Origin: Deltaproteobacteria bacterium
GTDB taxonomy: Bacteria > Myxococcota_A > Polyangia > Haliangiales > J016
Assembly: GCA_003696105.1 (NCBI GenBank)
Contig: RFGE01000070.1
Span: 1-44,700, forward strand
Direction: 5' to 3'
Length of the DNA: 44,700 bases
Numbering within the stretch: the stretch's first letter is position 1; every line of letters starts with the position of its first letter. A program made the position numbers and the translations under genes. The notes below the pieces were generated by a model that ran no database searches, was not told where the DNA came from, and worked only from the letters and a program-made list of their open reading frames with translations. This document shows, in pieces, positions 1 through 44,700 of this stretch.

Positions 1-1854
1 GCCGCCGACCTCGCGGCCGCCCGTGACGACGCCGCTGCGCGCGCCGCCGAGTCCGCCGCCCTGACGGCGCGGGCCGCCGCGGCCCCGGCCATCGAGCTGG
101 TCGTCGACTCGGGCGGGACGATCCTCGCCGCCAACGTCGCCGCGGAGCGCGCGCTCGGCTACCCGCGCGGCGGCCTCGTCGGCCAGCCGTTCGAGCCGCT
201 GTTTGCCGACCCGGCCGCGGTCGCGCCGGCGATCGGCGACGGCGCCGACCCGGCCGCCCGCTTCGCCGCCCTGCGCGACGCGCTGGCCGACGGGGCGGCG
301 CGGTCGGTCGTGCTGCTGTCGCGCCGCGGCGCGGACGTGCCCGTGCTGCTCGCGGCCGCCCGCGGCGACGGCGCCGCCGCGGGCGAGCTGGTCGTCACCG
401 CGCTGGACCGCACCGCCGGCGCGCAGGCCGAGCGCGACCGCGACCGGCTCGCGCGCGCGCTCGACGAGGTGACCGTCGGCGTCGGCCTGCTCGCCCTCAA
501 CGGCGTGTTGTCCTGGGCCAACCGCGCCCTGTTTGCCGACCTCGGCCACGAAACGGACTGCCGCCGCGGCTGCACTCGGCTGTCCGACCTGCTGCGCGTG
601 CACGACGGCGCGGCGGCCGACTGGCTCGACGTCACCCTCGAGTCGCTGTCGGACGGCATGCTCGACATCGACCTCGCGATCGACCAGCTCCCGCAGCGGA
701 TCGACGTCGGCGACGCGACGTTCGCGCTGCGCTACGCGCCCATCTACGATCCGGACGAGCCGGACTCCGTCGACAAGTTGCTGGTGACGACGACCAACGT
801 CACCGAACAGATCGCGGCGGAGCGAGGGCGCGCCCGCCAGGAAGAGCTGCTGGCCGCGTTCCAGGTGCTGCTCAAAGACCGCGACGGGTTCGAGGAGTTC
901 CTCGACGAGTGCGATCGGCTCGTCGACCTGCTGGCGTCCGGCGCGTCGTTCGGCCTCGAGAAGCGGGCGCTTCACACGCTCAAGGGCAACTGCGCGATCA
1001 ACGGACTGCGGCGGTTCGCGGCGCTGTGCCACGAGCTGGAGACGGCGATCGTGGACCGCCGCGAGCCGATGGCCGACGGCGAGCGACGGCGGCTCGTCGC
1101 GGCGTGGGCCGACGCGACGCTCGAGCTGCGCCACCTGCTCGAGCGCCGCGGCGACGACGTGGTCGCCGTCCCGGTCGCCGAACACGCGGCGCTCGTCGCG
1201 CGCGTCGAGGCCGGCGCACCGGCCGCCGAGATCGCGGGCGTCCTGCGCGACTGGACCCGCGCGCGGCTCGCGCAGGCGTTCGAGCGGCTCGAGCGCCAGG
1301 CCATCGCGATCGGCCAGCGCCTCGGCAAGCCGGTCGACGTGGTGCGCGACGACGGCGGCCTGCGCTACGACGGCAAACGGCTCGCGCCGCTGTGGGCGAG
1401 CGCGGTCCACCTGCTGCGCAACGCGATCGACCACGGCATCGAGCCGCCGGACGCGCGCCGCGCCGCGGGCAAACCCGAACGCGGCCGCATCGACCTGACG
1501 GCGCGGTGCGACGGCGACGCGCTGGTCGTCACGATCGCCGACGACGGCCGCGGGATCGACTGGCAGCGCGTGGCGGACAAGGCGCGCGCCGCCGGGCTGC
1601 CGTGTTCGACCCGCGCGGAGCTCGAGCGCGCCCTGTTCGCGACGGGGCTCACGACGCGCGACACGGTGTCCGACGTGTCCGGGCGCGGCGTCGGGCTGAG
1701 CGCGGTGCGCGACGAGGTCGCCAAGCTCGGGGGCTCGATCGCCGTCGACAGCCGCCCCGGACGCGGCACGCGGTTCGAGCTGCGCGTGCCGCGGGCGGCG
1801 GCCGGCGCGTCCGGTCCGCTGCGACTCGTGGCCGCGGCCGCGCAGCGGTCGTGA
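1..1854 (+). CDS. CheA-like hybrid sensor kinase (PAS-PAS-Hpt-HATPase), 5' end outside window
   Basis: The frame is open from base 1, so the start lies upstream; 617 codons are visible. Reading from the edge, residues about 30-130 look like a PAS fold (SGGTILAANVAAERALGY) and about 150-270 like a second PAS (GVLSWANRALFADLG). An Hpt domain follows with HTLKG, so His325 is the likely phosphate-accepting residue. A CheA-type ATPase domain comes next: N-box LLRNAIDHGIE at 471-481, G1 DDGRGID at 514-520 and G2 GRGVGLSAV at 561-569. The protein ends about 30 residues later, so the CheW-like P5 domain of true CheA is absent. It is probably a cytoplasmic histidine kinase controlled by PAS ligands rather than by chemoreceptors. 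No response regulator is next to it inside the window. The family is near certain; the signal sensed is unknown. Confidence 0.93.
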   Translation, partial: AADLAAARDDAAARAAESAALTARAAAAPAIELVVDSGGTILAANVAAERALGYPRGGLVGQPFEPLFADPAAVAPAIGDGADPAARFAALRDALADGAARSVVLLSRRGADVPVLLAAARGDGAAAGELVVTALDRTAGAQAERDRDRLARALDEVTVGVGLLALNGVLSWANRALFADLGHETDCRRGCTRLSDLLRVHDGAAADWLDVTLESLSDGMLDIDLAIDQLPQRIDVGDATFALRYAPIYDPDEPDSVDKLLVTTTNVTEQIAAERGRARQEELLAAFQVLLKDRDGFEEFLDECDRLVDLLASGASFGLEKRALHTLKGNCAINGLRRFAALCHELETAIVDRREPMADGERRRLVAAWADATLELRHLLERRGDDVVAVPVAEHAALVARVEAGAPAAEIAGVLRDWTRARLAQAFERLERQAIAIGQRLGKPVDVVRDDGGLRYDGKRLAPLWASAVHLLRNAIDHGIEPPDARRAAGKPERGRIDLTARCDGDALVVTIADDGRGIDWQRVADKARAAGLPCSTRAELERALFATGLTTRDTVSDVSGRGVGLSAVRDEVAKLGGSIAVDSRPGRGTRFELRVPRAAAGASGPLRLVAAAAQRS

Positions 1855-1981
1855 CCGGCGCGTGGCCGCGCGGCGGCCGCGGTGCGCGCCGGTCGCGGTG
1901 AACGACCGCGCCCCCGCGCGGCGGCCGCCTCCGGCGCGCCGCGACGGTGCGCCCGCGCGACCGCGGGCGATCGCGCTGTCC

Positions 1982-1987
1982 TATACT
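1982..1987 (+). promoter_or_regulatory. Candidate -10 box (TATACT) of a leaderless gene
   Basis: TATACT ends 6 nt before the GTG at 1994. With normal -10 geometry transcription would begin at the start codon itself. No -35 consensus is evident 17 nt upstream. Confidence 0.6.
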
Positions 1988-1993
1988 GCCGGC

Positions 1994-3007
1994 GTGATCG
2001 GCGCGGCACGACCGGACGACGACGCCGGCGGGGACGACGCGATCCGCATCGGCGTGTCGGCGTGCCTCACCGGCGCCCCCGTGCGCTACGACGGCGGCCA
2101 CAAGCTCCACCCGTTCGTGCGCGACGCGCTCGGCGCGGTCGCGACCCTCGTACCGGTGTGCCCGGAGGTCGAAGTCGGCCTCGGCGTCCCGCGGCCGACC
2201 CTCCGGCTCGTGCAGCCGGCGTGCGAGGGCGGTCCGCTGCGCCTGATCGCGCCGGCCACCGGCGCCGACCACACCGAGGCCATGACCGCGTGGACCCGCG
2301 ATCGCGTGCGCGCGCTCGCGGCGCTCGGGCTGTGCGGCCACGTGTTCCGGCGCAACTCGCCCAGCTGCGGGCTGTGGGGCGTGCCCGTCTATCCGCGGGC
2401 CGACGGCGGGCGCGCGGTTCGCACGGGGCGCGGCGCGTTCGCCGCCGCGTTCACCGCCGCGCTGCCCGACCTGCCCGTCGAGGAGGACGGCCGGCTGGAC
2501 GACCCGGCGCGGCGCGAGTCGTTCGTCGCGCGGGTGTTCGCCTATCGCCGCGCGCGCGCGGCGCTCGGTCCGGGCGCGACGGCCGAGCGGCTCGCGACGC
2601 TGCGCGCGCGCGACGACCTGCTGGTCGAGGCGCACGCGCCCGGCGCCGGCGCGCGCCTCGACGCGATCGTCACGGCGATCGCCGCGCAGCGCGTCGACCC
2701 CGCGGCGGCGGCCGGCGCGTACGTCGCCGAGCTGATGCGCGCGCTCGCGCGGCCGTCCACCGACGCCAAGCGCGCGCGGGCGCTGGCGCGAGCCGTCGCG
2801 CGCGCCGGGCGCGGCGCGCCGGCGGCGGCGGCCGCGCGCGACGCGATCCGCGCGTACCGGCACGGCCTCGTGTCGTTTTCGCACGCCCTCGGCGAAGTCC
2901 GGCGCCTGGCCCGCGCCCGCGGCGACGCGTGGCTCGCGAGCCAGACCTGGCTGTTTCCCGAGCCGGGCGAGCGCCGCCTGCGCGCGCTCGCCGGCGCGCG
3001 CCCGTGA
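1994..3007 (+). CDS. TudS-like DUF523 / DUF1722 fusion protein
   Basis: This 337-residue protein has an N-terminal DUF523 domain (about 17-160) and a divergent DUF1722 (YbgA-like) C-terminal half ending in a YRHGLVSFSHALGEV / QTWLFPEP region. DUF523 proteins of the TudS type are [4Fe-4S] thiouracil desulfidases. The three cysteines expected to hold the cluster are all present: Cys24 in SACLTG, Cys56 in VCPEVEVG and Cys125 in NSPSCG. Glu58 and Ser122, next to two of them, match residues conserved in the family. The GTG at 1994 is preferred because it lies 6 nt after TATACT and just before the domain. An in-frame ATG at 1862 would add 44 Arg/Pro-rich residues. The gene stands alone and converges on the glycosyltransferase. 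A cytoplasmic role in sulfur-modified nucleobase or tRNA salvage is inferred; substrate untested. Confidence 0.85.
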   Translation: MIGAARPDDDAGGDDAIRIGVSACLTGAPVRYDGGHKLHPFVRDALGAVATLVPVCPEVEVGLGVPRPTLRLVQPACEGGPLRLIAPATGADHTEAMTAWTRDRVRALAALGLCGHVFRRNSPSCGLWGVPVYPRADGGRAVRTGRGAFAAAFTAALPDLPVEEDGRLDDPARRESFVARVFAYRRARAALGPGATAERLATLRARDDLLVEAHAPGAGARLDAIVTAIAAQRVDPAAAAGAYVAELMRALARPSTDAKRARALARAVARAGRGAPAAAAARDAIRAYRHGLVSFSHALGEVRRLARARGDAWLASQTWLFPEPGERRLRALAGARP

Positions 3008-3060
3008 CGCCGGCCCGCGCGCCGCGGGGCGGGCCTGCCGCCTGGCCCGGTGCGCCGCGC

Positions 3061-4536
3061 TCACGGCGGCGCCGGCGCGCCGGACGGTCGAACCACCAGC
3101 GCGCCGCGGCCAATTGGCAGCGCGCGGGCGCCCGGCCACGCCGCCGCCAGCGCGCGCCGCGCCGCCGGCGTGACGGTCCACGCGGCGCGGACGCCGCGCT
3201 CGCGCAACGCCGCCGCCAGATCGCCGGTCGCCACGGTCCGCCGGCCGCGCACCACGTCCGTCGGCTCGACCAGCTCCCAGCCGCGCGGCTCCGGCGTGGC
3301 CCACACGATCCGATCCCAGCGGCCCCACAGCACGCCGACGGACGCCCAACCAAACGGCGGGCGCCGCCGCGGCCGCTCCACCAGGAGCGCCCCGCCGGCG
3401 AGCAGCGGCTCCAGCTCGCCCGCGGCGAGCCGCCGGCCCACTTGCACCGAGTCCGGATCCCACATCGCCGCCGGCCGGGCGGGACCGAGCGCCACCGCCG
3501 CGATCGTCGCCGCGGCCGCGGCCGCGAACGCGACCCGACTGCGCGCGAGCACGCCGGCGAGTCCGACCGCCGCCAGCGGGATGAGCGCGACCTCGATCGG
3601 GTGCGACAGCCGGTCGGGAAACACGAGATGGCGCTGGCCGAGCACGACCGCCGGCCACACCCCCGCGCTGAGCAGCGCGACAACGATTGCGTGCGCACGC
3701 AACGTTCGGCCGGCGCCGCGCAGGCGCCACGCGCCGTAGGCGGCGAGCACCGCGACGGCCGGGGCCCACGCGACGAGCGCCCGCGCGCGCGCGCCGAGCA
3801 CGTCGACCGGAGACGCCGACTGCGCCAACGCGGCGGCCCGGTGCCAGAACAGCAGCGGATCGCCGTACGCAGTCCACTGCAGCGCCATCCACGCGAGCGG
3901 CGCCGCCGCGGGCGCGAACGCGAGCCACGCGCCGCGGCGGCGGCGGCCGAGCCACAGCGCGACGGCCGGAAACAGCACGACCGCCCCCCACGCCTCGTAG
4001 CGCATCCACGCGGCGGCCGCCAGCGCCGCGCTGCCGGCGGCGAGCGCCGCCGCGCGCCCGGTGCGCAGCCAGCGAAACAGCCCCCAGACCGCCGCCACCG
4101 ACAGCGCGGCCGCGGGAACCTCGGCCAGGTGCGAGTGCCCGAGCACGAGCGTCAGCGGCGACGCCAGCACGAGCGCCGCCGCGAGCCACGGACTGCTGTC
4201 GTCGTCCGGCCGCGCTCCGCCGCCGAGCGGACGCCGCGACAGCTCCCGCGCGAGCCCGCCGGTCGCGACCGCCAGCCCGACCGTGGCGATCGCGGAGACG
4301 ACGGGCCCCGCGGCGCGCGCCGAGATTCCCAGCGCCTGCGCAACCGCCAGCAGCCCCGGATGCCCGGGCAGCCACATCTCGCCGACGAACCGCGAGCCGT
4401 CGCGCGACAGCAAGTACGCGACGTACGCGCGATAGGGGTCGTCTTCCGACGCGAACCACCGGCCCTGCGCGACGAGCCAGATCCGCGCGGCCAGGTGCGC
4501 GAGCGCCGCCAGCGCCAGCGCGAGCTTGGCGGTCAC
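3061..4536 (-). CDS. Polytopic membrane glycosyltransferase, GT39/ArnT-like
   Basis: A 491-residue protein with about ten hydrophobic segments over residues 1-370, followed by a soluble C-terminal domain. The first extracytoplasmic loop contains ASEDDPYRAYVAYLLSRD, with the acidic pair expected of GT-C enzymes (GT39/GT83 type). These transfer sugars from polyprenyl-phosphate carriers to proteins or lipids outside the membrane. The GTG at 4536 is the only plausible start close to the first membrane segment (AKLALALAALAH). Upstream in-frame codons offer no ATG near it, and the region soon becomes antisense to the cyclase. A five-codon mini-ORF ends on this start codon with a GTGA overlap. It is divergent from the cyclase gene, 88 nt between starts. 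Donor and acceptor cannot be told from the sequence. Confidence 0.82.
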   Translation of the reverse strand: MTAKLALALAALAHLAARIWLVAQGRWFASEDDPYRAYVAYLLSRDGSRFVGEMWLPGHPGLLAVAQALGISARAAGPVVSAIATVGLAVATGGLARELSRRPLGGGARPDDDSSPWLAAALVLASPLTLVLGHSHLAEVPAAALSVAAVWGLFRWLRTGRAAALAAGSAALAAAAWMRYEAWGAVVLFPAVALWLGRRRRGAWLAFAPAAAPLAWMALQWTAYGDPLLFWHRAAALAQSASPVDVLGARARALVAWAPAVAVLAAYGAWRLRGAGRTLRAHAIVVALLSAGVWPAVVLGQRHLVFPDRLSHPIEVALIPLAAVGLAGVLARSRVAFAAAAAATIAAVALGPARPAAMWDPDSVQVGRRLAAGELEPLLAGGALLVERPRRRPPFGWASVGVLWGRWDRIVWATPEPRGWELVEPTDVVRGRRTVATGDLAAALRERGVRAAWTVTPAARRALAAAWPGARALPIGRGALVVRPSGAPAPP

Positions 4537-4556
4537 CGCGAAGGCCTCACGCGCGC

Positions 4557-4562
4557 ATCGTA
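4557..4562 (-). promoter_or_regulatory. Candidate -10 box (TACGAT) upstream of the glycosyltransferase
   Basis: On the minus strand TACGAT ends 6 nt before a GTG at 4550. That GTG opens a five-codon reading frame whose TGA overlaps the glycosyltransferase GTG. The hexamer lies 20 nt before the annotated start. Confidence 0.4.
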
Positions 4563-4611
4563 GCCGGCGCCCGTGGCGCGCCGCAACGCGCGCCGCGGCG
4601 GGCAGTGCTGC

Positions 4612-4617
4612 TACGCT
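4612..4617 (+). promoter_or_regulatory. Candidate -10 box (TACGCT) of a leaderless gene
   Basis: TACGCT ends 7 nt before the cyclase ATG at 4625. No Shine-Dalgarno sequence is present in the short interval. Confidence 0.55.
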
Positions 4618-4624
4618 CGCGCCG

Positions 4625-5260
4625 ATGACGCACCCGCGCGACCCGGGCCTGTGGGACCCAGACAACAGCGACCAGCGGTTGTGGCGGCTGATCGAGCGCC
4701 GCATGGAGCCGGGCGCCGACACCGCCCGCATCGACGAGACGATCTGGCGGCTGTTCGGCGAGACTTGGGCGATCGCGTTCACCGACCTCGCGGGGTTTTC
4801 GCGGCGCACCGAGCGATTCGGCATCATCCACTTCCTGCAGACGATCTGCGCCATGCGGCGGCTGCTGTACCCGCTCGTCGAAGCGCACCGCGGGTTCTTG
4901 CTCAAGCAGGACGCCGACAGCCTGCTGCTGTTGTTCCGCGACCCCGGCGACGCGCTGCGCGGCGCGATCGCGATGCAGCGCGCGTGCGCGCAGGCCAACG
5001 AGCGGCTCGTCGCCGAGGAGCAGATCCTGCTGTGCGTCGGCATCGGCTATGGCCGCATCCTTCGCGTCGGCAGCCACGAGGCCTGGGGCGCGCAGGTCAA
5101 TGCCGCCAGCAAGCTGGGCGAGGACACCGCGAAGGCCGGCGACATCCTCGTGACCGGCGCCGTCCGCGACGCCGTCGGCGACGGCGCGGAGGTCGGCTTC
5201 GACGACCTCGCGCTCGCCGTTCCCGGTTCCGATCGCAACTACCGCGTCCGCTACGCGTAG
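4625..5260 (+). CDS. Class III adenylate/guanylate cyclase domain protein
   Basis: A 211-residue soluble protein consisting of a short N-terminal helix region and one class III nucleotidyl cyclase homology domain. The two metal-binding aspartates are Asp54 (FTDLAGFS) and probably Asp98 (KQDADSLLLLF). The late catalytic motif reads GAQVNAASKLGED. Asn159 is kept, but the transition-state arginine four residues later is Lys163. The adenine-selecting position seven residues before Asn159 is Glu. Catalytic activity is therefore plausible but not certain; some relatives also carry lysine here. No sensor domain or membrane segment is attached, so regulation would be at expression level or by a partner. 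It is probably leaderless, with TACGCT 7 nt before the ATG. Confidence 0.88.
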   Translation: MTHPRDPGLWDPDNSDQRLWRLIERRMEPGADTARIDETIWRLFGETWAIAFTDLAGFSRRTERFGIIHFLQTICAMRRLLYPLVEAHRGFLLKQDADSLLLLFRDPGDALRGAIAMQRACAQANERLVAEEQILLCVGIGYGRILRVGSHEAWGAQVNAASKLGEDTAKAGDILVTGAVRDAVGDGAEVGFDDLALAVPGSDRNYRVRYA

Positions 5261-5314
5261 CCGGCGGCGCGCGCTCACCCCGCCTCGGCCGGCGGCGCGC
5301 TCACCCCGCCTCGG
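5261..5314. repeat. Tandem duplication spanning the lysR stop codon
   Basis: Two adjacent copies, 5261-5288 (28 bp) and 5289-5314 (26 bp), differ only by one GC dinucleotide. Each holds TCACCCCGCCTCGG, which on the minus strand encodes the last LysR codons (Glu-Ala-Gly) and TGA. The second, outer copy starts directly after the cyclase stop codon. Confidence 0.9.
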
Positions 5315-6206
5315 CGCACAGCGCCGGCAGCGACTCCCACACCCACCGGGCCGCCGGCCCCAGCGCGCGGTCGCTGCGGGCGAACACGAACAGGTCCACC
5401 GGCCGCGGCTTCGGCCCCCACTCCTCGATGTGCAGCGCCACCAGCCGGCCCGCCGCGAGGTCGTCCGCGACCAGCTCGTACGGCAGCGTCCCCCACCCGA
5501 GGCCGGCGCGGATGAGCGCGAGCTTCGTCGCGGCGTCCGCGACCCGCCAGGTCGTCGCCGACAGCACCGAGTGGTCGCGCCCCGCGCCCGCGCGCTGCGC
5601 GATGACGATCTGCACGGCATCGCCGACTTCTGCCCGCGCAAGCGGCGCCCGCGCGCGCGACAGCGGGTGGTCGGGCGCCGCCACGGCGACGATCGCCGCG
5701 GTGCCGACCGGCCTGCGGCGCAGCGGGTCGTCCCCGGTGTCGAACGGGCCGCCGATGCCGACGTGCACGGCGCGGTCGCGCACGAGCGCCGGCACCGCCT
5801 CGACGACCTCGGTGCGGATGCGCAACGTCACCTCGGGAAACCGCTGCTGGAACGCGCGCCCGAGCGCGACCAGCCACGACGCCGGCACGATCGCGTCCAC
5901 CGCGACGCCGACCTCGGGCTCCGCGCGCCGCCCCGCCAGCGCCTCGGCGCGCGCGCCGAGGGCCGACACCGCCGCGAGCACCGCGCGGGTGTCCGCCAGC
6001 AGCGCCTTGCCGGCGGCGGTGAGCGCGGGCCGGCGCCCGGCGCGATCGAACAGGGCGACGCCGAGCGCGTCTTCGAGGTGCGCCACCGCGTAGCTCACGA
6101 CGGACTGAGCCCGGCCGAGCGCCCGCGCCGCCGCCGAAAAGCTCCCCGCCTCGGCGATCGCGGCGAACACCCGCAGCTGCTCCAAGGTCACGCGATGGAT
6201 ATCCAT
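5301..6206 (-). CDS. LysR-family transcriptional regulator
   Basis: A 301-residue LysR regulator of normal length. The N-terminal winged HTH (about 4-63) contains LEQLRVFAAIAEAGSFSAAA followed by LGRAQSVVSYAVAHLED. The remainder is the periplasmic-binding-protein-like effector domain. The ATG at 6206 is chosen because the HTH begins 7 residues later. It lies inside a perfect inverted repeat (6199-6217), a likely autoregulatory site. The divergent neighbour is a YceI lipoprotein gene, the probable target. The final codons are duplicated in tandem just downstream of the stop. The inducer is unknown. Confidence 0.95.
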   Translation of the reverse strand: MDIHRVTLEQLRVFAAIAEAGSFSAAARALGRAQSVVSYAVAHLEDALGVALFDRAGRRPALTAAGKALLADTRAVLAAVSALGARAEALAGRRAEPEVGVAVDAIVPASWLVALGRAFQQRFPEVTLRIRTEVVEAVPALVRDRAVHVGIGGPFDTGDDPLRRRPVGTAAIVAVAAPDHPLSRARAPLARAEVGDAVQIVIAQRAGAGRDHSVLSATTWRVADAATKLALIRAGLGWGTLPYELVADDLAAGRLVALHIEEWGPKPRPVDLFVFARSDRALGPAARWVWESLPALCAEAG

Positions 6207-6217
6207 AACCTGGATAT
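6199..6217. promoter_or_regulatory. LysR-type operator overlapping the lysR start codon
   Basis: Perfect inverted repeat ATATCCA-TAACC-TGGATAT with 7-bp arms, matching the LysR T-N11-A pattern. The lysR ATG (6206-6204) lies within it, so bound protein would block its own expression. It sits in an AT-rich island (6199-6250) unlike the surrounding DNA. Confidence 0.75.
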
Positions 6218-6231
6218 TTAATATCGATTTA

Positions 6232-6250
6232 TTATCGCTTTTCCAGATAA
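6232..6250. promoter_or_regulatory. Second inverted repeat in the lysR-yceI intergenic region
   Basis: TTATC-N9-GATAA lies within the same AT-rich stretch, closer to yceI. It could be an activation site or part of the yceI promoter. It is short, so this is tentative. Confidence 0.4.
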
Positions 6251-6328
6251 GAATTCGTGCGCATGATGCCCCCACCGGGTGCGTTCCCCCGGCCATCCGT
6301 TCGAAGCCACGACACAGGAGAGGACACC

Positions 6329-7009
6329 ATGATGCACACCCGCGCCATCGCTTGGGCCGCCGCGTTCGCCGTCGTCGCGGCGGTCGCCTGTAGCAAGGAC
6401 GAATCGCACGACACCCGCAAGGCGCCCGCGCCCGCCAAGACCGAGGCGGCCAAGCCGGCGACGTCCGCGGCCGCGCCGGCCGCCGCATCGCCGCTGGCCG
6501 AGGTGGCCGGCACCTATGAGATCGACCCGACCCACACCCAGGTCATCTTCCGCGTCAAGCACCTCGGCGTGTCGTATCAGTACGGTCGCTTCAACAAGAC
6601 GAGCGGCAAGCTGTCGCTCGACGCCGACCCGGCCAAGAGCTCCGTCGAGCTCACGATCGACGCGGGCAGCGTGTACACCGCCGACCAGAAGCGCGACACG
6701 CATCTCAAGAGCCCCGACTTCTTCGACGTCAAGCAGTTCCCCCAGATCACGTTCAAGAGCACCCGCGTCAAGGCGCTCGGCGGCAACAAGTTCGAGGTCG
6801 CCGGCGACCTCACCCTGCACGGCACGACCAAGCCGGTGACGCTGCAGGCCGAACTCACCGGATCGGGCAAGGACCCGTGGGGCGGCTTCCGCGTCGGCTT
6901 CGAGGCGCGCACGAAGGTCAAGCGCAGCGACTTCGGCATGACGTTCATGCTCGACGGCCTCGGCGACGAGGTCGACATCATGGCCACGCTCGAGGCAGTC
7001 AAGAAGTGA
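6329..7009 (+). CDS. YceI-family lipoprotein
   Basis: A 226-residue protein with an N-terminal signal peptide ending VAAVAC, so Cys21 is the probable lipidated residue. An Ala/Lys/Pro-rich linker is followed by a complete YceI lipocalin-like beta-barrel (about 57-224) that begins GTYEIDPTHTQVIFRVKHLG and includes DLTLHGTTKPVTL. YceI proteins bind isoprenoid-type lipids or amphiphiles in the periplasm. The ATG at 6329 follows a strong Shine-Dalgarno AGGAGAGG at about 6317-6324. A second ATG directly follows at 6332, and both give the same signal peptide. It is divergent from lysR across paired inverted repeats, and the membrane protein gene 28 nt downstream is probably co-transcribed. Confidence 0.95.
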   Translation: MMHTRAIAWAAAFAVVAAVACSKDESHDTRKAPAPAKTEAAKPATSAAAPAAASPLAEVAGTYEIDPTHTQVIFRVKHLGVSYQYGRFNKTSGKLSLDADPAKSSVELTIDAGSVYTADQKRDTHLKSPDFFDVKQFPQITFKSTRVKALGGNKFEVAGDLTLHGTTKPVTLQAELTGSGKDPWGGFRVGFEARTKVKRSDFGMTFMLDGLGDEVDIMATLEAVKK

Positions 7010-7037
7010 GCCGCGCCCCCGCCGGCTGCCGCGAACG

Positions 7038-7922
7038 ATGACCACCGTGCTGCTCGGCGTGGCGCTCGTCCCGGCCGCCGTCGCCGCTGCCGTCGTCGCC
7101 CTCGCGGGGCGCGGCGCGGTGCCGCGGCCGTGGACCGGCGCCGCCGTCGCCGCCGCCGCGGTCGCGAGCGCGGCGCTGGTGTCGGGCCGCCTCGAGCTGG
7201 TGCCCGGCGACGCCGCCGGCTGGATTCCGCACGTCGCGGTGGTCGCCGCGGCGGCCGGGTGGCTGGCCGGTCGGTTCGACCGCCCGCCGGCGGCGCGGCC
7301 CGCGCTGGCGTGGCTCGTCGTGGCGGCCGCCGCCGCGCTCGCGGCGGCCGCGCTGTCGCGCGCCGCGATCCGCTACCGGTGGACGCCCGCCGAGGCCGGC
7401 GGCTGGATCGCGGCGGCGGCCGCCGCCGGCGCGATCGTGTGGCGCGCGCTCGCGCGCGCGGCCGCCGCGGTGGACGCGCGCGCGGCGCTCGCCGCGTACG
7501 CGGCGCTGGCGGGCGCGACCGGGGCCGTGCTCGGGCTGGCCGGTTCGGCCCGACTCGGCATGCTCGCCGGCGCGATCGCGTCGGCGTCGGCGGGCGCGTG
7601 GGCGGTCGCGGTCGCTCGCCGCGGCCGGGTCGACGCGGCGAGCGCGGCCGCGCCGGTGGCGCTTGCGTGCGTCGCGCTCGCACTCACCGGCGGTCTGTAC
7701 GCGGAGCTGCGCGCCCTGCCGGCGGCGCTGCTCGCGGCCGGGCCGCTCGCGGTGGCCGCGGTCGAGCCGATCGCGGCGCGGTGGCCGCGCCGCCGCGCGC
7801 TGGCCGCGCGCGCCGCGCTGCTGGCGGTCGCGCTGGCCGCCGCGGTCGGCGTCGCCGCGCGCGATCGGTTCGCCGAGCCGGCGGCGGCCGACTCGGGCGA
7901 CGTGCCGTACGGCTACGAGTGA
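7038..7922 (+). CDS. Polytopic membrane protein of unknown function
   Basis: A 294-residue, extremely Ala/Val/Leu-rich protein with roughly nine or ten hydrophobic segments from the first residues ([20 protein letters not shown]) to near the C-terminus, which ends in a short soluble tail ([12 protein letters not shown]). I recognise no family. The start is 28 nt after the YceI stop on the same strand, which suggests one LysR-controlled operon. No Shine-Dalgarno is evident before the ATG. Alternating hydrophobic runs and short Arg-containing loops favour a real membrane protein over an ORF artefact, although low complexity makes the exact start uncertain. Confidence 0.7.
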
Positions 7923-7953
7923 CCGGCGGGCGCCGCGCCGGCCCGGCGGCGCG

Positions 7954-9774
<1,821 letters not shown>

Positions 9775-9833
9775 GGGCCCCGGTGCCTACCACACGGACG
9801 GGCCGCGCGCACCCTGCCCGCGCCGCGCGCGGC

Positions 9834-10244
9834 TCAGCCGCGCAGGTAGCAGGCCGCACGCGCGGTCCAGTCGGACGCCAACGCGTGCGCGTCCATGACC
9901 ACGTCGCGCAACAGCCGCCGGTGGCGCTCCGCCAGCGCGATCAGCTCGACGCCGGTCGTGCGGATCACGTCGCCGAGCCGGCCGTCGGGCCGGCGCGGCA
10001 GCCGCCCGAGTCGGTCGAACGCGACGCGCCCGCGCGCCCACACGATCTCGTCGACGCCCGGCACCTCGAACTCGAGCGCCAGGGTGCGCGGCGTCCGCCC
10101 GCCGACCGGACGCCGCAGCCGGACGCCGGTCGGCGACAGGTCGACGACGAGCGCGTGGCGCGGGCGGTCGCCGTCGAGTTCGGTGCACAGGACCTCGACC
10201 GGAATGCGCGGTGCGGCGCGAGCCAACAGGACGTCCCCCAACAT
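9834..10244 (-). CDS. PilZ-domain protein (probable c-di-GMP receptor)
   Basis: A 136-residue protein with a single PilZ domain. Both c-di-GMP-binding signatures are present near the N-terminus: RAAPR (RxxxR type) and DLSPTG (DxSxxG). The remainder supplies the beta-barrel and a C-terminal helix ([19 protein letters not shown]). Two in-frame ATGs compete. The first (10253) overlaps a TACAAT hexamer. The second (10244) lies exactly 7 nt after it, and TTGGCC is 17 nt further upstream. I therefore choose 10244 as a leaderless start; the alternative adds three residues. It is a cytoplasmic adaptor probably linking c-di-GMP to motility or envelope output. The partner is not evident from neighbours. 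Confidence 0.88.
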
Positions 10245-10251
10245 GTCCCAC

Positions 10252-10280
10252 ATTGTAGGATAGCAGAATACACCGGCCAA
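10252..10280 (-). promoter_or_regulatory. Sigma70-type promoter of the PilZ gene (TTGGCC-N17-TACAAT)
   Basis: On the minus strand TTGGCC (10280-10275) and TACAAT (10257-10252) are 17 nt apart. TACAAT ends 7 nt before the ATG at 10244, so the transcript should start at that codon. The hexamer overlaps the upstream in-frame ATG at 10253, which could not then be translated. Confidence 0.65.
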
Positions 10281-10330
10281 GTTTTTCGCCGGCCGAGGCG
10301 CGCGCTGCACGACGCCGGCGCGCGCGGCCG

Positions 10331-11284
10331 TCACCGCTCGATCGGCCCCGGCAGCAAAAACGGGTAGCGCCTGCGGCGCACGCGGCGCTGCCACGCGCGG
10401 TCGAGCCGGCGCAGGCGCAACAGCCACGCCCACAGGCGCGCGTCGGCGCGGTAGTAGCGGGCGACCTCGGCCTCGTCGACGGGCGGCGAGACTCGCGCGT
10501 TGACGACCTCGATGAGCGAGGGAAGCCGGCCGGCGAGCCGTTCCTTGTGCAAGTTCGCCAGCAGGTCCACCGCGACCTGCCGCGGGTCGTAGTAGCGGTC
10601 GAGGATGCCGCCCAACAACCACCGGCGCACCGGCGCGCGCAGAAGCCACGGCAGCGACGCGACGAATAGATCGGTGTCCAGCTCGTCGCGACCGTCCGCG
10701 CCGCGCACGAGCGGCGTGGTGACGTCGAGGTAGTGCCAGCGCCCGTCGATCCACGCCCAGTTCGACAGCTGCGCGTCGAGCCCGAGCGCGCCGATCGGGC
10801 TGGCCTCGGCCGCGCGGCCCGGGGCGTCGCCGCCGCGACGTCGCGCGGCCGGGCCGTCCGGCTCGCCCGCGGGCGCAGGTCCGACGACCGCGCACACCGC
10901 GTCGACGATGGCCGCGAATCGGTCCGCCGCGACCGCGGCATCCCAGCGCGCCAGCGCCCGCGGCCCGATCGCGTCGGCCGGCAGCACAGGTTGGTGCACA
11001 TACACTGAAATCGACCCGTCCGCGCGCGCCAGCGCGTCGACGTGCGTGTCGACGACGGCAACGCCGCGGGCGGCGAGCGCGCGCACGTAGCGGTCCACCA
11101 GCGCACCGTAACGGCCGGCGCGATCGGCGTCGGGAAACGGCGGCAGCCGCTTGTAGGCGCGGCCGCGCCAGCGCACAACCGAGGAGATCTCGCCGTAGCC
11201 GAGCACGTCGAGCTGCGACTCGTCGCCCGTGTCGAGCGCGCGATCGATCGCGCGGTCGAGTTCGTCGAGCGCCGCGGCGGTCAC
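10331..11284 (-). CDS. Kinase-fold protein, DUF6206-like
   Basis: A 317-residue protein. GYGEISSVVRW followed by AYKRLPPF resembles a nucleotide-binding loop and beta3 lysine. GLDAQLSNWAW and YLDVTTPLV resemble the catalytic loop (D-x4-N) and metal-binding Asp of aminoglycoside-phosphotransferase-type kinases. From memory, this arrangement and the C-terminal RLRRLDRAWQRRVRR / YPFLLP match DUF6206 proteins known mainly from actinobacteria; a search would settle it. An Ala/Gly/Pro-rich stretch (about 150-185) interrupts the fold. The GTG start at 11284 overlaps the aminotransferase TGA as GTGA, so translation is coupled to the upstream gene. The aminotransferase product, or a molecule containing it, is a possible phosphorylation target. 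No function has been shown. Confidence 0.8.
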   Translation of the reverse strand: MTAAALDELDRAIDRALDTGDESQLDVLGYGEISSVVRWRGRAYKRLPPFPDADRAGRYGALVDRYVRALAARGVAVVDTHVDALARADGSISVYVHQPVLPADAIGPRALARWDAAVAADRFAAIVDAVCAVVGPAPAGEPDGPAARRRGGDAPGRAAEASPIGALGLDAQLSNWAWIDGRWHYLDVTTPLVRGADGRDELDTDLFVASLPWLLRAPVRRWLLGGILDRYYDPRQVAVDLLANLHKERLAGRLPSLIEVVNARVSPPVDEAEVARYYRADARLWAWLLRLRRLDRAWQRRVRRRRYPFLLPGPIER

Positions 11285-12504
11285 GGCAGCGCGCGCGACA
11301 CGGTCGCCGCCAGCTCGGCCGCCTGGTCGTCCGTGAGGACCAGCGGCGGCAGCAGTTGCAGCACCGAGTCGTCGTTGTTGGCCCACACCGCGAACACGCC
11401 CGCGTCGTACAGAAGCTTCGCCGCGAACATGCCGCCGCGCGGCACGCCGAACTTCAGCCCCATCATCAGGCCGCGCTGGCGCAGCGCGAACGGCCGCGAG
11501 CCGCCGGCGAGGGCGTCGGCGAAGATCCCGGCGGCGCGGCGCACGCCGTCGAGGAACCCGGGCGCCTCGACCGCGTCGAGCACCGCGAGCGCCGCCACGC
11601 AGCCCAGCTCGGCGCCGCCGAAGGTGGACACGTGCGCGAACGGCCGATCGTCGAACACCGCGTGCAGCTCGCGCGTCAGCAACGTCGCCGCGATCGGGTA
11701 CACCCCGCCGCTGAGCCCCTTGCCGGTGACGATCGCGTCCGGCTCGACGCCGTCGTGTTCGTGCGCCCACATCGCGCCGGTGCGCCCGAGTCCAGTCTGC
11801 ACCTCGTCGACGATGAGCTTCGCGCCGCGGTCGCGACAGATCCGCTGCACCGCCGCCAGGTAGCCGTCCGACGGCAGCGGCATGCCCAGCGTCGCCGGGA
11901 TCGGCTCGAGCAACACGGCGGCCGTGTCGTCGCCGACGGCCGCGTCCATCGCCGCGACGTCGTCGAACGGCACCTGCACGAACCCGGGCAGGTCGGCGCC
12001 GAACGGCTCGCGGTACTGGGGATCGCCGGCGGCGAGCGCGTAGCCGGTGTGGCCGTGATAGCCGCCGCGCGCCGACACGATCCCCGCGCGGCCGGTGGCG
12101 CCGCGGCAGACCTTGATCGCCAGGTCCACCGCCTCGCCGCCGCCGGCCGCGAACACGACGCCGGACAGCCGGCCGCCCGTGGTCGCCGCCAGGCGCGCGG
12201 CCAGCGCCGCGCGATAGCCGGACACGAGATGGTGGTTGCCGATGTCGAGGTGATCGAGGGCGCGGCGCACCGCGCCGACCACGGCGGGATGGCGGTGGCC
12301 GAGGTTGAACACGCCGCCGTTGCAGTGGCAGTTCCAGTACCGGCGACCGTCGAACGCGTCGTAGAAGAACGGCCCCTCGCGGCGGCCCATGCACACGTCG
12401 AACCCGGCGTCGCGAAACAGCGCGACCTTGCCCGGCGACACGTGTGCGGCGAACGCGGTGAACGTGGCGTCGCGGGTCGGCAGCGGATAGCTCGGCTCGC
12501 CCAT
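11281..12504 (-). CDS. Class III PLP-dependent aminotransferase
   Basis: A 407-residue fold-type I aminotransferase of the ornithine/4-aminobutyrate/acetylornithine class. DEVQTGLGRTG marks the cofactor-binding aspartate region, and Lys262 in TGKGLSGG is the probable Schiff-base lysine. HRHPAVVGAV and the GGYHGHTGYALAAG region are also typical. The specific substrate cannot be assigned. The ATG at 12504 lies 7 nt after TATCAT (minus strand), suggesting leaderless expression. Its stop overlaps the start of the kinase-like gene, forming a tight two-gene operon. The oppositely oriented FAD oxidoreductase gene starts 60 nt away, so the two promoters overlap and may exclude each other. Confidence 0.93.
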   Translation of the reverse strand: MGEPSYPLPTRDATFTAFAAHVSPGKVALFRDAGFDVCMGRREGPFFYDAFDGRRYWNCHCNGGVFNLGHRHPAVVGAVRRALDHLDIGNHHLVSGYRAALAARLAATTGGRLSGVVFAAGGGEAVDLAIKVCRGATGRAGIVSARGGYHGHTGYALAAGDPQYREPFGADLPGFVQVPFDDVAAMDAAVGDDTAAVLLEPIPATLGMPLPSDGYLAAVQRICRDRGAKLIVDEVQTGLGRTGAMWAHEHDGVEPDAIVTGKGLSGGVYPIAATLLTRELHAVFDDRPFAHVSTFGGAELGCVAALAVLDAVEAPGFLDGVRRAAGIFADALAGGSRPFALRQRGLMMGLKFGVPRGGMFAAKLLYDAGVFAVWANNDDSVLQLLPPLVLTDDQAAELAATVSRALP

Positions 12505-12511
12505 GGCGGCG

Positions 12512-12517
12512 ATGATA
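12512..12517 (-). promoter_or_regulatory. Candidate -10 box (TATCAT) of the aminotransferase gene
   Basis: TATCAT on the minus strand ends 7 nt before the ATG at 12504. It faces the divergent promoter at 12529-12557, with only 11 nt between them. Confidence 0.6.
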
Positions 12518-12528
12518 CACGCGCGCCG

Positions 12529-12557
12529 TTGTAGCCAGCGGGCGCACCTGCTACGAC
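12529..12557 (+). promoter_or_regulatory. Candidate promoter of the FAD oxidoreductase (TTGTAG-N17-TACGAC)
   Basis: TTGTAG (12529-12534) and TACGAC (12552-12557) are separated by 17 nt, and the second ends 6 nt before GTG 12564. The -10 departs from TANNNT only in its last base. Confidence 0.5.
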
Positions 12558-12563
12558 CGCGCC

Positions 12564-13844
12564 GTGACATCGGCCGAGCCGAGACCGGGGGACCGCGTCG
12601 CCGTCGTCGGCGGCGGCGTATCCGGGCTCGTCGCGGCGCTCGCGCTGGCGCGCCGCTACGACGTCGCACTGTTCGAGGGCCGCGATCGGCTCGGCGGACA
12701 CGCGCACACGGTGGACGTCGCGCTCGCCGGCGCAACGTACGCGGTCGACACCGGCTTCGTCGTGTTCAACGACCGCACCTACCCGCAGCTGTGCCGCCTG
12801 CTTTCCGCCCTGGGCGTTCGGTCGCGCCCGGCGCCGATGACGTTCGGCGTGCGCTCGGATCGCACCGGCGTCGAGTTCGCCGTGACGACCGCCGGCAGCC
12901 TGTTCGCTCAGCGCCGCAACCTGCTCCGACCGGGCTACTATCGGTTCCTCGCGGGCATCGCGCGGTTCAACCGCCTCGCCCGGCGCGCGCGCGGCCCCGC
13001 CGCCGACGCGACGCCCCTGGGCGACTGGCTCGCGCGCCACCGCCTGCCGGACCGCACGGTCACCGACTACGTCGAGCCGCTGTGCGCCGCCATCTGGTCG
13101 TGTCCGCCGCGGCGCGTCCGCGCGTTCCCGATCGGCTTTCTCGCCGCGTTTCTCGCCAACCACGGCATGCTCTCCTGGTCCGGGCAGCCGCAGTGGCGCA
13201 CGATCGCCGGCGGCTCGCGCGCCTACGTCGATGCGATCGCGCGGCGCCTCGGGCCGCGGGTACGCCTGTCGACGCCGGTCGTCGGCCTGCGCCGGCAGCC
13301 GGACCGCGTCCTGGTGGCCACGCCCGCTGGGGTCGAGGCGTTCGACCACGCGATCGTCGCGTGCCACGCCGACGACGCGCTGCGGCTGCTCGCCGACGCC
13401 GACGATCGCGAGGCAGCCGCGCTCGGCGCGTTCGCCTACACCGCCAACCACGTCGTCCTGCACACCGATCCGCGCGTGCTGCCGCGCGCGCGCCGCGCGT
13501 GGGCCGCGTGGAACTACCACGTGCCGCGTCGCCGCGACGCGCCGGTGTCGCTCACGTATGCGATGAATCGCCTGCACGGCTACGCAGCGCCGCGCGAGCT
13601 GCTCGTGACCGTCAACGGCGGCGGCGTCGCCGCGCCGGTGCGACTCGGCCGGTGGACGGTTCGCCATCCGGCGTTCTCGGTGCAGTCGGCCGCCGTACAG
13701 CGCCGCCATCGCGAGTTCATCGCGCGGCGGCGGACGTCGTTTTGCGGCGCGTACTGGGGCTACGGGTTTCACGAAGACGGCGTGTCGAGCGCGCTGCGCG
13801 TGTGCGAAGCTTTCGGGGTGAGCGATGGGCTCGTGGATCTATGA
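12564..13844 (+). CDS. FAD-dependent amine-oxidase-like oxidoreductase of the CFA cassette
   Basis: A 426-residue flavoprotein with an N-terminal dinucleotide-binding motif VAVVGGGVSGLVAALALA (about 13-30) and GRDRLGGHAHTVD typical of amine-oxidase/desaturase-like flavoproteins. DTGFVVFNDRTYPQL follows. This family is regularly found upstream of DUF1365 and a CFA-synthase-like methyltransferase in proteobacteria. In the cases studied, such genes act in methylated, cyclopropane or furan fatty-acid formation on phospholipids. The GTG start is supported by the promoter-like boxes 6 nt upstream. The gene overlaps DUF1365 by 20 nt, so the cassette is coupled. The redox step performed is inferred, not read from the sequence. 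Confidence 0.9.
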   Translation: MTSAEPRPGDRVAVVGGGVSGLVAALALARRYDVALFEGRDRLGGHAHTVDVALAGATYAVDTGFVVFNDRTYPQLCRLLSALGVRSRPAPMTFGVRSDRTGVEFAVTTAGSLFAQRRNLLRPGYYRFLAGIARFNRLARRARGPAADATPLGDWLARHRLPDRTVTDYVEPLCAAIWSCPPRRVRAFPIGFLAAFLANHGMLSWSGQPQWRTIAGGSRAYVDAIARRLGPRVRLSTPVVGLRRQPDRVLVATPAGVEAFDHAIVACHADDALRLLADADDREAAALGAFAYTANHVVLHTDPRVLPRARRAWAAWNYHVPRRRDAPVSLTYAMNRLHGYAAPRELLVTVNGGGVAAPVRLGRWTVRHPAFSVQSAAVQRRHREFIARRRTSFCGAYWGYGFHEDGVSSALRVCEAFGVSDGLVDL

Positions 13845-14592
13845 GGGCTGGGTGCGCCACCGGCGGCACGCGCCGGTGCGCCACGCGTTCCGCTATCGGG
13901 TCGCGCTGCTGTACCTCGACCTGGACCACCTCGACACGGCGTTCGCCGGATCTCGGCTGTTCGCGGTCGACCGACTGGCGCCCGCGCGCCTGTGCCGGCG
14001 CGACTATCTGGGTCCGCTGGACCAGCCGCTCGCAGACGCAGCGCGCGGCGTCGTGGCCGAACGGCTCGGCCGGCGTCCCGACGGGCCGGTGTTCCTGCTC
14101 ACCCACCCGCGCTATTTCGGCTACGGGTTCAACCCGGTGAGCTTCTACTACTGTTACGGGGCCGGCGGCCGGCTCGACGCCATCGTCGCCGACGTCACCA
14201 ACACGCCGTGGGGACAGCGCCACGCCTACGTCCTCGACGCGGCAGCCGAGCCGACCCTGCGGTTTTCGCTGCGCAAGGTGCTGCACGTGTCGCCGTTTTC
14301 GCCGATGGACGACGCCTATCGCTGGCGGTTCACGCCGCCCGGCGAACGCCTCGCGGTGCACATGCAAAACGTTCGCGGCGGGCGCACCCTGTTCGACGCG
14401 ACGCTCGTCGGCACCCGCCGGCCGATGACTCCGGCGTCGCTGCGCCGCGTGCTGTTGCGCTACCCGGCGATGACCGTGCGCGTGATCGCCGCGATCTACT
14501 GGCAGGCTTTGCGACTGCGGCTCAAGGGCGCGCCCTACCACCGGCCTCCCGGCGAACCGCCGCCGGCGCCGGCCGGCCGGAGGGCGCCGTGA
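13825..14592 (+). CDS. DUF1365 family protein
   Basis: A 255-residue protein beginning MGSWIYEGWVRHRR and containing FLLTHPRYFGYGFNPVSFYY, the hallmark DUF1365 segment, then a KVLHVSPFSPMD stretch. Its biochemical role is unknown. It travels with FAD oxidoreductase and CFA-synthase-like genes, which implies a role in membrane-lipid modification. The ATG lies inside the 3' end of the preceding gene (20-nt overlap), and its own stop overlaps the next start as GTGA. The length is typical and no key region is missing. Confidence 0.93.
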   Translation: MGSWIYEGWVRHRRHAPVRHAFRYRVALLYLDLDHLDTAFAGSRLFAVDRLAPARLCRRDYLGPLDQPLADAARGVVAERLGRRPDGPVFLLTHPRYFGYGFNPVSFYYCYGAGGRLDAIVADVTNTPWGQRHAYVLDAAAEPTLRFSLRKVLHVSPFSPMDDAYRWRFTPPGERLAVHMQNVRGGRTLFDATLVGTRRPMTPASLRRVLLRYPAMTVRVIAAIYWQALRLRLKGAPYHRPPGEPPPAPAGRRAP

Positions 14593-15857
14593 TCGGCCGC
14601 GCCGCCGCGGGGCGGCGTCCGGTTCGGCGCACGAACCGCCGTCGTCGCGCGGCCGCGGGGAGTCAGCCGATCGACGTGAGGCTGTGGCGCAATATGTTGC
14701 ACAGACAACTTACATCGTTGCGTGCGGGCGAATTGACACTGCGCGATGCGCACTTCGGCGACGCGCGGTTCGGCGCCGCGAGCGACCTGTCGGCGACGGT
14801 CGACGTACGCGATGGGCGATTTTACCGCGCGGTCGCGCTCGGTGGGTCGGTCGGCGCCGCCCGCGCGTTCATGCGCGGCGACTGGGACAGCGACGACTTG
14901 GTCGCGGTGTTTCGTCTGTTCGCCCGCGACCGGGCCGCGAGCGACCGGCTCGAAACCGGGCCGGCCGCCGCACTGGGCGCCGTGCGGCGCGCCGCGCACC
15001 GGCTGCGGTCGAACACGCCGCGCCGCGCGCGACGCAACGTCTCGGCCCACTACGACCTCGGCAACGACTTCTTTGCGCTGTTTCTCGACCCGAGCCTCAC
15101 CTACTCGGCCGCGTTCTACGACCGTCCGCACGCGACGCTCGCCGACGCGCAGCGCGCCAAAATCGACCGCCTGTGCCGCAAGCTCGATCTGTCGCGCGGC
15201 GACCATCTGCTCGAGATCGGCACCGGTTGGGGCAGCCTGGCCATTCGCGCCGCTCAGACGACCGGCTGCCGGGTGACGACGGCGACGCTGTCGGCCGAGC
15301 AGGCCGCGCTCGCGCGCCGGCGCGTCGCCGAGGCCGGGTTGACCGGCCGCGTCCACGTCGTCGTCGCCGACTACCGCGAACTGGACGGCCGCTACGACAA
15401 GCTCGTGTCGGTCGAGATGGTCGAGGCGGTCGGCCACGATCACCTCGACGCGTTCTTTCGCGTGTGCGGCCAACGGTTGCGACCGGGCGGAACGATGGCG
15501 CTGCAGGCGATCACGGTGCCCGACCAGCGCTACGCGATCGCGCGCCGCCAGGTGGACGTGATCCAGCAGCTCGTGTTCCCGGGCGCGGACATCCCGTCAG
15601 TCGGCGCGCTGCTGGCCGCGGCCGCGCGTGCGAGCGACCTGCGCGTCGTCCATCTGGAGGACAACACCCCGCACTACGCGCGCACCCTGCGCGACTGGCG
15701 CGCGCGGTTTCGCGCCCGGCGCGACGACGCCCGCGCGCTCGGCTACGCGGAGGCGTTCCTGCGGCTATGGGACTTGTACCTGGCCTACTGCGAGGCCGGA
15801 TTCGCAGAGCACTACACCGCCAGCGTCCAACTCGTGCTGCGCCGGCCGCGCGCGTAG
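14589..15857 (+). CDS. Cyclopropane-fatty-acyl-phospholipid-synthase-like methyltransferase
   Basis: A 422-residue SAM-dependent methyltransferase. The SAM loop is LEIGTGWGS (208-216). The CFA-synthase hallmarks NVSAHYDLGNDFFALFLD and TYSAAFYD precede it, and the C-terminal YCEAGF contains Cys401, the counterpart of the conserved active-site cysteine. The enzyme methylates unsaturated acyl chains of membrane phospholipids, giving cyclopropane or methyl-branched products. The GTG at 14589 forms a GTGA overlap with the DUF1365 stop. This adds a basic N-terminal stretch of about 29 residues; GTG 14676 is an alternative start nearer the conserved domain. It is the third gene of a coupled three-gene cassette. 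Confidence 0.93.
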   Translation: MIGRAAAGRRPVRRTNRRRRAAAGSQPIDVRLWRNMLHRQLTSLRAGELTLRDAHFGDARFGAASDLSATVDVRDGRFYRAVALGGSVGAARAFMRGDWDSDDLVAVFRLFARDRAASDRLETGPAAALGAVRRAAHRLRSNTPRRARRNVSAHYDLGNDFFALFLDPSLTYSAAFYDRPHATLADAQRAKIDRLCRKLDLSRGDHLLEIGTGWGSLAIRAAQTTGCRVTTATLSAEQAALARRRVAEAGLTGRVHVVVADYRELDGRYDKLVSVEMVEAVGHDHLDAFFRVCGQRLRPGGTMALQAITVPDQRYAIARRQVDVIQQLVFPGADIPSVGALLAAAARASDLRVVHLEDNTPHYARTLRDWRARFRARRDDARALGYAEAFLRLWDLYLAYCEAGFAEHYTASVQLVLRRPRA

Positions 15858-15929
15858 CGGTGCGAGCGCCCCACCGCGCGCGCGGCCGCGGGTTGCGCGC
15901 GCGCGGCGCGCGGCCCATGATGCGGGCCG

Positions 15930-16304
15930 ATGTCGACCGAAACCGTCGCCGTCATCGTCTCCGCGCCCGGCCGCCGACTCGCCGACGGGCGCGTCCAGCG
16001 GCGCCAGCTCGACCGGAGCGCGCGCACGCGCCGCGCCGCCGCCGCGCTCGGCGCGTGCTGGGGGCTCGCGGTCGTCGCGGTGTTCATCCCGGTCGCGCAC
16101 TTCGTCCTGGTTCCGAGCCTCACGATCGCCGGGCCGATCGTCGCGTGGCTTCGCGCGCGCCAGCGCGCGGTGGTGCTCGGCGGCGACGGGACCTGCCCCG
16201 CGTGCGGCGCGTCGATCGAGATCGAGCCGGGCCCCGCGCACTGGCCGCTGCACGCCCAGTGCGCGGCGTGCCGCGAGGCGCTCGAGGTCACCGCCCGCGC
16301 GTAG
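15930..16304 (+). CDS. Small membrane protein with a C-terminal zinc ribbon
   Basis: A 124-residue protein with a basic N-terminal region, a hydrophobic stretch at about 37-72 likely to cross the membrane once or twice, and two Cys pairs. These are CPAC (89-92) and CAAC (111-114), which together look like a zinc ribbon. I do not recognise a named family. It lies 72 nt downstream of the CFA-like gene on the same strand and could belong to that transcript, but nothing ties it to lipid modification. The downstream nhaA gene converges on it. Confidence 0.75.
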   Translation: MSTETVAVIVSAPGRRLADGRVQRRQLDRSARTRRAAAALGACWGLAVVAVFIPVAHFVLVPSLTIAGPIVAWLRARQRAVVLGGDGTCPACGASIEIEPGPAHWPLHAQCAACREALEVTARA

Positions 16305-16327
16305 GGCGCCGCTCCCCCGCCGGCGCG

Positions 16328-17530
16328 TCAGCCGGCATCGACGACCGGCACCGGAACGCTGCCGCGGGCGTGCGCGGAGGTTGCGGCCGCGCTCGCCGCC
16401 GGCGCGCCGGCTACCGCGCGGCGGCGCAGCCAGCCGATCGCGACCGCGACGGGGGCGACGCCGATCGACAGCAGCGCGCCCATCTTCGCGGCCGCCGTGA
16501 TCGCGGGATCGGTGTACGCGACGCCCGCCACGAACAGCGCCACCGTGAGCCCGAGCGCGCCAACCAGGCCGACGAGCCCGATCGTCGCGGCCGACAGCCC
16601 CTCCGGCCGCCGGAACCCGACCGCGTGCGCCGCGGTCGAAGCCAGCCAGATGCCGCCGGTCTTGCCGACCGCCAGGCCGGCGAGCACGGCCCAGGTCGCG
16701 TTGCCGACGGCGGCGAACACGACGCCGGCGTTGGCGAGCCCGAACGCGAACAGCCCCAGGTCGACCGGCAGCCGGAACGCGTGCTGGAAGCGGTTGAGCG
16801 TGTCGTGCATCTGCTCCTCGCTGTCGGCGAACACGCCCTCGTCGTGCCCGGCGGTCGGCATGAACGGCACGACGAACACGAGCGCGAGCGCCGGGTGGAC
16901 GCCCGCGAACTTGAGCCCGAGCCAGCTCACGACGCCCGGACCGGCGAGGTACGCCCAGAAGCTGCGGAATCCGGCGCGCCGCAGCCCGTAGGCGCCGACC
17001 ATCGCGGCCGCCACGAGCGCGAGGTACACCGGCTGCACCGGGTGGGCCGGGTCCGGGTAGAACACCGCGATGATGACGAGGCCGATCGCGTCGTCGGCGA
17101 TCGCGAGCAGCAGCAAGAAGCTCACCGCCGGGTGGCCCTTGCCGAACACCGCGCGCGCCACCAGCCACGCGAGCGCGATGTCCGTCGCGGTCGGGATGCC
17201 CCAGCCGCCGCGAATCGCCGCGTCCCCGGTGACGTACGACCACGCGAGAAACACGGCCGCTGGACCGACCACGCCGCCGACGGTCGCCACCAGCGGGTTG
17301 ATCGCCTTCGACGGCGGGTTGAGCGCGCCGCCGGGCAGACACGACTCGACGATTTCGCCCGCCGCGATCGCGAAGAAGAACACCATGAACACGTCGTTGA
17401 CCGCGAAGTGGATGTGGTGGGCGACCGCCTCGTACGACGCGTGATCGAGATTGGCCCATGCGACGGCCGTCACGACGCCCGCCAGCAGCGGCAGCGAGTA
17501 CTCCTGCAATACGGCGACGAATTTGTTCAT
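16328..17530 (-). CDS. nhaA: Na+/H+ antiporter NhaA
   Basis: A 400-residue polytopic membrane protein. The paired ion-binding aspartates are Asp146-Asp147 in LLAIADDAIGLV, equivalent to Asp163/Asp164 of E. coli NhaA. GWGIPTATDIALAW and the VNDVFMVFFFAIAAGEI region are further family signatures. It exchanges Na+ or Li+ for protons across the inner membrane. The ATG at 17530 is preceded by GGAG with a 7-nt spacer. The start is 27 nt after the stop of the glutamate-synthase-like gene on the same strand, so the two are probably one operon. The Ala-rich C-terminal tail (about 375-400) is unusual but not part of the transport core. Confidence 0.97.
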   Translation of the reverse strand: MNKFVAVLQEYSLPLLAGVVTAVAWANLDHASYEAVAHHIHFAVNDVFMVFFFAIAAGEIVESCLPGGALNPPSKAINPLVATVGGVVGPAAVFLAWSYVTGDAAIRGGWGIPTATDIALAWLVARAVFGKGHPAVSFLLLLAIADDAIGLVIIAVFYPDPAHPVQPVYLALVAAAMVGAYGLRRAGFRSFWAYLAGPGVVSWLGLKFAGVHPALALVFVVPFMPTAGHDEGVFADSEEQMHDTLNRFQHAFRLPVDLGLFAFGLANAGVVFAAVGNATWAVLAGLAVGKTGGIWLASTAAHAVGFRRPEGLSAATIGLVGLVGALGLTVALFVAGVAYTDPAITAAAKMGALLSIGVAPVAVAIGWLRRRAVAGAPAASAAATSAHARGSVPVPVVDAG

Positions 17531-17557
17531 GTCTACACTCCGAGCGAGGGATGGACG

Positions 17558-19177
17558 TCAGGCGGCGACGAGCGCACCGCGCCGCGGGGCGGCCGCGAAC
17601 CGGTCCGGCCGCGCGCGATCCCACGCCGCGCGCCACGCACCGGGCGCCGCGCCGTCGCGCAGGCAACCGGGCTCGAGTTGTTCGTACAGCTCGGCGAAGC
17701 TGCGCACCTCGTGGTGCGCCACCCGCCGCATCACGTGTTCCGGGCCGATCTCGTCGGGTGACTCGAGCCCGGCGGCGCCGACGAGTTCGAGCAACGCTTC
17801 GATCGTGTCCGCGTGAAAGCGCGCAACGCGTTCCGCCTTCTTGTCGACGTCGATCGCTTTCGACAGCCGCGGATCGCTCGTCGCGATCCCGACCGGGCAC
17901 GTGTTGTCGTTGCACCGGCGCGCCTGGATGCAGCCGAGCGCCATCATCATGCCGCGCGCCGAGTTGCACACATCGGCGCCGAGGGCGATCGCGCGGGCGA
18001 TGTGGAACCCGGTAACGATCTTGCCGCTGGCGACGAGGCGGATGTCGTCGCGCAGCCCCGCGCCCACGAGCGCGTTGTGCACGAACGACAGCCCGTCGAC
18101 CAGCGGCATGCCGACGGAGTTGGCAAACTCCATCGGCGCCGCCCCCGTACCGCCCTCGGCGCCGTCCACCGTGATGAAATCCGGCGTGATGCCGGTGGCG
18201 AGCATCGCCTTGCAGATGGCGAGAAACTGTACCCGGTCGCCGACGCACAGCTTGAAGCCGACCGGCTTGCCGCCCGACAGCTGGCGCAGCCGCTCGACGA
18301 ACTCGAGCAGCCCCGCGGGCGTCGAAAACGCCGAGTGATACGGCGGCGACAGCACGTCCTGGCCGACCGGCACGCCGCGAATCGCCGCGATCTCCGGGCT
18401 GACCTTCGCGGCCGGCAAGATGCCGCCGTGGGCCGGCTTGGCCCCCTGCGACAGCTTGATCTCGATCATCCGCACCGACTCGATGTGCGATCGTTCGGCG
18501 AACACGTTCGCGTCGAACCGGCCGTCCGGCGTCCGGCAGCCGAAGTAGCCGGTGCCGATCTGCCACACCAGATCGCCGCCGTGCTCGAGGTGATACGGGC
18601 TCAACCCGCCCTCGCCCGTGTTGTGCCAGAACCCGCCGGTGCGCGCGCCGAGGTTGAGCGCGAGGATCGCCTGCTTGCTCAGCGACCCGTAGCTCATCGC
18701 CGACACGTTCAGGCGCGACGCGAGGTACGGCACGCGGCACCGCGGCCCGCCGATGCGCACGCGCGGCTCCGCCTCGCGCGGCGGACGCGGCGCGAGCGAG
18801 TGGACGAGCCACTCGTGCCCCACCGCGTACACGTCCCGCTTGGTCCCGAACGGGACGGTCTGCAACGCCCCCTTGGCGCGCTGATACACGATCGCGCGGT
18901 GCTCGCGGTCGAACGGCGCGCCGTCGGTGTCGGACTCGACGAAATACTGCTGGATCTCCGGGCGGATGGCCTCGAACAGGTACCGCCCGTGCCCGATGAC
19001 CGGGTAGTTGCGCAGCAGCGACCGCTTGGTCTGCAGCACGTCGTGCAGGCCCACCGCGACGATCGGCCCGACGCCGGCGAGCGCCCACAGCGCCGCCGCC
19101 GGCCGGCCGACCGCGGCCAGCGCGCCGATACCGGCCAAGCTCGCGACGACGAACGAAAAGAACCCGCGCCGAACCAT
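17558..19177 (-). CDS. Membrane-anchored FMN-binding glutamate-synthase-like protein
   Basis: A 539-residue protein. Residues about 5-45 form one or two membrane segments (FFSFVVASLAGIGALAAVG, then ALWALAGVGPIVAVGL). The rest is the FMN/Fe-S synthase domain of GltB without the glutaminase domain. Typical segments are RLNVSAMSYGSLSKQA, IEIKLSQGAKPAHGG and DFITVDGAEGGTGAAP. The [3Fe-4S] cysteines are Cys416, Cys422 and Cys427 in CIQARRCNDNTCPVG. Such proteins are annotated as FMN-binding glutamate synthase family; the real substrate is usually unproven. The ATG at 19177 is the first that precedes the membrane anchor. It is the first gene of an apparent operon with nhaA. A full GltBD pair exists elsewhere in the window, so this one probably has another role. 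Confidence 0.92.
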   Translation of the reverse strand: MVRRGFFSFVVASLAGIGALAAVGRPAAALWALAGVGPIVAVGLHDVLQTKRSLLRNYPVIGHGRYLFEAIRPEIQQYFVESDTDGAPFDREHRAIVYQRAKGALQTVPFGTKRDVYAVGHEWLVHSLAPRPPREAEPRVRIGGPRCRVPYLASRLNVSAMSYGSLSKQAILALNLGARTGGFWHNTGEGGLSPYHLEHGGDLVWQIGTGYFGCRTPDGRFDANVFAERSHIESVRMIEIKLSQGAKPAHGGILPAAKVSPEIAAIRGVPVGQDVLSPPYHSAFSTPAGLLEFVERLRQLSGGKPVGFKLCVGDRVQFLAICKAMLATGITPDFITVDGAEGGTGAAPMEFANSVGMPLVDGLSFVHNALVGAGLRDDIRLVASGKIVTGFHIARAIALGADVCNSARGMMMALGCIQARRCNDNTCPVGIATSDPRLSKAIDVDKKAERVARFHADTIEALLELVGAAGLESPDEIGPEHVMRRVAHHEVRSFAELYEQLEPGCLRDGAAPGAWRAAWDRARPDRFAAAPRRGALVAA

Positions 19178-19384
19178 GATGACCTGTGACTCGGCCGCGG
19201 CCGATTTCCCTTTAGTCGCCCCGCGGGCGCGCGGAATCGGCGGGCGTCGTCCCGCGCGCGACGATCGCGATGCACGGCGCGGGGCCAGCCAGGGGAGCCG
19301 ACGGACGAAGGGGGGCCCTTCCGTGCGGGGCGGTCCGACGCCGCCGGCGCCGCGAGGCCGGTAGCAGATCGGCGCGCTTGTCTG

Positions 19385-19390
19385 TAGGGT
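19385..19390 (+). promoter_or_regulatory. Candidate -10 box (TAGGGT) of a leaderless gene
   Basis: TAGGGT ends 6 nt before the DUF924 ATG at 19397. The rest of the 19178-19396 gap shows no gene or clear structure. Confidence 0.5.
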
Positions 19391-19396
19391 GGCGAC

Positions 19397-19975
19397 ATGG
19401 ACATCGGCCCCGACGACGTGTTGGCGTGGTGGTTCGACGCGGGCGACGACCCGCAAAAACGCTGGTTCGTCCGCTCGGACGCGGTGGACGCGGAGATCCG
19501 CGACCGCTTCGGCGACGTGTGGGAGAAAGCGGCCGGCGGCGAGCTGGACTCGTGGGCCGACACGCCGCGCGGCCGGCTCGCGCTGATCGTGGTGCTCGAC
19601 CAGTTGTCCCGCAACCTGCACCGCGACTCGCCCGTCGCGTACCGCCAGGACGCGCGCGCGCGCGCGCTGGCCGAGGACGCCATCGCGCGCGGATGGGACG
19701 CACAGCTGGCCCCGTTCGAGCGCGCGTTCTTGTACATGCCACTGATGCACGCCGAAGACCTCGCGGCGCAAGAGTTGTCGGTCGCGAAGTTCGAGGCGCT
19801 GGCCGCCGAGCAGCCGGCCGATCGGCGCGCACCGTTCGAGTCGTTCGCCGACTACGCGCGCAAGCACCGCGACGTGATCGCGCGCTTCGGCCGGTTCCCG
19901 CACCGCAACGCCGAACTCGGCCGCGACACGACCGACGCCGAGCGCGCATTCCTCGCCACCGGGCGCGGGTTCTGA
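19397..19975 (+). CDS. DUF924 family protein
   Basis: A 192-residue protein matching DUF924 over its whole length. The N-terminus reads DDVLAWWFDAGDDPQKRWF. The central VVLDQLSRNLHRDSP is followed by FERAFLYMPLMHAEDL and a C-terminal GRFPHRNAELGRDTT. The family is all-alpha and TPR-like, with no established biochemical function. The start is supported by the domain beginning at residue 5 and by TAGGGT 6 nt upstream. The gene is divergent from the glutamate-synthase-like gene and is followed by EI24 with its own promoter-like hexamer. Confidence 0.95.
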   Translation: MDIGPDDVLAWWFDAGDDPQKRWFVRSDAVDAEIRDRFGDVWEKAAGGELDSWADTPRGRLALIVVLDQLSRNLHRDSPVAYRQDARARALAEDAIARGWDAQLAPFERAFLYMPLMHAEDLAAQELSVAKFEALAAEQPADRRAPFESFADYARKHRDVIARFGRFPHRNAELGRDTTDAERAFLATGRGF

Positions 19976-20020
19976 CCGGCCGCCGGCGAACCCGCGGCGG
20001 CCGGTGAACCTCCCGCGTGG

Positions 20021-20026
20021 TACAAC
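20021..20026 (+). promoter_or_regulatory. Candidate -10 box (TACAAC) of the EI24 gene
   Basis: TACAAC ends 6 nt before ATG 20033. It departs from TANNNT in the last base only. Confidence 0.4.
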
Positions 20027-20032
20027 CGCGCG

Positions 20033-20815
20033 ATGGTGTCCGACTTCGGCCGCGGCGTCGCCGACGTCCAGCGCGGCGCGCGGTTCGTGCTCGCGCGACC
20101 GCGCCTGTGGGTGTGGCTGGCCGCACCGGCCGCCGTCGCGCTCGTCGTCCTCGCCGGCGTCGTGTGGCTAGCCGTGGCGTGGGCCAGCCCCGCGATCGAC
20201 GCGGCCGCCGCCGTGTTGCCGGACGCCGTCGAGCGAGTCGCCGCCGGCGCGCTCACGGTCGTGCTGATCGCGCTGCTCGCGGTGGCCGGCTACTTCGCGT
20301 TCTTCGCGATCGCCGCGCTGTTGTCCGCGCCGTTCAACGAAATGTTGTCCGAGGCGATCGAAGTCGAGATCACCGGCGCGCCGCCGCCGCCGTCGTCGCT
20401 CGGGCGACTGGTGCGGGACGTCGCCGTCGGCATCGGCCACGCGCTGCGCCGCGTCATCAAGTACGCCGCGACCGTCGCGCTGCTGGTCGCCGTCGGCGCG
20501 GTCGTCCCGGTGGTCGGCGCGATCGCGTCGGCGATCGGCGGCGTGTGGGTCACGGCGCAGTTCGCCGCCTACGACGCCTACGATGCCGTGTGGGCGCGCA
20601 AGGGCTGGCGCTACGCCGACAAGCTCGCATACGTGCGCCGCCATCGCGGGCGCGCACTCGGACTCGGCGCCGCGATCGCCGCGCTCATGGCCGTGCCGGG
20701 CTTCAACCTGCTCGCGCTGTCGTTCGGCGCCGCCGGAGCCACGCTCGCCTTCGTGTCGACCGGCGACGACAACGCGGCCGCCGTCGCTGCGTCCTCCGCG
20801 CGCGCCACCGGCTAG
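20033..20815 (+). CDS. EI24-domain (CysZ-like) membrane protein
   Basis: A 260-residue protein with four to six hydrophobic segments. The N-terminal FGRGVADVQRGARFVLARP and later FFAIAALLSAPFNEMLSEAIE are typical of the EI24/CysZ family, which includes sulfate permeases and other inner-membrane proteins. Transport of sulfate is possible but not shown; no cysteine-biosynthesis gene is adjacent. The TAG stop codon lies within the CTAG that forms the outer edge of a palindrome-ended element. The insertion thus abuts the gene end without visibly truncating it, and the C-terminal SSARATG is an ordinary tail. The start is supported by TACAAC 6 nt upstream. Confidence 0.88.
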   Translation: MVSDFGRGVADVQRGARFVLARPRLWVWLAAPAAVALVVLAGVVWLAVAWASPAIDAAAAVLPDAVERVAAGALTVVLIALLAVAGYFAFFAIAALLSAPFNEMLSEAIEVEITGAPPPPSSLGRLVRDVAVGIGHALRRVIKYAATVALLVAVGAVVPVVGAIASAIGGVWVTAQFAAYDAYDAVWARKGWRYADKLAYVRRHRGRALGLGAAIAALMAVPGFNLLALSFGAAGATLAFVSTGDDNAAAVAASSARATG

Positions 20816-20973
20816 GGGCTGTCCCTGAATACAGCACACCACATCCTATGTCCCTGAAAGCTGATGCTGCGTTGCTCCTCAGTTACTTGGGCCCACCAAG
20901 CGCCTTCGTCGCGCCTTGCCTCAGATTCCATGGACTTCGCCTGAGGCGCACTGCATTCAGGGACAGCCCCTAG
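20812..20973. mobile_element. MITE-like element, 162 bp, with 23-bp terminal inverted repeats
   Basis: The ends 20812-20834 and 20951-20973 are inverted repeats matching at 22 of 23 positions; each outer end reads CTAGGGGCTGTCCCTGAAT. Because CTAG is its own complement, the outermost 4 bp may be a target-site duplication. TGTCCCTGAA recurs directly inside the left end (20849-20858). Internal hairpins are CTTGG/CCAAG (20886-20900) and GCCTCAG/CTGAGGC (20918-20947). The element has lower GC than its surroundings and encodes no transposase. It is probably mobilised by an enzyme elsewhere in the genome. Confidence 0.75.
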
Positions 20974-20978
20974 TCGAC

Positions 20979-21017
20979 TTGCCTGTACGACAGGCAACGT
21001 GGCTAGCCGCGTAGCCA
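20979..21017. promoter_or_regulatory. Two adjacent inverted repeats upstream of the secreted Cys-rich lipoprotein
   Basis: TTGCCTGT-ACG-ACAGGCAA (20979-20997) is a perfect palindrome with 8-bp arms. TGGCTA-N6-TAGCCA (21000-21017) follows 2 nt later. A possible -35 TTGACG (21019-21024) with TAGCAG 18 nt further (21043-21048) comes next. The arrangement suggests operators for the gene at 21082, though the first hairpin could instead be an outward part of the mobile element. Confidence 0.5.
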
Positions 21018-21081
21018 GTTGACGCGTCGATCCGAACCGTAGTAGCAGGCCTCCCACACTCACCTACGGAGGTCCCCCCTG

Positions 21082-22080
21082 ATGACGCTCACCACCCGGT
21101 TTTCCCTTCCCCTGTCCTTGTCCCTCCTCCTGTTCGCGTGCGCGCCGGCGTCCGAAGAGGACGTCGGCGCGGCGCGCGGCCTTGCTCCCTCGGGCAAGGC
21201 CGACGGCGCCGGCTCGTGCGACCTCGGCACGTGCGGCGGCCAGGCAGCCGGCGGTTGCTGGTGCGACGACCTGTGCGCCGGTTACGGCGACTGCTGCGCC
21301 AACGCCGGCGACGTGTGCGGCGTCGACGAGTGCGACGCGAACGCGAACACCGGCTGCGCCGACGGCGAAACGTGCGTCGCCGGAGAACCCAACCTGTGCC
21401 ACGCGCCGGCGTCGTGCGGCCCGCAGGCCGCGACCGGCGTCGGTCTGTGCGAGCGGTTCTTCGGCTACGCGTGGAACGGCGTCGACTGCGTCGGCGTAAG
21501 CGGTTGCTCGTGCAACGGTGACGACTGCGACGCGCTGTACACGTCACCCGATGCGTGCCGGACCGCGCACGCGGCCTGCTATCCGGGCGAGGGCTGCCCC
21601 GACTGGACGTCGCCCGAGGTCAAGTACGTGTCGTTCGACCCGGCGACCTGCGCCACCGTCCGCTTCCAGTGTGCGGAGGGCAAGCGCCCGTTCTCGAACG
21701 AGTGCGGCTGCGGCTGCGAGCCGGAAGCGCCGGCGATGTGCGGCGGCATCGCCAACATCCAGTGCACCGGCGCCAACGACTACTGCGACGTGTCCGGCCA
21801 CTGCGGCGCGACCGACCAGAGCGGCGTGTGCCGCGAGCGGCCGCAGTTCTGCCCGGAGGTCTACCAGCCGGTGTGCGGCTGCGACGGCACCACGTACGGC
21901 AACGCATGCAAGGCGGCGGCCGCCGGCGCGAGCGTCGCGTCCGAGGGGCCGTGCAAGCCGGCGCCCAACAGCTGCGCCGACCACTGCGGCGGCTCGTCCG
22001 AGGACGGGTCGTGCTGGTGCGACGCGGCCTGCTCGTACTACGGCGACTGCTGCGCCGACAAGGCGAGCACCTGCGGCTGA
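21082..22080 (+). CDS. Secreted Cys-rich lipoprotein with somatomedin-B-like and Kazal modules
   Basis: A 332-residue exported protein. The signal peptide ends LLLFAC (Cys14), so it is probably lipidated. Modules in order: a somatomedin-B-like domain (about 35-73; CGGQAAGGCWC to LCAGYGDCC); a Cys-rich region with GYAWNGVDCVGVSGCSCNG; a variable region ending CGCGCEPE; a Kazal-type inhibitor domain (about 255-293; CPEVYQPVCGCDGTTYGNAC); and a second somatomedin-B-like domain at the C-terminus (SCWCDAACSYYGDCC). Kazal domains inhibit serine proteases; somatomedin-B folds mediate protein binding in animals. The ATG is preceded by GGAGG (21068-21072) with a 9-nt spacer. A strong terminator follows, so it is a single-gene transcript. 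Action at the cell surface is inferred. Confidence 0.9.
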   Translation: MTLTTRFSLPLSLSLLLFACAPASEEDVGAARGLAPSGKADGAGSCDLGTCGGQAAGGCWCDDLCAGYGDCCANAGDVCGVDECDANANTGCADGETCVAGEPNLCHAPASCGPQAATGVGLCERFFGYAWNGVDCVGVSGCSCNGDDCDALYTSPDACRTAHAACYPGEGCPDWTSPEVKYVSFDPATCATVRFQCAEGKRPFSNECGCGCEPEAPAMCGGIANIQCTGANDYCDVSGHCGATDQSGVCRERPQFCPEVYQPVCGCDGTTYGNACKAAAAGASVASEGPCKPAPNSCADHCGGSSEDGSCWCDAACSYYGDCCADKASTCG

Positions 22081-22100
22081 CGCCGAGCCGATGGATCCGG

Positions 22101-22132
22101 CGGGGGCGCTTCGGCGCCCCCGTTTTTTTTTT
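22101..22132 (+). terminator. Rho-independent terminator with a UUCG tetraloop
   Basis: Perfect 9-bp GC stem (CGGGGGCGC / GCGCCCCCG, 22101-22109 and 22114-22122) closed by TTCG, then ten T residues (22123-22132). It lies 20 nt after the stop of the lipoprotein gene. Confidence 0.95.
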
Positions 22133-22206
22133 GCGACGCCGGCGGACGGCGCGGCGCGATCGCGACGCGCGCGCCGGCGGTCCCGGGCCGGCGCGACGGC
22201 GCGCCG

Positions 22207-22632
22207 TCAGAACGGCCGCACCGCCGCGAGCACGACGATCGCCGCGACCAGCAGCTCGATCGCCGCGAGCAGCCATCCCGGCGGCGCGGCGACCTGTCCG
22301 CGGGAGAACCGGCCGACCTTGACCCGCACGAGCCCGTGCAGCGCCACGAGCCCGACGACCGCCGCGAGCTTGGCGTGCATCCAGCCGCCGGTCTTCAGCG
22401 GCGACGGCTCGAGACCGAACAACATCCACAGCCCGGCCGCGATCGCGACCGTCGCGCCGATGTCCATCGCCATCGCGAGCCGTTTTTCCAGCGCCTCGAA
22501 CGCGCCGCGCGCGGCGTCGCCGGCGGCCGCGTGCGCGCGCAGGGCGAACGCGCAGCCGACCAGCGCGCCCACCCACGCGACGAACCCGTAGATGTGGACG
22601 GCGCGCACCCATTTGAACGTGTCGAGATCCAT
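22207..22632 (-). CDS. hemJ: HemJ-type protoporphyrinogen oxidase
   Basis: A 141-residue membrane protein with four hydrophobic helices matching the HemJ (UPF0093) pattern: FKWVRAVHIYGFVAWVGAL in helix 1, FEALEKRLAMAMDIG, then GGWMHAKLAAVVGLVALHG, and the C-terminal VLAAVRPF. HemJ oxidises protoporphyrinogen IX to protoporphyrin IX in the inner membrane, and the conserved His residues (helix 1; WMHAKL) are in place. It could instead be a CopD-like relative. ATG 22632 is preferred because the family normally begins close to the first Trp-x-x-x-His. ATG 22647 would add five residues and overlaps a TATGAC hexamer. No other heme gene is nearby. Confidence 0.82.
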   Translation of the reverse strand: MDLDTFKWVRAVHIYGFVAWVGALVGCAFALRAHAAAGDAARGAFEALEKRLAMAMDIGATVAIAAGLWMLFGLEPSPLKTGGWMHAKLAAVVGLVALHGLVRVKVGRFSRGQVAAPPGWLLAAIELLVAAIVVLAAVRPF

Positions 22633-22726
22633 GGTCGCTGCCGTCATACCACCGGGCGGCCGGCGGGGCCATCGGTCGCGGCCGCCGCCCGACGCCGGCG
22701 GCGCCCCCCCGGCGACACCGCGGCGC

Positions 22727-23458
22727 TCACGCCGCCGACAGCGCCCGCGCCGTGCGCCGCGCCCACCGCGCGACGCGCGGGTCCACGGGGCGCCGGTAGT
22801 AGCGCCGGCACTCGTCCTCGCGCCCGCGCACGACCCGCTTGCCGCGCAGCTCGCCGCGCCACTCGGTGACCACGGTCGCCTGGCCTTCCGGCGCGCCCGG
22901 CCGCCGAGAATAGATCACGACCCAGTCGCCGACGTGGCCGGTCCGGTGCGCGCGCTCGGTGTTCGAAAACAGCACCGTGAACCGCCAATCGCCGCGCCGA
23001 GGATGCCAGATCGGCAGCCACGCGCGCGCCTCGGGGTTGCGTTTGCGGGGTGCGATGCGCGGCAGCCGCCCCGCGCGCGCCAGCCGGCGGTACTCGTCGT
23101 CCAGTTCCAACAAAACGCCCACCGGGGGGCGCGCCGCTGCCGCGCCTGCCGACGACACCGGCGGAACCAGGTCCGCAGCCGCTGCGCCGTCGGCGCGCCG
23201 AGCCCCGGTGGGCGATACGGGCACAGCCGTGCTCCGTTTCGCTCCCACCGGCGCGCGCGGCGACTCTGCGCCTGTCGCGTGCATCGGTGCCCGGTCCGTG
23301 GCCGTTGCGCGGTGCGGCCGCGCGCGGCCGGTGGGAGGTGCCGGCGAGGAGGTCGTGGCCTCCGCGGGCGTCCAGCGCGCGCCTCCGAACTGGTCTGCTT
23401 GCGGAGTTCGGCCCGCGTCCGTTGCGCGGTGCGAGCGCTCTCGGCCGGAGGGTTCCAC
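22727..23458 (-). CDS. Orphan PolX-associated C-terminal domain with a disordered N-terminal extension
   Basis: A 243-residue protein in two parts. Residues about 110-240 ([64 protein letters not shown]) match, from memory, the C-terminal domain of bacterial proteins whose N-terminal half is a helix-hairpin-helix DNA-binding (PolX-like) region. Here that half is missing. Instead there are about 105 residues of low-complexity Ala/Pro/Arg/Thr sequence with two related units, [12 protein letters not shown] and [12 protein letters not shown]. Neither other frame of 23100-23550 shows a helix-hairpin-helix, so this does not look like a simple frameshift. The GTG at 23458 is the first possible start; ATG 23284 would shorten it to 185 residues. 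Function is unknown, perhaps nucleic-acid related. Confidence 0.72.
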
Positions 23459-23555
23459 GCCTGGCCTCGCTTTCCACCGGTGAACGTAATCACTCCCGCC
23501 GCGCGCGCAAGACGCGGGCTTCTCTCACCGGCAGCGTTGTGCCATCGTCGCGGCG

Positions 23556-25328
23556 ATGCAGAACCCACGCTCGACCGGCACCCACGGCGGCGCGCTCATC
23601 GCCGACGTGCTCGCGGCGCGCGGCGTCGCGCACCTGTTCACCCTGTGCGGCGGCCACATCTCGCCGATCCTCGTCGGCGCCAAGGCGCGCGGCATTCGCG
23701 TCGTCGACGTGCGCGACGAGGTGTCCGCCGTGTTCGCCGCGGACGCGGTCGCACGCATGACCGGCATCCCGGGCGTCGCCGCCGTCACCGCGGGTCCCGG
23801 CGTCACCAACACCGTCACCGCGGTCAAGAACGCCCAGATGGCGCAGTCGCCGGTGGTCGTGTTCGGCGGCGCCACCGGCACCCTGCTCAAGGGGCGCGGC
23901 TCGCTGCAGGACATCGATCAGCTGTCGATCATGAAGCCGATCACGAAGTGGGCGACGACCGTGCGCACGCTGCCGAGCCTGGCGCCCACCGTCGAAAAAG
24001 CGCTGGACGTCGCCGCGTCCGGCGTCCCCGGCCCGGTGTTCGTCGAGGTGCCGGTCGACCTGCTGTACCCGGAGGACATGGTGCGCGAGATGTACCTGTC
24101 CGAAAGCGGCGTCCGCAACGCGGACCACCTCGGCGCCAAGGCGCTCGAGCTGTTCATCAAGGGGCACCTGTACCGCCAGTTTCACCAGCCGCACCTGCCG
24201 ATCGACGTGTCGCTGCGCGACGTGAAGCTGCCGCAGGTGCGCAGCCCGCGCGACAAGATCGGCGACGCGGCGGCCGCGCTGCGCCGCGCGCAGCGGCCGG
24301 CGCTCGTCGTCGGCAGCCAGGCGCTCGTCAACTGCCGCGACGCGCAGGCGATCGCCGCCGCGGTCGAATCGATCGGCGCGCCGGTGTGGCTCGGCGGGCT
24401 CGCGCGCGGACTGCTCGGCCGCCACAGCGACATTCAGTTCCGCCACAAGCGCAGCCAGGCGCTGCGCGAGGCGGACGTCGTGGTCGTCGCGGGCTTCCCG
24501 TTCGACTTCCGCCTCAAGTACGGCCGCGCGATCGGCTCGAAGGCCACGCTGATCGCCGCCAACCTCAGCGCGCACGAGATGCGCAAAAACCGCCGCGCCG
24601 ACATCGCCGTGCAGATGAACGCGGGCCAGTTCCTCATCGACCTGGCGGCGGAACTCGGCGGCGCCGCCGGTCCGTGGGACGAGTGGTTGTCGACGCTGCG
24701 CGATCGGGAGCGCGCCCGGGATGCCGAGATCGCCGAGGGCGCGAAACGCCCGGGCGACGGCGGGCTCGTCAACCCGCTCGATTTCTTCCTGCAGCTCGAA
24801 GACAAGCTCGCGGACGACGCCGTGCTCGTGGTCGACGGCGGCGACTTCGTCGCGACGGCCGCCTACATCCTGCGGCCGCGCGGGCCGCTGCGCTGGCTGG
24901 ACCCCGGCGTGTTCGGCACCCTCGGCGTCGGCGGCGGGTTCGCGATCGGCGCGTCGCTGGTCTACCCGCAGTCCGAGGTGTGGCTGATCTACGGCGACGG
25001 GTCGTGTGCCTACAGCCTCGCCGAGTTCGACACCTACGCGCGCCACGGGCTTGCGCCCATCGCGGTAATCGGCACCGACGGCTCGTGGGCCCAGATCGCG
25101 CGGGAACAGGTGCCGATGCTCGGCGACGACGTCGGCACGGTGCTGGCGCGCACCGCGTACCACGAGGTCGCGCGCGGCTACGGCGGCGAGGGGCTGTTGC
25201 TCACCGACCCGGCGCGCATCGGCGACACGCTCGACGAGGCCAAGGCGATCGCGCGCTCGGGCCGGCCCGTGTGCGTCAACGTGCACATCGCGCGCAGCGA
25301 CTTCCGCGAAGGCTCGATTTCGATGTGA
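23556..25328 (+). CDS. ThDP-dependent 2-hydroxyacyl-CoA lyase / acetolactate-synthase-like enzyme (ILVBL type)
   Basis: A 590-residue thiamine-diphosphate enzyme with PYR, central and PP domains. The ThDP-activating glutamate is Glu55 in [16 protein letters not shown]. The cofactor motif starts YGDGS (Asp481), and GTDGSW places Asp508 at the usual metal-ligand spacing. The segments [37 protein letters not shown] and the terminal DFREGSISM resemble human ILVBL/HACL2 more than true acetolactate synthase. Likely chemistry is cleavage or formation of 2-hydroxyacyl C-C bonds; the substrate is unknown. No small regulatory subunit (IlvH/N) lies nearby, which also argues against branched-chain synthesis. 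The dipeptidase homologue 57 nt downstream has its own promoter-like hexamer. Confidence 0.92.
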
Positions 25329-25371
25329 TCGAAGACCGCGCCGGCGGTCGCGCCGGCGCGCCCCGATGCGC

Positions 25372-25377
25372 TACCGT
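25372..25377 (+). promoter_or_regulatory. Candidate -10 box (TACCGT) of a leaderless gene
   Basis: TACCGT ends 7 nt before ATG 25385 of the M19 peptidase homologue. Confidence 0.5.
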
Positions 25378-25384
25378 CTCGCCG

Positions 25385-26452
25385 ATGCCCGCCGCCGAGA
25401 TCGAACACACGGCCCGAACGCTCGGCATCTCCACCGAGGCGGCCGAGTTGGCGCTGTCGTCCGACTTCATCGACCTGCACATCGACACGTTCATCCCCTA
25501 CCGGCTCGTCCGCTACGACGTGCTCGATCGGCACGACAGCGGCTGGTTCGGCGGGCGGTTCTTCGGTCACGCGGATCTGCCGCGCATGACCGCTGGCGGA
25601 CTCACCGGCGGCATGTGGTCGATCACGACCAACCCGTTTCGTCCCGCCCGCAACCGATGGCACGTGTTCCAGCGCAACCTCGCGCGCCTGCGCACCATCG
25701 TCGCCCGGTCGCGCGGCCGGATGCAGTTCGTGCGGACCGCCGCCGAATACCGGCGCGCGCGTGCCGCCGGCGCGCACGCGGTGATGCTGTCCATCCAGGG
25801 CGGCAACGCGCTCGAGGCCGCCCCCGGCGAGGTCGCCGCCGTGCCGGACCGGCTGCTCACGCGGGTCACGCTGGTCCACCTGACCAACTCGGTCTACGGC
25901 GCGAGTTCGACGCCGCTGGCCGCGCGCGTGCGCCGCGACCACGGACTCACCGCGCGCGGCAAACGCCTCGTCGAACAGCTCGACGCCTCGCGCGTGTTCG
26001 TCGACCTGGCGCACATCCACCCCCAGAGCTTTTGGGACGCGGTCGCCGCGCACGACCCGAGCTTGCCGCTCATCGACACGCACACCGGCGTCAAGGCGGT
26101 GTGCGACTGCTGGCGCAACCTCGACGACGACCAGATCAAGGCGATTGCCGACACCGGCGGCGTCATCGGCATCATGTTTCACCGCGCATTCCTCGAGCCG
26201 GGCGGCGGGCCGTGCACCGGCGCGCGGGTCGTGGACCACATGCAGCACATCATCGATTTGGTCGGCGACGATTTCGTTGCCGTCGGAACCGACTACGACG
26301 GCGCCGTCGTACCGCCGACCGACCTCGTGAGCGCCGACGCGCTGCCGCGCCTGGTGCAACACATGCTCGACCGCGGCTGGTCGGACGAGCGCATCCGAAA
26401 AGTGCTCGGCACGAACTATTTGCGGGCGCTGGCCGCACTGCGGCCCGAGTGA
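25385..26452 (+). CDS. M19 membrane-dipeptidase homologue with an altered metal site
   Basis: A 355-residue amidohydrolase-fold protein of the renal dipeptidase family (M19). His32 and Asp34 (LHIDTF), His210 (DLAHIH), His233 (DTHTG) and GTDYDG match the zinc and substrate ligands of DPEP1. The metal-bridging glutamate, normally in a VEGGH-type segment, is Gln138 (SIQGGNALE), and the following His is Asn. M19 enzymes cleave dipeptides, including those with D-residues, using two zinc ions. This protein may bind one zinc, act on another substrate, or be inactive. No signal peptide is visible, so it is probably cytoplasmic. It is likely leaderless (TACCGT, 7 nt). Its 3' end overlaps the convergent small membrane gene by 37 nt. 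Confidence 0.9.
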   Translation: MPAAEIEHTARTLGISTEAAELALSSDFIDLHIDTFIPYRLVRYDVLDRHDSGWFGGRFFGHADLPRMTAGGLTGGMWSITTNPFRPARNRWHVFQRNLARLRTIVARSRGRMQFVRTAAEYRRARAAGAHAVMLSIQGGNALEAAPGEVAAVPDRLLTRVTLVHLTNSVYGASSTPLAARVRRDHGLTARGKRLVEQLDASRVFVDLAHIHPQSFWDAVAAHDPSLPLIDTHTGVKAVCDCWRNLDDDQIKAIADTGGVIGIMFHRAFLEPGGGPCTGARVVDHMQHIIDLVGDDFVAVGTDYDGAVVPPTDLVSADALPRLVQHMLDRGWSDERIRKVLGTNYLRALAALRPE

Positions 26453-26688
26453 GCGCGGCGCGCGCGGACGAGCGACAGGGCGCTCACCACGGTCCACGTC
26501 CCCTCGAGCGCGATGAAGCCGACGCGGCGGTCCCACGCGGCGACCGCGGTGAGCGCCGCCGCGCCCGCGAAGTTGCACCACAGGTAGCCGGCGTCCGCCG
26601 GCGTGCAGCGGCCGCGCTGCAGCCGCACGAACGCCGCGAGGATCAGCGCCGCGCCGGCGGCCGACAAGCCCTGCATCGCGAGGTCCAT
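26416..26688 (-). CDS. Small membrane protein, CBU_0592-like
   Basis: A 90-residue protein with three hydrophobic stretches: GLSAAGAALILAAFVRLQ, AGYLWCNFAGAAALTAVAAW and FIALEGTWTVVSALSLVRA. The order and spacing match the CBU_0592 family of small membrane proteins, whose function is unknown. The ATG at 26688 precedes the first helix; upstream in-frame sequence is Arg/Pro-rich and runs into tandem repeats, so it is not coding. The last 37 nt overlap the end of the M19 homologue on the other strand, which is unusual but compatible with convergent genes in a compact genome. Confidence 0.75.
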   Translation of the reverse strand: MDLAMQGLSAAGAALILAAFVRLQRGRCTPADAGYLWCNFAGAAALTAVAAWDRRVGFIALEGTWTVVSALSLVRARRAHSGRSAASARK

Positions 26689-27080
26689 CGGGCGATGTTC
26701 GCACGTGCCGCCGACCGCGGCGAGCGGGGTCCGGGCCGACCGCGGCGAGCGGGGTCCGGGCCGGCCGCGGCGAGCGGGGTCCGGGCCGGCCGCCGGCCGC
26801 GGCGAGCGGGGCGCGGGCCGGAGGGGCCAGCCCCCGAAGCGGGACCGCAGGCGCCAGGCGCGGTCGCGGCGGCCGCGGACGCGCCGGTCGGCGACCCGCC
26901 GTCGCGGTGGACGCTCGCGGCCGCCGGCGGCCGTGGCGACCGGCGGCCCGCGCGCTCGCGGCCCGTCGCGCCACGGGTTTTCGCGCCTGCGCCCCGGCGT
27001 GCGCACCATCGCGCGCGCGCACCGAGTCGCTCGCGCGCGTCCGGAGTTTTTCGGAATGTCGCTTGCATGTTCGGTCCGCC
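26689..27080. other. 392-bp divergent intergenic region, repeat-bearing, no gene seen
   Basis: The region separates the CBU_0592-like gene (minus) from the acidic protein gene (plus). It holds the four-copy tandem repeat at 26713-26819. The remainder is GC-rich and shows no domain, tRNA or convincing promoter. Long ORFs crossing it on both strands are Arg/Pro-rich shadows. Confidence 0.6.
26713..26819. repeat. 25-bp tandem repeat, four copies
   Basis: Copies start at 26713, 26738, 26763 and 26795, each centred on CCGCGGCGAGCGGGG. The first three are contiguous and nearly identical; the fourth follows a 7-bp spacer and carries a TC-to-CG change. They lie 25 nt upstream of the minus-strand start codon at 26688. 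Confidence 0.9.
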
Positions 27081-27521
27081 ATGTCCGCAGGGAGCGCACG
27101 GTTGGCGATCGTCACGGTGGACGACGGATGGACGGCAGACGAGGCGGGCTGCGCGGCCGCGGGGACGCCGGCGCACCCGGGCGACCGCGCCGGAGCCTCC
27201 GCGCGTCCTGTCCAGGTCGACGACGGGTGGGATCTCGACGGCGGTCCGGACGGCGGTTTCGGCGGGGAGGGCGGCGGCGCCGCCGCGGCGATCGCCGTCG
27301 CCGTCGAACTCGTCGCGGAAGCGCCGGACGACCTGGACTACGCGGCGTACGAACTCGTTCCCGACGACGTGGACGACGGGTTCGACCTCGGGCTCACCGG
27401 CGCCGAGGCGGCGTTCTTCGCGCGCGGCGACGCGCCGCAGGTCCAGCCGATCGATACGTTCGACGACCTCGCCGAACCGCTCGCGCCGCTGTGGCGGCGC
27501 CTGCTGCGGCGACCGCGCTGA
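27081..27521 (+). CDS. Acidic low-complexity protein with repeated VDDGW/F motifs
   Basis: A 146-residue, strongly acidic protein with no signal peptide or membrane segment. A short motif occurs three times: VDDGWTADE, VDDGWDLDG and VDDGFDLGL. An Ala/Gly-rich middle separates the copies. The C-terminal part has LTGAEAAFFARGD, a likely amphipathic helix, and ends in a basic tail (LWRRLLRRPR). I do not recognise the family. The pattern suggests an intrinsically disordered adaptor with repeated binding motifs. ATG 27081 directly precedes the first motif region; the longer frame upstream is Arg-rich shadow. It converges on apaH with a 30-nt gap. Confidence 0.6.
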   Translation: MSAGSARLAIVTVDDGWTADEAGCAAAGTPAHPGDRAGASARPVQVDDGWDLDGGPDGGFGGEGGGAAAAIAVAVELVAEAPDDLDYAAYELVPDDVDDGFDLGLTGAEAAFFARGDAPQVQPIDTFDDLAEPLAPLWRRLLRRPR

Positions 27522-27551
27522 CCGGCGCACCGGAGGCCGCGCCGCGCGCGA

Positions 27552-28337
27552 TCAATCCCGACTCGGCTCGGAGAACACCGCGCGGTCGTCGAGGCGCACG
27601 GCGGTGAGCGCGCCGCCCCACACGCACCCCGTGTCCACCGCGATCAGGTTCGGCTCGATCAACAGGCCGAGCGCCGCCCAGTGGCCGAACACGATCGTGT
27701 GGTCCACCGCGCGCCGGCCGGGCACGCGAAACCAGGGGATCTGCCCGGGCGGCGCGTCCGCCGGCTCGCCGGCGAAGTCGTAGACCGGCTCGCCGTCGAC
27801 GCCGCACAGGCGCATGCGGGTGAGCGCCGACGCGTCGTCGTACGCGAGCGTGCCGCGCCGGTAGATCGCCGCGATCGCCTCCGGCCAGTCGTCGCCTCGC
27901 AGCGACCGCTCGAGCGCGCGCGCCCGGCGCTCCGCTTCGTCGACGGTCCACGCCGGCTTGATCCCGGCGTGGACGAGCACCCGGTCGCCCTCGCGCACGA
28001 TCAATGGTTGGTGTCGCACCCAATCGAGCAGCGCGTCGCGGTCCGGCGCGGCGAGCACGTCGGTGAACGTGTCCGACGGCTTCGGCGTGCGCACGCCGGC
28101 GGCACACGCGAGCAGGTGCAGGTCGTGGTTGCCGAGCACCGCGGTGGCGCAGGCGGCGTGATCGCGCACCCAACGCAGCACGTCGACCGACCGCGGCCCA
28201 CGGTTGACGAGGTCGCCGGCGAGCCACAGGCGATCGCGCGCCGGGTCGAACGCGATGCGCGACAGCAGCGCCTCGAACGTGGCGAAGCAGCCCTGCAGAT
28301 CGCCGACCGCGTAGGTCGCGCCGCCCCGACCGGTCAC
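27552..28337 (-). CDS. apaH: Symmetrical bis(5'-nucleosyl)-tetraphosphatase ApaH
   Basis: A 261-residue PPP-family metallophosphatase. The motifs are in order: GDLQGC, GDLVNRGP, LGNHDLHLLA and VHAGI, with a later FGHWAALG. ApaH hydrolyses Ap4A and related dinucleotides to two ADP and can remove Np4 caps from RNA. The length fits (E. coli about 280). The GTG start at 28337 overlaps the stop of the upstream barrel-protein gene as GTGA, so ApaH is translated from a transcript that begins with a lipoprotein gene. That context is unusual: apaH is more often found with ksgA/apaG. Confidence 0.95.
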   Translation of the reverse strand: MTGRGGATYAVGDLQGCFATFEALLSRIAFDPARDRLWLAGDLVNRGPRSVDVLRWVRDHAACATAVLGNHDLHLLACAAGVRTPKPSDTFTDVLAAPDRDALLDWVRHQPLIVREGDRVLVHAGIKPAWTVDEAERRARALERSLRGDDWPEAIAAIYRRGTLAYDDASALTRMRLCGVDGEPVYDFAGEPADAPPGQIPWFRVPGRRAVDHTIVFGHWAALGLLIEPNLIAVDTGCVWGGALTAVRLDDRAVFSEPSRD

Positions 28338-28945
28338 AACACGAAATCCACGCCCAGCACCACCGCCAGCGCGAGGTGCGGCTCGCCGGACATCCCGCGC
28401 CCCATGCGGGCGATGCCGGCGTGCAGGTCGGCCTGCGCGCCGACCGCGACCCGCGGCGCGACCTGCGCGCGGACGCCGCCGCCGACGACGACCGGCACGG
28501 CGATCCCCGTGAGGTCGTCGGCGCCGAATCGGACGAGTTCCACCCCGACGGTGCCGCGCAAAAACGGCTCGAACCCCTGCTTGCCCGGCAGCGTCCACCG
28601 CAGGCCGGTGTGGCCGCCGACACCGAATCCGTCGAGTTGGCCGTGGTCGCACCGCACGGCGTCGCCGCGGTCGCGGAAACACGCGGCACCGCCGCCGCCG
28701 ACTGCCATGTCGAAGACCGACTCCGACCAGACGTCGTCCGCCAGCCGGTACAGGTACACGACGGCCACGCCCAGCCCGCCGGGCGTCGTGCCCCCGCCCA
28801 TCCGCAGGCCGATCCGCGCGCCGAGTTCGTGCTCGTCGTCGACGCCCGCGCGCGCCCCCACCGCGCCGGCCGAGTCGGCGCGTGCGGCCGGCGCGGCCAG
28901 CGCGGCGCACGCCACCGCCGCCGCCGCGATCAGGCGCCTCGACAC
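28334..28945 (-). CDS. Exported beta-rich (outer-membrane-barrel-like) protein
   Basis: A 203-residue protein with a signal peptide (RRLIAAAAVACAALAAPAARA) and then alternating short beta-strand-like stretches. Examples are ELGARIGLRMGGG, GLGVAVVYLYRL, PFLRGTVGVELVRFG and AVVLGVDFVL at the very end. A terminal hydrophobic strand is typical of outer-membrane barrels. I cannot name a family. The GTG start (28945) lies within the 3' end of the upstream lipoprotein gene (16-nt overlap), and its stop overlaps apaH. All three genes are therefore coupled. Confidence 0.75.
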   Translation of the reverse strand: MSRRLIAAAAVACAALAAPAARADSAGAVGARAGVDDEHELGARIGLRMGGGTTPGGLGVAVVYLYRLADDVWSESVFDMAVGGGGAACFRDRGDAVRCDHGQLDGFGVGGHTGLRWTLPGKQGFEPFLRGTVGVELVRFGADDLTGIAVPVVVGGGVRAQVAPRVAVGAQADLHAGIARMGRGMSGEPHLALAVVLGVDFVL

Positions 28946-29313
28946 ACCTTCACCTTGCCGGCCGTCTCCGGGCGAGCGTCCCGCTCGGCGCACCGCCAGG
29001 TCGGACCGAGGAACTCGCAGTCGGCGTCGACCGCGCAGGTAAACAGGCAGATGCCGCCGTCGTCGTCGACGCACGCGGCGCCATCGGGACAGTCGCGCGC
29101 ACTCAGGCAGCTCACCGTGCAAAACCCGCCGGGATAGTCCTCGGCGTCCACGACGCACCGCTCGTCGCACTCGTCCATCCGGTCGCAGCGGGCGCCGATC
29201 GTGCGCGACACGTCGGAGTCGGCGCCGCAGCCGGCGGCGAGGGCCGCCGCGAGGCCAGCGGCGGCCGCGATCGGCGCGGCGCGAGCGAGGCTCCGGGCAG
29301 TCGTGCGCAGCAT
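28930..29313 (-). CDS. Cys-rich lipoprotein, first gene of the apaH operon
   Basis: A 127-residue protein. The signal peptide ends LAAALAAGC, a good lipobox. The mature part has about ten cysteines in short pairs (RCDRMDECDERC, FCTVSCLSARDC, CLFTCAVDADC), resembling the small disulfide-rich repeats common in myxobacterial surface lipoproteins. ATG 29313 is preceded by AAGGAGG with only a 2-nt spacer, and by TACAAG 6 nt upstream, so either initiation mode is possible. It overlaps the barrel gene by 16 nt. Localisation to the outer membrane is inferred from the lipobox and company. Confidence 0.82.
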   Translation of the reverse strand: MLRTTARSLARAAPIAAAAGLAAALAAGCGADSDVSRTIGARCDRMDECDERCVVDAEDYPGGFCTVSCLSARDCPDGAACVDDDGGICLFTCAVDADCEFLGPTWRCAERDARPETAGKVKVCRGA

Positions 29314-29353
29314 GCCCTCCTTGTATGCGATCCGCCGGGCGCGCGCAAAAAAC

Positions 29354-29461
29354 GCGGCGGCGCGGCGGCTTGCGCGGCGGCTTGGGCGGCGCGGCGCGGC
29401 TTGGGCGGCGCGGCGGCTTGCGCGGCGCGGCGCGGCTTGCGCGGCGCGGCGGCTCGCGCGG
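29354..29461. repeat. Degenerate 17/19-bp GC-only tandem repeat
   Basis: About six units of the form GCGGCGCGGCGGCTTGC (17 bp) or GCGGCGCGGCGCGGCTTGG (19 bp), partly alternating, with one shortened copy. The array lies in the divergent promoter region between the apaH-operon lipoprotein and the lipoprotein gene at 29521. Confidence 0.85.
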
Positions 29462-29520
29462 CCGGCCCCGGCGCGCCGCGGCGAGCGCGCGGTCGTCCGT
29501 TGCGGTATGGTCCCGCCGCC

Positions 29521-30399
29521 ATGAATCCTCGCAACGCTCTGTACCTGTCCCTCGTAGCCGTCGCCGCCTGCGCCGGCCGCAACGCGCCGGTCAAGGCGCC
29601 GGTGCCGGCGTCGTACGACCCCGCCAAAAACGATCCGAAGGCGCTCGCACTCATCCAGAAAATGACCGACGCGCTCGGCGGCGCCGCGGCCTGGGACGCG
29701 GTGCGCCAGCTGTCGTGGACCACGGAGGTCGAACTCAACGGCCAGCTCCGCGCCCACTACCACCACGACTGGGATCGATGGAGCGCGCGCCACCGGCTCG
29801 AGCACTTCAACCTGGCCTCGTACCAGCAGGCGCGCGCCACCGGCGACGACAAGCTCATCCAGCAGAGCGTCGCCATGTATCCGCTGTACGAGCGCAATCG
29901 AGGCGCGGCCTACTACGGCAAGCGCCACCAGATGCAAGACGGCATCTACTCGCAGCCGCTGCCGTCGGACGCGGCCGCCGACGCCATCGACAAGGCATAC
30001 GCGCGCTGGCGGCAGGACGCATTCATGCTCGCGTTTCCGTTCCGCCTCACCGAGGGCGGCACCTACGTCAAGCACGACGGCGACCGCAACGACGAGTACT
30101 GCCCCAACGGCTGCGAGGTCGTCGCCGTCACCTTCGAGCCGCCGCTGCCGCAGGACAAGTTCTGGATCAACGTCGACAAGAAGACGCTGCGCCCGGTGCT
30201 CGTCGAGTGGCAGCAAGCGGACAAGCCCGGGCGCCTCGCCTACAAGGTGACCGGGTGGCAAAAGGTGGGCGGCCTCGAGTTTCCCACCGCGCTCGACAAC
30301 GTCGGCGCCCGGAACATGGGCGATAGCGAGGTCTGGAAGTTCACCGACATCCAGATCGGCGACCCGGACGACATGCTCTATATCCCGCAAGTCCGGTAG
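29521..30399 (+). CDS. Lipoprotein with a LolA/outer-membrane-sorting-like architecture
   Basis: A 292-residue protein. The N-terminus LYLSLVAVAACAGR gives a lipobox at Cys16. The mature protein starts with an Ala-rich linker and helical DPKALALIQKMTDALGGAAAW, resembling the beginning of outer-membrane lipoprotein-sorting (LolA-like) domains. It continues with beta-rich segments (TTEVELNGQLRAHYHHDWDR, KFWINVDKKTLRPVLVEW). A role in lipoprotein or lipid handling is a guess from fold resemblance. TATGGT lies 9 nt before the ATG, a little farther than in other genes here. It is upstream of and in the same direction as gltBD but has its own 54-nt gap with a separate promoter. Confidence 0.82.
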   Translation: MNPRNALYLSLVAVAACAGRNAPVKAPVPASYDPAKNDPKALALIQKMTDALGGAAAWDAVRQLSWTTEVELNGQLRAHYHHDWDRWSARHRLEHFNLASYQQARATGDDKLIQQSVAMYPLYERNRGAAYYGKRHQMQDGIYSQPLPSDAAADAIDKAYARWRQDAFMLAFPFRLTEGGTYVKHDGDRNDEYCPNGCEVVAVTFEPPLPQDKFWINVDKKTLRPVLVEWQQADKPGRLAYKVTGWQKVGGLEFPTALDNVGARNMGDSEVWKFTDIQIGDPDDMLYIPQVR

Positions 30400-30418
30400 A
30401 CAACTCGGAAATACGCGC

Positions 30419-30447
30419 TTGCCGCGGTGCGTCGAAACTCGTAGAAT
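30419..30447 (+). promoter_or_regulatory. gltB promoter (TTGCCG-N17-TAGAAT)
   Basis: TTGCCG (30419-30424) and TAGAAT (30442-30447) are exactly 17 nt apart, a near-consensus sigma70 promoter. TAGAAT ends 6 nt before the GTG at 30454, so gltB mRNA should be leaderless. Confidence 0.75.
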
Positions 30448-30453
30448 GGCGCC

Positions 30454-35060
<4,607 letters not shown>

Positions 35061-35061
<1 letters not shown>

Positions 35062-36533
35062 TGGGCAAGCCGACCGGTTTCCTCGAGTGGGCGCGGCGCA
35101 TGCCCGACCGCCGCGATCCGAAGGTCCGTCTCGGCGACTGGAACGAGGTCTACGAGCCGCAACCGGCCGAGCGCGCCGTCGAGCAGGCCGCCCGGTGCAT
35201 GGACTGCGGCGTCCCGTTCTGCCATCAGGGCTGTCCGCTCGGCAATCTGATCCCCGACTTCAACGATCTGGTGTACGAGCAACGGTGGCGCGACGCGCAC
35301 CGGCGGCTCGCGTCCACCAACAACTTCCCCGAGTTCACCGGCCGTGTATGCCCGGCGCCGTGCGAACCAGCGTGCACGCTGTCGATCAACGACGACCCGG
35401 TCACCATCGAGCAGACCGAAAAGGAGATCATCGAGCGCGCGTTCCGCGAGGGCTGGGTGCAGCCCGCCGCACCGCGCCAGCGCACCGGCAAGCGCGTCGC
35501 GGTGGTCGGCAGCGGACCGGCCGGCCTCGCGGCCGCCGCTCAGCTCAACTCCGTCGGCCACCGCGTCCGGGTGTTCGAGGCGGCGGACCGCATCGGCGGA
35601 TTGCTGCGCTACGGCATCCCGGACTTCAAGCTCGAAAAGTGGGTGGTCGACCGGCGGATCGACATCCTGCGCGCCGAGGGCGTCGACTTCGTCACCAACG
35701 CGGCGGTCGGCACCGACCCGACCTGGTCGGAACTGCACCAGACCTACGACGCGGTCGTCGTCGCGATCGGCGCGCGCCGCCCGCGCGATTTGCGCGTGCC
35801 GGGTCGCGACCTGCGCGGCGTGGTATTCGCGATGGACTACCTCACGCGCCAGAACAAGCTCAACGCCGGCGACCCGGACCCCGACCCGGCGCTCGACGCG
35901 CGCGGCAAGCGAGTCGTGATCCTCGGCGGCGGCGACACCGGCTCCGACTGCCTCGGCACCGCCCTGCGCCAGGGCGCGGCGCAGGTCCACCAGATCGAGC
36001 TGATGCCGCGGCCGCCCGACGAGCGGCCGCCGGCGAACCCATGGCCGCAGTGGCCGATGGTGTACCGGGTGTCGTCGAGCCAGGAGGAGGGCGGCGCTCG
36101 CGACTTCGCGGTGCTGACCAAGCGCCTCAGCGGCGACGGCGGCGCGCTGTCGCGCCTGCACGCCGTGCGCGTGGACGTCAAACCGAGAGCCGGCGGCGGC
36201 CTGCTGTTCGACGAACTGCCGGGCACCGAGTTCGACATCGAGGTCGACCTGCTCATTCTGGCGATGGGGTTCGTCGGGCCCGACACGCAGCAGCTCCAGG
36301 ACCAGCTCGGGATCGAACTCGACGCCCGCGGCAACGTACGCACCGACGACCGGTTCGCCACCAACGTCGATGGCGTGTTCTGCGCCGGCGACGCCCACCG
36401 CGGCCAGAGCCTCGTCGTATGGGCGATCTGCGAGGGGCGCGAGGCCGCGCGGCACGTCGACATGTACCTGCGCGGGTCGACGGCGGCCTGGCTGCCGACG
36501 CGCGGCGCCGATCTGCCGTTCGGCGGCCGCTGA
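35061..36533 (+). CDS. gltD: Glutamate synthase (NADPH) small subunit
   Basis: A 490-residue GltD of standard length. N-terminal cysteine motifs CMDCGVPFCHQGCPLGN and CPAPCEPAC bind two [4Fe-4S] clusters. The FAD motif is VAVVGSGPAGLAAAAQL and the NADPH motif VVILGGGDTGSDC. A late FCAGDAHRGQSLVVWA closes the FAD site. It passes electrons from NADPH to the FMN of GltB. ATG 35061 overlaps the gltB stop (TGATG) and is preceded by GGAGGG (35046-35051), giving both coupling and a strong ribosome binding site for equal subunit supply. Confidence 0.98.
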
Positions 36534-36551
36534 CCGCGCCCGGCGCTGCGC

Positions 36552-36557
36552 TATCCT
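36552..36557 (+). promoter_or_regulatory. Candidate -10 box (TATCCT) of a leaderless gene
   Basis: TATCCT ends 6 nt before GTG 36564 of the propeller lipoprotein. It lies 18 nt after the gltD stop. Confidence 0.55.
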
Positions 36558-36563
36558 GACGCG

Positions 36564-37895
36564 GTGGCGCGCGCGCACATCGCATGGCTGGCCGCGGCCG
36601 CGTGCGCGGCCGGCTGCGGTTCGCCTCCGACCGATGGCCGGGAACCGCTGGCGTGGTCGGTCGCGCTGTCCGAACTGCCGGCAGCGCTGCGCGGCGTGTG
36701 CGCCGGCGGCGGCGCGATCGTCGCGGTCGGCGGCCGCGACGGCGCGCTCGCGCTCGAATGGACCGACGGGCGATGGCGGGCCGCGCCGCTGCCGCGGGAC
36801 GCCGGGCGGCTGTGGTGGTGCTGGCTCGACCGCGACGGCCGCGGCTTTGCCGTCGGCGAACGCGGCACCGTGCTCGCGCGCACCGGGCCGCTGGCGTGGC
36901 AGCGCGACCCGACCGGTGACGCGATCCCGACCGACGCGACGCTGTACGGCGTGTGGGGGACCTCGGTCGACGACGTGCACGTGGTCGGCGGCAGCTTCAA
37001 CCCCGGCCAGACGCGCACGGTGGCCGCACGCCGCACGCCGGACGGCTGGACCGCGGCGCCGGTCGGGTCCGTCCCCGACGCGGTGCTGTTCAAAGCGTGG
37101 GGCGCGGCCGCCGACGACGTGTGGATCGTCGGCGCCGACGGAGCGCTGGCGCACTTCGACGGCACGGGGTGGCGCCCGTTCGCGTCCCCGACCGCACAGC
37201 GGCTGATCGCCGTGTGGGGCACGGCGGGCGACGACGTGTACGCCGTCGGCGGCGACGCGGCCGGCGTGGTCCTGCACTACGACGGCGCGGCGTGGGCGCC
37301 GTGGGCGTCGACGCCCGAACGGCTGTCGGGGGTATGGACGGCGGCCGACGCGCCCCTGTACGTCGTCGGCGACCGCGGCTACACCGCGCGGATCGATCGG
37401 GCCACCGGCCAGCGCGACGAGGCGATCGCGCTGCGCGACGTCGACCTGCACGCGGCCGTCGGCCTCGCCGGCGGCGGCGTCGCCGCGTGCGGCGCGGACC
37501 TGCTCGCCGGCGGCAACCCGAGCTGGCGCGGCGCGCTGGTGACGACCGGCGCCGACCTGGCTGGCCCCATCGACCTGCCCGACGCCGGCGCGCCCGACGC
37601 GGCGACCGCCGATGCCGGTCGGCCACCCGACGCGGGGCCGGCGGTCGACGCCGGCGCGAGCGCGGACGCCGCCGCGCTGCCCGGCGAGGGCGAACCGTGC
37701 GGCCCGCCGCCCGACCTGTGCCGCGCCGACCTCACCTGTTGGGGCCTGCTCACCAGTGAGGTGTTCTTGTGCACGCAGGAGTGCGCCCTCGCATCCGAAT
37801 GCTTCGCCTACGGCCCGGGCGCGTGCTGCGCCGTGCCCGGGTTCCAGACGGCGCAGCGCGTGTGCATCCCCGCCGGCTACGCCGAATGCCGGTGA
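36564..37895 (+). CDS. Beta-propeller lipoprotein with a PDAG linker and Cys-rich tail
   Basis: A 443-residue exported protein. The signal peptide ends AACAAGC, a good lipobox. Residues about 30-330 form a propeller-like domain with repeated blades of the type VWGT-x-DDV-x-VGG followed by a Trp (TLYGVWGTSVDDVHVVGG; AWGAAADDVWIVGADG; AVWGTAGDDVYAVGG). A flexible linker rich in PDAG/DAGA (about 345-380) leads to a C-terminal disulfide-rich domain (CGPPPDLCRADLTC to CIPAGYAEC). This layout is common in myxobacterial surface proteins; ligand unknown. The GTG is supported by TATCCT 6 nt upstream. The gene follows gltD by 30 nt but appears to have its own promoter. Confidence 0.9.
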   Translation: MARAHIAWLAAAACAAGCGSPPTDGREPLAWSVALSELPAALRGVCAGGGAIVAVGGRDGALALEWTDGRWRAAPLPRDAGRLWWCWLDRDGRGFAVGERGTVLARTGPLAWQRDPTGDAIPTDATLYGVWGTSVDDVHVVGGSFNPGQTRTVAARRTPDGWTAAPVGSVPDAVLFKAWGAAADDVWIVGADGALAHFDGTGWRPFASPTAQRLIAVWGTAGDDVYAVGGDAAGVVLHYDGAAWAPWASTPERLSGVWTAADAPLYVVGDRGYTARIDRATGQRDEAIALRDVDLHAAVGLAGGGVAACGADLLAGGNPSWRGALVTTGADLAGPIDLPDAGAPDAATADAGRPPDAGPAVDAGASADAAALPGEGEPCGPPPDLCRADLTCWGLLTSEVFLCTQECALASECFAYGPGACCAVPGFQTAQRVCIPAGYAECR

Positions 37896-37905
37896 CGCGC
37901 CGGCC

Positions 37906-38511
37906 TCACCGCCCGACGTACGGCTCGAGCACCGCGCCGCGCGACATCGCGGCCAGCAGCGCCTCGGCAGCCCGCGGCGACCGCCGCGCCTCTCGTTCGA
38001 GCGGGCCGAGCACTTGCTGAAACGTGCCGCCGCCGCGCATCGGCCCGAGTCGTTGCCACGTCAACTCCGCGGCGACATACGCCGCACACTCGCCGATCGC
38101 GATGGCAAACTGCGGCGTCGCGATACGCGCGAGCCGCGCCAGCTCCGCGATCGTCCTGCCGCTGAGCCCACCGCCGGTGCGAACCCACGCCTCGACGGTG
38201 TCGCAGTCGTCGGCGTCGACGATGATCGACGACCGCGGCACGCCCGGCAGCCGCGCCGCTCGCGGCGCGATCGCGCCCCTCTCGGGCGGCGTGATCAGGT
38301 CCACGCGGCCGGCGGCAGAGCGAATGCTCACGTGCCGCACGAACCGCGCATCGCACGCCGCGTCCCGCGCGATCGCGCGCGCGCCCGCGAGCGGCATTTC
38401 GGTCCACTGTCCATCCGCCGCCGATACGTACAGGCTGTGGGCGTCGATCTCGACGCGCGCCCGCCGCGGCCGGCTAGGGATCTCGACGGTGGTCGCGACC
38501 CGCGGGACCAT
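37906..38511 (-). CDS. Cytoplasmic protein of unknown function
   Basis: A 201-residue protein without signal peptide or membrane segment. The N-terminal half is beta-rich (ARVEIDAHSLYVSAADGQW, RHVSIRSAAGRVDLITPPE). The C-terminal half is helical (TIAELARLARIATPQFAIAI, PRAAEALLAAMSRGAVLEP). I recognise no family. ATG 38511 is preceded by GAGGA 3 nt upstream of the start and by TAGCAT 8 nt upstream, so both initiation modes are possible. It converges on the propeller lipoprotein with 10 nt between stops. Confidence 0.7.
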   Translation of the reverse strand: MVPRVATTVEIPSRPRRARVEIDAHSLYVSAADGQWTEMPLAGARAIARDAACDARFVRHVSIRSAAGRVDLITPPERGAIAPRAARLPGVPRSSIIVDADDCDTVEAWVRTGGGLSGRTIAELARLARIATPQFAIAIGECAAYVAAELTWQRLGPMRGGGTFQQVLGPLEREARRSPRAAEALLAAMSRGAVLEPYVGR

Positions 38512-38519
38512 CTTTCCTC

Positions 38520-38525
38520 ATGCTA
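38520..38525 (-). promoter_or_regulatory. Candidate -10 box (TAGCAT)
   Basis: On the minus strand TAGCAT ends 8 nt before ATG 38511, with a GAGGA Shine-Dalgarno-like sequence in between. It is less clear-cut than the 6-7 nt cases. Confidence 0.35.
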
Positions 38526-38546
38526 GCACGCGCGCGCCGGCGCGCC

Positions 38547-39455
38547 TCAGTTGCAGGTACCGTACAGCTCCTGAATCTGCACGACGCCGGGGCCCACGCC
38601 CTTGGCCGTGCCGAACGTGCACCCCGCGCGCTGGCCGCCGTACTCCTGAAGCGGCTGCGTCCCGATCAGCAGGCCGCTGCCGTTTGCGCCCGTAGCTCCC
38701 GCCGCCGGCGACAGCACCGAGCGCGACAACGGCCCGCCGTCGGCAAAGTAATAGTCGTCGCCCGGCTGCGGCGTGCCGCCCTCGGTGATCGTCACGCCGG
38801 CCGCGGGTCGCCCCGACAAAAACGGAAACAGCGGCGGCTGCGAGGCATCGAGGAAGATGAGCGCAAGCGCGCCCATGTCGGAGAACGTCGCGCCGCCGAG
38901 CCCCGCCGCGGCGCTCCACGCGCGGTCGGTGTCGGCGCGCAGCGTGTAGGCGTTGACGCGAACCGCGCTGCCGGTGCTCGCCGGCACGATGGTGAGCACG
39001 GGCTCGTAAACATCGCCGGCGCCCGCGTCGTCGGTCGTGAGCACGAGCAATCCCGGGATCAACCCGGTGACGCCTTGCGCGACGAACCAGCCGCACGCAT
39101 CGGGCGTGGCCTCCGCCAGCGACGGGCCGCCCGGGAAGTCCACCGCATTGAAGAACCGCACCGTCACCGTGCCTCCTCCGGGCACGATCGACGTATCCTC
39201 GACGTCCAAAACGCGCCCGCACACGGTGATGCCGACGCCGCCCGGCGCGGGGCACGGCCCGTCCACCATCGCCGCGCAGCCGCCGGCGTCCGCGCCGCCG
39301 CCGTCCGGCGTCGCCGCGGCGTCGACCGCGGCGCGCGCATCGGCGCGCCCGTCCCCCGCATCGCCGAGCGCGGTGAGCACGTCCCCGGCCGTCGCATCGC
39401 ACGCGACGGACCACACGGCCAGCGCGCAGGCGACCCCCCGCGCTACCACGACCAT
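38547..39455 (-). CDS. Lipoprotein, last gene of the ECF sigma operon
   Basis: A 302-residue protein beginning MVVVARGVACALAVWSVAC, a signal peptide with the probable lipidated Cys at 19. A linker rich in Ala/Asp/Gly (ADARAAVDAAATPDGGGADA) is followed by a beta-rich domain (GVGITVCGRVLDVEDTSIV, GGTVTVRFFNAVDFPGG) resembling carboxypeptidase-regulatory or Ig-like folds. Few cysteines remain. Function is unknown. The start is inside the 3' end of the barrel-protein gene (13-nt overlap), so it is translated with that gene as the fourth member of the operon. Confidence 0.8.
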   Translation of the reverse strand: MVVVARGVACALAVWSVACDATAGDVLTALGDAGDGRADARAAVDAAATPDGGGADAGGCAAMVDGPCPAPGGVGITVCGRVLDVEDTSIVPGGGTVTVRFFNAVDFPGGPSLAEATPDACGWFVAQGVTGLIPGLLVLTTDDAGAGDVYEPVLTIVPASTGSAVRVNAYTLRADTDRAWSAAAGLGGATFSDMGALALIFLDASQPPLFPFLSGRPAAGVTITEGGTPQPGDDYYFADGGPLSRSVLSPAAGATGANGSGLLIGTQPLQEYGGQRAGCTFGTAKGVGPGVVQIQELYGTCN

Positions 39456-40420
39456 CCCACCCCCAGATAGGCCGCCACCCATCCGCCCTCCACGTTCACT
39501 CCGTCCGAACCGTCGACGCGACCGCGCACCGGATACACATGATAGCCGGTCTCGGCCGACAGCTCGATCGCGATCCGGCCGGCGCCGAGGATGCCGACCG
39601 TCGCGCGGGCGATCGGCGCCGCGAGCTTGCCCGACACGGTGCCGCCGGCGACGCCTGGCCCCGCCGGGCGCCCGGACAGGGTGACCGAGCCGACCCGGCC
39701 GCCGACGCCGGCGCGCGCGCGGAACGATCGCCATGATCGATGTACATACACCCACGCGCCCCCCCACAGCGCGGTCACGTCGACGGCGCCGAGCGGTTCG
39801 CGCCGCGTCCCCGATTCGACGAGCACGTCGGCCCCCCAGCCGATGCTCGCCGGCCCGTCGAACGCAACCCGCACCCCGCCGCCGAGCCGCCAGCCGTCGC
39901 GCCCCGCCACCGCGCCGCCGACCGCGGCCGCGGTCGCCCGCCATCGCGGCGGCGCGGCGGGCAGGCGCCGGGTCGCGATGGCGCGGGCCGATCGCCGCGT
40001 CGCCTCCGGCGCGCGCGCGTCGGCCGGCGCCACCTTCGGCGGCGCTTGCAGCTCAATCCAGCTCGCCACCAACAGCTCCATCATCGCGAGCGCGAGCAGC
40101 CGCTCGCGTCCCTTGGCGCCGAGCCGTATTCGGCGGGCGAGCGACTTGCCGGTGACCGGGTCGCGCACGCCCACTTGCACGAGCGGCCCGTCGCAGTGCG
40201 CGGTCACCGCGATGGCGTCCGGGTCGTCGCGCTCGACGGCCGACGGCACCGATGCGCCCAGCTCGAGCGCGAACAGCCGCCGCACCTCCGCGGCGTCGAC
40301 GTCGACGCACGCGTCGATGCGCAGCGACACCGCCACGCCCTCCGGAGGCGTCTGCGCGCGGACGCCCGCCGGCACCATCGCCGCGACCGCCGCGAGCGCT
40401 ACCGGTGCGCGGCCGACCAT
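39443..40420 (-). CDS. Exported barrel-like protein of the ECF sigma operon
   Basis: A 325-residue protein with a signal peptide (APVALAAVAAMVPAGVRAQ). Residues about 30-120 (VSLRIDACVDVDAAEVRRLF to LLALAMMELLVASWIEL) resemble a conserved periplasmic module that I associate with myxobacterial sigma/FecR operons. The rest is beta-rich and ends YLGVGWSW, with a terminal aromatic as in outer-membrane barrels. Two in-frame ATGs compete. The first (40429) overlaps TACAAT, and the second (40420) is exactly 7 nt after it. I choose 40420 as a leaderless start, so this gene may have an internal promoter. It overlaps the lipoprotein gene by 13 nt. Confidence 0.8.
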   Translation of the reverse strand: MVGRAPVALAAVAAMVPAGVRAQTPPEGVAVSLRIDACVDVDAAEVRRLFALELGASVPSAVERDDPDAIAVTAHCDGPLVQVGVRDPVTGKSLARRIRLGAKGRERLLALAMMELLVASWIELQAPPKVAPADARAPEATRRSARAIATRRLPAAPPRWRATAAAVGGAVAGRDGWRLGGGVRVAFDGPASIGWGADVLVESGTRREPLGAVDVTALWGGAWVYVHRSWRSFRARAGVGGRVGSVTLSGRPAGPGVAGGTVSGKLAAPIARATVGILGAGRIAIELSAETGYHVYPVRGRVDGSDGVNVEGGWVAAYLGVGWSW

Positions 40421-40427
40421 CGCAGCC

Positions 40428-40433
40428 ATTGTA
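40428..40433 (-). promoter_or_regulatory. Candidate internal -10 box (TACAAT) in the ECF sigma operon
   Basis: TACAAT on the minus strand ends 7 nt before ATG 40420 and overlaps the ATG at 40429. It lies between the tandem repeats and the barrel-protein gene, so the last two genes could be expressed separately. Confidence 0.55.
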
Positions 40434-40448
40434 CCGCCGCGGCGGCGG

Positions 40449-40590
40449 GCGGCCGCGGCGCGCGGCGCAGCCCACCGGGTCACTCGCCGGCGGCCGCGGC
40501 GCGCGGCGCAGCCCACCGGGTCACTCGCCCGGCGGCCGCGGCGCGCGGCGCAGCCCACCGGCCACCGGGTCACTCGCCGGCGATGCGCCG
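40449..40590. repeat. 41-42-bp tandem repeat spanning the fecR-TPR stop codon, three copies
   Basis: Copies start at 40449, 40490 and 40532 with the core GCGGCCGCGGCGCGCGGCGC followed by AGCCCACCGGGTCACTCGCC. The third copy has an extra CCACCGG. TCACTCGCC is the reverse complement of the fecR-TPR end (Gly-Glu-stop), so the gene's last codons and stop are repeated twice more downstream. Confidence 0.92.
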
Positions 40591-41604
40591 CATCTCGCGC
40601 ACGCGATGCCCGTTCGGGTAGCGCCGCAGGTAGTCGCGCGCGCGATCGCGTGCGCGTGCCGCCTCACCCGCTCGCGCCCACGCCTCGGCCTCCCGCGCGA
40701 GCGCGTCTTCGGCCAGCGGGCCGTCGGGCGCGAGCGCGCGCGCCCGCGCGAATGCGTGCGCCGCCTCGCGCGGATCGCCCAGTTCGTCGAGCCACACCCG
40801 CCCGAGGGTGAACGCCGCCAGCGGCGCCCGCGGATCGCGCGGGTAGTCGCGCACGACCGCGGCCAGCGGGTCGACGGCGGCGCGCGACCGGCGGCCGGCG
40901 CGCGCGCGATCGGCCTCGCGCAACAGATCCGCCACCCGCTCGCGCGGCGACCGCTCCCGCGGCGGCGCGGCGGCGCGCGCCGGTGGCGCGTCGACCGCGT
41001 CGGGCGGTGGGAACCGCGCGGTGTCCCCCGCGCGCACCTGCGTCCGCTGTCCCCGCCACTCGACCTCGAGCACGCCGTCGCCGGCCCACACCTCGGTCGC
41101 GCCGTCGTAGCGCGCGACCGAAAATTCCGCCGCGTACACCGCGATGCGCACGTCGCCGCTCACCACCTGCAGCGGCCGCTGCGGCCGGCGCGGCGCGTGA
41201 AACACCGCCTTGCCCGCGACGACGCGCACCTCGGCGCGGTCGCCCGCGTCGCGCACCACCTCGACCGCCGCGCCATCCGACCCCGCCTGCACCACCGTCC
41301 CGTCGCCCAGGGTTGCCAGCGACTCCACCGTCGGGGACGGCTCCGGGGCGAGCGGCGTGACCACCGGCGGGGGCGCCGGTTCCGCCCGCCGCGCCACCGG
41401 CTCGGGCGCTCGTCGCGACGGCGCGAGCCGGTACGCCGCCATCGCGACCGCCGCCGCGCACGCCGCCGCCCCGATCGTTCGCGCGACCGCGCGCCGCCGC
41501 CGGCGCACGCGCAGGCCGCGCCACGTGCGGTCGGCCCGCTCCGGCGTCCAGTCGACGTCGACGTGGCCGAGCGCTTCGCCAAGCTTGTCGGGCAGATCAT
41601 TCAT
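40570..41604 (-). CDS. FecR-domain transmembrane protein with C-terminal TPRs (probable anti-sigma partner)
   Basis: A 344-residue protein. The N-terminus (1-38) is cytoplasmic and ends in a run of arginines. One membrane helix follows (about 39-58, AVARTIGAAACAAAVAMAAY), then a Pro-rich linker. A FecR-like periplasmic domain (about 90-200) contains VVSGDVRIAVYAAEFSVARY. TPR-like helices (about 225-335) contain PLAAFTLGRVWLDELGDPREA. In myxobacteria such proteins are encoded with an ECF sigma factor and probably hold it at the membrane until a periplasmic signal arrives. ATG 41604 overlaps the sigma stop by 8 nt. Its own stop lies in the first unit of a 41-bp repeat. Confidence 0.9.
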   Translation of the reverse strand: MNDLPDKLGEALGHVDVDWTPERADRTWRGLRVRRRRRAVARTIGAAACAAAVAMAAYRLAPSRRAPEPVARRAEPAPPPVVTPLAPEPSPTVESLATLGDGTVVQAGSDGAAVEVVRDAGDRAEVRVVAGKAVFHAPRRPQRPLQVVSGDVRIAVYAAEFSVARYDGATEVWAGDGVLEVEWRGQRTQVRAGDTARFPPPDAVDAPPARAAAPPRERSPRERVADLLREADRARAGRRSRAAVDPLAAVVRDYPRDPRAPLAAFTLGRVWLDELGDPREAAHAFARARALAPDGPLAEDALAREAEAWARAGEAARARDRARDYLRRYPNGHRVREMRRIAGE

Positions 41605-42151
41605 TGCCGACCTCCTGGACCGACCTCGCGGCTCGCCGGCCCAATTTCCCCTTGTCGTCGTTTACCGCGGCGGTAATCGCATCTTGCGCCGCCTTGATCC
41701 GGCGTTTCGCCGTGGCGAGGGAGCAGCCGCACAGCTCGGCCACCCGCTCGAGCCGCTCCCCTTCGACGTAGCGGAGCGTCCACGCGAGCCGCTGGTCGAC
41801 CGGCAGCCGGTCGAGCACGCGGTACACGCCGGCGATCATCGCGCGGTGTTCCGGCGACGCGCCGCGGTCGGCGACCTCGTAGTAGTCGTCGGCCGCGTCG
41901 AGATGCAACAGCGCACGCAGCCTGCGCGCGCGCAGCCGGCGGCGACACTGCCGCACCGCGACGGTCGCGAGCCACCCCTTGACCGCATCCGGGTCGCGGA
42001 TCTGCCGAATCCCGCGGTGGGCCGCGAGAAACACGTCCTGGATGAGGTCGTCCACCTCGTCGTCGCGCCCGAGCAGCCGATGGCCGATCCGCGCCACGTA
42101 CGGGGCGTACCGGCGAAAGAACTGCTCCAAGTCGAGGGCCGCTTCGTCCAT
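41597..42151 (-). CDS. ECF-family RNA polymerase sigma factor
   Basis: A 184-residue sigma factor with region 2 (FFRRYAPYVARIGHRLLGRD, then VDDLIQDVFLAAHRGI) and region 4 (LPVDQRLAWTLRYVEGERLE, then VAELCGCSLATAKRRIKAA). Regions 1.1 and 3 are absent, as expected for the ECF class. It would direct RNA polymerase to stress-type promoters after release by the FecR-TPR protein. ATG 42151 places region 2 close to the N-terminus. In-frame ATG 42208 and TTG 42238 would give 203 or 213 residues and cannot be excluded. TAAGAT at 42264-42259 (minus strand) is a possible -10. The 8-nt overlap with the next gene indicates coupling. Confidence 0.93.
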   Translation of the reverse strand: MDEAALDLEQFFRRYAPYVARIGHRLLGRDDEVDDLIQDVFLAAHRGIRQIRDPDAVKGWLATVAVRQCRRRLRARRLRALLHLDAADDYYEVADRGASPEHRAMIAGVYRVLDRLPVDQRLAWTLRYVEGERLERVAELCGCSLATAKRRIKAAQDAITAAVNDDKGKLGRRAARSVQEVGNE

Positions 42152-42350
42152 GGAAAGCGCGGCGAGGCGAAGTTCGAGCGCCCCCGGCGGATGCTCGCGC
42201 GCGATCATCTCGATCCGGCAGTGGTCCGCGGGGGGCAAAACGGCTCAGGCCATACGGAATCTTACGGGGTTGCGGACTCGCACAGAAGCCCCGGGCGCCA
42301 TTCGTGCCGATTTGAAACCGGGGGCCGGCCCGTGACACGATGGATCGCGC

Positions 42351-43055
42351 ATGGGTGCGAGGGGGATCGCCGCGGCGCTGGCGGCCGTCGCCGGCGCCGT
42401 GACGGCGCGGGCGCAGACCTGCCCGGCGCCCGCCGGCGCCGCTCCCTCGCTCCGCGCGGCCACCGCATCCGCGCGCCACGCCTTTCTGGCCGGCGCGCTC
42501 GCCCGCGAACGCCATCGCGGCCGCTGGTGGAACCTCGGCTGGGGCTGGGGATTCGTCGCGGCGACCGCGGGACAGGCGGCGGTCGGCGCCGCGATCGACG
42601 AGGACAGCGCCCTGTGCCGCGCGTGCCAGTTCGTCGGCGCCGGCAAGTCGGCGATCGGCGTCGTGGCGACCTGGGTGCTGTATCCCGTGCGCGTGCGCGC
42701 GGTCGCGCCGCGCGCGGCGCCGACCTGCGCCGACGTCGCGGCCGCCGAGCGCGCGCTGGCCGACGCCGCCGCGAGCGAGCGCGTCCCGTGGTTGCGCCAC
42801 GCCGAGGGCATCGCGCTCAACGCGGCCGGCGTCGTCTACCTCGGCCTGGCGCACGACGAGTGGCGCAACGGCTTGATCGGCGCGGCAGTCGGCGTCGCCG
42901 TCGGCGAACTGCGGCTGTGGTCGCGTCCGCGCGGGGCGATCGCGGCGTTGCGCGCGTACCGCGCCGGGCGGCTTGCGCCCGCGCGCGCCACAAACTGGCA
43001 CGTGAGCCCCACCTTCGGCGGAGCCGCCGGATTCGTTGTCACCGGAACATTCTGA
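42351..43055 (+). CDS. Exported protein of unknown function
   Basis: A 234-residue protein starting MGARGIAAALAAVAGAVTARAQ, a signal peptide probably cleaved after ARA. The mature part has two hydrophobic segments (GWGWGFVAATAGQAAVGAAI and GLIGAAVGVAVGELRLW) and Cys residues at CRAC. It ends GGAAGFVVTGTF, compatible with a terminal membrane or beta strand. I recognise no family. It is divergent from the sigma-factor operon; the 199-nt gap between starts shows no strong promoter on this strand. The FadL-type gene follows on the same strand after 37 nt and may share its transcript. Confidence 0.72.
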   Translation: MGARGIAAALAAVAGAVTARAQTCPAPAGAAPSLRAATASARHAFLAGALARERHRGRWWNLGWGWGFVAATAGQAAVGAAIDEDSALCRACQFVGAGKSAIGVVATWVLYPVRVRAVAPRAAPTCADVAAAERALADAAASERVPWLRHAEGIALNAAGVVYLGLAHDEWRNGLIGAAVGVAVGELRLWSRPRGAIAALRAYRAGRLAPARATNWHVSPTFGGAAGFVVTGTF

Positions 43056-43092
43056 TCGGCGCGCTGGCCGCCGGAATTCGCAGCCACATGTC

Positions 43093-44658
43093 ATGACTTG
43101 CACCGCAACCACGTCACTCGCCATCGCGACGGCCGCCCTCGTCGCCGCGCGCATCGCGGCGGCCGGCGGCCTGGTCGTCCCCGGCATGGGCCCGCAGGCG
43201 CAGGCGCGCGCCGGCGCGTTCGTCGCCAAGGCCGACGACCCGACCGCGCTGGCCCACAATCCGGCCGGCTTCGCCAAGCTCGACGGCACCGTCGCGTTCA
43301 TCGGAGCGAACTTCGTGCGCATGGCGCTCGCGTTCGCGCGGACCGGCGCCTACGAGGACCTGCCCGAGGCCGACGAACCGTACGAGGGCCTGCCCTACCC
43401 GGAGGTCGAAAGCCATCCGTCGCCGTCACCGGGCATCGGCGGCTTCCAGGCGGTCCCGTACGTCGCCGTGACCACCGACTTCGGCCACCCGCAGTGGCCG
43501 GTGCGCGCCGCGATCGGGCTGTACTCGCCGCAGGGCTACGCCGCCCGCGCGTTCCCCGAGACCGTCACCGTCGCCGGCGTCGATGCGCCGGCGCCGCAGC
43601 GCTACGACGTGTTCGAGCAATACGGCCAGGTCGCGCATCCGTCCGTGGCGCTCGCGTACGCCGCGACTCCGACGCTGTCGTTCGGCGCGCGCGCCTCGTG
43701 GGGGTTCGCCCGGATCCGCACCCGCAAGGTCGTCTGGGCGATCCGCAACTACGAGGAGTGGATCGAAAAGGACAGCGTGACGACCATCCGCACGACCGAC
43801 CCGTTCATCCCGTCGTTCGGGCTCGGCGCGCTGTGGTCGCCGTCGCCGGCGTGGGAGTTCGGAGTCGGCTACGCGAGCGCCGTGCACGTCCGCTCGAAGG
43901 GCACCGTCCGCTCGCAACCCGGGTCCGCCGTTCCGGCCGGCAACGCGAACCTGATTCCGATCGACGACGAGTTCGCCCGCTGCGCGCCCGGCGGCGTCGA
44001 AGGCGCGCTCAAGATCTGCCTCGACTTCGACCTGCCGCAGACCGTCCACGCCGGCGGCCGCTGGATCGCGCGCGACGCGGGCGGCCGCGAGCGCGCGGAC
44101 GTCGAACTCGACGTCAAATGGGAGCAGTGGTCGAAGGCCGGCGTCACGACGACCACGACCGACGCGATCGCCGCCAACGGGCCGCTGGACGTCGCCCGCA
44201 TCCGCCACGGCTTCATCGACGTCGTCTCGATCCGGCTCGGCGGCGCGTACGCGCTGCCGGTCGCGCAGCGCGCCGTCCAGTTGCGCGCCGGCGTCGCGTG
44301 GGACACGAAGACGGCCCCGCTGAGTTGGACGCGCGTCGACCAAGACGGCAAGCCGCGCGCGACGCTCGCGACCGGCGTCGCCTACACGGCGGATCGCTGG
44401 CGCATCGAACTCGGCGGCGGGTACGTGTGGGAACCCGACCGCACGGTTCCGGACGACTGCAAGCCGCCGTCGGGTCCGACGCGCGACGACCCCGGGTGCC
44501 AGCCGGGGGGAGTCGAGACCCCGGTCGCGGACCGAAGTCGCCCCGATCCGGCGCAGCCGCTCACCGGCGCGAACAACCAGATCGAGAGCCCGTTCAATGC
44601 GGGCACGGTGCGGTCGCACTACGTGTTGCTCCACGCCGGCGTGACCGCCTGGTTCTGA
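43093..44658 (+). CDS. FadL/OmpP1-family outer-membrane transporter
   Basis: A 521-residue outer-membrane barrel. After a signal peptide (TSLAIATAALVAARIAAAGG) comes the FadL N-terminal plug signature: GMGPQAQARAGAFVAKADDP then TALAHNPAGFAKLDG. Strand-like segments continue to the terminal aromatic (LLHAGVTAWF). FadL proteins pass long-chain fatty acids or other hydrophobic molecules through the outer membrane. ATG 43093 is chosen as closest to the signal peptide. An out-of-frame ATG-TCA-TGA begins 5 nt earlier and ends on it. GTG or ATG codons farther upstream (43036) would add a charged stretch unlike a signal peptide. Confidence 0.94.
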   Translation: MTCTATTSLAIATAALVAARIAAAGGLVVPGMGPQAQARAGAFVAKADDPTALAHNPAGFAKLDGTVAFIGANFVRMALAFARTGAYEDLPEADEPYEGLPYPEVESHPSPSPGIGGFQAVPYVAVTTDFGHPQWPVRAAIGLYSPQGYAARAFPETVTVAGVDAPAPQRYDVFEQYGQVAHPSVALAYAATPTLSFGARASWGFARIRTRKVVWAIRNYEEWIEKDSVTTIRTTDPFIPSFGLGALWSPSPAWEFGVGYASAVHVRSKGTVRSQPGSAVPAGNANLIPIDDEFARCAPGGVEGALKICLDFDLPQTVHAGGRWIARDAGGRERADVELDVKWEQWSKAGVTTTTTDAIAANGPLDVARIRHGFIDVVSIRLGGAYALPVAQRAVQLRAGVAWDTKTAPLSWTRVDQDGKPRATLATGVAYTADRWRIELGGGYVWEPDRTVPDDCKPPSGPTRDDPGCQPGGVETPVADRSRPDPAQPLTGANNQIESPFNAGTVRSHYVLLHAGVTAWF

Positions 44659-44700
44659 CGGCGATCGCCGCACGCGCCGGGTTTCGAACGGAGGTTTCGC

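Follow-up and report, generated by a model that had tools for sequence, protein, structure and literature searches.

Computational analysis of the window (the whole stretch of DNA that was analysed, 44,700 nucleotides), from a relative of the myxobacteria, points to a conserved gene set. It probably passes signals at the cell surface on to a gene-switching protein, an ECF sigma factor. Related species seem to retain the relay while exchanging the lipid-anchored protein at its outer end; roughly half of those proteins bear the same short tag. We put the chances at about even that these genes encode an ECF-sigma relay across the envelope of myxobacteria-like bacteria, with control over, and probably readout of, exchangeable tagged surface lipoproteins. 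A sequence check confirmed the predicted locus of four genes on the minus strand, with the following features.

42218..42248, minus strand: predicted promoter of the sigma's own type, CTGAGCCG-N15-ACCACTGC (de novo motif)
41597..42208, minus strand: ECF sigma factor, 203 aa from ATG 42208 (start inferred from the promoter position)
40570..41604, minus strand: FecR-TPR protein, 344 aa, with a short N-terminus, one hydrophobic stretch, FecR and TPR (Pfam FecR 8e-8)
41434..41487, minus strand: predicted membrane-spanning stretch, residues 40-57 of FecR-TPR (18-residue hydropathy 1.65)
41074..41313, minus strand: FecR domain, residues 98-177 (Pfam PF04773)
40597..40884, minus strand: TPR region, residues 241-336 (NCBIfam matches below cut-off)
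40448..40561, no strand: 41-bp tandem repeat, 2.7 copies, 98% matches, in the FecR-barrel gap
39443..40429, minus strand: predicted outer-membrane barrel protein, 328 aa, or 325 aa from ATG 40420 (AlphaFold2)
40046..40330, minus strand: alpha/beta domain at residues 34-128 of the barrel protein, presumably in the periplasm (AlphaFold, Cys conservation)
38547..39482, minus strand: lipoprotein, 302 aa (ATG 39455) or 311 aa (ATG 39482), lipobox ending WSVAC
39375..39401, minus strand: C-D-A-T-A-G-D-V-L, the tag at the mature lipoprotein's N-terminus, matching the tag of core-flanking lipoproteins

Sigma promoter: A motif, TGAGCC[GA]-N15-..CACT, was discovered de novo upstream of the sigma genes of the core (sigma, FecR-TPR, and barrel). 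The search for the sigma's own promoter, suggested with the original prediction, thus yielded TGAGCC-N15-CACT, including a copy in the window at 42218-42248, which scores 9.3, higher than any other site on either strand of the window. The exact consensus occurs there once (0.08 expected). A score of at least 8.5 is reached by 53 of 71 core sigmas, by 1/47 other ECF genes, and by 4/1420 shuffles. These 71 sequences, the window's among them, also served to train the matrix; the controls were other ECF genes, other genes, and shuffles. A check with the simple consensus gave 11/27 held-out loci, 27/44 remaining loci, and 8/1420 shuffles. As the predicted promoter ends 11 nt before ATG 42208, the sigma gene probably starts there rather than at 42151, the start first proposed, which would give 184 aa; TTG 42238 lies inside the promoter. 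Pfam places Sigma70_r2 (5e-15) and Sigma70_r4_2 (9e-9) in the protein, both above cut-off.

Gene overlaps: The 8-nt overlap of sigma and FecR-TPR (sigma stop 41597, FecR-TPR start 41604) and the 13-nt overlap of barrel and lipoprotein (barrel stop 39443, lipoprotein ATG 39455) are as had been described. The former is a family trait, with overlaps of 8 nt in 26, 4 nt in 23, and 11 nt in 9 of 78 sigma-FecR pairs. The division into two coupled pairs with an internal promoter between them gains no support, as 35/74 loci have FecR and barrel genes that overlap or abut (gap of at most 4 nt); hence, the 140-nt gap of the window looks like a local repeat expansion. The best other genomic match of the array is 83% across about 50 nt, and the region is predicted to fold no more stably than shuffled sequence (z -0.93), which speaks against a regulatory or interspersed element; the array is probably a local expansion without regulatory role. 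The hexamer TACAAT (40428-40433), proposed as the internal promoter, shares its last two bases with the barrel ATG and occurs twice in the window, against 0.99 expected by chance. No sigma-70-type site was found in 38300-42500 and no core-type site before the barrel gene, and the hexamer was dismissed. Gene calls were made with our own codon-usage script rather than a published gene finder; it was retrained before the final tag counts, and some cores were miscalled (e.g., L281 and L283).

FecR-TPR: From its domains, this protein is likely an anti-sigma factor combined with a periplasmic receiver. A hydrophobic stretch above 1.3 is found in 70/78 FecR proteins behind a sigma, with a median start at 46. 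The PDB relatives of its profile include 6ovk chain R (E 1e-6), which we take to be PupR of pseudobactin signalling. The TPR region matches YbgF, BamD, and CpoB models or chains. Its NCBIfam matches, tol_pal_ybgF (4e-8) and OM_YfiO (1e-5), are of the YbgF/BamD type and lie below the curated cut-offs; Pfam TPR also appears only below cut-off.

Barrel: The protein is predicted to be an 8-stranded outer-membrane barrel of the OmpA/OmpW type with a separate N-terminal domain. The AlphaFold2 model (mean pLDDT 82, pTM 0.55) places 8 strands at residues 162-327, has no plug, and resembles OmpW (2f1v, Z 17.9, rmsd 2.5 over 169 residues) and OmpA (1qjp, Z 16.9, rmsd 2.2 over 133 residues). Modelled alone, the alpha/beta domain reaches pLDDT 86.7 and pTM 0.77; its matches, with PqiC best (Z 8.6) beside LptE and TolB, are marginal (Z 7-8.6), and a FecA-type signalling domain is not among the matches listed. 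Its cysteines C41 and C79 are invariant in a 25-row alignment, and 74 of 84 barrels have a C-x26-50-C pair. Aligned barrels share 18-36% identity with that of the window. Curated Pfam/NCBIfam and PHROG searches gave no family match, the single Pfam row (E 0.27) being at chance level, as were all rows of a PDB search with the barrel profile; at E 0.01, the 25 barrel members matched no Pfam family.

Conservation: From gene order and homology, ECF sigma, FecR-TPR, and barrel form a conserved core in Myxococcota. In loci retrieved through barrel homology, 46/56 barrel genes keep the exact order; over loci from every source, it is kept by 66/80 of those barrel genes that have sufficient DNA upstream. 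Loci were also gathered with a sigma alignment, from among the matches listed in its pattern scan, since the barrel alignment was too diverse for this purpose. Conservation of the gene order thus applies to the first three genes and does not extend to the fourth as a family. Absence of the last two genes from homologous operons, raised earlier as an argument against the operon, is seen for the lipoprotein family in the core neighbourhoods displayed; the barrel belongs to the core. The kept order and the predicted outer-membrane barrel with its separate N-terminal domain lend support to the trans-envelope path that had been proposed.

Lipoprotein: A lipobox is followed by an Asp/Ala/Gly-rich linker and a body without assigned function, for which Pfam, NCBIfam, and PHROG searches gave no match. 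Matches occur in 17 of 192 genomes of the class, its own included, and none lies beside another core in the core neighbourhoods displayed, which excludes this family as a conserved operon member. In several genomes, the family adjoins OmpA-like and TonB-plug genes. Unrelated lipoproteins often take the fourth-gene place behind the core. Among 149 dereplicated core-flanking genes, 73 have a lipobox and 76 have none. At several loci, the gene after the core is housekeeping-like or on the opposite strand, and several cores have no flanking lipoprotein.

N-terminal tag: The tag is defined as C-x4-6-[PD]-V-[LF] after the lipobox Cys, and its Val is most often at +8 (17/34), as in the window. It is present in 37 of 73 core-flanking lipobox genes, compared to 10 of 128 others (p 1e-11, dereplicated), and the 37 tagged proteins comprise 20 body families. 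The other 36 flanking lipobox genes do not have the strict tag. In sampled DNA of one genome, it was found in 1/64. The window lipoprotein is tagged; its relatives elsewhere with readable lipobox are not (0/13). A first lipobox rule gave 9/35; its relaxed version produced the output in which the tag came to light. After one further relaxation of the rule and two adjustments of the expression (11/19 behind the core vs. 11/105), the expression was fixed, and only then were the held-out loci fetched. These alone gave 20/43 core-flanking vs. 5/63 others; some of them pair as orthologues with discovery-set loci (G461 and G162 share a genus), which the dereplicated counts handle. In the final scoring, all lipobox candidates per gene, and not just the first, were considered in both groups alike.

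Promoter copies: Non-core genes with the core promoter have a lipobox in 36/44 and the tag in 21/44 cases; among 626 other genes in the same loci, the numbers are 191 and 35, respectively. A promoter (score at least 7) precedes 12/28 tagged genes not directly behind the core, compared to 41/582 untagged genes. After dereplication and with a separate promoter site, the values are 11/23 and 36/500 (p 6e-7). The motif is in part self-complementary, but the promoter sites found at divergent lipoproteins are not the sigma's own site read backwards, as 0/12 overlap. For the window lipoprotein, we found no promoter of its own.

Taken together, the sigma would transcribe its own operon from the TGAGCC-N15-CACT promoter and would also make the lipoprotein, by read-through here and from an own promoter copy in many relatives. 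FecR-TPR, as an inner-membrane anti-sigma factor, would hold the sigma, with its FecR and TPR parts reaching into the periplasm. The barrel could offer its periplasmic N-terminal domain to FecR-TPR and thereby play the role that the TonB-dependent transducer FecA plays toward FecR. The outermost element would be a lipoprotein whose body varies but whose shared tag, roughly its first nine residues, may be recognised by barrel or FecR-TPR. Threading of the lipoprotein through the barrel is unlikely because 8-stranded barrels have no open channel; a closed 8-stranded barrel is reported for OmpA in the available text of PMC7553776. A bolder reading, to which we give below even chances, is that one sigma/FecR-TPR/barrel relay reads many unrelated surface lipoproteins by using the tag as a docking site. 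Lineages would then change what is sensed by equipping a new lipoprotein with the tag and either the promoter or an operon position; the window may have done so with a family that elsewhere is often part of an OmpA/TonB-plug cluster.

The tag could also be a sorting or surface-export signal instead of a docking peptide, the barrel and the periplasmic TPR a dedicated lipoprotein exporter with a Slam-like role, and the sigma the regulator of exporter and cargo, so that the lipoprotein is output and not sensor. We regard this as rather unlikely, though it has several points in its favour. According to the available text of PMC5449769, Slam couples a TPR domain with a barrel, and 185/353 Slam genes lie beside a lipobox gene, close to the 73/149 found here. 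In Bacteroidetes, a short acidic motif close to the lipidated Cys serves as export signal (PMC5080379, available text), the sigma promoter lies directly upstream of many tagged lipoproteins, and one unlinked tagged lipoprotein of G162 also has it. However, the barrel has 8 predicted strands and not 14, the TPR is on the FecR-domain protein and not on the barrel, and in the operon of a dedicated exporter, a FecR domain would arguably be superfluous. The Slam system (TPR plus DUF560 barrel) likewise has an adjacent lipoprotein gene, but here TPR and barrel are on separate proteins under an own sigma, and no Slam-type TPR/DUF560 Pfam match was found in the barrel or its 25 aligned homologues. The lipoproteins in the available part of that paper share an eight-stranded barrel domain, whereas the bodies here belong to 20 families (PMC5449769). 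The Bacteroidetes LES is similarly a short motif just after the lipidated Cys, common to many surface lipoproteins. As given in the available text of PMC5080379, it reads K-(D/E)2 or Q-A-(D/E)2, neither of which occurs near the Cys in the window's mature N-terminus CDATAGDVLTAL; here, the motif is V-L/F at about +8 and tied to one operon type.

It is improbable that FecR-TPR surveys outer-membrane assembly, with a BamD/YbgF-like TPR sensing unassembled barrel or mislocalised lipoprotein and releasing the sigma in a circuit for envelope quality, the surface body being incidental. The TPR matches to YbgF, BamD, and CpoB fit this idea, as do the promoter shared by the lipoprotein genes and the barrel in the sigma operon, which would give feedback; it leaves unexplained the constant tag on bodies of 20 families and the conserved N-terminal domain of the barrel. 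That only sigma and FecR-TPR are regulatory, with barrel and lipoprotein as ordinary co-transcribed envelope proteins, is the least probable, since the barrel is kept with the pair for 46/56 barrel genes though aligned barrels are only 18-36% identical, even if several cores have no flanking lipoprotein and ECF/FecR pairs without known outer-membrane partner are described for Leptospira (PMC12155086, available text).

Returning to the trans-envelope relay, the FecI-FecR-FecA and PupI-PupR-PupB systems also co-encode an ECF sigma, a membrane protein with FecR domain, and an outer-membrane barrel that has an additional N-terminal domain, and the FecR domain here is related to 6ovk chain R. As in FecIRA, the sigma has regions 2 and 4, and a single-pass FecR protein adjoins it with the 8-nt overlap. 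In place of the TonB-dependent transducer (plug and large barrel), there is the predicted 8-stranded OmpA/OmpW-type barrel, and no TonB plug or TonB-barrel Pfam match was found in any of the four proteins of the operon; the receiver carries the TPR, and a tagged lipoprotein is often added. The Leptospira pair LIC_12757/LIC_12756 similarly combines an ECF sigma and a FecR-like regulator with no FecA-type partner identified; the window adds TPR, barrel, and lipoprotein, none of which is named for that pair in the available text of PMC12155086. Rcs, as described in the available text of PMC7553776 (RcsF with OmpA), likewise feeds a signalling path, for stress sensing, from a lipoprotein with a disordered linker and an 8-stranded barrel with a periplasmic domain. 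Here, an ECF sigma takes the place of the phosphorelay as output, the barrel comes after the extra domain, and the lipoprotein bodies vary. No description of such an operon or tag was found among titles and abstract beginnings, in a search that misses most subscription papers. If correct, the relay would be cell-surface signalling without a TonB-dependent transducer, with an input part exchangeable via a short N-terminal tag, and would offer a testable route from extracellular ligand to transcription in myxobacteria-like bacteria. With tag and promoter, lipoproteins of unknown role could be matched to a sigma from their sequences, and sensor building would profit from a transferable tag.

Genome-wide scans: The bare consensus shows no enrichment relative to the reversed pattern, with 5 vs. 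19 sites in the window's own genome, 125 vs. 141 in G162, and 11 vs. 44 in G164, and therefore no regulon size is claimed. Besides the window site, the own genome has four others; two are inside genes and two precede lipoprotein genes, whose N-termini do not have the strict tag. For G162 and G164, 41 site loci were inspected (the first 30 by position of the 125 and all 11, respectively). Among these, 16 site rows, repeats included, are near a gene start; four of these rows come with a lipobox and two with the tag, one of the two at a known core.

Four genes on the minus strand of the window encode an ECF sigma factor, a FecR-TPR protein, a barrel protein and a lipoprotein. The original prediction was mostly right about this operon, the exception being an internal promoter. 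Gene coordinates bear out the overlaps of 8 nt (sigma/FecR-TPR) and 13 nt (barrel/lipoprotein), and the repeat array was recovered as well. Regions 2 and 4 of the sigma factor and the FecR domain are backed by Pfam, and YbgF/BamD-type models match the TPR part at scores under their curated cut-offs. The barrel protein and the lipoprotein gave no curated family in Pfam or NCBIfam and no PHROG match. Features in and around the operon are:

40448-40561: tandem repeat of 41-bp units, 2.7 nearly identical copies, directly behind the FecR-TPR gene; it looks like a local expansion.
42218-42248: putative promoter of the sigma gene, which probably starts at ATG 42208.
42351-43055: divergent gene for a secreted-looking protein without a Pfam family.
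43093-44658: next gene, FadL/TodX-type outer-membrane transporter.
26710-26810 and 29356-29466: additional GC-rich tandem repeats (period about 25 bp and 14-36 bp).

The sigma, FecR-TPR and barrel genes form the core. Among called barrel genes with at least 2.5 kb upstream in loci fetched by barrel homology, 46 of 56 are preceded by the other two on the same strand and in that order (66/80 once loci fetched with FecR or sigma are added). Conservation of gene order holds for these three; the window lipoprotein's family stands beside no core other than the window's in the neighbourhoods listed. Sigma and FecR genes overlap by 8 nt in 26 of 78 pairs, by 4 nt in 23 and by 11 nt in 9. The gap between FecR and barrel genes is 4 nt or less in 35 of 74 loci; in the window it is 140 nt long, includes the array of repeats and seems to be a local expansion. 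Hence, the two separate coupled pairs that had been proposed are not the rule. The barrel protein alone matches 44 of the 192 class genomes, and its profile at 1e-8 matches 43 of 377 genomes of the phylum (five candidates scored per genome). The 17 best loci in a scan of named genomes are nearly all filed under Myxococcales, Polyangiaceae, Myxococcota or relatives, so the window very probably comes from a myxococcote.

The sigma's own promoter motif was found de novo in 71 nonredundant sigma upstream regions by word-pair counting, which gave TGAG-N20-CACT in 13 of them against 0.25 expected. EM refinement yielded TGAGCC[GA], 14-16 nt, then ..CACT. At a score of at least 8.5, this core-type promoter precedes 53 of the 71 core sigmas. 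The same threshold is reached by 1 of 47 ECF genes from other groups, by 44 of 595 other genes from the loci and by 4 of 1420 shuffles. The best site on either strand of the window is 42218-42248 (score 9.3), ending 11 nt upstream of ATG 42208, and the exact consensus occurs once in the window vs 0.08 expected. In many cores, as at 42208-42248, only a few nucleotides separate the -10 element from the sigma start codon, suggesting leaderless or very short-leader mRNAs. The window scan listed no core-type promoter near the genes at 42351-43055 or 43093-44658. The proposed internal promoter is wrong: its TACAAT overlaps the barrel ATG, the matrix scan gave no core-type site before the barrel or lipoprotein gene, and the operon region yielded no site of sigma-70 type. 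Without a promoter of its own, the window lipoprotein gene would depend on read-through.

The fourth gene varies between loci. Of the 32 genes that follow a core on the same strand at no more than 300 nt, 16 have a lipobox vs 49 of 323 background genes. Some other genes in this place, judged by eye from their sequences, presumably encode htpG-, thiC-, ferredoxin/FAD- or kinase-like proteins, so the position is not always held by a lipoprotein. Counting its own genome, the window lipoprotein has matches in 17 of the 192 genomes searched in the class, and none of its homologues in the neighbourhoods listed adjoins another core; several adjoin OmpA-like and TonB-plug genes. In six loci (L139, L141, L142, L144, L147, L148) the family's neighbours are proteins roughly 650 and 830 aa long, which are OmpA-like and TonB-plug proteins in the two scanned, L139 and L142; L139:6999-7778 is the own-genome copy.

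The most interesting point, absent from the original prediction, is that unrelated lipoproteins share one tag. The mature N-termini of core-flanking lipoproteins have C-x4-6-[PD]-V-[LF] in common, with V (or L, I) at +7 or +8 in 26 of 34 sequences counted. In the discovery loci, 24 of 42 flanking lipobox genes match the expression vs 7 of 80 others. The expression was fixed before held-out loci were scored, and there the counts are 20/43 vs 5/63 (p = 1e-5). After dereplication by barrel identity, they are 15/36 vs 3/50 for held-out loci and 37/73 vs 10/128 (p = 1e-11) for all loci, and the tagged proteins, 37 in all, belong to 20 body families. In G162, a genome with several cores, twenty evenly spaced 20-kb stretches hold one tagged gene among 64 lipobox genes. 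Ten proteins from the fourth-gene place were scanned for body domains; one, from L137, is not the lipoprotein, and those from L034, L157 and L043 matched no family. The others are:

L036: alpha-L-fucosidase with F5/8 C, strict tag.
L121: DUF5122-type propeller, strict tag.
L160: weak VWA, strict tag.
L110: RCC1, without the strict tag.
L118: FG-GAP, without the strict tag.
L120: laminin-G, without the strict tag.

For the window lipoprotein's family, 27 other loci were read and 24 of them yielded a gene. The strict tag occurs in none of the 13 with a recognised lipobox; the lipobox rule allowed no verdict on the other 11 (2 cut by a contig end). One relative, in L077, has the near-tag DAILIYPADAG.

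Tag and promoter go together. A core-type promoter scoring at least 8.5 precedes 44 genes outside the core; 36 of these have a lipobox and 21 carry the strict tag, vs 191 and 35 of 626 other genes. Of 28 tagged genes not directly behind a same-strand core, many of which diverge from the sigma gene, 12 have a promoter scoring at least 7 vs 41 of 582 untagged genes (11/23 vs 36/500 dereplicated), and all 12 sites lie clear of the sigma's own. Against this link counts that the bare consensus has no genome-wide enrichment. A 489-aa lipoprotein in G162 (L337, C1 near 327,042) has both promoter and tag and is unlinked to a core, the nearest core found lying about 1.7 Mb away.

The barrel protein was modelled with AlphaFold2 from an alignment of 14 sequences (mean pLDDT 82, pTM 0.55). 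The model shows eight strands (residues 162-327) and, apart from them, an alpha/beta domain (residues 34-128). The predicted barrel resembles OmpW (Z 17.9; 169 residues at rmsd 2.5) and OmpA (Z 16.9; 133 residues at rmsd 2.2). Modelled alone (pLDDT 86.7, pTM 0.77), the N-terminal domain shows a marginal likeness to PqiC (Z 8.6) and to LptE and TolB domains; Foldseek gave it no match at E 0.001. Two Cys are invariant across 25 sequences, and a C-x26-50-C pair occurs in 74 of 84 barrels, which would fit a periplasmic disulfide.

These results strengthen the proposed trans-envelope path. In the best-supported reading, sigma, FecR-TPR, barrel and tagged lipoprotein would form one signal relay across the envelope, FecIRA-like in its working. 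The FecR part has a relative in 6ovk chain R (PupR), and according to a review (PMC9249621) the periplasmic part of PupR binds the PupB signalling domain. FecIRA signalling uses a TonB-dependent transducer, whereas here a small barrel would take that role. The tag may mediate docking on the barrel or FecR-TPR, or else be an export signal; Slam, LES and OmpA-RcsF are models for these alternatives. We do not file the system as FecIRA or Slam because defining features of each were looked for and not found.

The core-type promoter consensus also lies upstream of L332:2444-3577 (own genome, contig 242), a lipoprotein gene whose product includes an alpha/beta hydrolase domain of chlorophyllase/PETase-like type. 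In L050, a strong core-type site scoring 14.2 precedes gene 2, whose product looks like a membrane protein and contains the motif TPCVYPMIP, which we take to be reminiscent of DsbD-like proteins.
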